Of a stretch of 64,000 nucleotides of DNA, positions 1 through 64,000 are shown one piece after another; positions within the stretch are counted from its first letter, which is position 1; every line of letters starts with the position of its first letter. Below the pieces are notes generated by a model that searched no databases, was not told the origin of the DNA, and was given only the letters and a program-made list of their open reading frames with translations. The position numbers and the translations under genes were made by a program. This DNA is from Candidatus Oscillibacter excrementavium (GTDB lineage Bacteria; Bacillota; Clostridia; Oscillospirales; Oscillospiraceae), in the NCBI GenBank assembly GCA_019118505.1, contig DWYU01000024.1:1-64000 (forward strand), written 5' to 3'.

Positions 1-198
1 ACTACAACTCACCTAAACCAGGAGGGTAACACCTCCTGGTTTATAAGGAGGTCTACAGATGAACATTCCTACAATACATAGTGGGCAGGAAACACCCCCT
101 TCCCCTAACACCTCCTTTTAACACAGTTCCATGTGCTGAGTAGTTCATATCAACAAACCTGTCCCACATAGAAAGCATATTTTTTAGGAGGTGAGCAG

Positions 199-381
199 AT
201 GCTGAACGGTTTGTTTGTGCGGCAAGTGGGACAGCAGTACTTGATTTACACACCCCAAGGCATCCAAGTTGGCTATGTATTCTTAGGTCAAGATGGTCAA
301 TATGCGAAAGATGTGGTGGTGCTGAACGCCGTCACAAAGGCTCTCGCAAAGCGTTGGGGACTTTCGGACAAAAAGAATTGA
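199..381 (+). CDS. Small hypothetical protein of the element (60 aa)
   Basis: ORF with AGGAGG-type RBS just upstream (ttttttaggaggtgagcagATG), followed by a rho-independent terminator. Confidence 0.5.
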   Translation: MLNGLFVRQVGQQYLIYTPQGIQVGYVFLGQDGQYAKDVVVLNAVTKALAKRWGLSDKKN

Positions 382-392
382 AGCGCAATCCC

Positions 393-431
393 AAGGGGGG
401 CGGCTGATGAAGTCGCCCCCCTTCTTTTTTT
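393..431 (+). terminator. Rho-independent terminator
   Basis: aaggggggcg ... cgcccccctt stem followed by ttcttttttt. Confidence 0.7.
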
Positions 432-1018
432 GCTGCTCTCTTTTTTACACTCTCCATAGGCTGGTTGTGTTCGGTGTGCCAGCTGTCCGGGCGGGTGGTT
501 TGGTTTATGTGGCCGTCAAATGTGGGGCAGTTTTGGGGCTGGTTGATAAACTGGGGGATGCTCTCACTGTTCGGGCTGGTGGTTTCTGGCAGGTGTTTGC
601 CGGGTTTTCCGTGCTTGTTGATGGGGTCAGATGGACACCTGTGGACAACAAACAGCAAAAATATCAGGGGCCATAAGTCAAAATCTTTTTTCTTGTCCAA
701 AAATTTTAGTTAAAAGAAATTTTTGAGTTTATAAAGAAAACAAGGGGAATTTTTGGGTGTTAGAAAATTTATATGGGCCGGGGGCACAGATCGGGGTCAT
801 GCCTTTTCGATGCTAGTTGAGAGAGTGATTTTTGTTTAATGGAATAAGCCCCGGTGCGTCAGTTGACACAGATAGATGCTCCGCAGGGTGGTGCGCTGGT
901 CAACTCCATCTGTGCGGGCTGTTTATGGGGAGTTCCGCACTTTCGGTTGATTGGCTGCATGGTATCAGATATAATGACAGTATCAGTCAATCAAGTAAAG
1001 CGTCAGGAGGGGGAGAAG

Positions 1019-1660
1019 ATGACAAGCCAGACAGTGGGTGCTGTTTCAGAGCAGGATATGGTATTGAACCGGCAGATCAATTTCCTGATTATGCGTAAGA
1101 TGTGGCAGGATATCCGGGGCCGGGCAAAGAGAGGGGAAGCGGGCAAAGAAACGATTTATCATGCGTTCGGTATGAGCCGGGAGCGATATACCAGAGCAAT
1201 CAACGGAGAGCCGGTTCGGTTTAGCCAGAAAGAGCTGCGGGACTTGATGCTGAAAACCGGGGTCAATTCTGACATCTTTCAGGGGGTGACTTGCTTTCAG
1301 TTTGAGGCGATTACTCGGAAGGACTGGGAGAAGCTGTTTGTGCTGCGGGGGGAAGACATCCAAAGGGCCCGAACCTTTGAAAGAAATTTGTACCAGCAGA
1401 TCACAAAGAAAGACTTGGACATGGTTACGAACCCTAATCTGTATCGGTTGGCAGTTTATTTGCGGACAAGTGCGCCCGTGACTGATTTCCAGCTTGAGGA
1501 GACCATACGGGAGCAAATGAACTGGATGGATAAAAATGGGATAGCCTCTTTAGAGCGGTGTGACCCGGAATTATTGGGGGACTACTTAGACGCACTGGAA
1601 AAACATATTGATATGGTCAGAACCCTGACCCATTACCGGGAGCTGAAGGGGAAAAAGTAA
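1019..1660 (+). CDS. Element-encoded protein of unknown function, possibly DNA binding
   Basis: Long ORF; RBS aggagggggagaag before ATG 1019; segment YHAFGMSRERYTRAINGEPVRFSQKELRDLMLKTGV is helix-turn-helix-like. Confidence 0.65.
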   Translation: MTSQTVGAVSEQDMVLNRQINFLIMRKMWQDIRGRAKRGEAGKETIYHAFGMSRERYTRAINGEPVRFSQKELRDLMLKTGVNSDIFQGVTCFQFEAITRKDWEKLFVLRGEDIQRARTFERNLYQQITKKDLDMVTNPNLYRLAVYLRTSAPVTDFQLEETIREQMNWMDKNGIASLERCDPELLGDYLDALEKHIDMVRTLTHYRELKGKK

Positions 1661-1677
1661 ATCCAAAAATTGACAAG

Positions 1678-1726
1678 AAAAACTCTGCCCGAAAATTTTC
1701 ACTCAGGCAGAGTTTTTCTTTTTTTG
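1678..1726 (+). terminator. Rho-independent terminator
   Basis: aaaaactctgcc / ggcagagttttt stem followed by tctttttttg. Confidence 0.8.
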
Positions 1727-2092
1727 CGTGCAGGACAACCCTCCTATTTAAGCATTACATCAATAAAAGCAAAACATTACATTATATTGATTTAGAATGC
1801 TGTTTAGCGGATGAAACGGTACACATAGTAATGTCTAAAAAGCCGTGTTATGATAAGCATGTAAAGAGGACAGGGCACCAAGCCCAAGAGGAAAGGCGTG
1901 CACATTGAAAATGGAATAATTGTGCCTAAAAACAGGGGTATTGGAATTTACAGGGGGCAGTATATCTCTTTACAATGATCTTTCCTTATGCTGCCGAACA
2001 TTTAAGGGGGTGATAGATACAAAAATAGGAGTAATGGGCAAATTGGCAGGAAACAAGCGGGGAATTCGTTCCCCTTTACATAGGAGGGCTTT

Positions 2093-2293
2093 ATGGACAG
2101 GGTTGCGTTTCGGAAGGTAGAGGAATTGCCGCTGGTGCTGACGCCGATGGACATAGCGGCGGTGCTGGGGATCTCACGCAATACGGCTTACGAGCTGATC
2201 CACAGCGAGGACTTTCCCATCCTTCGGGTAGGCAAGCAATATCGAGTAAGCAGGAAGCGGTTTCTGACTTGGTTAGAAGGCCAGGCAGCATAA
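2093..2293 (+). CDS. Excisionase-family helix-turn-helix DNA-binding protein
   Basis: LTPMDIAAVLGISRNTAYELIHSEDFPILRVGKQYRVSRKRFLTWL matches the Xis/MerR-like HTH_17 pattern. Confidence 0.85.
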   Translation: MDRVAFRKVEELPLVLTPMDIAAVLGISRNTAYELIHSEDFPILRVGKQYRVSRKRFLTWLEGQAA

Positions 2294-2296
2294 GAA

Positions 2297-3211
2297 ATGG
2301 AGGAATTTGAAATGAAAGAACAGATGATGACCATGGAGAGCATGGAGGCATTGATCCCGGAAGAAGAAAAGCTGGATTTGCAAACAGTCGATTTTGATAA
2401 TGCAACAGTAAGGCTTTGCGACCAGAACTTGCAGTCACTCATCCCGGATGATGAGCTTGCTGTGCGGACTGGCCGCGGTGAGCAAAACGAAAATGCGGGG
2501 TTTTCCGAGGAGTTTTTCAAGGCGACGGACGGTATGGCATACATTGAAAATGTACTGGACAATCGGCTGATTGCGTCTATCTATGTGGACGCAAAGGGAC
2601 AACGGTCTTTTGAAGTTTGCCAGAGTTATTCCGATGGTACGGTTTCGGGTAAGATGAGAATTCGGCAGGCAGACTTGTACAGGCTGGCTATGGCACATTT
2701 TGATGTGGAGCAAATTCCATCTTCACCGGAGAAGCAGCGCACAAGAAAATTTTTATCACAGTTCGGAGACGATTACCTGGGGAAGATGGAGAAGGACGAG
2801 ATCATTCAGCCGATAGAAATTCTGCGTGCGGTCTTTGCCGTGCGGGAGAAGCTGCCCATTCACCGGGAGGAACCGGAGATGCCAGCGCAACATCTGTACA
2901 GACGCATTATGGAAATTTTTGAGAACCAGATGAATGGGTATCACGACCTGCATCTCTATAAGCGCAAAGCCTACTATGTCCTGTTCCGTGACACAATGGA
3001 GGCGCTGGCAAAGTACATGAACATGCCCATGATGAAACTGGTGCGTCAGTTGGCAGAGTACAATTTGTTGTATGTTCAGGCTTCGGGCAACGGCTACCAG
3101 TCGAAGGTGCGCATAGACGATACGACAGAGGAATGGGCTTACTGTCTGTACGACCTGAAATATTTGAGCCAGGCGAAAAAGGACAGGGAGAAAAGCAAGG
3201 AAAAGGCTTGA
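2297..3211 (+). CDS. Unrecognised element protein (304 aa)
   Basis: Clean long ORF between xis-like gene and integrase; no family recognised; alternative start at 2312. Confidence 0.75.
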   Translation: MEEFEMKEQMMTMESMEALIPEEEKLDLQTVDFDNATVRLCDQNLQSLIPDDELAVRTGRGEQNENAGFSEEFFKATDGMAYIENVLDNRLIASIYVDAKGQRSFEVCQSYSDGTVSGKMRIRQADLYRLAMAHFDVEQIPSSPEKQRTRKFLSQFGDDYLGKMEKDEIIQPIEILRAVFAVREKLPIHREEPEMPAQHLYRRIMEIFENQMNGYHDLHLYKRKAYYVLFRDTMEALAKYMNMPMMKLVRQLAEYNLLYVQASGNGYQSKVRIDDTTEEWAYCLYDLKYLSQAKKDREKSKEKA

Positions 3212-3284
3212 CGGTGTGGGGGGATGGCGTTACAATCCATCCCCCAAGGGAAAGCCGAGGGAGAAGAAATCACACACAAAAGGG

Positions 3285-3311
3285 GCGGGGTGCTGGTGTT
3301 CAGCACCCCGC
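3285..3311 (+). terminator. GC-rich hairpin between the unknown protein and the integrase
   Basis: gcggggtgctg / cagcaccccgc inverted repeat, no clear U tract; could be terminator or regulatory. Confidence 0.4.
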
Positions 3312-3333
3312 CAGCGTTAAGGAGGAATAGAAG

Positions 3334-4548
3334 ATGGCAAAGAGAGCAAATGGTGAGGGCAATATTCGCAAGCGGACAGACGGGCGTTGGCTGGTGACTT
3401 TCCCTACGGGTCTATATAAGGAGAACGGGAAGCGGGAATATGTTTACAAGTACTGCAACAGTCAGGCGGAGGCGGCGGAAGCCCTGAGACAGTTGCAAAG
3501 TGAGAAGGCCATGGGGGTCTGTCACTCCAAGTCGGCGGTCAAGACGGGGGACTGGATCAACACTTGGATTGAGAAGCACAAGGCGCCCAAGCTGGCCCCG
3601 GCTACGCTGACCAGTTATCGGAATAACTTCCGTGTCCATATCAAGCCCTATGTGGGAGAAATCCCTCTGCGGGAGCTGACCACTTACCACATTCAAAAGA
3701 TGTTGGACGACATTGGGGGGAGCCTTTCTACCTTCGTTAAGAACTACAATGTGATACACGGGGCATTGGAAAAGGCGGTGGAGTTGGGAATGCTTCCCCG
3801 GAACCCCTGCAAGGGCGTGGCGTTCCCAAAAGATGATAAGGGGGATATGCGAGTATTGACCCAGGAGGAACAGCAGAGGTTTATTGCGGCGCTGGATGGT
3901 GAATATTATAAGGTGATGTTGCTGACCTACCTTTACACGGGTATGCGTATGGGGGAGTGTATTCCGCTTCAATGGAAAGACATTGACCTGAGCAAGCGAA
4001 CAATCCGGGTCAATAAGAAAGCGATTGTGCGCCACGACTACGCTACCCATAGCGCCAAGCAGGAAGTACAGGACTTTTGTAAAACGAAGTCCAGCAAGCG
4101 GACGGTGGCGATCACGGCGGGCTTGACGGCAATCCTGTCCGAGTACAAGGAATCTATGAGACAGCGGGCGGAAAACATGGGCCAGGCGTGGAGTGAGGAA
4201 AGTCTGGTGTTTCTAAATACCCGAGATAAGATGGTTTATTCTCGGAACCTGCAAGAATCCCTGTATAAGATTTATCGCAAGGCAGGGATTGAGGGGGCGA
4301 CCATGCACACCCTTCGCCATACCTACGCAACAAGATGCTTCGAGGCCGGGGTGGATATTAAAGCCATCTCGGAGCAGTTGGGTCATGCGAATGTCAAGAC
4401 TACTTACAACATCTATGTCCACTTATTAGATGATACCAGGGCAAAGGAGATTGATAAGCTATCCGGGATTGATAAGTTTATTGCATCGGAAGCGACAACG
4501 GGGAACGCTGTTATCATTCCATTCCCGGAGAGGGAAAAGGCGGTCTGA
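3334..4548 (+). CDS. Tyrosine-type site-specific recombinase (integrase)
   Basis: Phage integrase catalytic motifs: YTGMRMGECIPLQWKDID, HTLRHTYATRCFEAGVDIKAISEQLGHANVKTTYNIYVH. Confidence 0.96.
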   Translation: MAKRANGEGNIRKRTDGRWLVTFPTGLYKENGKREYVYKYCNSQAEAAEALRQLQSEKAMGVCHSKSAVKTGDWINTWIEKHKAPKLAPATLTSYRNNFRVHIKPYVGEIPLRELTTYHIQKMLDDIGGSLSTFVKNYNVIHGALEKAVELGMLPRNPCKGVAFPKDDKGDMRVLTQEEQQRFIAALDGEYYKVMLLTYLYTGMRMGECIPLQWKDIDLSKRTIRVNKKAIVRHDYATHSAKQEVQDFCKTKSSKRTVAITAGLTAILSEYKESMRQRAENMGQAWSEESLVFLNTRDKMVYSRNLQESLYKIYRKAGIEGATMHTLRHTYATRCFEAGVDIKAISEQLGHANVKTTYNIYVHLLDDTRAKEIDKLSGIDKFIASEATTGNAVIIPFPEREKAV

Positions 4549-4694
4549 TGGGGAGAAGCCCGGTAGCTGTGGAAGCGGCTGCCGGGCCTTACCGCATTTT
4601 TACCGCTTCTACGATGGGAGTAGGTGGTGAGCCTTGGGGATGGATGGGAGGCCGGGAGAGAGAAAGCCTTGATAAATGGGACTGTTTGTGATAG

Positions 4695-4710
4695 ATTAGC
4701 ATTAGCTAAA
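4695..4710. promoter_or_regulatory. TTAG-N6-CTAA palindrome (putative DtxR/IdeR/MntR-type operator)
   Basis: ATTAGCATTAGCTAAA; same architecture as boxes at 24291 and 56376. Confidence 0.4.
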
Positions 4711-4736
4711 CCGCTGACGCCATATAGGTGAAGGAC

Positions 4737-4811
4737 ATGTTGCTGCAGCAGTCCATTGAGGAGCAGCGGCAGCGGGACGCAGAGGCCCTGGAACGCTATC
4801 GAGAGACTTGA
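4737..4811 (+). CDS. Possible micro-ORF or 3' remnant (MLLQQSIEEQRQRDAEALERYRET)
   Basis: ATG...TGA of 25 codons between the TTAG/CTAA box and a perfect hairpin. Confidence 0.25.
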   Translation: MLLQQSIEEQRQRDAEALERYRET

Positions 4812-4819
4812 CGAAATAC

Positions 4820-4857
4820 GCAAAGCGGTGTAGGATATGGATGCTACACCGCTTTGC
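4820..4857 (+). repeat. Perfect 14-bp inverted repeat
   Basis: gcaaagcggtgtag-gatatggatg-ctacaccgctttgc. Confidence 0.85.
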
Positions 4858-4892
4858 TGCGCTCTGCGCATTAGAAAGGAAGAAATATTGCT

Positions 4893-6098
4893 ATGCACTG
4901 CGTGACGAACATCCGCGAGGACCTGTACTGGCTGGGCGCCTCCGACCGGCGGCTGGCCAAATTCGAGAATGTGTTCCCCATTCCCCGGGGCGTCAGCTAT
5001 AACGCCTATCTGCTGCTGGACGAAAAGACCGTCCTGCTGGACACGGTGGACAAGGCCGTGGGGGAGCGGTTCTTTGAGAACCTGGAATTTGCCCTGGCGG
5101 GCCGTCCTCTGGATTATGTGGTGGTGAACCACATGGAGCCGGACCACTGCGCCACCCTGGGAGACCTGCTGCGCCGCTGGCCCAATGTCCAGATCGTGGC
5201 CAACGCCAAGACCGTGCCCATGATCGGCCAGTTCTTTGACTGCGACATCTCCAACCGCACCGTGGTGGTGAAGGAGGGGGATACCCTCACCACCGGCCGC
5301 CACACCCTCACCTTCCTGATGGCCCCCATGGTCCACTGGCCGGAGGTCATGGTGACCTATGACACCACCGACAAGGTGCTGTTCTCCGCTGACGCCTTCG
5401 GTACCTTCGGCGCCCTGAACGGCAACATCTTCGCCGACCAGGTGGACTTTGAGCGGGATTGGCTGGACGACGCCCGCCGGTACTACACCAACATCGTGGG
5501 CAAATACGGCGCCCAGGTCCAGTCCCTGCTGAAGCGGGCCGCCGGCCTGGACATCCAGATGATCTGCCCCCTCCACGGCCCCATCTGGCGGGAGAATACG
5601 GAATGGTTCCTGGAGAAGTACCAGCTCTGGAGCACCTACACCCCCGAGGACCGGGGCGTGGCCATCTTCTGCGGCTCTATCTACGGCCACACCGAGAACG
5701 CCGCGGACATCCTGGCCAACCGCTTGGCGGAGAAAGGCGTGAAAAACATCGTCCTCTACGATGTGTCCCAGACCGACGTGTCGTATCTGGTCAGCGAGGC
5801 GTTCCGGTGCAGCCACCTGGTGCTGGCCTCCGCTACATACAACGGAGAGATCTACACCCCTATGGAGAACTTCCTGCGGGACCTGGCCTGCCACGGCCTG
5901 CGGAACCGCTCCGTGGCCCTCATTGAGAACGGAACCTGGGCCGCCCGTTCCGGGATGCTGATGACCAAGCTCCTGGAGGGCATGAAGGAGATGCGGGTGA
6001 TGGAGGGCACCGTGACCCTGAAGTCCTCCGTGAAGGACGCCCAGCGCCGGAGCCTGGAGTCCCTGGCGGACGCCCTGGCCGCCGAGCTGCTCCACTGA
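4893..6098 (+). CDS. FprA-family A-type flavoprotein (flavodiiron protein)
   Basis: Metallo-beta-lactamase diiron motif VVNHMEPDHCATLGDL; flavodoxin domain IFCGSIYGHTENAADILA. Confidence 0.95.
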   Translation: MHCVTNIREDLYWLGASDRRLAKFENVFPIPRGVSYNAYLLLDEKTVLLDTVDKAVGERFFENLEFALAGRPLDYVVVNHMEPDHCATLGDLLRRWPNVQIVANAKTVPMIGQFFDCDISNRTVVVKEGDTLTTGRHTLTFLMAPMVHWPEVMVTYDTTDKVLFSADAFGTFGALNGNIFADQVDFERDWLDDARRYYTNIVGKYGAQVQSLLKRAAGLDIQMICPLHGPIWRENTEWFLEKYQLWSTYTPEDRGVAIFCGSIYGHTENAADILANRLAEKGVKNIVLYDVSQTDVSYLVSEAFRCSHLVLASATYNGEIYTPMENFLRDLACHGLRNRSVALIENGTWAARSGMLMTKLLEGMKEMRVMEGTVTLKSSVKDAQRRSLESLADALAAELLH

Positions 6099-6120
6099 TC
6101 TGGTTTCCACCGCACCAAGA

Positions 6121-6156
6121 TGGTCCCGCCGGAGGCTTCCGGCGGGACCATTTTTC
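6121..6156 (+). terminator. Rho-independent terminator of fprA
   Basis: tggtcccgccgga-ggct-tccggcgggacca followed by tttttc. Confidence 0.9.
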
Positions 6157-6214
6157 ATAAAAAGTGCCCCGCCTGCTCGGCAGGCGGGGCGGTCTCTATT
6201 TTGGGAGAATGAAA

Positions 6215-7210
6215 TTACTCCGCCAGATCCCGGTACAGGAAGGTGACGATGTTGCCGCGGGTGCAGGTGTCGTCGGGGGCAAAGGTGCTGGCGGTGCGGC
6301 CGGTGGTGACGCCCTGGGCCACGGCCCAGTTCACGGCGTCTGCGTAAGAGGCATCGGCAGCCACGTCGGTGAAGGCGGAAGCCGCCGCGCCGTCGGGAGA
6401 GCCGGCGGCGACCCACATGAAGTACACCGCCTGGGCCCGGGTGCAGGCCGCGCTGGGGTCAAAGGTCTCATCGATCATGCCCTGCTCATAGGCCCACAGA
6501 GCGGCGTCATAGTAGTAGCTGCCGGTGTTGACGGCGGTGCCGAAGGGGTTCTCCGTGGTCTTGGAGGCGGGCTCGCCGTAGGCGCGCCACAGGAAGGTCA
6601 GGATGTTGGCCTCCGTGCAGGTGTCATTGGGGGCGAAGGAGGTGGCAGACCGGCCGGTGGTGATGCCCTCCTCCACGGCCCACAGCACGGGCTCATAGTA
6701 GTAGGCGGAATCCGGCACATCACCGAAGGGATTGGCGGGGGTCTCCGGCTCCGTGGTCTCCTCGGGCTCCTCCGGGGTCTCGGGCTGGCTGGCGCCGCCC
6801 TCCACCATGATGTGCATATCATGGGCGATGGTCATGGTGTCGGTTTCCTCCAGCATATAGATCACGCCGGGCTCGGGAACAAAAGCCGGATCGCTCATGG
6901 ACCTCGCCTCATAACAAGAAGGGGCATAGCTGCCGGCGGGCGCATCGTTCAGAGAGTCCAGCGTCCATGCACGGAACACCGCGATATCACCGAGCCCCGT
7001 CGGAGTGAAGGTGGTTCCCTCAGGATAGATGTAGACCGTGTGGGTCTTCCCGCCCTCGTCTTCCCGGGCACAGGTGGTGGTGCCGATCGGTTCGGCGCTG
7101 GCGGTCACCCAGCTCAGCTCGGAGACCTCCGTATAGTAGGCGGAGGCGGGAACGCAGATGGCCCCGACGCACAGGACCAGGGTCAGAAACATGGTGACAA
7201 GCTTCTTCAT
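6215..7210 (-). CDS. Exported protein with S-layer homology (SLH) domains
   Basis: Signal peptide MKKLVTMFLTLVLCVGAICVPASA; SLH repeats such as FGDVPDSAYYYEPVLWAVEEGITTGRSATSFAPNDTCTEANILTFLWRA. Confidence 0.92.
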   Translation of the reverse strand: MKKLVTMFLTLVLCVGAICVPASAYYTEVSELSWVTASAEPIGTTTCAREDEGGKTHTVYIYPEGTTFTPTGLGDIAVFRAWTLDSLNDAPAGSYAPSCYEARSMSDPAFVPEPGVIYMLEETDTMTIAHDMHIMVEGGASQPETPEEPEETTEPETPANPFGDVPDSAYYYEPVLWAVEEGITTGRSATSFAPNDTCTEANILTFLWRAYGEPASKTTENPFGTAVNTGSYYYDAALWAYEQGMIDETFDPSAACTRAQAVYFMWVAAGSPDGAAASAFTDVAADASYADAVNWAVAQGVTTGRTASTFAPDDTCTRGNIVTFLYRDLAE

Positions 7211-7398
7211 CTTACAGGCTTCCTTTCTGGTTTCAAATATGGCCCGCGCCGTTTTTACCGCTCCTTTCCACCGCCATCCCCCGGCGGCGCGGCGGCTGGA
7301 GGGCGGCCCTGGCAGTGTGTCCGCTTTTATTCTAGCCGTTTGCGCATGGGATTACAATTAACTGGCTGCATAGTGTTTTACATTTATTTTACAAAAGA

Positions 7399-7428
7399 GG
7401 CCCACCTGTTTGTTTCAAACAGGCGGGC
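7399..7428 (-). terminator. Terminator of lysA (minus strand)
   Basis: gcccacctgttt-gtttc-aaacaggcgggc hairpin followed on the minus strand by ctctttt. Confidence 0.65.
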
Positions 7429-7449
7429 TTCAGATCAAGAAATATGGGT

Positions 7450-8706
7450 TCACCATACCACGGTGCGGAAGTAATCCTCCGGCGTCTCGGCGCGGCGGAT
7501 CAGCTCCACGGTGCCGTCCTCCTTCAGCAGCAGCTCAGCGGAGCGGAGCTTGCCGTTGTAGTTGTAGCCCATGGAGAAGCCGTGGGCGCCGGTGTCGTGG
7601 ATCACCAGCAGGTCCCCCATGTCGATCTTGGGCAGCATCCGGTCCACGGCGAACTTGTCGTTGTTCTCGCAGAGGCTGCCCACCACATCGTACTTGTGGT
7701 CGCAGGGCCAGTCCTCCTTGCCCATGACGGTGATGTGGTGGTAGGAGCCGTACATGGCCGGGCGCATCAGGTTGCAGGCGCAGGCGTCCACCCCGATGTA
7801 CTCCTTGTAGATGTGCTTTTCGTGGATGGCCCGGGTCACCAGATGGCCGTAGGGCCCCAGCATGAACCGGCCCAGCTCCGTGTACAGGGCCACGTCGCCC
7901 ATGCCGGCAGGCACCAGGATCTCCTCATAGGCCTTCCGCACGCCCTGGCCGATGGCGGCGATGTCATTGGCGGGCTGGTCCGGCCGGTAGGGAATGCCCA
8001 CGCCGCCGGAGAGGTTGATGAAGGTGATGTGGACGCCGGTCTCCGCCTTCAGCTCCGCCGCCAGCTGGAACAGGATCCGGGCCAGGGCGGGGTAGTAGTC
8101 GTTGGACAGGGTGTTGGAGGCCAGGAAGGCGTGGATGCCGAACTCCTTGGCGCCCATGGCGGCCAGGCGGGTGAAGGCCTCCGCGATCTGGGCGCGGGTC
8201 ATGCCGTATTTGGCGTCGCCGGGGTTGTCCATCACCTGGAAGCCCTCCCGGGTCTCGCCCAGGGTGAACACCCCGCCGGGGTTGTAGCGGCAGCAGATCT
8301 TCTCCGGCACGTGGCCGATGGACTGGACCAGGTAGTCCACCAGCGTCAGGTCGTCCAGATTGATGATGGCCCCCAGCCGGTCCGCCAGCTGGAACTCCTC
8401 CGCCGTGGTGTCGTTGGAGGAGAACATGATGTCCTCCCCGGTGATGCCGCACCGCTCCGACATCATCAGCTCCGTCAGGGAGGAGCAGTCGCAGCCGCAG
8501 CCCTCCTCGTGCAGGATCTTCAGGATCGCCGGGGTGGGGGTGGCCTTGACGGCGAAATACTCCCGGTAGCCGGGGTTCCAGGCGAACGCCTCTCGCAGGC
8601 GGCGGGCATTCTCCCGGATGCCCCGCTCGTCATAGATATGGAAGGGAGTGGGGTACCGGGCGGCGATGGACTCCAACTGGTCTTTTGTGACAAAGGGTGT
8701 CTTCAT
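7450..8706 (-). CDS. lysA: Diaminopimelate decarboxylase-like PLP enzyme
   Basis: YPTPFHIYDERGIRENARRL, FAVKATPTPAILKILHEEGCGCDCSS (PLP lysine region), Orn/DAP/Arg decarboxylase family. Confidence 0.9.
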   Translation of the reverse strand: MKTPFVTKDQLESIAARYPTPFHIYDERGIRENARRLREAFAWNPGYREYFAVKATPTPAILKILHEEGCGCDCSSLTELMMSERCGITGEDIMFSSNDTTAEEFQLADRLGAIINLDDLTLVDYLVQSIGHVPEKICCRYNPGGVFTLGETREGFQVMDNPGDAKYGMTRAQIAEAFTRLAAMGAKEFGIHAFLASNTLSNDYYPALARILFQLAAELKAETGVHITFINLSGGVGIPYRPDQPANDIAAIGQGVRKAYEEILVPAGMGDVALYTELGRFMLGPYGHLVTRAIHEKHIYKEYIGVDACACNLMRPAMYGSYHHITVMGKEDWPCDHKYDVVGSLCENNDKFAVDRMLPKIDMGDLLVIHDTGAHGFSMGYNYNGKLRSAELLLKEDGTVELIRRAETPEDYFRTVVW

Positions 8707-8960
8707 GGAAACGACCTCGGATCTTTTTAAGTCTTGCCGCGTCGAACGCCGCGGCGGTGCAGGTTTGTTTTATTGTACGTGCAGGTCTGGGCTCCTGTCA
8801 AGAAATTTACCCGAAAAACCGGCAAAATAGTCGGAATTTTCCCCGCGTCCGGAATTTGTTCCCCATGCGCTGTTCTTTTGAAAAGAGAACCCTTGTTTTT
8901 GGGACGCCGAGCGGTTACAATAGAGAAAAAGCCGCTGCGGCGGAGAAAGAGGAATCCAGG

Positions 8961-9578
8961 ATGAAAACGGTCATTGTAGATGCGGTGGGGGACCAGTGCC
9001 CCATTCCGGTGGTGAAGGCCACCAAGGCGCTGCGGGAACTGAAGGAGCCCGGGACCCTGGAGGTCCGGGTGGACAACGAGATCGCCGTCCAGAACCTGAC
9101 GCGGATGGCGGCGGGGAACCATCTGCCGGTGCGCTCGGAGAAGAAGGGGGAGCACCTGTTCGTGGTGACCATGGAGGTGGCCGCGCCGGTGGGAGACGCC
9201 CCGGTGGAGGAGCCCGCCCTGTCCTGTGCCCCGGACCAGCGGGGCGATCTGGTGGTGGCCGTGGACTCTGAGACCATGGGCCGGGGCAGCGACGAGCTGG
9301 GGAAACTGCTGATGAAGAGCTTTCTCTTCGCTGTGACCCAGCTGCCTCAGCTGCCCAAGACCATGCTGTTCTACAACGGCGGCGCCAAGCTGACGGTGGA
9401 GGGCTCCGAGTCCCTGGAGGACCTGAAGGGCCTGGAGGCCCAGGGGGTGGAGATCCTCACCTGCGGCACCTGTCTGAACTTCTACGGTCTGGCGGACAAG
9501 GTGGCGGTGGGCGGCGTCACCAATATGTACTCCATCGTGGAGACCTTGGCGAACGCCGGGAAGGTCATCAAGCCATGA
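8961..9578 (+). CDS. yedF: YedF family sulfurtransferase-like selenium metabolism protein
   Basis: TusA-like N-terminus VDAVGDQCPIPVVKATKAL (CPxP), C-terminal DsrE-like half with ILTCGTCLNFYGL. Confidence 0.93.
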   Translation: MKTVIVDAVGDQCPIPVVKATKALRELKEPGTLEVRVDNEIAVQNLTRMAAGNHLPVRSEKKGEHLFVVTMEVAAPVGDAPVEEPALSCAPDQRGDLVVAVDSETMGRGSDELGKLLMKSFLFAVTQLPQLPKTMLFYNGGAKLTVEGSESLEDLKGLEAQGVEILTCGTCLNFYGLADKVAVGGVTNMYSIVETLANAGKVIKP

Positions 9579-10717
9579 TCTACCTGGACAACGCCGCCAC
9601 CACCCGGCCCAAGCCCCCCGGCGTGGCGGAGGCGGTGGCCGCCGCCATGAACGACTACGGCAACAGCGGCCGGGGCACCCATCCGGAGGCCCTGGAGGCG
9701 GCCCGGAGCATCTACGGCGTCCGGCAGACCTTGGCGGACCTCTTCGGCTGCCCCCGGGCGGACCACGTGGCCTTCACCCCCAACTCCACCATGGCTCTGA
9801 ACATCGCCATCTCCGGCCTGCTGGGGCCGGGGGACCATGTGCTCTCCACGGATTTGGAGCACAACTCCGTCCTGCGGCCCCTGTACCGGCTCCGGGCCCG
9901 GGGGGCGGAGGTGGACTTTGTCCCCGCTGACCGGCAGGGGAGGATCGACTACGCCGACTTCACCCGGCTCCTACGGCCCAACACCAAGGCGGTGGTGTGC
10001 ACCCACGGCTCCAACCTGACCGGGGATTTGGTAGACATCCAGCGGGTGGGGGACTTCTGTTATCAGCACGGGCTGCTGTTCGTTCTGGACGCCTCCCAGA
10101 CTGCCGGAGTGTTTCCCATCCACATGGAAAAGCAGCACATCAGCGTGGTGTGCTTCACCGGCCACAAGAGCCTGATGGGCCCCCAGGGCACCGGCGGTCT
10201 CTGCGTGGGGGAGGGCATCGAGATCCGCCCCTTTGCCGTGGGGGGCACCGGCGTCCAGAGCTACTCCGAGACCCAGCCGGAATCGTACCCGACCCGGCTG
10301 GAGGCGGGGACCCTCAACAGCCATGGCATCGCCGGGCTGGGGGCGTCTTTGGCCTTTCTGGAGCGCACCGGCTGGGACCGCGTCCGCGCCCACGAGGGCG
10401 CCCTGGCCCGCCGGTTCTATGAAACTGTCAAAACCATTCCCGGCGTAAAGGTGTATGGGAATTTCACTGTACAGGACCGCGCGCCCATTGTCTCCCTGAA
10501 CATCGCGGATCTGGACTCCTCGGAGGTGGCGGACGAGCTGGCGGAGCGGTTCTCCATCGCCACCCGTCCCGGCGCCCACTGCGCCCCCCGGCTCCACCGG
10601 GCCCTGGGCACCACGGATCAGGGGGCGGTCCGGTTCTCCTGGTCCTACTTCAACACGGAGGAGGAGACCGATGCTGCGGCGGAGGCGGTCCGCACCCTGG
10701 CGGCGGAGGCCACCTGA
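9575..10717 (+). CDS. Cysteine desulfurase / selenocysteine lyase family aminotransferase class V
   Basis: MIYLDNAATTRPKPPGV, FTGHKSLMGPQGTGGL (PLP Lys), GAHCAPRLH (catalytic Cys); ATGA-overlap with yedF. Confidence 0.94.
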   Translation: MIYLDNAATTRPKPPGVAEAVAAAMNDYGNSGRGTHPEALEAARSIYGVRQTLADLFGCPRADHVAFTPNSTMALNIAISGLLGPGDHVLSTDLEHNSVLRPLYRLRARGAEVDFVPADRQGRIDYADFTRLLRPNTKAVVCTHGSNLTGDLVDIQRVGDFCYQHGLLFVLDASQTAGVFPIHMEKQHISVVCFTGHKSLMGPQGTGGLCVGEGIEIRPFAVGGTGVQSYSETQPESYPTRLEAGTLNSHGIAGLGASLAFLERTGWDRVRAHEGALARRFYETVKTIPGVKVYGNFTVQDRAPIVSLNIADLDSSEVADELAERFSIATRPGAHCAPRLHRALGTTDQGAVRFSWSYFNTEEETDAAAEAVRTLAAEAT

Positions 10718-10719
10718 CC

Positions 10720-10956
10720 ATGCGGGAGAAGCAGGAGCGATTTGTGGTGACCTTCGCCACCACCACCGGGGCCATGGCCATGGAGCGGGCCTGCCGGGCG
10801 GCAGGCCTGCCCGGCAGGCTGATCCCGGTTCCACGGAGCATCACCGCCGGCTGCGGCATGTGCTGGTCCGCGCCGCCGGAGGCCCAGGCGGAGCTGGAGG
10901 ACTTGGTGGTGCGGGAGAAACTGGACGTGGACGGCCTGTATACCGTCCTGCTGTGA
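10720..10956 (+). CDS. DUF3343 domain protein
   Basis: FVVTFATTTGAMAMERACRAAGLPGRLIPVPRSITAGCGMCWS; operonic with the YedF/desulfurase genes. Confidence 0.85.
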   Translation: MREKQERFVVTFATTTGAMAMERACRAAGLPGRLIPVPRSITAGCGMCWSAPPEAQAELEDLVVREKLDVDGLYTVLL

Positions 10957-10968
10957 GGAGGGGAGACC

Positions 10969-11142
10969 ATGGCATCAAACTGCGAGGAGTGCGTGCACTA
11001 CGACTATGACGAGGAGCTGGACGCCTACGTCTGCGAGGCGGATCTGGACGAGGACGAGATGGAGCGGTTCCTCCGTTTCGGCACCGCCGCCTGTCCCTTC
11101 TATCGCCCCGGCGACGACTACCGCACGGCCCGGAGGCAGTGA
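10969..11142 (+). CDS. Small four-Cys protein, DUF6472-like
   Basis: MASNCEECVHYDYDEELDAYVCEADLDEDEMERFLRFGTAACPFYRPGDDYRTARRQ; RBS gaggaggggag; not in the ORF track because <60 aa. Confidence 0.7.
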   Translation: MASNCEECVHYDYDEELDAYVCEADLDEDEMERFLRFGTAACPFYRPGDDYRTARRQ

Positions 11143-11168
11143 ACGTACCTCTCTGATATGAAAAAAGG

Positions 11169-11203
11169 GCGCCTTGGACAGCTGACTGTCCAAGGCGCTT
11201 TTT
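11169..11203 (+). terminator. Bidirectional rho-independent terminator
   Basis: gcgccttggacag-ctga-ctgtccaaggcgc with aaaaaa on left and ttttt on right. Confidence 0.9.
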
Positions 11204-11209
11204 GTCGGC

Positions 11210-12034
11210 TCACTGGGCGGAGAACCGGTCCACATATTCCTCCAGGCACAGCCCCAGCCCCGTCATCTCCCGGGCGGCCTCCCGGCCCACGTAGCGGTAG
11301 TGCCAGGGCTCGTAGATGATGCCCGTCGTCTCGCTCTTTCCGGTGGGGTAGCGCAGCACGAAGCCGTATTCCCAGCTGTGTGCCATCAGCCACTGCTGCA
11401 CCGGGGTGGCCTCCTGGGCCTGGTCCAGGTGCTGGTAGGAGGCGTCCACAATGTCCAACGCCAGGCCGGTCTGATGCTCACTGGTGCCGGGCACCGCCAC
11501 CACGGTCCCCGCCTCCTCCACAGCGTGTTCGTAGGAGTATCCCTCGTCCATCAGCCGCTGGATCTTGTTTTCATACAGCTCCCGCTGTTTTGCCTGGGTC
11601 CGGTAGGAGGAGCAGATCAGAGGCTCCAGCCCCGCCGCCCTGCAGGCGTCCAGCATCGCCTGCAGGTCCGGATAGGCCCGGGCGTCCACCGCGTGGCCCT
11701 GCTTCAGCTGTGTCAGCTCGCAGGTGTATCCGTCGGGAATGGGGTTCCAGCGGTTCACCAGCAGGAGCTGCCAGTCATCCGGAGAGACCCTGCCGGCGTT
11801 CTCCGGCAGGGGAGCCGATGGAGCCGGCGGTTCGGCGGGCTCCAGGGATGCCGCTGGGACAGCTTCTGTCCTGATGGCACACACGGCAAAGCAGGCAGCG
11901 GAAATTAAGAGGCCAAGACAGATGGTCAGCAGAGGAAACCGCGCTCTGCAGACATAGTTTCGATGCCGTTTCCTGCGGGGATGTACGGCGTTGGTATGCG
12001 CATTTGTATCAACCATCGGAGGTTCCTCCTTCAA
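11210..12034 (-). CDS. M15 family D-Ala-D-Ala carboxypeptidase (VanY-like), membrane anchored
   Basis: SSYRTQAKQRELYENKI, PGTSEHQTGLALDIVD, EPWHYRYVGREAA; N-terminal TM; start could be 12016. Confidence 0.93.
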   Translation of the reverse strand: MKEEPPMVDTNAHTNAVHPRRKRHRNYVCRARFPLLTICLGLLISAACFAVCAIRTEAVPAASLEPAEPPAPSAPLPENAGRVSPDDWQLLLVNRWNPIPDGYTCELTQLKQGHAVDARAYPDLQAMLDACRAAGLEPLICSSYRTQAKQRELYENKIQRLMDEGYSYEHAVEEAGTVVAVPGTSEHQTGLALDIVDASYQHLDQAQEATPVQQWLMAHSWEYGFVLRYPTGKSETTGIIYEPWHYRYVGREAAREMTGLGLCLEEYVDRFSAQ

Positions 12035-12115
12035 GCCCGGCGCTGTGCCTATCTATCAAATAAACGCTCGACTGCCGAAAAAAGTTTCAAAAGGAGAGAA
12101 CCAATCTGAAAAAAG

Positions 12116-12149
12116 AAATCAGACCAAGTCATAAGACTTGGTCTGATTT
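12116..12149. repeat. Perfect 15-bp-stem hairpin
   Basis: AAATCAGACCAAGTC-ataa-GACTTGGTCTGATTT; minus-strand T-tract suggests a terminator. Confidence 0.85.
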
Positions 12150-12186
12150 GGTCCCCCGACCGATTTCAAATCCGAACGCTGAGGCT

Positions 12187-12221
12187 GGTTCCCAAAGGGT
12201 AAGTATTACCCTTTGGGAACC
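12187..12221. repeat. Perfect 16-bp-stem palindrome
   Basis: GGTTCCCAAAGGGTAA-gta-TTACCCTTTGGGAACC. Confidence 0.9.
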
Positions 12222-12235
12222 ATGTAGCAGGCAGC

Positions 12236-12373
12236 ATGATGGAATTATCAACAGGGTTTATGGCCCGTATCCTGCTCCCGAAGATACAAGCCTTTTTCGA
12301 GAGTGAGGAAGGACAGCGGGAGTTTGCTGAGTGGAAAGCGCAACAGAAGCGGGACAAAGTGAAACGGGACTAA
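12236..12373 (+). CDS. Small hypothetical protein (45 aa), likely mobile-element relic
   Basis: MMELSTGFMARILLPKIQAFFESEEGQREFAEWKAQQKRDKVKRD followed by a terminator. Confidence 0.45.
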   Translation: MMELSTGFMARILLPKIQAFFESEEGQREFAEWKAQQKRDKVKRD

Positions 12374-12380
12374 TGCACAC

Positions 12381-12421
12381 AAGGCGGGAACATCTGCAAC
12401 GATGTTCCCGCCTTATATTTT
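12381..12421 (+). terminator. Rho-independent terminator
   Basis: aaggcgggaacatc-tgcaac-gatgttcccgcctt followed by atatttt. Confidence 0.8.
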
Positions 12422-12425
12422 GACT

Positions 12426-12971
12426 TTATTCAGCATAAAAGTGAATGTCTGTCCAGGACTTTCCGTTCCATTGATAGACAACTTCCTCATATACTATGCC
12501 GGGTTGCGAAGTTTCTCCATCAAAATAAGTCCCTTCATGGCGCAAATATTTTATAATCAAATCCATGTTGCCGTCCCCATCCCAGTCTTTCCATTCCAAT
12601 TCTGGGAGGATTGTGGGGTCCTCCCACGCTTTTTGCTCAAATGCCTGAAAGTGTTCTCCGTACTGAATATAAGTTCGATTTCTTTCTTTCGAATTGTCAC
12701 AATAGATAGCGATGTTCTCATCAGGGATATTGCCAAGCAACAAGTAGCCACCTTCGCTGTTTATATCTGACTCCGTTGCCAAAGTTGTAGGTAAACTGTC
12801 AGGGGGTTGGAGTACTCCTTCGTCATTCTCGGCGGGAATAAATTCCTCGCTATTATCATGTATAGCAGTCATTTCTGAAAGTTTTTCTTTCTCTTGTGCC
12901 TGTTGCTGAGCACATGCAACCAGTCCTAACATACATGCCATTAACATGATAAGTGCTGCGTATTTTCTCAT
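12426..12971 (-). CDS. Hypothetical lipoprotein
   Basis: Lipobox MLGLVAC after MRKYAALIMLMA; acidic/WDGDGNMDLIIKY segment typical of exported FG-GAP-like stretches. Confidence 0.85.
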   Translation of the reverse strand: MRKYAALIMLMACMLGLVACAQQQAQEKEKLSEMTAIHDNSEEFIPAENDEGVLQPPDSLPTTLATESDINSEGGYLLLGNIPDENIAIYCDNSKERNRTYIQYGEHFQAFEQKAWEDPTILPELEWKDWDGDGNMDLIIKYLRHEGTYFDGETSQPGIVYEEVVYQWNGKSWTDIHFYAE

Positions 12972-13061
12972 ACAAACGACCTTCCAAAATAGTGCTTATA
13001 TTTACTATGACGCAAAAGAGTAAAAAAAGTTCCGTTTTCCCAATATTAAATTAAAATAATA

Positions 13062-13097
13062 AGACAAGGACAGGGTGTAGTCTCCCTGTCCTTGTCT
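13062..13097 (-). terminator. Hairpin, probable terminator for minus-strand tRNA transcript
   Basis: AGACAAGGACAGGG-n8-CCCTGTCCTTGTCT, minus-strand flank ttattattttaattt. Confidence 0.6.
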
Positions 13098-13120
13098 CAC
13101 TAAAACGCATTTTCAATAGA

Positions 13121-13174
13121 AATGATAAATCCGAACACATTACCCACCGGGATAATGTAGTTCGGATTATCATT
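13121..13174. repeat. Long imperfect hairpin
   Basis: AATGATAAATCCGAACACATTACCC ... GGGATAATGTAGTTCGGATTATCATT. Confidence 0.8.
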
Positions 13175-13177
13175 GTT

Positions 13178-13254
13178 TGGTCCGAGTGGCGAGACTTGAA
13201 CTCACGGCCTCTTGACCCCCAGTCAAGCGCGCTACCAACTGCGCCACACCCGGA
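13178..13254 (-). tRNA. tRNA-Pro(GGG), CCA encoded
   Basis: Reverse complement tccgggtgtggcgcagttggtagcgcgcttgactgggggtcaagaggccgtgagttcaagtctcgccactcggacca folds as cloverleaf. Confidence 0.95.
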
Positions 13255-13422
13255 AAGTGCTGCTCGAAGTCAGCTCAATTATAATAGCACACTGTTTCTG
13301 GAAATGCAACCCCTAAATTGAAAAAAATTAAAAAAATAAAAATGAAGGTTTAGGTTGACAAAATGGAAACCGGTATAGTATAATAATCAGGCGTCCGACA
13401 GAGGACAGCTCCTTTCCGCTGT

Positions 13423-13510
13423 GGAGAGATGTCCGAGCGGTTGAAGGAACCGGTCTTGAAAACCGGCGAGGCGCAAGCCTCCGTGGGTTCGAATCCCACT
13501 CTCTCCGCCA
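13423..13510 (+). tRNA. tRNA-Ser(TGA), CCA encoded
   Basis: ggagagatgtccgagcggttgaaggaaccggtcttgaaaaccgg...tctctccgcca with long variable arm. Confidence 0.96.
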
Positions 13511-13535
13511 CTTTGTTATCTGGAATATCGTATTT

Positions 13536-13629
13536 GCAGAAGTACCCAAGAGGCCGAAGGGGCTCCCCTGCTAAGGGAGTAGGGTGTCTAAAAAACGCCG
13601 CGAGGGTTCAAATCCCTCCTTCTGCGCCA
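13536..13629 (+). tRNA. tRNA-Ser(GCT), CCA encoded
   Basis: gcagaagtacccaagaggccgaaggggctcccctgctaagggag...cttctgcgcca with long variable arm. Confidence 0.96.
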
Positions 13630-13668
13630 ACTCGTCGCAAGCGTCATATCGCTTGCGACGAGTTTTTC
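13630..13668 (+). terminator. Rho-independent terminator of the tRNA-Ser pair
   Basis: actcgtcgcaagcg-tcatat-cgcttgcgacgagt followed by ttttcc. Confidence 0.9.
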
Positions 13669-13805
13669 CTTTCACGCCGGAGCGCATCACGCGCTTATTC
13701 TGCCGCTCCCTGCTTGGCGGCGATTTTGTCTGCCTTTGAATAGTACCATTTTAATTGCCCGTTCCACACGCCGCAGGCGAATTTGCCCGCGGCGTGTTTC
13801 TTTAC

Positions 13806-14180
13806 CTACAGGATCAGCAGCAGGCCCAGGGCCACCAGCAACTCCTCGTCCGCCCCCTCCCGGAAGAGAAAGTAGAGAATGGCCAGAAGCAGCAGGTCCC
13901 CGGTGTCCAGGCTGTTCAGGTGAAACTGGTCCAGCAGCCGCCGGAGCAGGCCGGTGAGGCTGTCCCCCCGGCCATCGTCCTGGGGCGGCGGGACGTCTGT
14001 GTGGGGCGGATGCTGTCCGCCGCCGGGCGGGGCGTGAGAGGCACCGGCTCCCGGCCCGTCCCCGGTGTGGGGCGGCTCCGGACCGCCGGGCGGGGGAGGG
14101 GGCGCCTGGGGACGGCGGGACTCCTCCTCCGGGATGCGGGTGTAGACCCCCTGGTCGTTGCGGATATAGCGGTTGTACAT
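13806..14180 (-). CDS. Hypothetical protein, Pro/Gly-rich middle and hydrophobic C-terminus
   Basis: ORF MYNRYIRNDQGVYTRI...LLRRLLDQFHLNSLDTGDLLLLAILYFLFREG; third gene of a tight minus-strand cluster. Confidence 0.75.
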   Translation of the reverse strand: MYNRYIRNDQGVYTRIPEEESRRPQAPPPPPGGPEPPHTGDGPGAGASHAPPGGGQHPPHTDVPPPQDDGRGDSLTGLLRRLLDQFHLNSLDTGDLLLLAILYFLFREGADEELLVALGLLLIL

Positions 14181-14183
14181 GGC

Positions 14184-14612
14184 TCACCCCTCCCGTCCGG
14201 ACAGGAATTTCTTTCCGATGCGGAACAGCCGGGCCAGCTGGAGCGCCCGCTCCACCTTCTCCTGCCGCTCCGGCTTCAGATAGGGCCGCAGGGCGTACAG
14301 CAGCTGCCGGGCGTTGGAGTCCTGCTGCCCGCCCAACTCCCGCAGCAGCGGCAGAAAGCGCACCAGCAGCTGGGGGTCCAGCCCTCCGGCCAGGGCGGAG
14401 AGGGGATCGCCGCCGGAGGGCGGGGGTGTCTGCTGCGGCCCCGGCCCGGCGGCCCTTCCGCCGGGCTGGGGCGGGGGAGAGGCGCCGGCGGTCCCGCCGC
14501 CCTCCGATCCGCCGGAGAGGGACTGGGCCAGCTGCATGATCTGGGCCATGGCGTCCGGGTTGGAGAGGATGCTGTTCAGTTTGTCGTCGAATTCCGCCAC
14601 CGCGCACGCCAC
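14184..14612 (-). CDS. Hypothetical protein with Pro/Gly-rich linker (GTG start)
   Basis: KLNSILSNPDAMAQIMQLAQSLSGG and QLLYALRPYLKPERQEKVERALQLARLFRIGKKFL helical segments. Confidence 0.75.
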   Translation of the reverse strand: MACAVAEFDDKLNSILSNPDAMAQIMQLAQSLSGGSEGGGTAGASPPPQPGGRAAGPGPQQTPPPSGGDPLSALAGGLDPQLLVRFLPLLRELGGQQDSNARQLLYALRPYLKPERQEKVERALQLARLFRIGKKFLSGREG

Positions 14613-14631
14613 CCCCTTTCCGGCTGTCCTG

Positions 14632-14892
14632 TTACCGGCCGTTCATGGCCTTGTTGATGCGGTCCACCAGTGCCGCCCCGTCCGGGCTCTGCATCAGCTG
14701 GTTCACCATGCGGACCATCTCCGCCGGGTTGCCCTTGGCGGCGGACTGGGCCGCCCGCTGGAGGGACGCCCCCTGGTCTCCGCCGGAGAGCATCTGCAGA
14801 AGGGCCTGCCCGTCCCGGGACTGCATCAGCGCCTGGAGCATGGCGGGGTTGCTTTTCAGCTGTTGGATCATACGGGCTGTCTGTTCGTCCAT
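14632..14892 (-). CDS. Small helical hypothetical protein (86 aa)
   Basis: MDEQTARMIQQLKSNPAMLQALMQSRDGQALLQMLSGGDQG...VNQLMQSPDGAALVDRINKAMNGR; RBS aggaggcac upstream. Confidence 0.75.
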   Translation of the reverse strand: MDEQTARMIQQLKSNPAMLQALMQSRDGQALLQMLSGGDQGASLQRAAQSAAKGNPAEMVRMVNQLMQSPDGAALVDRINKAMNGR

Positions 14893-14949
14893 AGTGCCTC
14901 CTTGTGACATCTGTGAGATGGATTTCATCTCAGTATATGAGGGCGGAGG

Positions 14950-14980
14950 CAAAAAAGTGCCTGCGCAATGCGCAGGCACT
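14950..14980 (-). terminator. Terminator of nth (minus strand)
   Basis: agtgcctgcgc-aat-gcgcaggcact with aaaaaa on the left (U tract on minus strand). Confidence 0.85.
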
Positions 14981-15005
14981 GAGACTCCTCTTATATCATT
15001 ATAAA

Positions 15006-15653
15006 TCAGGATTTCTTTTTGGCGGCCCTGGCGGTGTCGCAGTCCTTTGCCAGGGGGCAGCCGTCGCACTTGGGGGAGCGGGCGGTGCAGGTGTCCCGGC
15101 CGAAGAGCACCATCCGGTGGCAGAAGTTGTTGGACTCCTTGGGGGGAATGGACTGGCGCAGCTGCCGCTCCACCTGGAGGGGGTCCTTGGACCCGTCGGT
15201 GATGCCCAGCCGTCCGGTGATGCGGATGCAGTGGGTGTCGCACACATAGGCGGGCTGGCCGAACACGTCCCCCAGGATCAGGTTCGCCGTCTTGCGGCCC
15301 ACGCCGGGCAGGCCCGTCAGCTCCTCCATGGTGCCGGGGACCTTGCCGCCGTACTCGTTCACCAGCTTCTGGGCGCAGGCCACGATGTCCCGGGCCTTGC
15401 CGTTGTAAAAGCCGCAGGAGTGGATGTATTCCCCCACCTCCTTCGGGTCCGCCTCCGCGAAGCTTTCCAGGGTGGGGAAGCGGGCGTACAGCGCCGGAGT
15501 CACCTTGTTGACCCGCTCGTCGGTGCACTGGGCGGAGAGCCGCACGGCAAACAGCAGCTCGTAATCCTTCTTATATTGCAGGGAGCACAGCCCGTCCGGG
15601 TAGATGCCCTTCAGCGTCTCGATGATGCGGTTCACCGCGGCCTTGGATTTCAT
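15006..15653 (-). CDS. nth: Endonuclease III
   Basis: LTGLPGVGRKTANLILGDVFGQPAYVCDTHCIRI (HhH, catalytic Lys/Asp); C-terminal 4Fe-4S cysteines. Confidence 0.96.
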   Translation of the reverse strand: MKSKAAVNRIIETLKGIYPDGLCSLQYKKDYELLFAVRLSAQCTDERVNKVTPALYARFPTLESFAEADPKEVGEYIHSCGFYNGKARDIVACAQKLVNEYGGKVPGTMEELTGLPGVGRKTANLILGDVFGQPAYVCDTHCIRITGRLGITDGSKDPLQVERQLRQSIPPKESNNFCHRMVLFGRDTCTARSPKCDGCPLAKDCDTARAAKKKS

Positions 15654-15709
15654 GTCGTTCACCTCAGTCGACAGGATACCACAATCTCCGGCAAAAAGCC
15701 AGCAAAAAA

Positions 15710-16333
15710 TCACCGCCTGCGGCCATAACGGCGGTTGAGGTCCGTCTTTCGGAATTCCCGCGCCAGCAGGCAGAGGCCGTACAGGCCGCAGAGCAGGAGG
15801 ATCAGGTCCTCATAGGCGCGGAACAGCAGGGATTTGACCCCCGTCAGCCCCCAGAGCGTCAGCAGTGCCAGCAGCAGCCTGTTTTTGCGGGAATAGCCGC
15901 TGTAAAGGGCGATGCCGAGGCTGACTGCGGGACAGGGCATGATATGGGTCACCAGCTCCGGGAAGGTGTTCCCCAACAGGACGGAGCAGAGGGGGTACAG
16001 GAAATACAGCAACAGCAGCAGCGCCTGGGGAAGGGTGGGGGGCCTCAGAACATCTGCGCTGTTGTGCCGGCACTCATACAGAAACAGGAGACCGCAGGCC
16101 AGAAAGAGGGGCAGAGCAAACAGCCGCTGAATGGGGAGCTCCCCGAAGCCGGCAAAAAAGACTGCGGCGATGAACAGATGGAGGATCCCCAGTGCACACT
16201 TGGCCGCCCACGGGACTTTCTTTGTATAGGAGAGAACCATCATTCCCAGCAAAAAGGCCAGCAAGGGGATCTGAAAGGCCCAGGTCTGCTGGTTGTATGC
16301 GCCGATGACCGCCCAAAAAGTCTGCGCGTCCAT
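15710..16333 (-). CDS. Multi-pass membrane protein, DUF6064-like
   Basis: MDAQTFWAVIGAYNQQTWAFQIPLLAFLLGMMVL...; several TM segments. Confidence 0.8.
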   Translation of the reverse strand: MDAQTFWAVIGAYNQQTWAFQIPLLAFLLGMMVLSYTKKVPWAAKCALGILHLFIAAVFFAGFGELPIQRLFALPLFLACGLLFLYECRHNSADVLRPPTLPQALLLLLYFLYPLCSVLLGNTFPELVTHIMPCPAVSLGIALYSGYSRKNRLLLALLTLWGLTGVKSLLFRAYEDLILLLCGLYGLCLLAREFRKTDLNRRYGRRR

Positions 16334-16500
16334 CCCGTCACCTCCCGCGGCGATTCCGCTGTCCCAGTATAGCACGGGGGAGCCGCGGGGCGCAACCGCC
16401 CCGTTCCGGCGGCGGGGCCCTCCGGGATACAGCTTGACAAGATCTCCCTGAAAGAGTAAAATCTCCTTACGATTTTCAAGTGTAAGGAGAAGGAGAAGAT

Positions 16501-17913
16501 ATGGCATATATCATCGCAATCGGCGCCTATCTGGTGCTGCTCATGATCTTCGGGCTCATCGTGGCCCACAAGAAGGTCAAAACCTCGGATGACATGGTGA
16601 CCGGCGGCCACCGCATCCCCTTCATCATTCTGGTGGGCACCCTGCTGGCCACCTGGTGCGGCGGCGGCGGCATCACCGGCTCCGCCAGCGTGGTGTACAC
16701 CGGCGGCCCCTGGGTGGGTCTCATCACCTTCGCGGCGCCTCCCATCGGCATCATCCTGCTGTATTTCATCGCCGGCAAGGTCCGCAAGTCCAACAAGGTG
16801 ACGGTGCCGGAGATCATGGAGGCCCGCTACGGCAAGGCCGCCAGCATCATCTCCGCCATCTGCGTCATGCTGGCCTATGTGGGCGTGCTGGCCACCCAGC
16901 TGAAGGCTGCTGCGGACATCATCGTCCTGCTGTGCTCCTCTAGCGGCGTGGAGATCTCCCACGGCCTGGCCCTGGCCATCTGCACCATCATCATCGCCGT
17001 CATCACCGTTGGCGGCGGCCTGGTGTCCGTGGCCTACTCTGACGCCGTCAGCGCCCTGCTGATGATCGGCGGCTTCTTCGCAGCCATCCCCATCCTGATG
17101 GCGGCCGCCTCCGCCCAGGGCGCCACTCTGCCCCCGGAGAAGATGACCCTCACCGGCGGCATGTCCGGCTGGGAGCTGCTGGGCTACTTCCTGCCCTCCC
17201 TGGCCCTGATGCTGGGCGACCAGAACATGCTCCAGCGGTTCGCCTCCGCCAAGAACAGCGAGGAGGCCAAGAAGTCCAACATCGGCATGTTCATCGGCGA
17301 GATCCTGGTGATCCTCAGCATCGTGGCCATCGTCACCCAGGCGGCCAAGCTGTATCCCACCCTGGAGACGCCCTCCAACGTCATCTTCCAGGTGGCGGTG
17401 GACTACCTGCCCCTGGTTTTCGGCGCGCTGGTGATGTGTGCCTGCATGGCCTTCATCGTCACCACGGCGGACAGCTATCTGCTCTCCTCCGCCACCAACC
17501 TGACCAACGACGTCTACGAGCGGTACATCAACACCAAGGCCACGGACAAGCAGAAGATGCTGGTCCTGCGGGGCACCATCATCGTGTTCAGCTTTGTCGC
17601 CGTGGCGCTGACCCTGTATTTCCCCACCGTGCTGTCCCTGCAGATGACGGCCTACACCATGTACGGCGCCGCCATCACCCCGGCCATCCTGTTCGCCCTC
17701 TTCTCCAAGCGGGTGACGCCTGCCGGCGGCATGGCGGGCATCCTGGTGGGCGGCCTGGTCACCATCATCTGGACCCTGATGGGCACCCCCTACGGGATCC
17801 AGTGCGCCATCGTGGCGGTGCCCGCCTCGGTGATCGCCATTCTGGTGGTCAGCGCCGTGACCCGGTGCAACGATCCCAAGCGGTCTCTGGAAGCCCTGTA
17901 CCAGGACAACTGA
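16501..17913 (+). CDS. Sodium:solute symporter family protein
   Basis: SSS-family topology and motifs (TLLATWCGGGGITGSASVVYTGGPWVGL; VTTADSYLLSSATNLTNDVYERYI). Confidence 0.94.
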   Translation: MAYIIAIGAYLVLLMIFGLIVAHKKVKTSDDMVTGGHRIPFIILVGTLLATWCGGGGITGSASVVYTGGPWVGLITFAAPPIGIILLYFIAGKVRKSNKVTVPEIMEARYGKAASIISAICVMLAYVGVLATQLKAAADIIVLLCSSSGVEISHGLALAICTIIIAVITVGGGLVSVAYSDAVSALLMIGGFFAAIPILMAAASAQGATLPPEKMTLTGGMSGWELLGYFLPSLALMLGDQNMLQRFASAKNSEEAKKSNIGMFIGEILVILSIVAIVTQAAKLYPTLETPSNVIFQVAVDYLPLVFGALVMCACMAFIVTTADSYLLSSATNLTNDVYERYINTKATDKQKMLVLRGTIIVFSFVAVALTLYFPTVLSLQMTAYTMYGAAITPAILFALFSKRVTPAGGMAGILVGGLVTIIWTLMGTPYGIQCAIVAVPASVIAILVVSAVTRCNDPKRSLEALYQDN

Positions 17914-17999
17914 TCCCGAGCGGGGCAGAAAGTGATTTCTGCCCCGCTTTTTTCTGCGCGCTCCCGCGCAAGGACTGATAAGAAAGTGAGGAACCACAC

Positions 18000-19127
18000 A
18001 TGGAAGATCCCCGTATCCGCAAATTTGCCCAGTTCCTGATCCGCAGCGCCGTGGGTCTGGAGAAGGGCGAGAAGATCCTGATCGAGCTCCACGGCAGCGA
18101 GACCGGGCTGATGAAGGCCCTGGTGCAGGAGGCCTACGCCGTGGGCGGCAAGCCCTTTGTCCACATCTTCGACTACGCCGTGGAGGGCGCCCTGGTCCAG
18201 GGAGCCGACGCCGAGCACATGGAGGAGATCGCCTCCTACGAGCTGGCGCGGATGCGGGACATGGACGCCTACATCGACATCCGGGCCACCACCAACATCA
18301 GCGCCTGGCACAACGTCTCTGACGAGGCCCAGAAGCGCTACCGCCAGTATTACTGGGGCCCCATCCATCTGGACCAGCGGTGCAACCACACCAAGTGGTC
18401 CGTGCTCCGGTACCCCAACGACGCCATGGCCCAGCTGGCCGGCGTCTCCACGGAGGAGTACGAGGACTTCTACTTCCGGGCCTGCCTGGTGGACTACGAC
18501 AAGATGGGCCGGGCCATGCGGCCCCTCCAGGACCTGATGGCCAGGACCGACAGGGTCCGCATCGTCTCTCCCGGCACGGACATCTCCTTCTCCATCAAGG
18601 GCATCCCCAGCTTCGGCATGCACGGCAACCGGAACATCCCCGACGGCGAGATCTACACCTCTCCCGTGAAGGACTCCGTCAACGGCCACATCACCTACAA
18701 CGTGCCCTCTCCCTATGACGGCTTTTTGTTCCGGGATGTGTACCTGGAGTTCCGGGACGGCAGGATCGTCAAGGCCACCAGCAACAACACCGACTACATG
18801 AACGAGATCCTGGACATCGACGAGGGCGCCCGGTACATCGGCGAGTTCGCCTTCGGCGTGAACCCGGAGATCAACCACCCCATCGGGGACATCCTGTTCG
18901 ACGAGAAGATCGCCGGCAGCTTCCACCTGACCCCCGGCAACAGCTACGACAACGCCTCCAACGGCAACCACTCCGCCGTCCACTGGGACCTGATCCAGAT
19001 CCAGACGCCGGAGTACGGCGGGGGAGAGATCTGGTTCGACGACGTGCTGATCCGCAAGGACGGCCTCTTCGTGCTGGACGAATTGAAGTGCCTGAATCCG
19101 GAGAATCTGCTCTCCAAGGACGCATAA
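18000..19127 (+). CDS. M29 family aminopeptidase
   Basis: LIRSAVGLEKGEKILIELHG, NIPDGEIYTSPVKDSVNGHITYN, GNHSAVHWDLI motifs of the AmpS/PepS/T family. Confidence 0.92.
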   Translation: MEDPRIRKFAQFLIRSAVGLEKGEKILIELHGSETGLMKALVQEAYAVGGKPFVHIFDYAVEGALVQGADAEHMEEIASYELARMRDMDAYIDIRATTNISAWHNVSDEAQKRYRQYYWGPIHLDQRCNHTKWSVLRYPNDAMAQLAGVSTEEYEDFYFRACLVDYDKMGRAMRPLQDLMARTDRVRIVSPGTDISFSIKGIPSFGMHGNRNIPDGEIYTSPVKDSVNGHITYNVPSPYDGFLFRDVYLEFRDGRIVKATSNNTDYMNEILDIDEGARYIGEFAFGVNPEINHPIGDILFDEKIAGSFHLTPGNSYDNASNGNHSAVHWDLIQIQTPEYGGGEIWFDDVLIRKDGLFVLDELKCLNPENLLSKDA

Positions 19128-19142
19128 GGAGGAACTGAGAAC

Positions 19143-20399
19143 ATGGATACCGTTGTTGACCGCCTGATCCGCTACGCCAAGGTGTACAGCGAGAGCGACT
19201 ACCACGCGGGCCGCTCCGCCACCCCCAGCACGGACCGCCAGTTCGACATGGCCAAGCTGCTGGTGGAGGAACTCCGCGGCCTTGGCATCGAGAACGCCCG
19301 GTATGACGACAAGTGCTACGTCTACGCCACCCTGGAGCCGACGCCGGGGTGCGAGCATCTGCCCGCCATCGGCCTCATCGCCCACATGGACACCACCCCG
19401 GACATGACCGGCAAGGACGTGAAGCCCCAGATCATCCACTACACCGGCGGGGACGTGGTGCTGAACCGGGAGCAGAACATCGTCATGAAGGCGGAGCAGT
19501 TCCCGGAGCTTGCAAAGTTCGTGGGCCAGGACCTGGTCTGCTCCGACGGCACCACCCTGCTGGGGGCGGATGACAAGGCGGGCATCGCCATCATCCTCCA
19601 GGCGGTGGAGGAGCTGCTGGCGGAGAAGGCCCCCCACGGCAGGATCTGCCTGGGCTTCACCCCGGACGAGGAGATCGGCATGGGGGCCAGCGCCTTCGAC
19701 GTGGCCGGCTTCGGCGCGGATTTCGCCTACACCCTGGACGGCGGAGACATCACCGACTACGAGTACGAGACCTTCAACGCCGCCAAGACGGTGGTGACCA
19801 TCAACGGCTTCAGCATCCACCCGGGCTCCTCCAAGGACAAGATGAAGAACGCCCTGCTGATCGCCATGGAGTACAACGCCCTGCTGCCGGCGCTGGAGAC
19901 CCCCACCCACACGGAGGGATACGAGGGCTTCTTCCACCTGCAGGAGCTGCACGGCAAGGCGGAGAAGGCCACCATGGAGTATATCGTCCGGGACCACGAC
20001 ATGCAGCGGTTCCAGGAGCGCAAGGCCATGATGGACAAGGCCGCGGAGCAGATCAACCGCCGCTGGGGCGACGGCACCGCGGTGGTGGACACCCAGGACC
20101 AGTATTACAATATGTACGAGGTGCTGAAGGACCACATGGAGATCATTGCGCTGGCGGAGGCCGCCATGAAGGCCGCCGGCATCGAGAATCCCACCCACTC
20201 GCCCATCCGGGGCGGTACCGACGGCAGCGTGCTGACCTACAAGGGCCTGCTGTGCCCCAACCTGCCCAGCGCGGGCCACAACGCCCACGGCCGGTATGAG
20301 TACGCGCCGGTGGAGTCCCTGAAGACCGGCGTGAAGATCGTGAAATCTCTGGTGGCGCCCCAGCTGGTGGAGCGCGTGATTGGAAAAAAGGAGAGCTGA
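19143..20399 (+). CDS. pepT: Peptidase T (tripeptide aminopeptidase)
   Basis: GLIAHMDTTPDMTGKDVKPQII, LLGADDKAGIAIIL, FTPDEEIGMGA, HSPIRGGTDGS. Confidence 0.96.
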   Translation: MDTVVDRLIRYAKVYSESDYHAGRSATPSTDRQFDMAKLLVEELRGLGIENARYDDKCYVYATLEPTPGCEHLPAIGLIAHMDTTPDMTGKDVKPQIIHYTGGDVVLNREQNIVMKAEQFPELAKFVGQDLVCSDGTTLLGADDKAGIAIILQAVEELLAEKAPHGRICLGFTPDEEIGMGASAFDVAGFGADFAYTLDGGDITDYEYETFNAAKTVVTINGFSIHPGSSKDKMKNALLIAMEYNALLPALETPTHTEGYEGFFHLQELHGKAEKATMEYIVRDHDMQRFQERKAMMDKAAEQINRRWGDGTAVVDTQDQYYNMYEVLKDHMEIIALAEAAMKAAGIENPTHSPIRGGTDGSVLTYKGLLCPNLPSAGHNAHGRYEYAPVESLKTGVKIVKSLVAPQLVERVIGKKES

Positions 20400-20404
20400 G
20401 AGTT

Positions 20405-21478
20405 ATGTATCAGGAGCGAATCAACCGGGTGCTGGCCGCCATGGAGCGGATGGGCCTGGAGCAGATGCTGGTGTCCGACCCGGACAGCATCTGGTATCTG
20501 ACGGGCTATGACGTGGTCCCCTTTGAGCGGCTGTACGCCCTTTACCTGCGGAAGGACGGGCAGCACAAGCTGTTTTTGAACAAGCTGTTCCCGGTGCCGG
20601 AGGTCCCCTATGAGCAGGTGTGGTTCTCCGACACGGACGACTATCTCTCCATCCTGGCGGACGCCGTGGACGGGGAGCACGACCTGGGCGTGGACAAGGA
20701 CTGGCCCGCCCGGTTCCTGCTGCCTCTGATGGCCCACAACCCCAACTGTAAATACGTGCTGGCCTCCGACTGCGTGGACGACGCCCGGGCCTGCAAGGAC
20801 GCGGTGGAGCAGGACCTGATGCGGGAGGCATCCCGGATCAACGACGTGGTGATGGAGCGGGCCGCCGCCTACATGAAGGAGGGCATGACCGAGCGGGAGG
20901 TGTCCGACTACATCGCGGCCCAGTACGCCGCCGAGGGGTGCGACTCCACGGCCTTCCTGCCCATCGTCTCCTACGGCGCCCACGCCGCGGACCCCCACCA
21001 CGAGCCGGACCAGACTCCCCTGCGGGCCGGGGACTGCATCGTTATCGACATGGGCTGCCGGAAGAGCCGTTACTGCTCCGACATGACCCGGACCTTCTTC
21101 TGCAAGACGGCGGACCCCAAGTACGCCGCCATCCACGACCTGGTGCGGGAGGCCAATGAGAAGGCGGAGTCCCTGATCCGCCCCGGCGTGGCCCTGAAGG
21201 ACCTGGACAAGGCCGCCAGGGACCACATCGCCGCCGCCGGCTACGGGGAGTTCTTCACCCACCGGCTGGGCCACTTCATCGGCCAGACGGACCACGAGAA
21301 GGGGGACGTCAGCGCCACCACGCCCCTGGTGGCCAAGCCCGGCATGATCTTCTCCATCGAGCCCGGCGTGTACCTGCCCGGCGAGTTCGGCGTCCGGGTG
21401 GAGGACCTGGTGCTGGTGACGGAGACCGGCTGCGAGATCCTCAACCACGTGGACAAGCACTGGAAAACGGTGGGCTGA
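20405..21478 (+). CDS. M24 family Xaa-Pro peptidase
   Basis: DCIVIDMGCRKSRYCSDMTRTFF, HRLGHFIGQTDHE, SIEPGVYLPGEFGVRVEDLVLVTE. Confidence 0.95.
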   Translation: MYQERINRVLAAMERMGLEQMLVSDPDSIWYLTGYDVVPFERLYALYLRKDGQHKLFLNKLFPVPEVPYEQVWFSDTDDYLSILADAVDGEHDLGVDKDWPARFLLPLMAHNPNCKYVLASDCVDDARACKDAVEQDLMREASRINDVVMERAAAYMKEGMTEREVSDYIAAQYAAEGCDSTAFLPIVSYGAHAADPHHEPDQTPLRAGDCIVIDMGCRKSRYCSDMTRTFFCKTADPKYAAIHDLVREANEKAESLIRPGVALKDLDKAARDHIAAAGYGEFFTHRLGHFIGQTDHEKGDVSATTPLVAKPGMIFSIEPGVYLPGEFGVRVEDLVLVTETGCEILNHVDKHWKTVG

Positions 21479-21487
21479 CCGAAACAG

Positions 21488-21520
21488 AGCCGGGAAGACA
21501 GCTGTCTTCCCGGCTTTTCA
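21488..21520 (+). terminator. Rho-independent terminator
   Basis: agccgggaagacagctgtcttcccggct followed by ttt. Confidence 0.85.
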
Positions 21521-21605
21521 GCGTTTTCCGGGTGGAAATTTCCGGCGGGCTATGGTATAATAAAAATTCCGAATTTGAAACCCGACAGGGAAGGGGGGTG
21601 CCGCC

Positions 21606-22874
21606 ATGCAGCGGCCTCTGGCGGACGAGATCCGCCCAAAGACATTGGACGAGGTGGTGGGCCAGCGGCACCTGCTGGCAAAGGGCGCGGTGCTCCGCCG
21701 GCTCATCGACAGCGGGACCGAGGCCAACATGGTGTTCTACGGCCCCTCCGGCACCGGCAAGACCACCATCGCCAACATCATCGCCCGGCAGACCAACAAG
21801 ACCCTCCACCGGCTCAACGCCACCACCGCGTCCCTCCAGGACGTGAAGGACATCATCGCCGACGTGGGGACCCTGCTGGCCCCGGGAGGCATCCTGCTGT
21901 ACCTGGACGAGATCCAGTACTTCAACAAAAAGCAGCAGCAGAGTCTGCTGGAGTTCATGGAGAACGGGTCTCTGACCCTCATCGCCTCCACCACGGAGAA
22001 CCCATACTTCTATGTGTACGGCGCGCTGCTGTCCCGCAGCACGGTGTTTGAGTTCAAGGCCGTGTCCCCGGAGGAGGTGGAGCCCGCCGTCCTCCGGGCC
22101 CTGAAGATCGAGCAGGACCGGGCGCCCCTGCCCCTGGACTGGGAGCAGACGGTGCCCCGGCAGATCGCCACTGCCTGCGGCGGCGATGTCCGCAAGGCCA
22201 TCAACGCGGTGGAGCTCCTCTGTCAGGCAGCCCTGCCCAAGGACGGCAGGCTGACGCTGACCCTGGCCGACGCGGAGCAGGTGGCCCAGCGCAGCGCCAT
22301 GCGGTACGACAAGGGCGGCGACGCCATGTACGACGCCGCCTCCGCCCTGATGAAGTCCCTCCGGGGCAGCGACCCGGACGCGGCCCTCCACTACCTGGCC
22401 CGGTTCCTGGAGGCGGGGGACCTGATCACTCCCTGCCGGCGGCTGCTGTGCTCCGCCAGCGAGGATGTGGGGATGGCATACCCCCAGGCGGTCTCCATCG
22501 TGAAGGCCTGCGTGGACACCGCCATGCAGCTGGGGCTGCCGGAGGCCCAGCTCCCCCTGGCCCAGGCGGCCATCCTGCTGGCCACGGCCCCCAAGTCCAA
22601 CAGCGTGACGGCCGGCATCGGCAAAGCCTGGGCGGACGTGAAGGCGGGCCGCACCGGGGACGTGCCCCGGGAGCTGCAGAACGTCCATGCGGACTCCGCC
22701 GGCATGGAGCGGGAGCAGGGGTACTTGTACCCCCACAACTTCCCCCGCCACTGGGTGCAGCAGCAGTACCTGCCCGATGCCCTGAAGGGCGTCCATTACT
22801 ACGAATACGGCGACAACAAGACGGAGCAGGCCGCCAAGCGGTACTGGGAGGATATCAAGGGCCCGCAGCCGTGA
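21606..22874 (+). CDS. rarA: Replication-associated recombination protein A (AAA ATPase)
   Basis: RPLADEIRPKTLDEVVGQRHLL, FYGPSGTGKTTIANIIA, LYLDEIQYFNKKQQQSLL; MgsA/RarA family. Confidence 0.95.
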   Translation: MQRPLADEIRPKTLDEVVGQRHLLAKGAVLRRLIDSGTEANMVFYGPSGTGKTTIANIIARQTNKTLHRLNATTASLQDVKDIIADVGTLLAPGGILLYLDEIQYFNKKQQQSLLEFMENGSLTLIASTTENPYFYVYGALLSRSTVFEFKAVSPEEVEPAVLRALKIEQDRAPLPLDWEQTVPRQIATACGGDVRKAINAVELLCQAALPKDGRLTLTLADAEQVAQRSAMRYDKGGDAMYDAASALMKSLRGSDPDAALHYLARFLEAGDLITPCRRLLCSASEDVGMAYPQAVSIVKACVDTAMQLGLPEAQLPLAQAAILLATAPKSNSVTAGIGKAWADVKAGRTGDVPRELQNVHADSAGMEREQGYLYPHNFPRHWVQQQYLPDALKGVHYYEYGDNKTEQAAKRYWEDIKGPQP

Positions 22875-23790
22875 ACACCGTCTCCACCGGCTCCTTCTCA
22901 TACCCGGCGGGGGAGTAGACCCACCGGTCCAGCACGCCGTCGGTGACCTGATACCGCAGGGGCTCCGGCGTCTCCGCCGGGGGCAGCCGCTCGATGACAT
23001 GGAGCTTGATCTTCATCCGCTCCGGCCGGATGGACTTGATGTAGACGGAGACGCCGTCTCCCGGGCGGAGGTCCTCCCGGGCGTCCGCCAGGCCGGACAG
23101 GTTGGGGGCCAGCTCGATGAAGGTCCCGTAGGACTTGACGCTGCGGACGACGCCCCGCACCGTCTCCCCGGTGGAGAACCAGCTGGCGTTTTCCATCCAG
23201 GTGCCCAGCAGCTCCTTGTGGGTCATGGTGAAGCGGCGTCTCTCCCGGTCCACGGACCGCACCGCGGTCAGGATCTTCTGCCCCGGCCGGAACCGGTCCC
23301 TGGGGTGGGAGATGCGGGAGACGGAGATGTACTCGATGGGCAGCATGGCCACGACGCCGCAGCCGATGTCCAGAAAGGCGCCGAAGGACTCCAGGTGGGT
23401 CACCACGGCGGAGACCACAGACCCGGGACCCAGGTGTTCCAGAAAGTAGTCCAGAGCCCGCTCCTGGACGGCCCGGCGGGAGAGCAGGGCCGTGGGTGCC
23501 CCCTTTTCGTCGGCCCGGATGTCCGTCACCTGAAAGCAGGCGGGTTTTCCCACCCGGGAGAGGATGGCGATGTCCCGCTCCGCTCCGCTGATCCAGGGGG
23601 AGAGGACCTCCGCCCGGGGAATCCGGGCCGGGATGCCCCCCAGGGAGAGGTGCAGATCGTGGCGGGAGTCGCACCGCTGGACCACACTCTCCAGCACGGT
23701 TTCCGCTTCCAGGGCCTCCCGCAGGCTCTGGAGGGTAAAGGCGGCGGGGGGGCGCAGGCCCTCCGGCGGATACAGTTTGTTTTCCGGCAT
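22855..23790 (-). CDS. S1 RNA-binding domain protein
   Basis: Two S1-like segments (GSVVSAVVTHLESFGAFLDIGCGVVAMLPIEYIS; GETVRGVVRSVKSYGTFIELAPNLSGLAD). Confidence 0.88.
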   Translation of the reverse strand: MPENKLYPPEGLRPPAAFTLQSLREALEAETVLESVVQRCDSRHDLHLSLGGIPARIPRAEVLSPWISGAERDIAILSRVGKPACFQVTDIRADEKGAPTALLSRRAVQERALDYFLEHLGPGSVVSAVVTHLESFGAFLDIGCGVVAMLPIEYISVSRISHPRDRFRPGQKILTAVRSVDRERRRFTMTHKELLGTWMENASWFSTGETVRGVVRSVKSYGTFIELAPNLSGLADAREDLRPGDGVSVYIKSIRPERMKIKLHVIERLPPAETPEPLRYQVTDGVLDRWVYSPAGYEKEPVETVFTAAGP

Positions 23791-23885
23791 ATGGCAATCG
23801 CATCCTATCTGCCGCGGACGCGGCGTTTTGTTCCATACCGTTATGATATGCAGCCCGGGGGGCTGCTTTGACAAGGAGGCTGACA

Positions 23886-24077
23886 ATGGACCTGCATCTG
23901 CACGACAAAGTGGAGCTGAAGAAAGCCCATCCCTGCGGCAGCACCCAGTGGGAGATCCTGCGGGTGGGCATGGACATCAAGCTCAGGTGCCTGGGCTGCG
24001 GGCACGAGCTGATGCTGCCCCGCAGCAAGGCGGAGAAGAGCATCCGCAAGATTCTGACGGAGGAGGGGCCGAAATGA
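23886..24077 (+). CDS. DUF951 family protein
   Basis: MDLHLHDKVELKKAHPCGSTQWEILRVGMDIKLRCLGCGHELMLPRSKAEKSI. Confidence 0.92.
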   Translation: MDLHLHDKVELKKAHPCGSTQWEILRVGMDIKLRCLGCGHELMLPRSKAEKSIRKILTEEGPK

Positions 24078-24172
24078 GCAAGAAGCACCGGCTGGTGGCG
24101 GCGATTCTGGTGATCGTGCTGGTATTCGCCATGCTGGCATCGCTGATTCTGCCTTATATGGCGATGCTGTAA
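24074..24172 (+). CDS. Tiny single-TM protein (32 aa)
   Basis: MSKKHRLVAAILVIVLVFAMLASLILPYMAML; ATGA overlap with the DUF951 gene implies translational coupling. Confidence 0.7.
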   Translation: MSKKHRLVAAILVIVLVFAMLASLILPYMAML

Positions 24173-24290
24173 AGCTGTTTTCCTGAACAGATCCGCCGGA
24201 CCATCCAGGCCCGGCGGAGCTGTTGACATGGGGCGGGAAAGATGGTAGCATAGATACAAGGGCGCATGGCGCCGTTTTTTGAGGTGATAA

Positions 24291-24306
24291 GTTAGTTTAA
24301 GCTAAC
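24291..24306. promoter_or_regulatory. TTAG-N6-CTAA palindrome (putative DtxR/IdeR/MntR-type operator)
   Basis: GTTAGTTTAAGCTAAC ~33 nt upstream of the next start codon. Confidence 0.5.
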
Positions 24307-24338
24307 TACAAAATCTGTTTGTCAGGAGGATGTCGTTT

Positions 24339-24629
24339 ATGGAGCATTGGAAACGCAGGCTTCCCGGGATCGGGGCGCTGGTACTGGCCCTTTGCCTCTG
24401 CTGGGGCGGAACGAAGCTGACGGCCCGGCAGGGGGCAGAGGGCACCTGGGGGCAGATGCTGCGCGCGCTGGAGCCGGAGACCTTTTCGTCGCTCTCCGCC
24501 GCGGAACAGGCCGCGCTGGACAAAACAGCCCTTGACGCGGATGCCGCCGCCCTATGGGAGACGGTCAGCGGCAGGGAGCATTACGCGGTCACCTTCGGGT
24601 ATCTGTATCCGGACAGCGGGGGAGAATGA
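24339..24629 (+). CDS. Small exported/membrane-anchored hypothetical protein
   Basis: MEHWKRRLPGIGALVLALCLCWGGTKLTA... N-terminal signal/TM; RBS aggagg upstream. Confidence 0.7.
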   Translation: MEHWKRRLPGIGALVLALCLCWGGTKLTARQGAEGTWGQMLRALEPETFSSLSAAEQAALDKTALDADAAALWETVSGREHYAVTFGYLYPDSGGE

Positions 24630-24647
24630 GCACGGCATCTGTCACAG

Positions 24648-24680
24648 GGGGGCGCGCCTTTTGGGGCGCGTCCCCCTTTT
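24648..24680 (+). terminator. Rho-independent terminator
   Basis: ggggggcgcgcc-ttttg-gggcgcgtccccc followed by tttt. Confidence 0.75.
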
Positions 24681-24745
24681 GCGACGGGTTTTCCCAGCGG
24701 ACTGCCCTATAATAGTCCCACAGAGCGGGAAGGGGGCGGGGCCGT

Positions 24746-25801
24746 TTGACCGTGGTGTATGTGGACAGCGTGTTTGTGCTGAACGCGCTGATGGACTATC
24801 TGCTGGTGCTCTCCGTGGGCCGGCTGGCGGGGATCCCCCTCCGGCGGGGGCGGTATCTGCTGGCGGGACTGCTGGGGGGCGCCTACGCGGTGGCGGTGTT
24901 TCTGCCGGGGCTGGGCTTTCTCGCGGCGCCGCCGGTGAAGCTGGCGGCGGGCGTGCTGCTGGCGCTGGCGGCCTACGGCGGGGAGGAGAAGCTGCTGCGG
25001 CTGACGCTGCTGCTCTTTGCCGTCTCCTGCGCCATGGCCGGGTGCGTGCTGGGGCTGGGCCTGCTGGCCGGAGGCGGCGTGCCCGTGGTGAACGGCGTGT
25101 TCTATACGGACGTGGACGCCAAGGTGCTGCTGACCGCCTCCGCCGCGGCCTATCTGGTGTTGACGGTGGTGTTCCGGGCAGCGGCCAAAAAGGGCCTGCA
25201 CGGCCAGCTGGTGCCGGTCCGGGCGTGCATTGCCGGCCGGGTGATCGCCTTCACCGCCTTCTGCGACACGGGGAATACCCTGCGGGACCCGGTGTCGGGG
25301 CAGCCGGTGCTGGTGGTGTCCCCGGGACGGCTGGACGGCGCCTTTCCCCAGGAAATCCGGAGCCTGCTGGACCGCGGGGCGCTGGAGCGTCCCGCGGAGC
25401 TGCTGGAGCCCCTGGTGCACGCGGCGCCGGGGCTGCGGTTCCGCCTGCTCCCCTACCAGGCGGTGGGGGTGGCAGGCGGTTTGCTGTTGGCCGTGCGCAG
25501 CGACTGGGTGGAGATCGCGGGGGTGCGGTACACAGGGCTGCTGGCGGCCCTGTCCCCCACAGAGTTGGGTACAGGATACAGCGCCCTTTGGGGCGGCGCG
25601 GTGGGAAGGAGAGGTCACCATGAACAACTGGAAGATGTCCTGGAGGCGGCTGCTGGTGCGGATGGGCCTGCTGCCGCCGGCGGAGGTACACTACATCGGC
25701 GGCAGCGACACCCTGCCTCCGCCTCTGAGCCGGGAGCGGGAGGCGGAGCTGCTGGCCCGGGGGGAGGACGAGGACGCCCGGAAGGAGCTCATCGAACATA
25801 A
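24746..25801 (+). CDS. spoIIGA: Sporulation sigma-E factor-processing peptidase SpoIIGA (reading frame continues into sigE)
   Basis: Polytopic N-terminus [26 protein letters not shown] and [19 protein letters not shown] protease motif; directly upstream of sigE. Confidence 0.9.
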
Positions 25802-26324
25802 TCTGCGGCTGGTGGTGTACATCGCCCGGCGGTTCGAGAACACCGGTGTGGGCATCGAGGACCTGATCTCCATCGGCACCATCGGGCTCATCAAGGCGGT
25901 GGGCACCTACCGGACGGACAAGAACATCAAGCTGGCCACCTACGCCTCCCGGTGCATCGAGAACGAGATCCTGATGTACCTGCGGAAAAACGCCGGGCGG
26001 AAGGGGGAGGTCTCCTTTGATGAACCCCTGAACACCGACTGGGACGGCAACGAGCTGCTGCTCTCCGACGTGCTGGGCACTGAGGCGGACGTGGTGATGC
26101 GCCCCATCGAGGAGGACGTGGAGCGGGACCTGCTGGCGGCAGCCATCCAGATGCTCTCGCCCCGGGAAAAGCAGATCATCACCCTGCGGTTCGGCCTGGG
26201 AGGCGGAAAGGAGCAGACCCAGAAGGAGGTGGCGGACCAGCTGGGCATCTCCCAGAGCTACATCTCCCGGCTGGAAAAGCGCATCATCAACCGGCTGAAG
26301 AAGGAGATTTTACGGCTGTCCTAG
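25620..26324 (+). CDS. sigE: RNA polymerase sporulation sigma factor SigE
   Basis: [65 protein letters not shown]. Confidence 0.97.
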
Positions 26325-26326
26325 TC

Positions 26327-26355
26327 TTGACAATCCTCACCGGGTATACTATACT
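26327..26355 (+). promoter_or_regulatory. Sigma-A type promoter for the T-box transcript
   Basis: TTGACA - 17 nt - TATACT. Confidence 0.75.
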
Positions 26356-26361
26356 GAAACA

Positions 26362-26620
26362 AGATATTGCGATCTGCGAGGAAGGGAAGCAGTACCCGGC
26401 GGGCAGCGGCCAAGAGAGAGAACGGCTGGTGTGAGTTCTCCCAATGCCGCCGGAGAAGTCGTCCCGGAGCACCGGAGCTGAAGCGTCAGTAAGCCCCGGC
26501 GGATGCCCGCCGTTACCGGAGCAGGCGCTTTCAGCGCCCCAGAGTGCGGGAGGATTCCCGAATTCAGGTGGTACCACGGACAATCTGTTCGCCCTGAGCC
26601 GTAAGGCTCAGGGCGTTTTG
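26362..26620 (+). ncRNA. T-box leader (probable Val)
   Basis: T-box consensus aggtggtaccacgg (26566-26579), AGAGAGAG/GAAC...ggctggtgtgagttctcc Stem-I-like elements, antiterminator/terminator cgccctgagcc-gtaa-ggctcagggcg-tttt; valS downstream; start approximate. Confidence 0.93.
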
Positions 26621-26671
26621 TCTGCCAAAGACGGACGGGCCCCATTCAAGAAACCACAAGGGAGAGCGTGC

Positions 26672-27181
26672 ATGAGATTTGAAGCGGAGATGAAACTGAA
26701 CTACCGGCAGCTGCTGGCGCTGTACACGGTGTCGGAAAAGCTGTTCCGGCGGAAACAGATGCTGATCTACCGGGTGATTTTTCTGGCAGTAGGCATCTGG
26801 CGCACCTGGACCGTGGCGGAGGACATCCTGGCGGACGGGATGAGCTTTGAGCGATTCGGCTACACGGTGATCGGCATCCTGTTCCTGGTCGCCGGCCTGA
26901 TCCCCAACCTGGCCAGCGCCGCCATCGCCCGGATGCGGATGGTCTACAGCGGCAAGATCCAGTTTATGGACAGCTGTTTGTACGAGGTGATCGGCAATAA
27001 GAAGGTCCGCCACAACTACGACAAGATCTATGCCCTGGTTTACTACCGGGGATATGACTTTTTGTTCCTGGACCCCGCGGCCAGCCTCATTGTGAAGCTG
27101 GACGACGTGCCAGGCCAGGACCCGGAGGAGCTGCGGAAGTTCCTGTCTGAAAAATGTCAAAAACCGTATCAGCGCGTCTGA
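26672..27181 (+). CDS. YcxB-like membrane protein
   Basis: Two TM segments then [53 protein letters not shown] typical of YcxB C-terminal domain. Confidence 0.8.
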
Positions 27182-27207
27182 CCCACGGACAAGTAAGGAG
27201 AGTCACT

Positions 27208-29844
27208 ATGAACAAAGAACTGCCCAAGGTGTATGAACCCCAGCAGGTGGAGTCCCGCATCTACCAGATGTGGGAGGACAACAACTGCTTCAACGGGGAC
27301 CCGGATCCCAAGAAACCGCCCTTTTCCATCGTCATGCCGCCCCCCAATGTCACAGGTCAGCTCCACATGGGCCACGCCCTGGACTGCACCCTTCAGGACA
27401 TCCTGACCCGCTTCAAGCGGATGCAGGGCTACTCCACCCTGTGGGTCCCCGGAACGGACCACGCCGGCATCGCCACCCAGATCAAGGTGGAGGAGGAGCT
27501 GCGCACCAAGGAGGGCCTGACCCGCTACGACCTGGGCCGGGAGAAGTTCCTCCAGCGGGTGTGGAAGTGGAAGGAGGAGTACGGCAACCGCATTGTGGAG
27601 CAGCAGAAGAAGATGGGCGTCTCCTGCGACTGGAGCCGCTCCCGCTTCACCATGGACGAGGGCTGCTCCAAGGCCGTGCGGGAGACCTTCTGCGAGCTGT
27701 ACGACAAGGGCCTGATCTACAAGGGCAGCCGCATCATCAACTGGTGCCCCCACTGCATCACCGCCCTGTCTGACGCCGAGGTGGAGTACGTGGACAAGCC
27801 CGGCCACCTGTGGTATATCCGCTACCCCCTGGCCGACGGCAGCGGGGATCTGGTGGTGGCCACCACTCGGCCGGAGACCATGATGGGCGATACCGGCGTG
27901 GCGGTGAACCCGGAGGACGAGCGGTTCAAGGACCTGGTGGGCAAGACCTGCATCCTGCCCATCATGAACCGGGAGATCCCCATCGTGGCGGACGACTACG
28001 TGGAGCTGGGCTTCGGCACCGGCGCCGTGAAGATGACCCCCGCCCACGACCCCAACGACTTCGAGGTGGGCCTGCGCCACAACCTGGAGGTCATCCGCGT
28101 CATCGGCGACGACGGCAAGATCAACGAAAACGGCGGCCCCTACAACGGGATGGACCGGTATGAGTGCCGCAAGCAGATCGTGAAGGATCTGGAGGAGCAG
28201 GGCTATCTGGTAAAGACCGAGCCCTACAACCACAACGTGGGCACCTGCTACCGCTGCCACAACGACGTGGAGCCCCTGATCTCCGCCCAGTGGTTCGTGA
28301 AGATGGAGCCCCTGGCCAAGGAGGCATTGCGGGTGGTCCGGGAGGGCGAGGTGAAGTTCGTCCCCGAGCGGTTCGCCAAGACCTATATCAACTGGATGGA
28401 GAACGTCCACGACTGGTGCATCTCCCGCCAGCTGTGGTGGGGCCACCAGATCCCCGCCTGGTACTGCGACGACTGCGGCCACATCAACGTCTCCCGGGAG
28501 GATCCCACCAAGTGCGAAAAGTGCGGCTCCACCCACCTGACCCGTGACCCGGACGTGCTGGACACCTGGTTCTCCAGCGCCCTGTGGCCCTTCTCCACCC
28601 TGGGCTGGCCGGAAAAGACGAAGGAGCTGGACTTCTACTATCCCACCAGCGTCATGGTCACCGGCTACGACATCATCTTCTTCTGGGTGGCCCGGATGAT
28701 CTTCTCCGGCTGCGAGCAGATGCACCAGATCCCCTTCCACACGGTGCTGATCCACGGTCTGGTGCGGGACGATAAGGGCCGCAAGATGTCCAAGTCCCTG
28801 GGCAACGGCATCGACCCGCTGGAGATGGCGGAGAAGTTCGGCGCCGACGCTCTGCGCTTCAACCTGATCACCGGCAACTCCCCGGGCAACGACACCCGGT
28901 TCTACACCGAGAAGTGCGAGGCCATGCGGAACTTCGCCAACAAGATCTGGAACGCCAGCCGGTTCGTGATGATGAATCTGCGCCTCAACAAGTGTGAGCT
29001 GCCGGCGGCGGACGCCCTGGCGCCGGAGGACAAGTGGGTCCTCTCCAAGCTGAACACCCTGGTGAAGGAGGTCACGGAGAACCTGGACGCCTACGAGATC
29101 GGCGTGGCCTCCGCCAAGGTCTACGACTTCCTGTGGGACACCTACTGCGACTGGTATATCGAGCTGACCAAGACCCGTCTCCAGGGAGAGGACGAGGGGG
29201 CCAAGCTGGTGGCCCAGAACGTGCTCTGCTACGTGCTGATCACGCTGCTGAAGCTGCTGCACCCCTTCATGCCCTTCATCACCGAGGAGATCTACCAGGC
29301 CCTGCCCCACGAGGACCGGTTCATCATGACCTCCCGGTGGCCGGAGTACCGCGCCGACCTGTCCTTCCCGGCGGAGGAGGCCGCCATGGAGGCCGTCATG
29401 GACACCATCAAGGCCATCCGGGGCCGCCGGGCGGAGATGAACGTGCCCCCCTCCAGAAAGGCGGAGGTACTGATCGTCACTGCCACCCCGGACGTCTACG
29501 CCCAGGGCAGCCACTTCATCCAGCGCCTGGCCTACGCCAGTGAGGTGAAGTTCGCGGACGCCGCCCCGGCGGATGTGTCCGGCATGGTCACCGCCGTCAC
29601 CCACAACGCCACGGCCTACCTGCCCTTGCGGGAGCTGGTGGACATCGCCGCGGAGCTGGAGCGGATCCGCAAGGAGATCGAGAAGGCCCGGAACGGCCTG
29701 CGGAGCGTGGAGCAGAAGCTCTCCAACGAGAAGTTCGTCTCCCGTGCCCCGGAGGCGGTGGTGAACGCCGAGCGGGAGAAGGCCGTCAAGTACCAGGAGC
29801 TCATCGCCAAGCTGGAGGAATCCGCCAAGGCCATGCAGGCGTAA
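27208..29844 (+). CDS. valS: Valyl-tRNA synthetase
   Basis: [16 protein letters not shown] (HIGH), [13 protein letters not shown] (KMSKS), class I editing domain. Confidence 0.99.
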
Positions 29845-29877
29845 CGCCCCGGCACACCATCAAACCCCAGCGCCAAA

Positions 29878-29911
29878 ACGCCCCTGCGGAGCATCTCCCA
29901 GGGGCGTTTTT
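29878..29911 (+). terminator. Rho-independent terminator of valS
   Basis: acgcccctg...caggggcgt followed by tttt. Confidence 0.8.
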
Positions 29912-29957
29912 CGATAGGACCTCTGCGGCGGAGCGCTGTGGAGAGAGGAGGGACGAG

Positions 29958-30446
29958 ATGAAGCTGAAAAATCCCCTGCTGGCAGTCCGGGACATGGAGC
30001 GGTCCAAGGCCTTTTACAAGGAGGTCCTGGGGCTCCGTGTGGTGATGGACTTCGGCGCCAACGTGACCCTCACCGGCGGCCTGTGCCTCCAGACTTTGGA
30101 CACCTGGGCGGAGTTCCTGGGAAAAGCGGCGGAGGCGATCCGCTTCGGCGGCGGTGACAGCGAGGTCTACTTTGAGGAGGACGACTTCGACGGTTTCCTG
30201 GCGCGGCTGGCTGGGTATGCGGATGTGGTGTACGTCCACCCGCCGCTGGAACACCGCTGGGGCCAGCGGGTGGTGCGGTTCTACGACCCGGACTGCCACA
30301 TCATCGAGGTGGGGGAGAACCTGAAGGCCGTGTGCCGCCGGTTCCGGGACCAGGGCATGACGCCGGAGCAGATCGCCGCACGGATGGAGGTCCCCCTGGA
30401 GTTCGTCACCGGCTGTCTGCGCTGCACGAGGGAAGGAGGGGCATGA
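29958..30446 (+). CDS. VOC/glyoxalase family protein
   Basis: LKNPLLAVRDMERSKAFYKEVLGLRVVMDFGANVTL; VVRFYDPDCHIIEVGENL. Confidence 0.9.
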   Translation: MKLKNPLLAVRDMERSKAFYKEVLGLRVVMDFGANVTLTGGLCLQTLDTWAEFLGKAAEAIRFGGGDSEVYFEEDDFDGFLARLAGYADVVYVHPPLEHRWGQRVVRFYDPDCHIIEVGENLKAVCRRFRDQGMTPEQIAARMEVPLEFVTGCLRCTREGGA

Positions 30447-30892
30447 TGGAGATCCAAAAGCTCCGGGCGCCGGAGCTTCCGGCGGCCATGGACCTGTGCT
30501 GGCGGGTGTTTCAGGAATTTGAGGCCCCGGACTACCCACCGGAGGGCATGGAGGCCTTTCACGCTTATATATCAAATGCTGAACAGGTAAAACACTTAAC
30601 AGGATTCGGCGCCTGGGAGGGCCGAAATCTCCTGGGCGTCCTGGCGGCGGAGGAGAGCCACATCGCCCTGTTCTTCGTGGACCCGGCATTCCACCGGCGG
30701 GGCATCGGCCGCGCACTGTTCCAGGCGTATCTGGCGGCGGGGGACTGGGACCGGGTGACGGTCCACAGCTCCCCCTACGCGGTGGAGGTCTACCGGCATC
30801 TGGGCTTTTCGCCCACGGCGGAGGAGCAGCGCTCGCCGGACGGCATCCGCTACACCCCCATGGCGTGGGAGCCCAAAACAGAATCCGAATGA
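30443..30892 (+). CDS. GNAT family N-acetyltransferase
   Basis: ALFFVDPAFHRRGIGRALFQAYLAAGDWDRVTVHSSPYAVEVYRHLGF. Confidence 0.92.
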   Translation: MMEIQKLRAPELPAAMDLCWRVFQEFEAPDYPPEGMEAFHAYISNAEQVKHLTGFGAWEGRNLLGVLAAEESHIALFFVDPAFHRRGIGRALFQAYLAAGDWDRVTVHSSPYAVEVYRHLGFSPTAEEQRSPDGIRYTPMAWEPKTESE

Positions 30893-30900
30893 GTGCGGCA

Positions 30901-30938
30901 GCGCCCCCGGAGGGATCTTCCCTCCGGGGGCGCTTTTG
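30901..30938 (+). terminator. Rho-independent terminator
   Basis: gcgcccccggaggga-tct-tccctccgggggcgc followed by tttt. Confidence 0.85.
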
Positions 30939-30941
30939 GAT

Positions 30942-31568
30942 TCAGCGGATGAAATTGGTGCGGTGGTCCCGCTCCGCCTGAGGCGGCTGGAGACCGGCGG
31001 CCTGTCCCGCCTGGATGCACCGGACCAGCCACAGCAGATTCCTGGCCAGGTTCCGCATGGTCTGCATCCCTTCCGCGTCCTGGAGAACCTCCTCCGGCGT
31101 GTTGCCGTGGACCATGTTCCAGTAAGTAGAGGACACCACCGGCATCTGGGCGATGGTGAAGTACTTGTTCAGCACGTCCACCGAGGCGGTGGTGCCTGCC
31201 CGCCGGGCGGAGGCCACAGCCGCGCCGGGCTTGTGGGCGAAGGCGCTGCCTCCGGCGTAGAACACCCGGTCCAGCACCGAGAGGAGCCGGCCGGAGGGAT
31301 GGGCGTAGTACACCGGTGTGCCGAACACAAAGCCGTCCGCCTCCCGGGCCTTCCCAATGATCTGGTTCACCATGTCGTCATCGAACACGCAGCGGCCCGG
31401 CGTCTTTTGACAGGTCCTGCAGGCGGTGCAGTCCCGGATAGGGCCGCTGCCCAGAAAGAGGAGCTCCGTCTCCGCGCCGCCATTCTCCAGCGTGTCCGCC
31501 ACCTCCCGCAGAGCCGTGTAGGTGCAGCCGTTGGGCCGTGAGCTGCCGTTGATCAGCAAAATTTTCAT
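30942..31568 (-). CDS. Flavodoxin-like NAD(P)H-dependent FMN oxidoreductase
   Basis: MKILLINGSSRPNGCTYTALREVADTLENGG, CTACRTCQKTPGRC, GFVFGTPVYYAHPSGRL. Confidence 0.93.
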   Translation of the reverse strand: MKILLINGSSRPNGCTYTALREVADTLENGGAETELLFLGSGPIRDCTACRTCQKTPGRCVFDDDMVNQIIGKAREADGFVFGTPVYYAHPSGRLLSVLDRVFYAGGSAFAHKPGAAVASARRAGTTASVDVLNKYFTIAQMPVVSSTYWNMVHGNTPEEVLQDAEGMQTMRNLARNLLWLVRCIQAGQAAGLQPPQAERDHRTNFIR

Positions 31569-31759
31569 AGATGTGCCTGCCTTTCCCCTGAGATACCTCC
31601 ATGATACCCCGCCGTCGGCGATGGCGCAAGCGGAATCCGGGAACATTTTGCCGTGGGGAAGAAATCCGACAAAAAAAATTCCCGGCTTTCCTTATAATGG
31701 AAGGAAAAACGGGGTACGCTGTATCTTGGTACACCAATGACAAGAAAGAGGGGGATCCA

Positions 31760-32065
31760 ATGGAGATCGAAGCCACAAGCGCGGACCGGAATCTGCTGCT
31801 GGAGCTGAAGGGAGAGCTGGACCACCACGGGGCCCGGGACGCCCTCCGGGAGCTGGAGCTGGCCATCGACGCAGCGCTGCCGAAAAAGCTGGTGCTGGAC
31901 CTGTCCGGCGTGACGTTCATGGACAGCTCCGGCATCGCGCTGATCCTGCGGGCCCAGCAGCGGATGAGTTTGCTGGACGGCAGTCTGCTGGTGCGGAACG
32001 TGCCCCAGCAGGCGCGGCGGGTCCTGGATGCCGCCGGCATCGGCCGGCTGGTGACAATCCGATAA
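31760..32065 (+). CDS. spoIIAA: Anti-sigma F factor antagonist SpoIIAA
   Basis: STAS domain LVLDLSGVTFMDSSGIALILRAQQRM; first gene of spoIIA operon. Confidence 0.93.
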   Translation: MEIEATSADRNLLLELKGELDHHGARDALRELELAIDAALPKKLVLDLSGVTFMDSSGIALILRAQQRMSLLDGSLLVRNVPQQARRVLDAAGIGRLVTIR

Positions 32066-32083
32066 AAAGGGGGAGTACATACC

Positions 32084-32533
32084 ATGAAAACCAGAGCCAA
32101 CAACGAGGTCACGCTGGCCTTTCCCAGCCGCAGCAGCAACGAGGGGTTCGCCCGGGCAGCGGTGTCCTGCTTCGCCGCCCAGATGGACCCCACCCTCAAT
32201 GAGCTGGAGGACATCAAGACCGCCGTCAGCGAGGCGGTGACCAACGCCATCGTCCACGCCTACCCGGACTCCATCGGCCAGGTGGTGGTGAAGGTCCGCA
32301 TCTGCCCGGACCAGGTGCTGGAGGTGACGGTGCGGGACCACGGCCGGGGCATCCCGGACATCGAGAAAGCCCGCCAGCCCATGTTCACCACCGGCGGAGA
32401 GGAGCGCAGCGGCATGGGCTTCACCATCATGGAGAGTTTTATGGACAAGCTGGTGGTCCGCTCCACGCCGGGCCGGGGCACCACCGTGGTGATGCGCAAG
32501 CGGCTGGTGCCCCGGCTGAAGAGCGGGACATGA
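32084..32533 (+). CDS. spoIIAB: Anti-sigma F factor SpoIIAB
   Basis: GHKL kinase motifs ELEDIKTAVSEAVTNAIVHAYP, DHGRGIPDIEKARQPMFTT, RSGMGFTIMESFMD. Confidence 0.96.
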   Translation: MKTRANNEVTLAFPSRSSNEGFARAAVSCFAAQMDPTLNELEDIKTAVSEAVTNAIVHAYPDSIGQVVVKVRICPDQVLEVTVRDHGRGIPDIEKARQPMFTTGGEERSGMGFTIMESFMDKLVVRSTPGRGTTVVMRKRLVPRLKSGT

Positions 32534-33234
32534 GCGCCACGCTGGAGCTGCTGCGGGCGGCCCAGGAGGGAGACCGGGACGCCTGCGAGCGGGCGGTGAT
32601 CGAGAACAACGGCCTGATCTGGAGCGTGGTGCGGCGGTACTACGGCCGGGGTGTGGACCCGGAGGACCTGTACCAGCTGGGGTGCCTGGGGTTTTTGAAG
32701 GCGGTGCAGGGGTTCGACTTCGACTACGGCACCTGCTTCTCCACCTACGCCGTGCCCAAGATCGCCGGGGAGATTCGCCGCTTTCTCCGGGATGACGGCG
32801 CGGTGAAAGTGGGCCGCACCATGCGGGAGCAAGCACAGTCCCTTTACACCATTCGGGAGCGGCTGCGGCAGGAACTGGGCCGGGAGCCGGTGCTCTCCGA
32901 GCTCTCCGCGGCCTCCGGCCTGACGCCGGAGGAGATCGCCCAGGTGGAGATCGCCACGGACACGCCGGAGTCCCTTCAGAAGGAGACCGCCGACGGCCTC
33001 ACCCTGGAGGGGATGCTGGGCACCGACGCCCCGGAGGAGGGCATGGTGGAGCGGATTGCCCTGCGGGAGTCCATTGACCAGCTGCCGGAGAAGGAGCGGA
33101 TGACCATTCTCCTCCGGTACTTCAAGGGGCTGACCCAGGAGCAGACCGCCCGGATCCTGGGGGTGTCCCAGGTGCAGGTATCCCGGCTGGAGCGCCGGGG
33201 CCTGAAACGGCTGCGGGAGTCCCTCTCGATTTGA
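32530..33234 (+). CDS. sigF: RNA polymerase sporulation sigma factor SigF
   Basis: DPEDLYQLGCLGFLKAVQGFDFDYGTCFSTYAVPKIAGEIRRFLRDDGAVKV; operonic with spoIIAA-AB. Confidence 0.97.
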   Translation: MSATLELLRAAQEGDRDACERAVIENNGLIWSVVRRYYGRGVDPEDLYQLGCLGFLKAVQGFDFDYGTCFSTYAVPKIAGEIRRFLRDDGAVKVGRTMREQAQSLYTIRERLRQELGREPVLSELSAASGLTPEEIAQVEIATDTPESLQKETADGLTLEGMLGTDAPEEGMVERIALRESIDQLPEKERMTILLRYFKGLTQEQTARILGVSQVQVSRLERRGLKRLRESLSI

Positions 33235-33979
33235 AGAAGTCCTCTCCCTGGAACTCCGTCATGGTGTTCCAGTACCGCTTGGGCATGTGGGTCATGCGGC
33301 AGCGGGGGTTGTCCCGCTCCCGGATGGCGATGGTGTCGTAGAACCGCTTCCACAGCAGGCGGTAGCGGGCCTCCGCCTCGTCCGGCGGCGCCATCTGGAA
33401 CTGCTCCAGGGGCCGGATGGCGGACCGGCCCCCGGCGTAGAACAGCGCCTCCCGGTGGGTGCGGTCGTAGAGGAAGAACCGCTCGTTCCGGTACCGGGCG
33501 CAGAAGTGCTGCCGCAGCAGGGGGAGGACCCGGTTTTTCGGTTCGATCTCGCCGCCCAGCACACCACCTAAGTCAGAGAAGCGGACAAAGCCCTTGTACT
33601 GGTGGACCTCGCCATTCAGGTGGCGCACCGCCCGGAGGATGGGGTACAGGGTCTCGTCGGACAGGTCCCGGAGGAACCGGGGCCCCTCCTCCAGCAGCTT
33701 CACCACCAGACGGTACAGGTGCAGCTCCCGGTCCGGCAGGCAGGTGAGAAAGCCCCGCCGCAGCAGGTCCGCAGCCTCTGGCGACAGCTTGACCACCTTC
33801 CGGTATACCCGGGCGGCGTGGTCCCGGTCCGTCAGCACCGTCCGCACGGGGAACAGAGAGGATTGAATGTCCTCACCGCAGGTGATCGCGGTGAGGACTT
33901 CTTTTTGGGCGTAGCTTTCAAAGACGCAGGAGAGGAGCCCCTCGAAGCTGCCGTCGTATTCATAGATCATTTCCGTCAT
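33122..33979 (-). CDS. TIGR03915-like SAM-linked putative DNA metabolism/repair protein
   Basis: MIYEYDGSFEGLLSCVFESYAQKE, KNRVLPLLRQHFCARYRNERFFLYDRTHREALFY, PKRYWNTMTEFQ; directly downstream of partner radical SAM gene; extends 113 nt antisense into sigF. Confidence 0.9.
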   Translation of the reverse strand: MTEMIYEYDGSFEGLLSCVFESYAQKEVLTAITCGEDIQSSLFPVRTVLTDRDHAARVYRKVVKLSPEAADLLRRGFLTCLPDRELHLYRLVVKLLEEGPRFLRDLSDETLYPILRAVRHLNGEVHQYKGFVRFSDLGGVLGGEIEPKNRVLPLLRQHFCARYRNERFFLYDRTHREALFYAGGRSAIRPLEQFQMAPPDEAEARYRLLWKRFYDTIAIRERDNPRCRMTHMPKRYWNTMTEFQGEDFFKSRGTPAAVSGPGAPAGIPAPGTPPGSGRSAPGSAP

Positions 33980-33992
33980 GGAGAGACCTCCC

Positions 33993-35258
33993 TCATACCG
34001 GGGCGAACAGGGACAGCTGCTCCAACTCCGGCTGGGGCAGGGAGGACCGCTCCGCCGCGATCAGGTTCCGCAGCAGGCTGTCCGGGGTGAACCGCAGGCC
34101 GTCGGCCATGCGGCCGGAGGCGGTGAGAAAATACTGGGCCCGCTTCATCACCACCCCCAGCTTGGGCAGGTCCTCGATCCGCAGCTTCCGGGCCCGGCGG
34201 GACACCAGGATCCGCTTGGCGGAGACCACCCCCACGCCGGGGATCCGCAGCAGCGTCTCGTAGTCCGCCCGGTTCACCTCCACCGGGAAGAAGTCCAGGT
34301 GCTGGAGGGCCCAGCTGCACTTGGGGTCCACCTGGGGGTTGAAGTCCGGGTGGCTTGCGTCCAGCAACTCCTCCGCCCGGAAGCCGTAAAACCGCAGCAG
34401 CCAGTCCGCCTGATACAGCCGGTGCTCCCGCAGCAGGGGCGGCTTGGTGTCCCTGGACGGCAGCATGGGGTTCTCCACCACCGGCACATAGGCGGAGTAG
34501 AACACCCGTTTGAGCCGGTAGCGGTCATACAGCCCCTGGGTCAGCCGCAGGATGTGGTAGTCCGTGTCCGCCGTGGCCCCCACGATCAGCTGGGTGCTCT
34601 GGCCGGCGGGGGCAAACTTGGGGGCGTGGCGGTACTTCACCAGCTCCTCCCGGCTCTGCTGGCCCCGCACCCGGATCTGTCCCATGGGGGCCAGGATGGC
34701 CTGCTTCGTCTTGTCCGGGGCCAGTGCCCGGAGGCCCGCCTCCGACGGCAGCTCGATGTTGACGCTGAGCCGGTCCGCCAGGAACCCCAGCTGCTCCACC
34801 AGCTCCGGCGCGGTGCCGGGGATGGCCTTGGCGTGGATATAGCCGTTGAAGCGGTACTGCTCCCGCAGGATCCGCAGGGACCGGATCATCAGCTCCGTGG
34901 TGTAGTCCGGGGAGCGGTACACGCCGGAGGAGAGGAACAGCCCCTCGATGTAGTTCCGCCGGTAGAACTGGATGGTGAGATCCGCCAGCTCCTCCGGGGT
35001 GAACATGGCCCGCTTCGTCTCGTTGCTGCGGCGGTTGACGCAGTATTTGCAGTCATACACGCACCGGTTGGTCAGCAGCACCTTCAAAAGGGTGACGCAC
35101 CGGCCGTCGGCGGAGAAGGAGTGGCAGCACCCGGCAATGGAGGATGTGGTGTTGCCGATGTATCCCGCCCTGGCCTTCCGGTTCCCGCCGCTGGAGGTGC
35201 AGGCCGCGTCGTACTTGGCCGCGTCCGTCAGGACGGTGAGCTTTTCCAGAACGTCCAT
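33993..35258 (-). CDS. TIGR03916-like putative DNA modification/repair radical SAM protein
   Basis: Radical SAM CVYDCKYC (CxxxCxxC), C-terminal helix-hairpin-helix LLRIPGVGVVSAKRILVSRRARKL. Confidence 0.93.
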   Translation of the reverse strand: MDVLEKLTVLTDAAKYDAACTSSGGNRKARAGYIGNTTSSIAGCCHSFSADGRCVTLLKVLLTNRCVYDCKYCVNRRSNETKRAMFTPEELADLTIQFYRRNYIEGLFLSSGVYRSPDYTTELMIRSLRILREQYRFNGYIHAKAIPGTAPELVEQLGFLADRLSVNIELPSEAGLRALAPDKTKQAILAPMGQIRVRGQQSREELVKYRHAPKFAPAGQSTQLIVGATADTDYHILRLTQGLYDRYRLKRVFYSAYVPVVENPMLPSRDTKPPLLREHRLYQADWLLRFYGFRAEELLDASHPDFNPQVDPKCSWALQHLDFFPVEVNRADYETLLRIPGVGVVSAKRILVSRRARKLRIEDLPKLGVVMKRAQYFLTASGRMADGLRFTPDSLLRNLIAAERSSLPQPELEQLSLFAPV

Positions 35259-35259
35259 C

Positions 35260-35388
35260 TCACCGGAGGGCGGTCCGCCGCCGGGTGTGATGCCGGGCCG
35301 GGCGCTCGATGGCGTCGATGACCCGGAAGAGCTGGGAGGTCAGAAAGACCACGCCCACCAGAATAAAAAAGAAAGTCCAGCCACTCAT
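35260..35388 (-). CDS. Tiny single-TM protein (42 aa), first gene of a SOS-type operon
   Basis: MSGWTFFFILVGVVFLTSQLFRVIDAIERPARHHTRRRTALR; RBS aaggagggtatttcc; stop is 1 nt before the radical SAM ATG. Confidence 0.75.
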   Translation of the reverse strand: MSGWTFFFILVGVVFLTSQLFRVIDAIERPARHHTRRRTALR

Positions 35389-35405
35389 GGAAATACCCTC
35401 CTTAT

Positions 35406-35419
35406 CGAACACCTGTTCG
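35406..35419 (-). promoter_or_regulatory. LexA/SOS box (Gram-positive type)
   Basis: Perfect palindrome CGAACACCTGTTCG just downstream of the -10. Confidence 0.85.
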
Positions 35420-35425
35420 ATAATT

Positions 35426-35454
35426 ATTGTAGCGCGAATACATGTGCCTGTCAA
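35426..35454 (-). promoter_or_regulatory. Sigma-A type promoter on minus strand
   Basis: TTGACA - 17 nt - TACAAT read on the minus strand. Confidence 0.8.
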
Positions 35455-35462
35455 GCGAAAAT

Positions 35463-35476
35463 CGAACAAAAGTACG
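35463..35476 (-). promoter_or_regulatory. Second, degenerate SOS-like box
   Basis: CGAACAAAAGTACG, one mismatch in the right half-site, upstream of the -35. Confidence 0.45.
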
Positions 35477-35559
35477 ATGCGGAATTTGGAGGTTCTCCCA
35501 GGCCGGCGGAAGGGGAGGACCGCAAAAAAAGGACCGCCTGTTCGGCGGTCCCTTGTGGG

Positions 35560-36582
35560 TCAGCAGGTGGCCAGGTCCCGGAGGAAGGACTCCATGGCGC
35601 TCTCCGGTGTGGCCCAGCTGGTCACCAGGCGGATGCAGGTGTGGTCCGCGTCCACCACGTGGTCGATCTCAAATTCGTACCCCAGCTCCTGGAGCTTTTG
35701 GACCGCGGCGTTGGGCAGCACCGGGAACTGCTGGTTGGAGGGGGAGTCCACCGGGAAGGGGTACCCCAGGGCGGCGATGCCGTCCCGGAGCCGGAGGGCC
35801 AGCTGGTTGGCGTGGCGGGCCAGGTCGAAGTAGAGGCCGTCCTCCAGCAGGGCCTGGAACTGGATCCCCAGCAGCCGCCCCTTGGCCAGCACGGCGCCCC
35901 GCTGCTTCATGTGCCAGCGGTAGTGGGGCAGGGGACGGGTGAGCACCAGCGCCTCCCCGAACAGGGCGCCGTTTTTCGTGCCGCCGATGGTGAAGGCGTC
36001 GGTCAGAGCAGCCAGGTCCGGCAGGGTCAGGTCATTGCCGGGGGCGGTGAGGGCGGAGCCCAGCCGGGCGCCGTCCAGATAGAGGACTAGGCCGTGGACA
36101 TCACAGCACCGCCGCAGGGCGGTCAGCTCCGCTTTGGTATAAATGGTGCCGATCTCCGTGGTGTCGGAGATGTACACCAGCCGGGGCAGCACCATGTGCT
36201 CCGTGCCGTTGTGCTGGGCCAGGACGGACTCCACCAGCGCCGGGGTCAGCTTGCCGTCGGGGCTCTCCACGGTGCAGACCTTGTGGCCGGTGGCCTCGAT
36301 GGCGCCGGTCTCGTGGGTGCTGACGTGGCCGGTCTGGGCGGCGATCACCGCCTCGTAGGACTGTAAAAACGCGTCGATGGTCACCAGATTCACCTGGGTG
36401 CCGCCCACCAGAAAGTGGACGTCGGCGTCCGGGGCGGCGCAGAGGCGGCGGATGGTGTCCGCCGCGGCCTGGCAGTAGGGGTCCATGCCATAGCCCACCG
36501 TCTGGACGGCGTTGGTGTCCGTCAGGGCCTGGAGGACCTGGGGGTGGGCCCCCTCGCTGTAATCGTTCCGGAAACTGTACAT
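35560..36582 (-). CDS. ltaE: Low-specificity L-threonine aldolase
   Basis: MYSFRNDYSEGAHPQVLQAL, VLYLDGARLGSAL, FTIGGTKNGALFGEALVL (PLP Lys); ORF-track extension upstream of 36582 is spurious. Confidence 0.93.
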   Translation of the reverse strand: MYSFRNDYSEGAHPQVLQALTDTNAVQTVGYGMDPYCQAAADTIRRLCAAPDADVHFLVGGTQVNLVTIDAFLQSYEAVIAAQTGHVSTHETGAIEATGHKVCTVESPDGKLTPALVESVLAQHNGTEHMVLPRLVYISDTTEIGTIYTKAELTALRRCCDVHGLVLYLDGARLGSALTAPGNDLTLPDLAALTDAFTIGGTKNGALFGEALVLTRPLPHYRWHMKQRGAVLAKGRLLGIQFQALLEDGLYFDLARHANQLALRLRDGIAALGYPFPVDSPSNQQFPVLPNAAVQKLQELGYEFEIDHVVDADHTCIRLVTSWATPESAMESFLRDLATC

Positions 36583-36765
36583 TGTGCTCTCCCGCCTTTT
36601 CGAATAGAATAGAGCCATGATACCGCCGATGGCGGGGAAATGCAAGTGCGGAGGCGATTCCAGGGCTAAAAGAAAAAAATCTGGAAATACTGGCAGCGAG
36701 AGGGAACTTTTCGGCGGCGGGGTCCGTCTGTACTCCCCGAGAACTTTTGAAAGGAAACCAAACAC

Positions 36766-37275
36766 ATGAAAAAACTGTTGACCCTGGCGCTGTCTGCGCT
36801 GCTGACCATGAGCCTGCTGACCGCCTGCGGCGGAGAGACGGCTCCCCAGAACGACGTGGATCTGACCGCCTTTTACAATACCCTGGCGGAGGAGTACGGC
36901 TGGGTGGAGGACGCGGCCTCCAGCGGCCCGGACGACGTGCTGATGTCCAATATCGAGGGGGACCTGCTGGAGAGCTACTACCCCGGTCTGGCGGACGTGG
37001 CCACAGAGCAGCTGATCGCCAAGGCCCCCATGATCAGCGCCGTGGTGAATGAGATCGTCCTGGCCCAGTGCGCCACTGAGGAAGACGCCGCCACCGCCGC
37101 CTCCATCCTCCAGGACCGGGTGGACGCCCAGGCGGAGGGCGGCGCCTGGTACCCGGAGTCCATGGAGACCTGGTCCAACGCCCAGGTGATCCAGGAGGGG
37201 GCCTATGTGGCCATGGTGGCCTGCGCCCAGCACCAGGCGGAGATCGTGGAGCAGTTCCAGCAGCTGTTTCAGTGA
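36766..37275 (+). CDS. DUF4358-like lipoprotein
   Basis: Lipobox MSLLTACGG; LMSNIEGDLLESYYPGLADVATEQLIAKAPMISAVVNEIVLAQ. Confidence 0.8.
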   Translation: MKKLLTLALSALLTMSLLTACGGETAPQNDVDLTAFYNTLAEEYGWVEDAASSGPDDVLMSNIEGDLLESYYPGLADVATEQLIAKAPMISAVVNEIVLAQCATEEDAATAASILQDRVDAQAEGGAWYPESMETWSNAQVIQEGAYVAMVACAQHQAEIVEQFQQLFQ

Positions 37276-37354
37276 GCCGGATGCGTCTGACAGCCGCGGG
37301 GACGCCGCGGCTGTCCCCCTTTGCCGGGAGTTCGTATGATAAGGAGAGAGGCCC

Positions 37355-38749
37355 TTGGTTTTCAGCAGTCTGACCTTTTTATTTCTCTACCTGCCGCTGA
37401 CGCTGCTGGTGTACTTCCTGTCCCCCCTGAAGTGGCGGAACTTCATTTTGCTGCTGGTGAGCCTGCTGTTCTACGGCTGGGGCGAGCCGGTGTACATCGT
37501 CATCATGTTCGTGTCCATCGCCATCGACTACACCCACGGATTGCTGGTGGAGAAGTACCGGGCCAACGACAAAAAGGCCCGGTGGTTCGTGGCCCAGTCG
37601 GTGATCTTCAACCTGGCGCTGCTGGGCTTTTTCAAGTACTGGGACTTCATCGCCGCCAACCTGTCCCTGATTCCGGGCGTGAATCTGCCCCAGCTGGGCA
37701 TCCCGCTGCCCATCGGCATCTCCTTCTACACCTTCCAGACCATGAGCTACACCATCGACGTGTACCGGAAGGACGCGCCGGTCCAGCGGAACATGGTGGA
37801 GTTCGGCACCTTCGTCACCATGTTCCCCCAGCTGATCGCCGGCCCCATCGTCCAGTACAAGACGGTGGCGGCGGACCTTCGGCACCGTATCCACTCGTCG
37901 GAGAACTTCGCCCTGGGGGCCCGGCGGTTCTGCGTGGGCCTTGCCAAGAAGGTCCTGCTGGCCAACTCCATCGGCGCCCTGTGGGAGGAGTGCCTGGCGG
38001 CCCAGGGAGCCGGGACGCTGACCGTCCTGGGCGGCTGGCTGGGGCTGGCCGCCTACGGCTTCCAGATCTACTTCGACTTCTCCGGCTACTCCGACATGGC
38101 CATTGGCATGGGGCGGATGCTGGGGTTCCGCTTCCTGGAGAACTTTGACCATCCCTACTGCGCCGACTCGGTGGGGGCGTTCTGGCGGCGGTGGCATATG
38201 TCCCTCACCGACTGGTTCCGGGACTACCTGTATATCCCCCTTGGGGGTAACCGGGGCGGCACCGCCAGGACCATCCGGAATCTCATCATCGTCTGGTTCT
38301 GCACCGGCTTCTGGCACGGGGCCAGCTGGAACTTCGTTCTGTGGGGCCTGTACTTCGCCGCTTGGCTGATTTTGGAGCGATACGTCCTCCGGAGCGTGCT
38401 GGAGAAGACCCCGAAAGTCCTCAAGCACGTCTACACCCTCATCGTGGTGTTTGTGGGCTGGGGCCTCTTCGCCATGGTGGATTTGTCGGTCTGCGGGGAC
38501 TATCTGGCCGCCTGCTTCGGAAACGCCCCCCTGTGGAGCGCCGCCGACGGCTTCCGGCTCCGGAGCTATGCCGTGACGCTGGTGGCCCTGGTGCTGGCCT
38601 CCACGGCCCTGGGCCAGCGGCTGTGGGCGAGGCTGCCCCGGCGGACGGAGGCCCTGTTCACCCCGGTGCTGATGGGGCTTTCCCTGGTGGTGTGTACCGC
38701 CTATCTGGTGGACGGCAGCTACAACCCCTTCCTGTATTTCCGGTTCTGA
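37355..38749 (+). CDS. MBOAT family O-acyltransferase (AlgI-like), TTG start
   Basis: FFKYWDF, ISFYTFQTMSYTIDVYRKD, FWRRWHMSLTDWFRDYLYIPLGGNRGG, WFCTGFWHGASWNF. Confidence 0.95.
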   Translation: MVFSSLTFLFLYLPLTLLVYFLSPLKWRNFILLLVSLLFYGWGEPVYIVIMFVSIAIDYTHGLLVEKYRANDKKARWFVAQSVIFNLALLGFFKYWDFIAANLSLIPGVNLPQLGIPLPIGISFYTFQTMSYTIDVYRKDAPVQRNMVEFGTFVTMFPQLIAGPIVQYKTVAADLRHRIHSSENFALGARRFCVGLAKKVLLANSIGALWEECLAAQGAGTLTVLGGWLGLAAYGFQIYFDFSGYSDMAIGMGRMLGFRFLENFDHPYCADSVGAFWRRWHMSLTDWFRDYLYIPLGGNRGGTARTIRNLIIVWFCTGFWHGASWNFVLWGLYFAAWLILERYVLRSVLEKTPKVLKHVYTLIVVFVGWGLFAMVDLSVCGDYLAACFGNAPLWSAADGFRLRSYAVTLVALVLASTALGQRLWARLPRRTEALFTPVLMGLSLVVCTAYLVDGSYNPFLYFRF

Positions 38750-38764
38750 GAGGAGGCAGAGACC

Positions 38765-39883
38765 ATGTCCAAACGATACGCAAGATTTCTCGCGGCGGTG
38801 TTCTGCCTCTTTCTGGGGGGCCTGATGGTGTGGCAGTTCCTGCTGCCGGATCGGGAGCGGTCCGACGTGGAGAACCGCACCCTACAGCAGCGGCCAGCGC
38901 TGACGCTGTCCGGCGTGCTGGACGGCAGCTATATGGAGGACGTGGAGTCCTACGTCCAGGATCAGTTTCCCCTGCGGGACCAGTGGACGGGCCTGAAGGC
39001 CCGGACGGAGCAGCTCATCGGCAAGCGTCTGTTCAACAACATCTATCTCTGTGAGGGAGAGACCCTGATCTACAAGGTGGACGAACCCGCCGACGGCCTG
39101 GAGGAGACGAACCTGCATTACGTCACCCAGCTGGCGGGGAACACGGACATCCCGGTGTACCTGGGGCTCATCCCCTCGGCGGCGGAGGTGTGGCGGGACA
39201 AGCTGCCGGAGGGGGCCGCGTCCTGGGACCAGAACGCCTATCTCCAGCAGGCGGCGGACACGGGCCTGCCGATGATCGACTTCTCCGCCGCCCTGACAGC
39301 CCACGCCCCGGAGGCCATTTTCTACCGTACCGACCACCACTGGACGAGCCTGGGGGCCTTCTATGGGGCCAATGCCCTGTTGGAAGCCCTGGGCAGAGAA
39401 CCCCTCAAGGAAGAGGACTTCACACCGGAGACCGCCAGCACCGACTTCAACGGCACGTTGTACTCCCAGTCCGGCATCCACTGGCTGACGCCGGACACCA
39501 TAGAGTACTGGGTGGAGGAGGACGGCCTGACGGTCACCTCCTGGCGCACCGGCTCCCCGGAGTCCGGCGTGCTGTACGACCGGAGCTATCTCACAGAGAA
39601 GGACAAGTACTCCTCTTTTCTGGGGGGCAACCAGCCCCTGTGCGTCATTCGCAACGAGAACGCCCGGGACGGGGGAAAGCTCCTGCTGATCCGGGACTCC
39701 TACTCCGATTCCCTGGCCCCCTTCCTGGCCCAGAGCTTCGAGGAGGTCCACCTGCTGGATCTGCGGTACTTCCGGATGCCGCCCGCCCAGTATGCGGCGG
39801 AGAACGGCATCGACGAGATCTGTGTGGTGTACAGCGTCCCCAATTTCATCACGGACCGGAACCTGGTGTTCCTGGCCCAGTGA
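38765..39883 (+). CDS. DHHW family protein (AlgJ/AlgX-like partner of MBOAT)
   Basis: FYRTDHHWTSLGAFYGANALL, LLLIRDSYSDSLAPFLAQSFEEVHLLDLRYF. Confidence 0.92.
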   Translation: MSKRYARFLAAVFCLFLGGLMVWQFLLPDRERSDVENRTLQQRPALTLSGVLDGSYMEDVESYVQDQFPLRDQWTGLKARTEQLIGKRLFNNIYLCEGETLIYKVDEPADGLEETNLHYVTQLAGNTDIPVYLGLIPSAAEVWRDKLPEGAASWDQNAYLQQAADTGLPMIDFSAALTAHAPEAIFYRTDHHWTSLGAFYGANALLEALGREPLKEEDFTPETASTDFNGTLYSQSGIHWLTPDTIEYWVEEDGLTVTSWRTGSPESGVLYDRSYLTEKDKYSSFLGGNQPLCVIRNENARDGGKLLLIRDSYSDSLAPFLAQSFEEVHLLDLRYFRMPPAQYAAENGIDEICVVYSVPNFITDRNLVFLAQ

Positions 39884-39895
39884 CCGCACAAGAGT

Positions 39896-39935
39896 GCCCC
39901 GGCCCGACGAATGAATCGGGCCGGGGCGTTTTTCC
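39896..39935 (+). terminator. Rho-independent terminator
   Basis: gccccggcccga...tcgggccggggc followed by gttttt. Confidence 0.85.
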
Positions 39936-40009
39936 TGCCTTGACCGGCAGGGGATTTTGCCGTAAAATAGGGGCCGAGACTTTTGAGACGGACGGAGAAC
40001 GGGATACAT

Positions 40010-42475
40010 ATGGAAGACTTCAAACAACGCTACATCGCCGCCCGGCGGGCGGTCATCGCCCAGGACCTTCAGCGGCTGAACCCCATGCAGCGTCAGGCCG
40101 CCATGGCCACGGAGGGCCCACTCCTCCTGCTGGCAGGTGCCGGCAGCGGCAAGACCACGGTGCTGATCCAGCGGGTCTATAACCTTTTGACCTACGGCCG
40201 GGGCAGCGACTCGGAGGAGGTGCCCGACTGGGCCACGGAGGAGGACCTGCGGTTTCTGGAGCGATTCCCCGCCCGGCCCGCGGAGGAGGACGTCCGCCGG
40301 GCCCGGCGCCTCTGCGCCGTGGACGTGCCCCGGCCCTGGGAGATCATCGCCATCACCTTCACCAACAAGGCGGCGGGGGAACTGAAAGACCGGCTGGCCG
40401 CCCGGCTGGGGCCGGACGCCAACGACATCTGGGCCTCCACCTTCCACTCCGCCTGCGTGCGGATCCTGCGGCGGGACATCGACCGGCTGGGCTTTGACAA
40501 GGACTTCACCATCTACGACACCGACGACTCCAAGCGGGTCATCAAGGACGTGCTGAAGGAGAAGCACCTGGACGAAAAGACGTATCCGCCCCGGAGCGTC
40601 CTGGCGGCCATCAGCCACTCCAAGGACCAGTACGAGTCCATCGAGGACTTCGCCAAGCGGGCGGAGGCCGCCAACGACTGGCGGATGAAGGACTACGCCA
40701 AAATCTACGAAGCCTACGAGAAGAAGCTCCGCACCGCCAACGCCCTGGACTTCGATGACATCATCTACCACACGGTGACGCTGCTCCAGCGGGAGCCTGA
40801 GGTGCTGGACTACTACCAGCACAAGTTCCGCTACGTGCTGGTGGACGAGTATCAGGACACCAACCACCTGCAATATCTGCTGACCAGCCTCCTGGCGGGG
40901 GGGTACCAGAACCTCTGCGTGGTGGGTGACGACGACCAGTCCATCTACCGGTTCCGGGGGGCCAACATCGAGAACATCCTGAACTTCGAGGAGCAGTACC
41001 CCAAAGCCCGGACCATCCGCCTGGAGCAGAACTACCGCTCCACCCAGAACATCCTGGACGCGGCAAACGCGGTCATCAAGAACAACCGGGGCCGCAAGGG
41101 CAAGACGTTGTGGACCGACAACGGCGGCGGCGACGTGGTCACCGTCAAGACCACCTTCAACGAGAGCGACGAGGCCAACTACGTGGCCGGGGACATCCTG
41201 ATGGGGGTGAACCGGGGCCGGCACTTCCGGGACAGCGCGGTGCTGTACCGGATGAACGCCCAGTCCAACGCCCTGGAATACGCCATGAAGCGCAACGGCA
41301 TCCCCTACAAGGTGGTGGGGGGCATGAAGTTCTTCGACCGGGCGGAGGTCAAGGACATGCTGGCCTATCTGTGCGTGCTGAACAACCCCATGGACGACCT
41401 GCGGCTGCGGCGAATCATCAACAACCCGCCCCGGGGCATCGGCGCCACCACCCTGGATAAAGTGGGAGCCCTGGCGGAGAGCCAGGGGGCGTCCCTGTAC
41501 GAGATCCTCCGGAACGCGGACCTGTTTCCGGAGCTGAAATCCGCCGCTTCCAAGCTGCTGAAGTTCGCGGACCTGATCGACGGCCTGCGGCGGGCGGGCA
41601 CGGAGCTGGCCCTGCCGGAGTTCTACGACGCCGTCTGCGACCAGACCGGCTATGTGAAGGCCCTGGAGGAGAAGAATGACATGGAGAGCCGGGGCCGCAT
41701 CGAAAACGTCCAGGAGCTGAAGTCCAACATCCTGGGCTTCCTGGAACAGCAGCCCGAGGATGCCACCCTCTCCGGCTTTTTGAATGAGATCGCCCTGTAC
41801 ACGGACCTGGACAGCGTGGAGGCCAGCGACGACTGTGTCACCATGATGACCATTCACTCCGCCAAGGGTCTGGAATTCCCGGTGGTGTACGTGGTGGGCA
41901 TGGAGGAGGGGATCTTCCCCGGCTCCTCCGCTCAGTACGACCAGGAGGAGCTGGAGGAGGAGCGGCGCCTCTGCTATGTGGCCATGACCCGGGCCAAGGA
42001 GAAGCTGACCCTCACCAATGCCCGCCAGCGGATGCTGTACGGCCGCACCAGCACCAACCGGGCCTCCCGGTTCCTGGACGAGATCCCGGAGGAGAACATG
42101 CGCTGGGAGAGCAAGCCCACGCCCCGCTTCGGCGGCACGGAACAGGACGACACCTTCGGCGGCCGGTCCGAGGACGGCTGGGGCGGCGCCCCCGCGCGGT
42201 CCGGCTCCTGGAGCAGCGGCGGCGTCCACAGCTACCGGGCCCCGGCCCAGGCGCCCCAGCGGCCCCTGGCCTCTGTCCGAAAGAATGCCGCCCCGGCGGC
42301 GCCCCTGCTGCAATTACAGCAGGGGGACATGGTGGAGCACACCGCCTTCGGGAAGGGCATGGTGCTCTCCGTCCGGCCCATGGGGGGCGATGCCCTGGTG
42401 GAGGTGGCCTTTGACACCGTGGGCAGGAAGAAGCTGATGCTGAAATCCGCCGGCGCCCACATGAGGAAGCTGTAA
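40010..42475 (+). CDS. pcrA: ATP-dependent DNA helicase, UvrD/PcrA family
   Basis: LLAGAGSGKTTVLIQRV (Walker A), VDEYQDTN (motif II), TIHSAKGLEFPVVYVVGMEEGIFP, AMTRAKEKL. Confidence 0.95.
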   Translation: MEDFKQRYIAARRAVIAQDLQRLNPMQRQAAMATEGPLLLLAGAGSGKTTVLIQRVYNLLTYGRGSDSEEVPDWATEEDLRFLERFPARPAEEDVRRARRLCAVDVPRPWEIIAITFTNKAAGELKDRLAARLGPDANDIWASTFHSACVRILRRDIDRLGFDKDFTIYDTDDSKRVIKDVLKEKHLDEKTYPPRSVLAAISHSKDQYESIEDFAKRAEAANDWRMKDYAKIYEAYEKKLRTANALDFDDIIYHTVTLLQREPEVLDYYQHKFRYVLVDEYQDTNHLQYLLTSLLAGGYQNLCVVGDDDQSIYRFRGANIENILNFEEQYPKARTIRLEQNYRSTQNILDAANAVIKNNRGRKGKTLWTDNGGGDVVTVKTTFNESDEANYVAGDILMGVNRGRHFRDSAVLYRMNAQSNALEYAMKRNGIPYKVVGGMKFFDRAEVKDMLAYLCVLNNPMDDLRLRRIINNPPRGIGATTLDKVGALAESQGASLYEILRNADLFPELKSAASKLLKFADLIDGLRRAGTELALPEFYDAVCDQTGYVKALEEKNDMESRGRIENVQELKSNILGFLEQQPEDATLSGFLNEIALYTDLDSVEASDDCVTMMTIHSAKGLEFPVVYVVGMEEGIFPGSSAQYDQEELEEERRLCYVAMTRAKEKLTLTNARQRMLYGRTSTNRASRFLDEIPEENMRWESKPTPRFGGTEQDDTFGGRSEDGWGGAPARSGSWSSGGVHSYRAPAQAPQRPLASVRKNAAPAAPLLQLQQGDMVEHTAFGKGMVLSVRPMGGDALVEVAFDTVGRKKLMLKSAGAHMRKL

Positions 42476-43143
42476 TGCTGGATATAAAGATTTGGATGGC
42501 GGCCTATATCGAAGCCGTCCGGGCAGCCTTCGGGGATCGGGTCCGATACATCGGCCTCCAGGGCAGCCGGGGCAGGGGAGAGGCCGGACCGGACAGCGAC
42601 ATCGACGTGGTGTGCATCCTGGACACCTGCGCCCTCCGGGATTTGGAGACCTACCGGGCGGCGGTGGCGGACCTGCCGGACCGGGACAAGCTGTGCGGCT
42701 TTGTCTCCGGGGCGGCGGAGCTGGCGGCCTGGGATCCGGCGGACCTGTTCCAGTTCCGCTATGACACCGCCGACTGGTACGGACACCTGTCTGACCTGCT
42801 GCCGCCGGAACAAGAGGGGGACGCCCGCCGGGCTCTCCACGCCGGGGCCTGCGGCCTGTACCACCTGTGCTGCCACAACTTCCTCCACGGCAGAAGTGTG
42901 GAGACGCTGGCAGAGGCCTTCAAGGCGGCCGTGTTTCTGCTGCAGGCCAAGGTGTATGTGGAGCAGGGCGTCTACTGCCGCCGCCGGGCGGACCTGGCCC
43001 GGCACCTGACCGGGGCGGACCTGGAGATTCTGCAAACCGCCCAATCTTTGAAAGCGGGGGAGTGCCGGGAGGACCTGACGGCCCTGACGGACCGGCTGCT
43101 GACCTGGTGCCGGGGCGTGATCTGTCCGCAAACACCGCTGTAA
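42475..43143 (+). CDS. Nucleotidyltransferase domain protein
   Basis: Pol-beta NTase motif YIGLQGSRGRGEAGPDSDIDVVCI; 1-nt overlap with pcrA. Confidence 0.88.
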   Translation: MLDIKIWMAAYIEAVRAAFGDRVRYIGLQGSRGRGEAGPDSDIDVVCILDTCALRDLETYRAAVADLPDRDKLCGFVSGAAELAAWDPADLFQFRYDTADWYGHLSDLLPPEQEGDARRALHAGACGLYHLCCHNFLHGRSVETLAEAFKAAVFLLQAKVYVEQGVYCRRRADLARHLTGADLEILQTAQSLKAGECREDLTALTDRLLTWCRGVICPQTPL

Positions 43144-43149
43144 ACAGCA

Positions 43150-43177
43150 GGGAGCCCGCCAGAATTGGCGGGCTCCC
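43150..43177 (+). terminator. Hairpin between convergent NTase and ogt genes
   Basis: gggagcccgcca-gaat-tggcgggctccc. Confidence 0.7.
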
Positions 43178-43205
43178 ATGATTTCTGCGGGGCTGGCGGC
43201 CTCTC

Positions 43206-43736
43206 TCACAGCGCCGTGCCCCGGGTGGGGACGTACAGTCCCGTCATGTCCACCCCCTCCAGCTCCAGCAGGAACCGCTTTTTCTCCACGCCGCCGGCGT
43301 AGCCTGTCAGGCTGCCGTCGGTCCCAACCACCCGATGGCAGGGGATCAGAATGGAGATGGGGTTGTGGCCCACAGCGCCGCCCACCGCCTGGGGGGAGGC
43401 GGGAGTGCCCTGGGCCCGCAGGGCCCGGGTCAGGGCGCCGTAGGTGGTGACGGTGCCATAGGGGATCTCTCCCAGCAGCTGCCACACCGCCTGGCGGAAG
43501 AGGCTGCCCTGAGGGGCCAGCGGCGGCAGCGGGGGAAGGGGGGCCTTGGCGAAATACGATTCCAGCCAGGCCCGGGCGGCCTCAAATACCGGCAAGTCCT
43601 TTTCCTGTACAGCATCTGGCAGGCCTGCCCCGAAGTACTTCTGCCCCTCCAGCCAGAGGCCGGTGACGGCCCGGCCGTCCGAGGCCAGGGTCAGCAGCCC
43701 CACCGGGGAGGGGATCGCGGTTCGGAAGATGGTCAT
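43206..43736 (-). CDS. ogt: Methylated-DNA--protein-cysteine methyltransferase
   Basis: PYGTVTTYGALTRAL, GHNPISILIPCHRVVGTDGSLTGYAGGVEKKRFLLELE (PCHR active site). Confidence 0.97.
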   Translation of the reverse strand: MTIFRTAIPSPVGLLTLASDGRAVTGLWLEGQKYFGAGLPDAVQEKDLPVFEAARAWLESYFAKAPLPPLPPLAPQGSLFRQAVWQLLGEIPYGTVTTYGALTRALRAQGTPASPQAVGGAVGHNPISILIPCHRVVGTDGSLTGYAGGVEKKRFLLELEGVDMTGLYVPTRGTAL

Positions 43737-43893
43737 AGCGCCAGCTCCTCTCGTGGTGTTCTGAGGCCAGTATACCAGACTGGCCGCTGGATGCAATGGT
43801 TTTCATGGAAAATTCGCCCCGCCCTTGCATCCGGCGGCGGGGCGTGATACGATAGAGCATCATAGAGACATCCACAGAAAAGGAGAGAGCACC

Positions 43894-44664
43894 ATGCTGC
43901 TGGCCATCGATGTAGGAAATTCCAACACCTCCGTGGGGCTGTTTGACAGGGACAAGCAGCTGCGCTTCCTGGCTTCTCTGGACACGGACAGCCGCAAGAC
44001 CGCGGACCAGATCAGCATCGACCTGATGAACCTGTTCACCCTGTACCACTATCGGTACACAGACGTGACGGGGGCCATCCTGTGCAGCGTGGTGCCGCCG
44101 CTGAACTTCATGATGGAGAAGGCCCTGACCCGGCTGCTGGGCAAGCCCCCCATGGTGGTGGGCCCCGGCGTGCGGACGGGGCTGAACGTCCGGCTGGCGG
44201 TCCAGTCCCAGGTGGGGGCGGACATCGTGGCGGACGCGGTGGCGGCCCTGGAGAAGTTCGAGCCCCCCATCGTCACCATCGACATGGGCACCGCCACCAC
44301 CATCGGCGTCATCTCCGCCGGGCGGAACTACGAGGGCGGGATGCTGCTGCCCGGTGTCAACGTGTCCCTGGAGGCCCTGAGCCGCCGGGCGGCCCAGCTG
44401 CCGGCCATCTCCCTCCAGCACCCCAAGGTGCTCATCGGCAAGACCACCGAGGACTGTATGCGCTCCGGCATCGTCTACGGCACCGCCGGGATGCTGGACG
44501 GGGTCATCGACCGCATCCGGGAGCAGTTCCCGGGCCAGACGGTCAGCGTGGTGGCCACCGGCGGCAACGCCCCGGTGATCGTGAAATACTGCCGGAATCC
44601 CATCGTCTACGACAAGTACCTGCTGATGGACGGTCTGTGGGCGATTTATCAGAAGAACAAGTGA
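43894..44664 (+). CDS. coaX: Type III pantothenate kinase
   Basis: MLLAIDVGNSNTSVGLFD, TIDMGTATTIGVI, GGMLLPGVNVSLEALSRRAAQLP. Confidence 0.97.
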   Translation: MLLAIDVGNSNTSVGLFDRDKQLRFLASLDTDSRKTADQISIDLMNLFTLYHYRYTDVTGAILCSVVPPLNFMMEKALTRLLGKPPMVVGPGVRTGLNVRLAVQSQVGADIVADAVAALEKFEPPIVTIDMGTATTIGVISAGRNYEGGMLLPGVNVSLEALSRRAAQLPAISLQHPKVLIGKTTEDCMRSGIVYGTAGMLDGVIDRIREQFPGQTVSVVATGGNAPVIVKYCRNPIVYDKYLLMDGLWAIYQKNK

Positions 44665-44730
44665 GGAATGATACTTAGGAGTTCGGGATTATCTGGAAAT
44701 GAGACAGGCTCGGTGATGGAGGGATAGATC

Positions 44731-44910
44731 ATGAAGCGGCAACTGCAAGGCATTGCACTGCTCCTGTTCGGCATTCTGTTAGGGATTGCCGAGGGGGATT
44801 TGAACAGCTATCTTGTGTATCATTTTGAAGCATTTCCATTTGCCGCAGTCGGCCTTGTCATTGGCCTTGTTGGATTGATTTTCGTCCTTAAACGGGAAAA
44901 AGACAGATAG
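44731..44910 (+). CDS. Small two-TM hypothetical protein (59 aa)
   Basis: MKRQLQGIALLLFGILLGIAEGDLNSYLVYHFEAFPFAAVGLVIGLVGLIFVLKREKDR; followed by terminator; below ORF-track cutoff. Confidence 0.65.
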   Translation: MKRQLQGIALLLFGILLGIAEGDLNSYLVYHFEAFPFAAVGLVIGLVGLIFVLKREKDR

Positions 44911-44922
44911 CGCCAATATTAA

Positions 44923-44965
44923 CCAGAAAGAGATCACCTATTTCGGGTGATCTCTTTCTGGTTTT
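44923..44965 (+). terminator. Rho-independent terminator
   Basis: ccagaaagagatcacc...ggtgatctctttctgg followed by tttt. Confidence 0.9.
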
Positions 44966-45052
44966 GCGCTTCTTTGGGCCGCTTGTATTAAGGCCCGGTC
45001 CGGCATTGCCGGACCCGCTTTTTGTCAAGCCATTCAGCGGCCCTATCAATCC

Positions 45053-46390
45053 TTAACTGAATTTGTATCCAAACTGCTTCAGCACGCTGACGACGCTGCC
45101 GTTTCGGAAGTCCATGCCGATCCGGTCCATCAGCCGCAGGGAGGAGGGATCCCCCTGGACGACTCTGGCCACGCCGTCCTTGGTGGTCAGCGAGACCTTG
45201 CAGCCCAGCCGGTGCACGATGGCCTCCGTCATGGCGTTGTACTTGCCCAGGGGATAGGTGAACACCTGGGGCGTGGTGCCGACCTCCGTGGTGATCTGGT
45301 CCAGGACTTTGCGGGTGTCGTCCCCCACCAGGGTCACATAGTCCGCCCAGCTCTCGGAGGGGTTCTTCAGCATGGAGGTCCGGGCGGCGGTGCTGCTGTG
45401 GAGGTCATAGGTGTGGGGCTCGATGGCCACCAGGCCGCTGTTCACCATCTCCCGGATCTGATCCCACCGGAGCCCCCAGTCCGCGTACCGGATGGCCACG
45501 CCGATGGTGGAGAGCTCGATCTTCATCCCCAGCTTCTGGAGGATGGGGTAGACGTAGGTGTAGTTGGTGGCGTAGCCGTCGTCAAAGGTGATGACGATGG
45601 GCTTTTCCGGCAGGGGCGTGCCGTTCTCCACGTAGTCGATGACCTGGGAGAAGAACACCGTGTGGAACCCGGCATCCTTCAGCTCCTGCATCTGCTTTTC
45701 AAAGATCTCCGGCGTCTTGGAGTAGCCCCGGCCCAGATAGGACACGTCGTGGTACATCAGCACCGGCACCTGGACCGATTTGCCGGAGGAACCGGCGGCC
45801 TTGGGGACACAGCGGGAGATCAGCTTCGCCGCGGCGGCCCGGGTGAGCCCCTGGTCCGGCCGGAAGGTCCCGTCCGCGTATCCGTCCACGATCCCCAGGG
45901 CGGCGGCCGCCCGCACGTAGGGCAGACGCTCCGGCGAGATGTCCGCCTGATCCCGGAAGGACAGCGCCGACCCCCAGCCCACGGCCTCCGGGTGGAAGGC
46001 CTGAATCAGCAGCTGGGCGGCGAACTCCCGGGTGATGGGGGCGGTGCGGCTGCCCAGCTCCTTCGGCTGGAACCAGCCGAAATAGGCGCCGTAGGCCACG
46101 GCCGGGTCCGCCCAGTTGGAGCCGCTCTGGAGCTGGCGGTCGTCCAGGCCGTCCGCCCGGCAGACCATGGAGAGGAAGGCCTGGACGCTGACGGCGTCCT
46201 GGGGGCGGAAGCGGCCGTCTCCGTAGCCCTGGACCAGCCCCCGGCTCACGGCGTCGTGGATATAGGAATAGGCCCAGTGGGACTTGGGCACATCAGGGAA
46301 GTCCGCCGCGTAGGCGACGGGGACGCAGGACAGGGCCAGCAGCAGCGCCAGCGCCAGCGGCAGAATACGTCTGTGAATCCGGTGAAACAA
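45053..46390 (-). CDS. SLH-domain polysaccharide deacetylase
   Basis: Signal peptide, FPDVPKSHWAYSYIHDAVSRGLVQGYGDGRFRP SLH repeats, VPVLMYHDVSY and IVITFDDGYATNYTYVYPIL NodB motifs. Confidence 0.95.
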   Translation of the reverse strand: MFHRIHRRILPLALALLLALSCVPVAYAADFPDVPKSHWAYSYIHDAVSRGLVQGYGDGRFRPQDAVSVQAFLSMVCRADGLDDRQLQSGSNWADPAVAYGAYFGWFQPKELGSRTAPITREFAAQLLIQAFHPEAVGWGSALSFRDQADISPERLPYVRAAAALGIVDGYADGTFRPDQGLTRAAAAKLISRCVPKAAGSSGKSVQVPVLMYHDVSYLGRGYSKTPEIFEKQMQELKDAGFHTVFFSQVIDYVENGTPLPEKPIVITFDDGYATNYTYVYPILQKLGMKIELSTIGVAIRYADWGLRWDQIREMVNSGLVAIEPHTYDLHSSTAARTSMLKNPSESWADYVTLVGDDTRKVLDQITTEVGTTPQVFTYPLGKYNAMTEAIVHRLGCKVSLTTKDGVARVVQGDPSSLRLMDRIGMDFRNGSVVSVLKQFGYKFS

Positions 46391-46552
46391 TGGGATCAGC
46401 CTCCAATCCGTCCGAAAGACCTCTGCTAGTATTGTAACAACTCCAGGAGTTTACTCAAGGAGTTGACTCTAACGTAGCAGACTTGGAGGGAATTGTCAAC
46501 CGCGCAGACGCCTGCCGGGACATTCGGACAGAAGCGTGAGAGGCAAAAAAAA

Positions 46553-46580
46553 CAAGGACGCGCCAGACGGCACGTCCTTG
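46553..46580 (-). terminator. Terminator of pfk (minus strand)
   Basis: caaggacg...cgtccttg with aaaaaaaa on the left. Confidence 0.75.
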
Positions 46581-46603
46581 CTGGAAAGCTCCTATGGGAA
46601 TTT

Positions 46604-47842
46604 TTACTTCACCAGCACCTTTTTCAGCTTGGCGAAGCGGGGCAGGGAGTCCACCTTGGGCAGCTTGGGCTCCCCCTGGATCAGGGGCAGCACATAGTCG
46701 ATGAAGGGCTTCTCCACGCCGTTGTGGGCGGCGTTGATCCACTCGATGGGCACCTTCTTCTCGGTGTTGGCCACGTCGGTCAGGGGCAGCAGCTTGGTCT
46801 TGCAGACGTACTGGCCGTTCTCATAGGTCCGCTCGAAGCCCACCATCTTGTCGGTGATGCCGGCCACGGCGTTCTCCACGGCGGCCTTGCCGGACATGAC
46901 GGCCTCCTCGATGTCGGTCTCAGACGCCAGATGGGCGCCGCACCGCTGGAGCAGGGAGAGCTCGATGCCGCGGACCTTGGCGCCGGTCTTCTGCTTCACC
47001 ACGTTGGCAAGCAGGGAGGCCAGACCGCCCAGCTGGGCGTGGCCGAAGCCGTCGGTGGCGGAGGTCTTGGCCTCGGAGACGAAGGAGCCGTCGGCGTAGT
47101 GGATGCCCTCGGAGACGGCCACCATGCAGTTGCCCTTCTCCTTGTAGATCCGCTCCACATCCGCCAGGAACTGGTCCATGTCGAAGTCCACCTCGGGGAG
47201 GTACACCAGGTCGGGGCCGGCGCCGTAGGCGGTGGCCAGGGCGGCGGAGCCGGCCAGCCAGCCGGCGTGGCGGCCCATGATCTCGATGATGCAGATCATG
47301 CCGGTGTCATACACCCGGGCGTCCTGATAGACCTCCATGCAGCTCGTCGCGATATACTTGGCGGCGGAGGCGAAGCCGGGGCAGTGGTCGGTGCCGAACA
47401 GGTCGTTGTCGATGGTCTTGGGCACGCCCATGACCCGGCACTCGTAGCCGACCTTCTGCATATACTTGCTGATCTTGTTGCAGGTGTCCATGGAGTCGTT
47501 GCCGCCGTTGTAGAAGAAGTAGCGGACGTCGTACTTCTTGAAGATCTCCAGGATCCGCTTGTAGTCGGTGTCATCCACGTCCGGGTCCGCCATCTTGTAC
47601 CGGCAGGAGCCCAGGGCAGAGGAGGGCGTGTACTTCAGCAGCTCCAGCTCTGCCGGGTCCTCCTGGCTCATGTCGAACAGCCGGTCGTTCAAAACGCCCT
47701 TGATGCCGTGCTCCGCCCCCAGCACGCGGGTGATGTGGGGGTCCTTCAGAGCCGTGGCGATGACGCCGTAGGCACTGGCGTTGATGACGGAAGTGGGGCC
47801 GCCGGACTGGCCGAAAATGCAGGCACCTTTCAGTTCACTCAT
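46604..47842 (-). CDS. Phosphofructokinase, probably PPi-type
   Basis: FGQSGGPTSVINAS, FFYNGGNDSMDTCNKIS, MGVPKTIDNDLFGTDHCPGFASAAK, IIEIMGRHAGWLAGS. Confidence 0.93.
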   Translation of the reverse strand: MSELKGACIFGQSGGPTSVINASAYGVIATALKDPHITRVLGAEHGIKGVLNDRLFDMSQEDPAELELLKYTPSSALGSCRYKMADPDVDDTDYKRILEIFKKYDVRYFFYNGGNDSMDTCNKISKYMQKVGYECRVMGVPKTIDNDLFGTDHCPGFASAAKYIATSCMEVYQDARVYDTGMICIIEIMGRHAGWLAGSAALATAYGAGPDLVYLPEVDFDMDQFLADVERIYKEKGNCMVAVSEGIHYADGSFVSEAKTSATDGFGHAQLGGLASLLANVVKQKTGAKVRGIELSLLQRCGAHLASETDIEEAVMSGKAAVENAVAGITDKMVGFERTYENGQYVCKTKLLPLTDVANTEKKVPIEWINAAHNGVEKPFIDYVLPLIQGEPKLPKVDSLPRFAKLKKVLVK

Positions 47843-48055
47843 GGGAAAAATCCTCCTCAGATTTGGTATCGGGATGCTTTTCCCATCATATCATTCCAAA
47901 AAAGAATTGTAAATACTTGCATTTTAAAAATCTTGTGATATTATCATAGGAGAAAAACGTTTTCGTTCTTTTGACCGGCACTTTTTGACAATCCGGGTCG
48001 GACCCCCTGGCCGAGGCGGGAGAGCGGGACGAAACAAAGAACAGGAGTTGATCTT

Positions 48056-49024
48056 ATGGCACTGGTTACCACAACCGAAATGTTCAAAAAGGCCTATGAC
48101 GGCGGCTACGCCATCGGCGCGTTCAACGTCAACAACATGGAGATCGTCCAGGGCATCACCGAGGCCGCCCGGGACCTGGAAGCTCCCCTGATCCTGCAGG
48201 TGTCCAAGGGCGCCCGGGCCTATGCCAACCACACCTATCTGGTGAAGCTGGTGGAGGCCGCTGTCATCGAGTGCCCCAACATCCCCATCGCCCTGCACCT
48301 GGACCACGGCCCCGACTTTGAGACCTGCAAGAGCTGCATCGACGGCGGCTTCACCTCCGTCATGATCGACGCCTCCAGCAAGCCCTTTGCCGAGAACATC
48401 GAGATCACCAAGAAAGTCGTCGAGTACGCCCACGACCACGGCGTGGTGGTGGAGGCCGAGCTGGGCGCCCTGGCCGGCATCGAGGACGACGTGAAGGTCT
48501 CCGCCGAGGAGTCCCACTACACCCATCCCGAGGAGGTCCAGGAGTTCGTGGAAAAGACCGGCTGCGACTCCCTGGCCATCGCCATCGGCACCAGCCACGG
48601 CGCCTACAAGTTCACCGCCGCCCAGTGCACCCGGAACGAGAAGGGCGAGCTGGTTCCGCCTCCCCTGCGGTTCGACATTCTGGATGAGGTGGTCAAGCGC
48701 CTGCCCGGCTTCCCCATCGTGCTGCACGGCTCCTCCTCCGTGCCCCAGGAGTTCGTCAAGATGGTGAACGAGTACGGCGGCAAGATGCCCGACGCCGTGG
48801 GCATCCCCGAGGAGCAGCTGCGCAAGGCCGCCAAGAGCGCCGTGTGCAAGATCAACATCGACTCCGACCTGCGCCTGGCCATGACCGGCACCATCCGGAA
48901 GTTCATGGCGGAGCATCCCGACAAGTTCGATCCCCGGGAGTACCTGAAGCCCGCCCGTCAGGCCATCAAGGACCTGGTGTCCCACAAGATCGTGGACGTG
49001 CTGGGCTGCGACCACAAGGCCTGA
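48056..49024 (+). CDS. fba: Class II fructose-bisphosphate aldolase family
   Basis: AIGAFNVNNMEIVQGITEAARDL, IALHLDHGPDFETCKSCIDGGFTSVMIDASSKPF, LHGSSSVP. Confidence 0.94.
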   Translation: MALVTTTEMFKKAYDGGYAIGAFNVNNMEIVQGITEAARDLEAPLILQVSKGARAYANHTYLVKLVEAAVIECPNIPIALHLDHGPDFETCKSCIDGGFTSVMIDASSKPFAENIEITKKVVEYAHDHGVVVEAELGALAGIEDDVKVSAEESHYTHPEEVQEFVEKTGCDSLAIAIGTSHGAYKFTAAQCTRNEKGELVPPPLRFDILDEVVKRLPGFPIVLHGSSSVPQEFVKMVNEYGGKMPDAVGIPEEQLRKAAKSAVCKINIDSDLRLAMTGTIRKFMAEHPDKFDPREYLKPARQAIKDLVSHKIVDVLGCDHKA

Positions 49025-49047
49025 GCCCCTGTTTTTGAAAAGAAGAG

Positions 49048-49079
49048 CGGAGGGAGCGCGATGCGCTCCCTCCGTTTTC
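49048..49079 (+). terminator. Rho-independent terminator of fba
   Basis: cggagggagcgc-gat-gcgctccctccg followed by ttttct. Confidence 0.9.
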
Positions 49080-49093
49080 TGTCCTGCGGGATC

Positions 49094-49324
49094 TTATTTG
49101 TCAGAGGCCGGCTTCTCCGCCTCCCGTGCCAGCACCCGGCGGGCGAAGGCCGCTATGGTACAGTCCTCCACGGTCTCTCCCGGCTGGATCACCAGGTTGA
49201 AGAAGCAGCTGGGGATCTCGCCCTTGCGCAGCTCCTTCTGGATGCACAGGTCACACCCCTGGTCGTGGTTGGACGGGTGGCAGCGGCAGGCGGTGTTTTG
49301 GCAGGTGCAGAAGTGGGATGTCAT
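49094..49324 (-). CDS. Cys-rich small protein, DUF6485-like
   Basis: MTSHFCTCQNTACRCHPSNHDQGCDLCIQKELRKGEIPSCFFNLV. Confidence 0.8.
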   Translation of the reverse strand: MTSHFCTCQNTACRCHPSNHDQGCDLCIQKELRKGEIPSCFFNLVIQPGETVEDCTIAAFARRVLAREAEKPASDK

Positions 49325-49349
49325 GGCGGACAGCTCCTTTTGGGATCGT

Positions 49350-49520
49350 ATGTAGGGGCCGGCCTGCGTGCCGGCCCGTTTTTTGACGGCGGGAGATTCC
49401 CATTCCGCGCCGCAGGGGCGGCAATCTGCCGCCCGGGGAAATCTGGAGCGAAGATGGCGGCGGACACACAGGTCCGCCCCTGGGCCTCTCACCACGCCGG
49501 GAACGCCGGGTCTTTCGGGG
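49350..49520. repeat. Cluster of GC-rich inverted repeats (REP-like intergenic element)
   Basis: gtaggggccggcctgcgtgccggcccg, gcaggggcggcaatctgccgccc, ggcggacacacaggtccgcccc; no convincing CDS. Confidence 0.5.
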
Positions 49521-49690
49521 AGAGGGGATGATGGCATTTCCAACGTTCAAAGATGGCCTGGACATTGGCCGCGTTCAAATTGATCGGGATCAACTCTGGA
49601 GGTTTCCCTGTTGCTTCATCATACAATATCCTCCGGCCTTTTGCAAGGCCGCCGGGGCGGAGCTTGAACAGGGAAGCGCGCAATCAAAGA

Positions 49691-49719
49691 TTGCTCTATT
49701 TAATGTTGTGTGGTATAAT
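49691..49719 (+). promoter_or_regulatory. Sigma-A type promoter upstream of trpS
   Basis: TTGCTC - 17 nt - TATAAT. Confidence 0.65.
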
Positions 49720-49784
49720 ATGATCCGTATATTGCCGCGGCGGGGGAAGCGTCCCGGCCGTGTGACATCCTGAGGTGTAAAGAT

Positions 49785-50792
49785 ATGGAAAACGAAGTAC
49801 AGAAAAAGAGAATTTTGAGCGGCATCCAGCCCTCCGGCGACCTGACCCTGGGGTCCTATCTGGGGGCCATCAAGAACTGGGCGGCCCTGGCGGATGAGTA
49901 CGACTGCTACTATATGCTGGCGGACATGCACACCATCACCGTGCGGCAGGTGCCGGCGGACCTACGGCGGCACACCCTGACCCAGGTGGCGGCCTACATC
50001 GCCAGCGGCCTGGACCCGGAGAAGAACGTGATCTTCGTCCAGTCCCACGTGCCGGCCCACGCCCAGCTGGGCTGGGTGCTGGACTGCTACACCATGTTCG
50101 GCGAGCTCTCCCGCATGACCCAGTTCAAGGACAAGTCCGCCAAGAACGCCGATAACATCAACGCCGGCCTCTTCACCTATCCGGCCCTGATGGCCGCCGA
50201 CATCCTGCTGTACCAGGCGGACCTGGTGCCGGTGGGGGGCGACCAGAAGCAGCACGTGGAGATCTGCCGGGACATCGCCACCCGGTTCAACGGGATCTAC
50301 GGCGAGACCTTCAAGCTCCCCGAGCCCTATATCCCCCAGGTGGGCGCCCGGGTCATGAGCCTCACCAGCCCGGAGAAGAAGATGAGCAAGTCCGACAAGG
50401 ACCAGAACGGCTGCGTCTACATGCTGGAAAAGCCGGAGGACATCATGCGCAAGTTCAAGAAGGCGGTGACGGACTCCGAGGCCTGTGTCCGCTTTGACCC
50501 GGCCGCCAAGCCCGGCGTGTCCAACCTGATGCAGATCTACTCCGTGGCCACCGGCAAGAGCTTCGAGACCATCGAGCAGGAGTTCGCCGGCCGCGGCTAC
50601 GGCGACTTCAAGCAGGCGGTGGGCGAGTCCGTGGTGGAGCTGCTGCGGCCCATCCGGGAGGAGACGGAGCGCCTGCTGGCGGACAAGACCTATCTGGAGA
50701 GCGTCTACCGCGCCGGCGCCGAGAAGGCCGCCCGCGTGGCCAACCGGACGCTGGGCAAGGTCTACAAGAAAGTGGGCTTCCTGCCCCGGTGA
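49785..50792 (+). CDS. trpS: Tryptophanyl-tRNA synthetase
   Basis: SGIQPSGDLTLGSYLGAIKNW, KKMSKSDKDQNGCVYML. Confidence 0.98.
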   Translation: MENEVQKKRILSGIQPSGDLTLGSYLGAIKNWAALADEYDCYYMLADMHTITVRQVPADLRRHTLTQVAAYIASGLDPEKNVIFVQSHVPAHAQLGWVLDCYTMFGELSRMTQFKDKSAKNADNINAGLFTYPALMAADILLYQADLVPVGGDQKQHVEICRDIATRFNGIYGETFKLPEPYIPQVGARVMSLTSPEKKMSKSDKDQNGCVYMLEKPEDIMRKFKKAVTDSEACVRFDPAAKPGVSNLMQIYSVATGKSFETIEQEFAGRGYGDFKQAVGESVVELLRPIREETERLLADKTYLESVYRAGAEKAARVANRTLGKVYKKVGFLPR

Positions 50793-50805
50793 TGGAGGAG
50801 ACGTC

Positions 50806-51945
50806 ATGTTCATCGAAAACCGGCTGATCGCCTATGTGCTGCTGGCGCTGCTGGTGGCACTGGTCGTCAGCTTTCTCATGACGCCGGTGGTCAAGACCTT
50901 CGCCTACAAGGTGGGGGCCATCGACGTGCCCAAGGACGCCCGCCGGATGCACAAGGTGCCCATCCCCCGGCTGGGGGGACTGGCCATCTTCATCGGCTTC
51001 ATGGTCAGCATCCTGCTGTTCGTGGAGATCACGGGGGAGATGCGCAGCATCCTGCTGGGAGCCGTCATCATCGTGGTGCTGGGGGTGGTGGATGACATCA
51101 TGGCCCTGCCCGCCCTGCTGAAATTCGTGGTGCAGATCGTGGCGGCCCTGATCCCCGCCCTGAACGGGGTGACCATCCAGGCCTTCTCCAACCCCAACAT
51201 CTTCTCTGACAACGCCTACTGGGTGCTGGGCAATCTGTCCATCCCCCTGACGGTGCTGTGGATCGTGGCCATCACCAACTCCGTGAACCTGATCGACGGC
51301 CTGGACGGCCTGGCCAACGGCGTCTCCGCCATCTCCGCCACCACGGTGCTGGTCATCGCCATCATGGGCGGGCAGTTCCAGGTGGCGGTGGTGATGGCGG
51401 CCCTGGTGGGGGCCTGCGTGGGCTTCATGCCCTACAACATGAACCCCGCCAAGATGTTCATGGGGGACACCGGCGCCACCTTCCTGGGCTACATCCTGGC
51501 CACCATGTCCATCGAGGGCCTCTTCAAGTTCTACGCCATCATCTCCTTCGCGGTGCCGTTCCTGATTTTGGGCCTGCCCATCTTTGACACCGCCTTTGCC
51601 TTCATCCGCCGCATCGCCCACGGCCAGAGCCCCATGCACGCCGACCGGAGCCATATCCACCACCGGCTCATCGACATGGGCCTGAACCAGAAGCAGGCGG
51701 TGGCCACCCTGTACGTGATCTCCGCCATTCTGGGCCTCTCCGCCGTGGTGCTGACCACCAGCGGCGAGGGACGGGCCATGCTGTTCTTCCTGGTGCTGTG
51801 CATCGTGGCGGTGGTGGCCGCCCGGGTGGTGTTCCCCAAGGAGGTCAAGGAGGAGCTCCACGAGGAGCTGGAGGAACTGAAGGAGCACGGCCATCACACA
51901 GAGCACGGGGACAAGCCCGATGACGGAAAGGCAGGGGAGGCGTAA
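50806..51945 (+). CDS. MraY/WecA-family undecaprenyl-phosphate GlcNAc-1-phosphate transferase
   Basis: VPKDARRMHKVPIPRLGGLAIFIGF, NLIDGLDGLANGVSAI, MFMGDTGATFLGY, HADRSHIHHRLIDMG. Confidence 0.95.
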   Translation: MFIENRLIAYVLLALLVALVVSFLMTPVVKTFAYKVGAIDVPKDARRMHKVPIPRLGGLAIFIGFMVSILLFVEITGEMRSILLGAVIIVVLGVVDDIMALPALLKFVVQIVAALIPALNGVTIQAFSNPNIFSDNAYWVLGNLSIPLTVLWIVAITNSVNLIDGLDGLANGVSAISATTVLVIAIMGGQFQVAVVMAALVGACVGFMPYNMNPAKMFMGDTGATFLGYILATMSIEGLFKFYAIISFAVPFLILGLPIFDTAFAFIRRIAHGQSPMHADRSHIHHRLIDMGLNQKQAVATLYVISAILGLSAVVLTTSGEGRAMLFFLVLCIVAVVAARVVFPKEVKEELHEELEELKEHGHHTEHGDKPDDGKAGEA

Positions 51946-51946
51946 C

Positions 51947-53095
51947 ATGAAACCCATCCGAATCCTCAGTGTCTTCGGCACCCGGCCGGAGGCCATCAAG
52001 ATGTGCCCTTTGGTCCAGGAGCTGGGCCGCCGGGAGGGCATCGAGAGCCTCTGCTGCGTCACCGCCCAGCACCGGCAGATGCTGGACAGCGTGCTGGAGG
52101 TCTTTCACGTGAAGCCCGACTGGGACCTGGACATCATGACCCCCCGGCAGACCCTGTCCACCATCACCAGCAAGTGCCTCACCGGCATGGACGAGGCCAT
52201 CGACGCCCTGAAGCCGGATATGATCCTGGTCCATGGGGACACCTCCACCACCTTTGCCGGGGCCCTGTCCGCCTTCTACCATCAGGTGCCGGTGGGCCAC
52301 GTGGAGGCAGGTCTGAGAACGTATGACAAGTATTCTCCCTTTCCGGAGGAGATGAACCGCAAGCTGGTGTCCGCCATCGCGGACCTGTATTTCTGCCCCA
52401 CCGCCAACAACCGGAAAAACCTGGAGCGGGAGGGCGTCACGGAGGGGCTGTTCGTCACCGGCAACACGGTCATCGACGCCCTGAAAACCACCGTCCGGCC
52501 GGACTACCGCTTCACCACCGACGAGCTGAACCACCTGCCCTACGGGGAGAAGAAGATCCTGCTGGTCACCTGCCACCGGCGGGAGAACTACGGGGAGCCC
52601 ATGCGCAACATCATGCTGGCCCTGCGGCAGATCGCCGAGGAGAACCGGGACGTGGAACTGGTGTACCCGGTGCATCTCAGCCCGGTGGTGCGGGAGGCGG
52701 TGGACACCTATCTCCGGGGCGCGCCCCGGGTCCACCTGATCGACCCCCTGCCGGCGGACGAGATGCACAACCTGATGGCCCGGTCCTATCTGGTGCTGAC
52801 GGACTCCGGCGGATTGCAGGAGGAGGCCCCCGCCCTGGGCAAGCCGGTGCTGGTGATGCGCCGGGAGACGGAGCGGCCGGAGGCGGTGGCCGCCGGCACC
52901 GTGAAGCTCTGCGGCGTGGTGCAGGACGACATCGTCACCATGGCGGAGCGGCTCATCCGGGACAAGAGCGCCTATGACGCCATGGCCCACGCGGTGAACC
53001 CCTACGGCGACGGCCACGCCTGCCGCCGGATCGCCGACGCCATCGAGTGGAAGTTCGGCCTGCGGCAGGAGAAGCCGGAGGCGTTCGGCGTCTGA
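51947..53095 (+). CDS. wecB: UDP-N-acetylglucosamine 2-epimerase (non-hydrolyzing)
   Basis: ILSVFGTRPEAIKMCPLVQEL, VHGDTSTTFAGALSAFYHQVPVGHVEAGLRTYDKYSPFPEEMNR, LTDSGGLQEEAPALGKPVLVMR. Confidence 0.97.
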   Translation: MKPIRILSVFGTRPEAIKMCPLVQELGRREGIESLCCVTAQHRQMLDSVLEVFHVKPDWDLDIMTPRQTLSTITSKCLTGMDEAIDALKPDMILVHGDTSTTFAGALSAFYHQVPVGHVEAGLRTYDKYSPFPEEMNRKLVSAIADLYFCPTANNRKNLEREGVTEGLFVTGNTVIDALKTTVRPDYRFTTDELNHLPYGEKKILLVTCHRRENYGEPMRNIMLALRQIAEENRDVELVYPVHLSPVVREAVDTYLRGAPRVHLIDPLPADEMHNLMARSYLVLTDSGGLQEEAPALGKPVLVMRRETERPEAVAAGTVKLCGVVQDDIVTMAERLIRDKSAYDAMAHAVNPYGDGHACRRIADAIEWKFGLRQEKPEAFGV

Positions 53096-53126
53096 CCGGC
53101 GCCCCTTGTCCGGAAAGGAGGGCGGC

Positions 53127-53876
53127 ATGGAAAAACGGAAGATCAGCCGGGTGGCCATGGGCTTCATCGTCCTGGTGGTCCTGGTGATTGTGCTGATGTT
53201 CACCAACAGCCTGCGCCGCTCCTCCCGCATCACCCTGCCGGAGGAGGGAAACACCGCCGAGCAGACGGAGGAGAACACCGCCGCCGGCGATGACGCCCTG
53301 ACGGTGATCGCGGTGACGCCGGAGACGGTGCAGACCGCCATTGAGACGCTGCACCGCCCGGCCCAGTACAGCCGGACCATCCGGGTGGAGCAGGTGTGGA
53401 GCGGCGGCAGCGGGTCCTTTGACACCACGGTGACCGTCAGCGGCCGCTGGACCCGGACAGACCGGACCCTGGCGGACGGCCAGACCCGCCACACCATCAC
53501 CGACGGGGAGATCACCTATATCTGGTACGACAGCGAGAGCGCGGTCTACAGCGGCCCGGCGGGGGAGATCACCCCGGACGACGAGCAGGCCATCCCCACC
53601 TATGAGACCATTCTGGACCTGCCGGTGGAGGACATCGCCGCGGCGGACTACCGCAGCGTCTCCGGCGTGAACTGCATCTACGTGGAGACGGTCCAGGACC
53701 CGGAGGGCTACAGCCAGCGGTACTGGGTCAGCGTGGAGACGGGGCTGCTGGTGGCGTCGGAGCGGCTGCTGGAGGGGGAGACCATCTACCGGATGGCATC
53801 CCTGACAGCGGATCTGAGCACCCCCTCGGCGGATCGGTTCATTCTGCCGGACGGCACGGTGCTGCTGGATACCTGA
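53127..53876 (+). CDS. Membrane-anchored hypothetical protein (outer-membrane-lipoprotein-sorting-like fold possible)
   Basis: N-terminal TM RVAMGFIVLVVLVIVLMFTNSL; repeated beta-strand pattern; operonic with wecB. Confidence 0.7.
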   Translation: MEKRKISRVAMGFIVLVVLVIVLMFTNSLRRSSRITLPEEGNTAEQTEENTAAGDDALTVIAVTPETVQTAIETLHRPAQYSRTIRVEQVWSGGSGSFDTTVTVSGRWTRTDRTLADGQTRHTITDGEITYIWYDSESAVYSGPAGEITPDDEQAIPTYETILDLPVEDIAAADYRSVSGVNCIYVETVQDPEGYSQRYWVSVETGLLVASERLLEGETIYRMASLTADLSTPSADRFILPDGTVLLDT

Positions 53877-53899
53877 GAGAACTGCACAGAGCAAGAAAA

Positions 53900-53935
53900 C
53901 GAGCCCGCCGGCATCTGCCGGCGGGCTCTTGCGCT
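53900..53935 (+). terminator. Rho-independent terminator
   Basis: gagcccgccggca-tc-tgccggcgggctc. Confidence 0.75.
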
Positions 53936-53959
53936 ATGGCTCACGGGGGAGGGGGATCG

Positions 53960-54109
53960 TCAGCCGCGGGGCGGATGCCCGCAGGACTGGCCGCAGTGGT
54001 CGCAGCAGCCGTCACAGCCGCCGCACCCCTTTCCCCGGCGGCGGTGGCAGGACCGGAGGGCCAGCACCAGCCAGACCCCCAGGGCCGCCAAAATCAGAAA
54101 TTCCAGCAT
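53960..54109 (-). CDS. FeoB-associated Cys-rich membrane protein
   Basis: MLEFLILAALGVWLVLALRSCHRRRGKGCGGCDGCCDHCGQSCGHPPRG immediately downstream of feoB; below ORF-track cutoff. Confidence 0.9.
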   Translation of the reverse strand: MLEFLILAALGVWLVLALRSCHRRRGKGCGGCDGCCDHCGQSCGHPPRG

Positions 54110-54119
54110 GGCTGCCACC

Positions 54120-56129
54120 TCACTCCAAAATCAGCATAGCGATGCGGCAGACCCAGAAGGCCACGAACCAGGCGATGACGCACTGGCTCAGGGCCACGCC
54201 GGCGGCCTTCCAGCCGGAGCCCAGCTCCCGCTTCACCGCGGAGATGGCGGCCACGCAGGGGGTGTACAGCAGGGTGAAGGCCAGGAATCCGGCGGCGGTG
54301 GCGGGGGTGAACAGCGTGCCCAGGGCGGCGGCGCTGACATCCGCGCCGGAGCCGGTGAGGATGCCCAGGGTGGAGATCACGTTCTCCTTGGCGATGAAGC
54401 CGGTGACCAGGGCGGTGGAGACCCGCCAGTCCCCGAAGCCCAGGGGCTTGAAGATGGGGGCGATCCAGGCGCCGATGGTGGCAAGCAGGCTGTCGGCGCT
54501 GTCGGCCACCAGGTTCAGCCGGGTGTCAAAGGTCTGGAGGAACCAGACGATGATGGTGGCCACAAAGATGATGGTGAAGGCCCGGGTCAGAAAATCCTTG
54601 GCCTTGTCCCAGCACAGCTGCCCCACGCTCTTGGCGGAGGGGAAGCGGTAGTTGGGCAGTTCCATGACAAAGGGCACCGGGTTGCCCTTGAAGGCGGTGG
54701 CCCCCAGCACCTTGGCGGCCACGATGCCCACCAGGATACCCAGGATGTACAGCCCGATCATCACCAGGGCGGCGTGGTCCGGGAAGAAGGCGGCGGAGAA
54801 CACGCCGTAGATGGGGATCTTGGCGGAGCAGCTCATGAAGGGCGTCAGCAGAATGGTCATCCGCCGGTCCCGCTCGGAGGCCAATGTCCGGGTGGACATG
54901 ATGGCGGGCACCGAGCAGCCGAAGCCCATCAGCATGGGCACGATGCTCCGGCCCGAGAGGCCGATCTTCCGCAGCAGCTGGTCCATGACGAAGGCCACCC
55001 GGGCCATGTAGCCCGTGTCCTCCAGAATGGAGAGGAAGAAGAACAGCACCACGATGATGGGCAGGAAGCTCAGCACGCTGCCCACGCCGGCAAACACGCC
55101 GTCGATCACCAGGGAGTGGACCACCGGGTTCAGCCCGTAGGCGGTGAGGGCGTTGTCCACCGTGACGGTGAGGGCGTCGATCCCGGCGGCCAGCAGGTCC
55201 GACAGGAAGGACCCGATGACGTTGAAGGTCAGGAAGAAGATGCCCAGCATGATGGCGAAGAAGAAGGGCAGGGCCAGGTACTTGTTGGTGACCACCTTGT
55301 CGATGGCCTCGCTCCGCTCCCGCTCCCGGGACTCCCGGCACTTCACCACCGTGCCGGCGCAGACGCTCTCGATGAAGGTGTAGCGCATATCCGCCAGGGC
55401 GGCGTTGCGGTCCATGCCGCACTCGTCCTCCATCTCCTTGACGCTGTGCTCGATGAGCTCCAGCTCGTTCTGGTCCAGCTCCAGGCGGGTCACGATGTCC
55501 TCATCCCCCTCGATGAGCTTGGTGGCGGCGAACCGGACAGGGATGCCGGACTTTTCCGCGTGGTCCTCGATCTGGTGGACCACCGCGTGGATGCACCGGT
55601 GGACCGGGCCGGGGGAGCAGAAGTCGTACACCGTGGGCAGGGTCTTGTTCCGGGCGGTCTGGACGGCGATCTTCACCAGCTCGTCCACGCCCTGGTTCTT
55701 CACGGCGGAGATGGGCACCACCGGGATGCCCAGGGCCTGGGACATCCCCTTCACGTCGATGGTGCCGCCGCCGGCGGTGACCTCGTCCATCATGTTCAGG
55801 GCCAGCACCATGGGGATCCGCATCTCCATCAGCTGGAGGGTCAGGTACAGATTCCGCTCGATGTTGGTGGCGTCCACGATGTTGATGAGGCCGTCGGGCC
55901 TCTGGTTCAGGATGAAGTCCCGGGTGACGATCTCCTCCGGCGTGTAGGGCCGGATGGAGTAGATGCCCGGCAGGTCCACCACCGTGCAGTCCTTCTCGCC
56001 CCGGATGGCGCCGGACTTCTGGTCCACCGTCACGCCGGGGAAGTTGCCCACATGCTGGTTGGAGCCGGTGAGCTGGTTGAACAGTGTGGTCTTGCCGCAG
56101 TTTTGGTTGCCGGCCAGCGCGAAGATCAT
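54120..56129 (-). CDS. feoB: Ferrous iron transport protein B
   Basis: ALAGNQNCGKTTLFNQLTGSNQHVGNFPGVTVDQKSG, VDLPGIYSIRPYTPEE, Gate/FeoB_C membrane domains. Confidence 0.98.
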   Translation of the reverse strand: MIFALAGNQNCGKTTLFNQLTGSNQHVGNFPGVTVDQKSGAIRGEKDCTVVDLPGIYSIRPYTPEEIVTRDFILNQRPDGLINIVDATNIERNLYLTLQLMEMRIPMVLALNMMDEVTAGGGTIDVKGMSQALGIPVVPISAVKNQGVDELVKIAVQTARNKTLPTVYDFCSPGPVHRCIHAVVHQIEDHAEKSGIPVRFAATKLIEGDEDIVTRLELDQNELELIEHSVKEMEDECGMDRNAALADMRYTFIESVCAGTVVKCRESRERERSEAIDKVVTNKYLALPFFFAIMLGIFFLTFNVIGSFLSDLLAAGIDALTVTVDNALTAYGLNPVVHSLVIDGVFAGVGSVLSFLPIIVVLFFFLSILEDTGYMARVAFVMDQLLRKIGLSGRSIVPMLMGFGCSVPAIMSTRTLASERDRRMTILLTPFMSCSAKIPIYGVFSAAFFPDHAALVMIGLYILGILVGIVAAKVLGATAFKGNPVPFVMELPNYRFPSAKSVGQLCWDKAKDFLTRAFTIIFVATIIVWFLQTFDTRLNLVADSADSLLATIGAWIAPIFKPLGFGDWRVSTALVTGFIAKENVISTLGILTGSGADVSAAALGTLFTPATAAGFLAFTLLYTPCVAAISAVKRELGSGWKAAGVALSQCVIAWFVAFWVCRIAMLILE

Positions 56130-56356
56130 ACTCCGGCCACCTCCACTTCGATCTTGCCCGCGTCCTCCTTCCGCAGGGACAGGGAGTACCCCCGCACCCG
56201 CAGCTCCAGGGGATCCCCCAGGGGGGCGATCTTCTCGATGCGGACCTTGGTTTTGGGAATCAGCCCCATATCCAGCAGGCGGCAGCGCAGGGCGCCCTCG
56301 CCGCCCACGGCGGTGATGACGGCCTCCTGCCCCAGGGGCAGCTTGTCCAGCGTCAT
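56126..56356 (-). CDS. feoA: Ferrous iron transport protein A
   Basis: MTLDKLPLGQEAVITAVGGEGALRCRLLDMGLIPKTKVRIEKIAPLGDPLELRVRGYSLSLRKEDAGKIEV. Confidence 0.96.
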   Translation of the reverse strand: MTLDKLPLGQEAVITAVGGEGALRCRLLDMGLIPKTKVRIEKIAPLGDPLELRVRGYSLSLRKEDAGKIEVEVAGV

Positions 56357-56375
56357 AACACGTTCCTCCTTAAAA

Positions 56376-56391
56376 GTTAGCATCATCTAAC
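56376..56391. promoter_or_regulatory. TTAG-N6-CTAA palindrome upstream of feoAB
   Basis: GTTAGCATCATCTAAC; related half-palindrome GTTTATCATTGCTAAC at 56400-56415. Confidence 0.6.
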
Positions 56392-56597
56392 ATAGAGAAG
56401 TTTATCATTGCTAACTTTTTGTGACAACCCCCAAACCGGCCAAATGGCGACGAATTTTTAGATGGAAATTGTATAAGATGGATAAAAGAAACGGCGGGCG
56501 GCAAAGAGCCGGAAAAAGCCTTGCCCGGATGCCGCCGGGGATGGTATACTGGATCCCAGAAATCGCCGGCCAGCGCGCCGGCTGTCAGGAGGATTCT

Positions 56598-56966
56598 ATG
56601 TTCACATTCAATCACTTCAACTTCAATGTGGCGGACCTGGAGAAGTCCCTGGCCTTCTACAAGGAGGCCCTGGGCCTGGAGCCGGTAGGGGAGCGCAAGA
56701 CCGCCGAGGACGGCAGCTTCATCATCGTCTACCTGGGGGACGGCAAGACGGACTTCCGCCTGGAGCTCACCTGGCTGCGGGACCATCCGCAGAAATACGA
56801 CCTGGGGGAGTGCGAGTTCCACCTGGCCCTGCGGGCGGAGGACTACGACGCCGCCCACGCCAAGCATGCGGCCATGGGCTGCATCTGCTTTGAGAACCCC
56901 GCCATGGGCATCTACTTCATCACGGACCCGGACGGGTACTGGATCGAGGTCATCCCCACCCGGTGA
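56598..56966 (+). CDS. Lactoylglutathione lyase-like VOC protein
   Basis: FNHFNFNVADLEKSLAFYKEALGLEPV, GIYFITDPDGYWIEVIPTR. Confidence 0.93.
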   Translation: MFTFNHFNFNVADLEKSLAFYKEALGLEPVGERKTAEDGSFIIVYLGDGKTDFRLELTWLRDHPQKYDLGECEFHLALRAEDYDAAHAKHAAMGCICFENPAMGIYFITDPDGYWIEVIPTR

Positions 56967-57077
56967 GCCCTGGGGGGAGCTGGCCGCCCCGGAGGGGCGG
57001 TGCGCGAAACGAAAGGCGATCCTGGGGCCCCGCTTGAAGGGGACCCCCGCAGATTTTGCAGAAAGGGAGAACGGGAA

Positions 57078-57626
57078 ATGAAACAGAGACTGCTTGCACT
57101 GGCGATGGCCGCCGCCATGGTCCTGGGCCTGACGGCCTGCGGCGGCAGCGGGTCCTCCAGCGAGGGCCGCACCGGCGACACCATGGAGACCTTTTTCTTC
57201 GACTTCACGGTCAACAGCGCCTACCTCACCAAGGACTACGAGGGCTACACCCCGGCGGAGGGGAACGCCCTGCTGGTGGCGGACATCACGGTGAAGAACA
57301 CCAACCAGAAGAGCATCGAGATGTATGACACGGACTTCCAGATCCAGTGGGACGACGGGGACGACGCCTTCGCCTATCCCATCACCATCAATACGGAGAC
57401 CTATGAGGAGCTGGACCCGGTGGGGGACAGCCAGCTGCCCGGTACATACACCCTGGCCGTGGACGAGGAGCGGACCGGCGAGCTGGTGTACGAGGTGCCC
57501 GCCGGCTTCACGGACTTCTCCATCGCCTATCTGGAGCAGTTTGTGGACGAGGACGGCAACGAGAGCACCGGCGACACCTTCTTCGTCTACTTCACCGCCG
57601 AGGACCAGACCGGCGTCTCCGCGTGA
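57078..57626 (+). CDS. Lipoprotein with DUF4352/DUF5067-like immunoglobulin-type domain
   Basis: Lipobox MVLGLTACGG; ALLVADITVKNTNQKSIEMYDTDFQIQWDD. Confidence 0.85.
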   Translation: MKQRLLALAMAAAMVLGLTACGGSGSSSEGRTGDTMETFFFDFTVNSAYLTKDYEGYTPAEGNALLVADITVKNTNQKSIEMYDTDFQIQWDDGDDAFAYPITINTETYEELDPVGDSQLPGTYTLAVDEERTGELVYEVPAGFTDFSIAYLEQFVDEDGNESTGDTFFVYFTAEDQTGVSA

Positions 57627-57714
57627 CGGAACCCGGCCTCGCGCCGCCTGAGAGCTGCAAAAAACCCGCCTGCCGCGATCCGGCAGGCGGGAATTTTTGT
57701 GCAGTGGATTTCCT

Positions 57715-58722
57715 TTACAGCAGCGTGACACCAGCCTCTTCGCAGATGCGCAGGGTCTCGGGGTCCCAGAGGCTGGCCTGGACCTCGCCGATGTGGCAGG
57801 TGCCGATCAGCAGCATGCACAGCCGGGACTGGCCGATGCCGCCGCCGATGGTCAGGGGCAGCTTGCCCTCCAGCAGCATCTTGTGGAAGGGCAGCTCCCG
57901 CCGGTTGTCGCAGCCGGCCAGCGTCAGCTGGCGGTCCAGGGCCGCGGCGTCTACCCGGATGCCCATGGAGGACAGCTCAAAGCTCCGCTCCAGCACCGGG
58001 TTCCACATGAGGATGTCGCCGTTGAGCTCCCAGTCGTCGTAGTCCGGGGCCCGGCCGTCGTGGCGCTGGCCGGACTTCAGCGTCTTGCCGATCTGCATCA
58101 GGAACACCGTCCGGTGCTTGCGGCAGATCTCCGTCTCCCGCTCACTGGGGGTCAGGTCGGGGAACCGGTCCTCCAGTTCCTGGGTGGTGATGAAGTACAC
58201 GTCCCGGTCCGGCTTGAAGGTCAGCACAGGGAAGGCGTTCCGCAGGGCGGCGGCGGTGTCGCACACGGCACCCACGATGTCCCGGACCGTCTCCTTCAGG
58301 TACAGCGGGTTCCGGTCCCTGGGGGTGATGTGCTTCTCCCAGTCCCACTGGTCCACATAGATGGAGTGGAGGTTGTCCACCACCTCGTCCCGGCGGATGG
58401 CGTTCATGTTGGTGTAGAGGCCGGTGCCGGCGGGGAACTCATACCGCTTCAGGGCCAGCCGCTTCCACTTGGCCAGGGAGTGGACCACCTGTCCGTCGGT
58501 GCCCACGTCGGGGATGTCGAAGGTGACGGGGCGCTCCACGCCGTTCAGGTCGTCGTTGAGGCCGGTCTTGCCGTCCACGAACAGGGGGGCGGAGACCCGG
58601 TGGAGGTTCAGCCGCACGCACAGGCTGTGCTGGAACTCCTGGTGGATCAGCTCGATGGCCCGCTGGAGCTCGTTGTTGCTCAGGGGCATCCGGTAGCCGG
58701 AGGGGATGGTGGTTTTACTCAT
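57715..58722 (-). CDS. asnA: Aspartate--ammonia ligase
   Basis: RVSAPLFVDGKTGLNDDLNGVERPVTFD, YVDQWDWEK, TIGGGIGQSRLCMLLIGTCHIGEVQASLWD. Confidence 0.97.
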   Translation of the reverse strand: MSKTTIPSGYRMPLSNNELQRAIELIHQEFQHSLCVRLNLHRVSAPLFVDGKTGLNDDLNGVERPVTFDIPDVGTDGQVVHSLAKWKRLALKRYEFPAGTGLYTNMNAIRRDEVVDNLHSIYVDQWDWEKHITPRDRNPLYLKETVRDIVGAVCDTAAALRNAFPVLTFKPDRDVYFITTQELEDRFPDLTPSERETEICRKHRTVFLMQIGKTLKSGQRHDGRAPDYDDWELNGDILMWNPVLERSFELSSMGIRVDAAALDRQLTLAGCDNRRELPFHKMLLEGKLPLTIGGGIGQSRLCMLLIGTCHIGEVQASLWDPETLRICEEAGVTLL

Positions 58723-58764
58723 AGTTGGAAGTGCATCCTTTCTGTGGGTTGAAATTCAGGGGGC

Positions 58765-60255
58765 TCAGGTCCGGAGCTTGTCCAGGCCCAGCCGCAGGCG
58801 GCGGAGGGTCTCCTCCTTACCAAGGATATGGCAGATCTCCACGGCGCCGCCGGGGGTCACCAGCTTGCCGGCCGCCGCGATCCGCACCGGCCACATGAGG
58901 GTGGCGTTCTTTACGCCCAGGCGCTCCGCCAGGGCGATCAGGGTGTCGTGGACCGCGTCCTGGGTCCAGTCCGGAATCGCCTCCAGGGCGGGGATGGCGG
59001 CCTCCAGCATGGCCTGGGAGACCTCCGGGTTGGTCTTGGACTTCTTGTTGGTGAAGAAGTCCACGCCGTAGTCCGGCAGCTGGTCGAAGAAGTCCACCTT
59101 CTCCGGGATGTCCGTCAGCTTCTCACACCGGGCCTGGAGCAGGGCCGCCACGGCATTGACGTCGATGGCCGGGTTCTTCACCGCCTGGCGGATATAGGGC
59201 TCCGCCGCCTTGGCGAACGCCTCCGGTGTCATGGCCCGGAGATACGTGGCGTTGAAGTAGGTCAGCTTGTCGATGTCGAAGATGGCGGGGGACTTGGAGA
59301 TGCCGGCGATGTCGAAGGCCTCCACCAGCTCGGGAAGGGAGAAGATCTCCTGCTCGCTGCGCTCCCCCTTGGGGGCCCAGCCCAGCAGGGCCACGTAGTT
59401 CAAAATGGCCTCCGTCAGATAGCCCTGGGCCTTCAGGTCCTCGTAGGAGGGGTCCCCGTGGCGCTTGGACATCTTGTTGTGCTGGTCCCGCATGACGGGG
59501 GAGCAGTGGACGTAGGTGGGGATGTCCCAGCCGAATGCCTGGTACAGCAGGTTGTACTTGGGGGCGGAGGACAGGTACTCACTGCCCCGGACCACGTGGG
59601 TGATGCCCATGAGATGGTCGTCCACCACGTTGGCGAAGTTGTAGGTGGGCAGGCCGTCCCGCTTCAGGAGCACCTGGTCGTCCAGGGTCTTGTTCTCCAC
59701 GGTGATGTCCCCGAAGGTGACATCGTGGAAGGTGGTGACGCCCTCGTGGGGGATCTTCTGCCGGATGACGTAGGGCTCCCCGGCCTCCACCCGGCGGCGG
59801 GCTTCGGCGGGGTCCAGATCCCGGCAGGGGTCGTCCGCCCGGTCGAACTCGCCGGAGTCCTCCTCGGACTCCGTCTTTTCGCAGAAGCAGTAGTAGGCGG
59901 CGCCCTTCTCCACCAGCAGGTGGGCGTAGGGCTGATACAGGTCCCGCCGCTCCGACTGGATGTAGGGGCCCACGGGGCCGCCCACGTCGGGGCCCTCGTC
60001 GTGGGTGAGGCCGCACTCCGCCATGGTGCGGTAGATCACGTCCGTGGCGCCCTCCACCAGGCGGCCCTGGTCGGTGTCCTCGATGCGGAGGATGAAGGTG
60101 CCCCCGGCGTGCCGGGCGATGAGCCAGGTGTACAGGGCCGTCCGCAGGTTGCCCACGTGCATATAGCCGGTGGGGGAGGGGGCGAACCGGGTGCGGACCT
60201 TCCCCTTGGGGATCCGGGCCTCCATCTCCTGGAAAAAGCGCTGATCCAATGCCAT
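58765..60255 (-). CDS. gltX: Glutamyl-tRNA synthetase
   Basis: TRFAPSPTGYMHVGNLRTALYTWL, KMSKRHGDPSYEDLKAQGYL. Confidence 0.98.
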   Translation of the reverse strand: MALDQRFFQEMEARIPKGKVRTRFAPSPTGYMHVGNLRTALYTWLIARHAGGTFILRIEDTDQGRLVEGATDVIYRTMAECGLTHDEGPDVGGPVGPYIQSERRDLYQPYAHLLVEKGAAYYCFCEKTESEEDSGEFDRADDPCRDLDPAEARRRVEAGEPYVIRQKIPHEGVTTFHDVTFGDITVENKTLDDQVLLKRDGLPTYNFANVVDDHLMGITHVVRGSEYLSSAPKYNLLYQAFGWDIPTYVHCSPVMRDQHNKMSKRHGDPSYEDLKAQGYLTEAILNYVALLGWAPKGERSEQEIFSLPELVEAFDIAGISKSPAIFDIDKLTYFNATYLRAMTPEAFAKAAEPYIRQAVKNPAIDVNAVAALLQARCEKLTDIPEKVDFFDQLPDYGVDFFTNKKSKTNPEVSQAMLEAAIPALEAIPDWTQDAVHDTLIALAERLGVKNATLMWPVRIAAAGKLVTPGGAVEICHILGKEETLRRLRLGLDKLRT

Positions 60256-60324
60256 GAAAATACCTCCATATTGGGTCAATTACAAAAAACAGCAACCATA
60301 TTATCCCCTGAACCCCTTGGAATG

Positions 60325-60549
60325 TCAAGGGCGGATTGCGGGGGACAGGGCGGGGGCGGTGTACATCCGCTCCGGCAGTCCGCCGTCCCGGACCATATAC
60401 CACTGGGGGACGGGAGACTTTCGGCGGAGGCACTGCTCCATGCTCTCCCGGTACTCCGCCGCGGGGATGCCCCAATGGCCGCTGAACCAGACGGCGGCCT
60501 CGTCCAGCAGAGCGGGCGCATCCCGCAGGGGGAGAATGGGATGTTCCAT
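60325..60549 (-). pseudogene. Truncated N-terminal fragment of a GNAT-type acetyltransferase
   Basis: MEHPILPLRDAPALLDEAAVWFSGHWGIPAAEYRESMEQCLRRKSPVPQWYMVRDGG then unrelated tail and stop; core acetyl-CoA fold absent. Confidence 0.55.
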
Positions 60550-60585
60550 AATTCGTCCGCCCCTTTCCAAATCCGGCGATATACA

Positions 60586-60626
60586 GCAAAAAATCCCGAA
60601 CCGGGAGGTTCGGGATTTCGTTTGTC
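60586..60626 (-). terminator. Terminator downstream of rpmB
   Basis: aatcccgaac-cgggag-gttcgggatt hairpin with aaaaaa on the left. Confidence 0.7.
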
Positions 60627-60630
60627 CATG

Positions 60631-60819
60631 TCAGACCGCTCTGGTGACCTTGCCGGAACGCATACACCGGGTACAAACATACACATGGCGGGGAGAGCCA
60701 TCGACAATCGCCTTCACACGCTTCACATTGGGCTTCCACATCCGATTGGAACGCCGGTGAGAGTGAGAGACCTTGATGCCGAAAGTAACGCCCTTATCGC
60801 AGAACTCGCACTTAGCCAT
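60631..60819 (-). CDS. rpmB: 50S ribosomal protein L28
   Basis: MAKCEFCDKGVTFGIKVSHSHRRSNRMWKPNVKRVKAIVDGSPRHVYVCTRCMRSGKVTRAV. Confidence 0.97.
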   Translation of the reverse strand: MAKCEFCDKGVTFGIKVSHSHRRSNRMWKPNVKRVKAIVDGSPRHVYVCTRCMRSGKVTRAV

Positions 60820-61206
60820 CCGTTGCACCTCCTTGCCGTTGCATACTTCCATGCCCTTTGCAGGCACAACTGGTATCATACCAGAAAACTTTTGAAAATG
60901 CAAGTAAAATTTTCAAAAAAACAAAAGCTTTTTTCGGAGCGTGAGAGCCGGGACAAGAGATGCGCCCTCACCGGGGAATCTCTCTGCTCCTTTATCGATG
61001 CACTTCTCTCTCCGGCCGCATCCCGCCGGCTCCGGCAGGGGGCGGGAGGAAAGCGGCGGCAAGGTGTTGCGCAAAGGGGCAGAATCATATATAATAGAAT
61101 CAGCGATTTTCTGTGCCCGGATCCGGGCAGATCGGTTTACGCGCCGGGCGGCCTGCCCGGGAGAGAACCCGGCCCCTCCGGGCGCCGGAAGAAAAGGGAG
61201 GACACC

Positions 61207-62148
61207 ATGCAGGAACATGGCCTGAAAATTTCGGAACTGGTCACCCTCTTCAATCTGGAGGTGCTGAACAAGGGCGCCGACTATGACACGGCCCTGCTGA
61301 CCATCACGGACGTGAACCGTCCCGGACTCCAGTTCCACAACTTCTATGACTACTTTGACCCCCGCCGCCTCCAGGTGGTGGGCAAGGCGGAGATCACCTA
61401 TCTGAAGGGGCTCACCTCGGAGCAGCGCCGCAAGTGCTTTGACGACCTGTTCCTCTATGACATCCCGGCCCTGGTGATCTCCCGGGGGCTGGACTGCCTG
61501 CCGGAGTGCCTGGAGAGCGCCCAGGTCCACGAGCGGACCCTGCTGCGGACCGAGGAGACCACGGTGGACTTCACCAGCCATACCATTGAATATCTCAACC
61601 GGGTGCTGGCCCCCTGCGTCACCCGCCACGGTGTGCTGCTGGACATCTCCGGCGAGGGCGTGATGATCACCGGCGACTCCGGCATCGGCAAGAGCGAGTC
61701 CGCCATCGAGCTCATCATGCGGGGCCACCGGCTGGTGGCGGACGACGCGGTGGAGATCCGCCGGATCTCCAACCAGCTGATCGGCACCGCCCCGGAGGTC
61801 ATCCGCCACTATATCGAGCTGCGGGGCATCGGCGTCATCGACGTGCGCCAGCTCTTCGGCATGAGCGCCATCATGGAAGAGTGCCAGATCGACCTGGTGG
61901 TGCAGTTCGAGCAGTGGGACGAGACCAAGATCTACGACCGCCTGGGTCTGGAGGACCACCACATCGAGATCATGGGGGTGGAGGTCCCCTGCGTCACCAT
62001 CCCCGTGCGGCCGGGCCGGAACCTGGCCAGCATCGTGGAGGTGGCGGCCATGAACAACCGCCACAGGCGGTACGGCTTCAACGCCGCCCAGGAGCTGGCC
62101 CAGCGGGTGGACCTGCGGGCGGACCTGGGCAGCCGGAAAGCGAAATGA
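61207..62148 (+). CDS. hprK: HPr kinase/phosphorylase
   Basis: MITGDSGIGKSESAIELIMRGHRLVADDAVEIRRIS; IELRGIGVIDVRQLFGMSAI. Confidence 0.97.
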   Translation: MQEHGLKISELVTLFNLEVLNKGADYDTALLTITDVNRPGLQFHNFYDYFDPRRLQVVGKAEITYLKGLTSEQRRKCFDDLFLYDIPALVISRGLDCLPECLESAQVHERTLLRTEETTVDFTSHTIEYLNRVLAPCVTRHGVLLDISGEGVMITGDSGIGKSESAIELIMRGHRLVADDAVEIRRISNQLIGTAPEVIRHYIELRGIGVIDVRQLFGMSAIMEECQIDLVVQFEQWDETKIYDRLGLEDHHIEIMGVEVPCVTIPVRPGRNLASIVEVAAMNNRHRRYGFNAAQELAQRVDLRADLGSRKAK

Positions 62149-63095
62149 GGGGCCTGTACATCGGCATCGACGTGGGCGGCACCAATCTGAAGGCCGGCGC
62201 GGTGGACGCGGCGGGCCGCCTGCTGGCCGTGGAGCGCCGCCCCCTGGCCTTCCGGGACCCGGAGGCCTTCGCCGGCGATCTGGCGGACCTGGCGGAGGCG
62301 GCCCTCTCCGCCGCCGGCGCCGGTCCGGAGGACGCCCTGGGGGTGGGCATCGGCCTGCCGGGGGCGGTCTCCGGCGGGGAGGTGCTGTACACCACCAACA
62401 TCCCCATGGAGCACGTGCCCCTGGCGGACCTGTTCCGCCGCCGTCTGGACCTGCCGGTGCTGCTGGGCAACGACGCGGACTGCGCCGCGGCGGGGGAGTT
62501 CCTCCGGGGCGCCGGCCGGGGCTTCCGGGACTTTGTGGTGCTGACCCTGGGCACCGGCCTGGGGGGCGGCATCATTCTGGACGGCCGCCTGCGGGGCGGC
62601 GAGACCTCCAGCGAGGCGGGGCATCTGGTGACCCACGTGGGTGGCCTGCCCTGTCCCTGCGGCCGGCGGGGCTGCTGGGAGCAGTACGCCTCCGCCACAG
62701 CCCTGATCCGCCAGACCCGGGCCGCCATGGCGGAACATCCCGAGAGCCTGCTCTGCCGTCTGGCGGCGGAGCGGGGCACCGTGGACGGCAGGACCCCCTT
62801 CCAGGCGGCGGAGGCGGGGGACGAGACGGCCCTGGCCGTCTGCCGCCAATATGTGGAGGAGCTGGCGGAGGGCACCGCCAGCCTCATCAATCTCCTGCGG
62901 CCGGAGGCGGTGGCCTTCGGCGGCGGCGTGGCCGGGGCGCCGGAGCAGCTGCTGCTGGAGCCCCTGCGGCGGCGGGTGGGGGAACTGTGCTTCTCCCGCC
63001 ACGGCGGCCGGACCACCCGCATCCTGCGGGCGGAGCTGGGCAACGACGCCGGCATCATCGGCGCGGCCCTGCTGGGCCGGGTAACTTCAACGTGA
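62145..63095 (+). CDS. ROK family glucokinase-like protein
   Basis: YIGIDVGGTNLKAGAVD, LLGNDADCAAAGEFLRGAG, HVGGLPCPCGRRGCWEQYAS; ATGA overlap with hprK. Confidence 0.95.
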   Translation: MRGLYIGIDVGGTNLKAGAVDAAGRLLAVERRPLAFRDPEAFAGDLADLAEAALSAAGAGPEDALGVGIGLPGAVSGGEVLYTTNIPMEHVPLADLFRRRLDLPVLLGNDADCAAAGEFLRGAGRGFRDFVVLTLGTGLGGGIILDGRLRGGETSSEAGHLVTHVGGLPCPCGRRGCWEQYASATALIRQTRAAMAEHPESLLCRLAAERGTVDGRTPFQAAEAGDETALAVCRQYVEELAEGTASLINLLRPEAVAFGGGVAGAPEQLLLEPLRRRVGELCFSRHGGRTTRILRAELGNDAGIIGAALLGRVTST

Positions 63096-63107
63096 GGAGG
63101 TCCAGGA

Positions 63108-64000
63108 ATGGACTGGTGGACTGATTTAGACAAGTGGACGGCGGACTATCTGCCGGACCTGCGGATGGCGTGTGACGAGCCCATGAGCCGCCACACCTCC
63201 TTCCGCATCGGCGGCCCCGCCCGCCGGATGGCCTTTCCGGAGCGGGGAGAGCAGCTGGTGCTGCTGCTGGACCACGCCATCGCCTGCGGCGCCCGGCCCC
63301 TGGTCATCGGCAACGGCACCAATCTGCTGTGCCCGGACGCAGGGCTGGACCGGCTGGTGATCGACACCTCCGCCGGGCTGAACCGGGTGGAGGCCGGCGA
63401 CGCGCCGGGAGAGCTGACGGCGGAGGCCGGCGTCCCCCTGGCCCGGCTGGCGGACTTCGCCTGCCGGCAGGGGCTGACGGGGCTGGAGTTCGCCCACGGC
63501 ATCCCCGGCACGGTGGGCGGCGCGGTGTGCATGAACGCCGGCGCCTACGGCGGGGAGATGGGACAGGTGGTCCAGGGGGCCGCGGTCCTCTTCCCGGAGG
63601 AGGGGGTCCGGTACCTGCCGGGCCCGGCGCTGGACTTCGGCTACCGCCACAGCCTGCTGTCGGACCACCCGGACGCGGTGGTGCTCCACGCGGTCTTTCG
63701 CCTGGTCCCCGGGGACCAGGCGGCCATCCGGGACCGGATGCGGGAGCTGATGGAAAAGCGGAAGGCCAGCCAGCCCCTGGAATACCCCAGCGCCGGCAGC
63801 ACCTTCAAGCGGCCGGCAGGGCACTACGCCGGGACGCTGATCGACCAGTGCGGCCTGAAGGGCCTGACGGTGGGCGGCGCCCAGGTCAGCGAGAAGCACG
63901 CGGGCTTTGTCATCAACCGGGGCGGCGCCACCTGCGCCGACGTGGTGGAGCTGATCCGGCAGATCCAGGCGCGGGTGCTGGACGCCGTCGGCGTCCGGCT
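63108..64000 (+). CDS. murB: UDP-N-acetylenolpyruvoylglucosamine reductase (partial, runs off window end)
   Basis: MSRHTSFRIGGPARRM, GLTGLEFAHGIPGTVGGAVCMNAGAYGGEMGQVV, YPSAGSTFKRPAGHYAGTLIDQCGLKGLTVGGAQVSEKHAGFVIN; missed by ORF track because no stop in window. Confidence 0.97.
   Translation, partial: MDWWTDLDKWTADYLPDLRMACDEPMSRHTSFRIGGPARRMAFPERGEQLVLLLDHAIACGARPLVIGNGTNLLCPDAGLDRLVIDTSAGLNRVEAGDAPGELTAEAGVPLARLADFACRQGLTGLEFAHGIPGTVGGAVCMNAGAYGGEMGQVVQGAAVLFPEEGVRYLPGPALDFGYRHSLLSDHPDAVVLHAVFRLVPGDQAAIRDRMRELMEKRKASQPLEYPSAGSTFKRPAGHYAGTLIDQCGLKGLTVGGAQVSEKHAGFVINRGGATCADVVELIRQIQARVLDAVGVR

Follow-up and report, generated by a model that had tools for sequence, protein, structure and literature searches.

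A putative LexA-controlled operon in Oscillibacter joins a small, conserved membrane protein to a predicted radical-SAM/DUF4130 repair pair

In the 64,000-nucleotide stretch of Candidatus Oscillibacter excrementavium DNA that we analysed (the window), three closely spaced genes on the minus strand very probably form a LexA-repressed SOS operon, with the gene of a 42-aa membrane protein in first place, followed by those of a TIGR03916 radical-SAM (rSAM) protein and its TIGR03915/DUF4130 partner. The promoter is flanked and overlapped by two or three tandem boxes, and LexA dimers bound there would hold the operon off until DNA damage led to RecA-triggered LexA cleavage. The operon would then yield the 42-aa membrane protein together with the translationally coupled repair pair, and the membrane peptide, induced by damage, would serve to halt division or growth for a time during DNA repair; we give this full reading, effector role included, a probability of roughly 0.4. 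While regulation of this kind is known, the peptide may represent a damage checkpoint peptide of a novel type. The locus is real and well conserved, and of more interest than a single promoter match.

The genes and signals follow each other in the order threonine-aldolase-like gene, stem-loop/T-run, promoter, 42-aa ORF, rSAM gene and DUF4130 gene (Table 1). One nucleotide separates the small-ORF stop from the rSAM ATG (35258), and the rSAM and DUF4130 genes are 13 nt apart. The original prediction of a promoter followed by a perfect palindrome, of a one-mismatch second box upstream of the -35 and of a stop codon one nucleotide before the rSAM start was confirmed at the same coordinates, and the grouping of the small gene and the repair pair into one operon was supported as well. 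The promoter matches 11 of 12 consensus positions, with 0.1 such matches expected in shuffles. Between the two visible boxes we found a third, decayed one, GGCACATGTATTCG, which had been overlooked; the 57 bp separating the visible boxes equal 28+29 bp, as in the triple boxes of relatives. Boxes with at most one mismatch occur seven times in the window, compared to 3.0 expected, and since such counts are only mildly above chance, the case for LexA boxes is built on comparative data.

Table 1. Features of the candidate operon and its control region (window positions).
Feature	Position	Strand	Remarks
Stem-loop/T-run ending the threonine-aldolase-like gene	about 35552-35524	-	
LexA-type box 1, CGTACTTTTGTTCG on -, CGAACAAAAGTACG on +	35463..35476		1 mismatch; upstream of -35
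Sigma-A-type promoter, TTGACA-17-TACAAT	35426..35454	-	hexamers kept in relatives
LexA-type box 2, GGCACATGTATTCG	35435..35448	-	decayed, 3 mismatches; over -35/spacer
LexA-type box 3, CGAACAGGTGTTCG	35406..35419	-	perfect palindrome; about 7 nt 3' of -10, start-site region
Shine-Dalgarno sequence of small ORF, AAGGAGGG	35396..35403	-	
42-aa single-TM protein	35260..35388 (incl. stop)	-	helix 3-28 and basic tail; undescribed family
TIGR03916 radical-SAM protein, 421 aa	33993..35258	-	CX3CX2C in RCVYDCKYC; C-terminal HhH (weak match)
TIGR03915/DUF4130 (PF13566) partner, 285 aa	33122..33979	-	

With the 42-aa protein as query, homologs were found in most of the 86 genus genomes searched, the named relatives being Oscillibacter and Dysosmobacter. 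For 63 parsed loci with an rSAM gene immediately downstream, we searched the 110 nt that precede the small ORF for boxes with at most two mismatches to CGAACN4GTTCG. At least one box was present in 62 loci, at least two in 61 and at least three in 31, whereas among 1286 control windows of similar length, taken from these loci as well, only 82 had at least one box, and a single one had two. This corroborates the predicted SOS-type promoter, as do its architecture and position: box spacings were 29 bp (54 cases), 28 bp (26) or 27 bp (5), and the first box lies upstream of the -35, the middle one over the -35/spacer and the last on the start-site region. Box 1 is kept in this position in relatives as CGAATTTTTGTTCG or CGTACTTTTGTTCG, the promoter hexamers are conserved, and the middle box, decayed in the window, is intact in most relatives (e.g. 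AGAACGTTTGTTCG). Both the small ORF and the boxes are, in short, conserved upstream of TIGR03916 homologs within the genus.

The operator GAAC-N4-GTTC/T over the window promoter is that of the Gram-positive LexA SOS regulon, and it is common to the relatives and to lexA promoters. In most cases, the lexA genes of the genus have an upstream box GGAACAAATGTTTG or close variants thereof, which matches the C. difficile lexA operator AGGAACAAATGTTTGC, listed as a test site for LexA binding in PMC4234289. LexA repression and damage induction of the operon are very probable. The role of LexA is read from sequence here, and the assembly comes without a lexA gene, so the boxes might conceivably belong to another regulator with a GAAC-N4-GTTC operator; the shared core at the lexA promoters of the genus and the match to the C. 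difficile operator make this highly improbable, as does the probable cause of the missing gene. A genome search detected lexA in 16 of the 18 genus genomes of good quality and not in the assembly studied here, in which, however, lexA-adjacent DNA of a relative has a 90% match in the first kilobase of contig C52 (C52:119-1046). Because this match begins 119 bp from the contig end, lexA has most likely been lost to a gap in the assembly, and we rejected its absence from the organism, the lexA neighborhood ending at a contig edge. The recA gene lies on the same contig (C52:7317-8276). Of the exact boxes at other places in the genome, two look like chance occurrences; one lies within a radA-like frame, the other near the end of a transporter gene. 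A further box, CGAACAAATGTTTG (C52:4433-4446), about 60 nt before a DUF1385-like gene, may be real; prmC-like, lipoprotein-like and then recA genes follow downstream, and recA may be under SOS control from this distant promoter.

The assignment of the downstream genes to TIGR03916 and TIGR03915 holds, with 649 bits for the rSAM protein (curated cut-off 343.5) and 216.8 bits for its partner (curated cut-off 112.25). The CX3CX2C motif is found at residue 66, while the Pfam match to HhH stays below the cut-off of that family. DUF4130 homologs are present at 26 of 26 genus loci and 27 of 29 class loci, and by family annotation the pair would repair or process damaged bases. We also collected 33 TIGR03916 loci outside the family, from elsewhere in the order and class; an exact [AG]AACN4GTT[CT] box is present within 300 nt upstream in 29 of them (0.68 expected from shuffles), and this small ORF in none. 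Together with a family-level survey, in which an exact box occurs at 37 of 63 loci (one of the 63 from the genus) and a box with one mismatch at many of the rest, this points to SOS-type control of TIGR03916/TIGR03915 as ancestral or recurrent in Clostridia. As LexA-type boxes precede TIGR03916 across Clostridia, the putative SOS control of the repair pair extends beyond loci that have the small gene and does not depend on it.

Related operons have been described elsewhere. COG4277 is presumably a radical-SAM/HhH protein of the TIGR03916 type. An SOS-controlled UDG-COG4277 operon is known from Bacteroidetes and is cited also for Verrucomicrobia and Alphaproteobacteria (PMC8565304); the COG1573-COG4277 operon of that study resembles the present one in its presumed TIGR03916-type component, LexA control and base-repair theme, but the Oscillibacter operon has TIGR03915/DUF4130 as partner, a box of Gram-positive type and a membrane peptide in addition. 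DUF4130 has further been presented as a predicted enzyme linked with SplB-like radical-SAM photolyases and uracil-DNA glycosylases in SOS-linked operons (PMC3765255), which likewise combine DUF4130 with an rSAM protein; unlike the present operon, they come with no mention of a small membrane protein in the part of that source that deals with them. A literature search on TIGR03916 returned nothing.

The 42-aa ORF is neither unconserved nor codon-neutral, and its substitution pattern indicates a real, selected protein. Over core codons 2-30, comparison of six near relatives gave pS 0.28 and pN 0.024, a ratio of 0.08; the basic tail is relaxed (0.59), and the median dN/dS of the small ORF is 0.21 (681 pairs). 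The SOS-type copy always stands directly upstream of the repair pair, and seven genus genomes without the rSAM gene, some of them incomplete, have no such copy. A divergent small TM ORF occupies the same place at seven loci from four other genera, with 20-30 bits against the genus profile compared to at most 10.8 for 7000 shuffled sequences. Most of these loci have the same 28/29-bp boxes, whereas a single box near the start of the rSAM gene is usual where the small ORF is missing, suggesting that the tandem-box layout, and with it presumably tight control, travels with the peptide. Tight multi-box repression would fit a product harmful to growth if leaked.

Homologs of 28-39 aa (e.g. MSGWALFFVTVGVAAAVRQLFRLVDIIERG) also stand directly before replication-initiator-like, DnaB-like helicase and ParA-like genes, named from sequence alone, in ICE-like contexts at 14 loci, among them one of two IMG/VR contigs and a copy in the genome studied here (C65:4500-10500). 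Against the SOS-operon profile they reach 23-53 bits, compared to 9.9 for the best of 3600 shuffles; these scores are selected, stemming from a similarity search, and the shared gene context provides support independent of them. No LexA-type box precedes the ICE-type homologs. Heading Rep-DnaB-ParA operons in this way, they indicate that the peptide family is, by its gene contexts, not SOS-only, and that a damage checkpoint need not be its basic job. Their presence hints at a function that DNA repair and the replication of elements have in common; a pause in division, or the attachment of DNA enzymes to the membrane, would be examples. We think it unlikely that the family, of roughly 30-75 aa, holds back the host cell cycle both in the SOS operon and in integrative-element replication; if it did, a chromosome checkpoint and the replication of mobile elements would draw on one peptide family. 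At two of the loci, including the IMG/VR contig, a LexA/cI-like S24 repressor gene lies about 2 kb upstream of the homolog. Roughly 100 nt upstream of the ICE-type homologs (AAAATTATTATA..CACA..GAATGCAAG) are strongly conserved among elements, and a third context is provided by a homolog (MNTWTLMLMILGMITCALQLFRLIDFIEGKNRQ) upstream of an NhaC-like antiporter gene (L105/L241).

The ORF could also be a leader only, whose translation is needed to start rSAM translation and whose peptide has no role of its own. The peptide comes in a long form of 57-75 aa and a short form of 34-43 aa. At the loci read, the small ORF terminates either shortly ahead of the rSAM gene or some 20 nt into it, its stop being one base ahead of the rSAM start or at most about 20 bases past it, and this tight geometry fits the needs of translational coupling. 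Purifying selection on the residues of the core and retention of the same residues before unrelated ICE genes nevertheless leave a pure leader very unlikely.

AlphaFold2 predicts one helix (residues 3-28; block pLDDT up to 98) and a low-confidence tail, and the net charge is +5 at the C-terminal and 0 at the N-terminal side, in agreement with the prediction of a conserved single-TM protein with a basic tail. By the positive-inside rule, a positively charged flank predicts the cytoplasmic side; the tail, with its charge of +5, is hence predicted to be cytoplasmic, and the topology is probably N-out/C-in, with only about 3-5 residues outside. Conservation covers the membrane helix and the adjoining, predicted cytoplasmic QLFRxIDxIER segment, and the invariant residues Q19, F21, D25, I27 and E28 cluster at the predicted cytoplasmic helix end. 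This clustering would suit a membrane anchor or accessory factor, in which QLFRxIDxIER recruits rSAM/DUF4130 in the SOS operon or Rep/DnaB in ICEs, as would its place as first gene of two unrelated operons with DNA processing as common theme and, within the genus, its occurrence only alongside the repair pair. With no obvious partner common to Rep/DnaB and rSAM/DUF4130, and with the repair pair lacking the peptide in most Clostridia, we regard such an anchor as rather unlikely.

Damage-induced division inhibitors offer the closest comparison for the effector reading. SidA, a short TM protein, acts through FtsW/FtsN to block septal synthesis, and DidA is a DNA-damage-induced division inhibitor independent of SOS. 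Like YneA, SosA, ChiZ and SidA, the peptide is a predicted small bitopic membrane protein under putative control of the DNA-damage/LexA type; it differs from these and DidA in having no LysM or extracellular part, in its predicted N-out/C-in topology, in being encoded with a repair pair and in having homologs in ICEs. We know of no sequence similarity to YneA, SosA, ChiZ, SidA or DidA, and Pfam and NCBIfam gave no convincing match. Many bacteria stop division with small SOS-induced membrane proteins (PMC13396833), which favors a damage effector; box-controlled repair pairs without the peptide in Clostridia outside the family count against it. Two points speak against a simple analogy with YneA, to which the original prediction had pointed. 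The YneA TM segment alone does not inhibit division, the extracellular LysM domain being needed (PMC13396833), whereas the peptide, a helix followed by a basic tail, has no LysM match and next to no outside part, which disfavors the YneA/ChiZ mode of TM helix plus extracellular LysM; the ICE homologs without a LexA box do not fit the analogy either. SidA is nearest in kind, and its form, a small TM protein, fits the peptide. A division-inhibitor role, SidA-like at most, is plausible, and we tentatively favor, at somewhat less than even odds, a SidA-like (TM-only) SOS effector in the membrane over a YneA-like one.

The size, single TM helix and LexA-type multi-box operator are equally reminiscent of toxins of the TisB/DinQ sort, SOS-induced peptides that lower the membrane potential and lead to dormancy, and whose leakage triple-box repression would guard against. 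We consider this quite improbable: a Pfam search of 19 members up to E=10 gave neither TisB nor any other convincing match, Rfam gave no match, and hence no antisense RNA family, in 900 bp around the ORF, and the strongly conserved polar juxtamembrane residues would be unusual for a pore peptide. There was no convincing match in NCBIfam either, and neither peptide form matched phage records; the family is undescribed in the libraries searched. Four alignment members match the functionally uncharacterized phage protein family phrog_19190, with a best E of 5.8e-5.

A literature search found nothing joining Oscillibacter, SOS response and LexA, and for this major gut clade a damage checkpoint has apparently not been described so far. 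As a candidate, the locus is concrete and under selection; it belongs to a common gut genus, its promoter is sharply defined, and it has homologs in mobile elements. The widespread SOS-type control in Clostridia makes a repair role of the poorly understood TIGR03916/TIGR03915 pair testable. At its far end, the DUF4130 gene overlaps tail-to-tail by about 110 bp (33122-33234) with a convergent sporulation-type sigma gene (32530-33234). The latter is part of a SpoIIAA-SpoIIAB-sigma-like cluster and adjoins the repair operon in 25 of 26 genus loci, and a longer DUF4130 C-terminus occurs only in a few close relatives (three loci).
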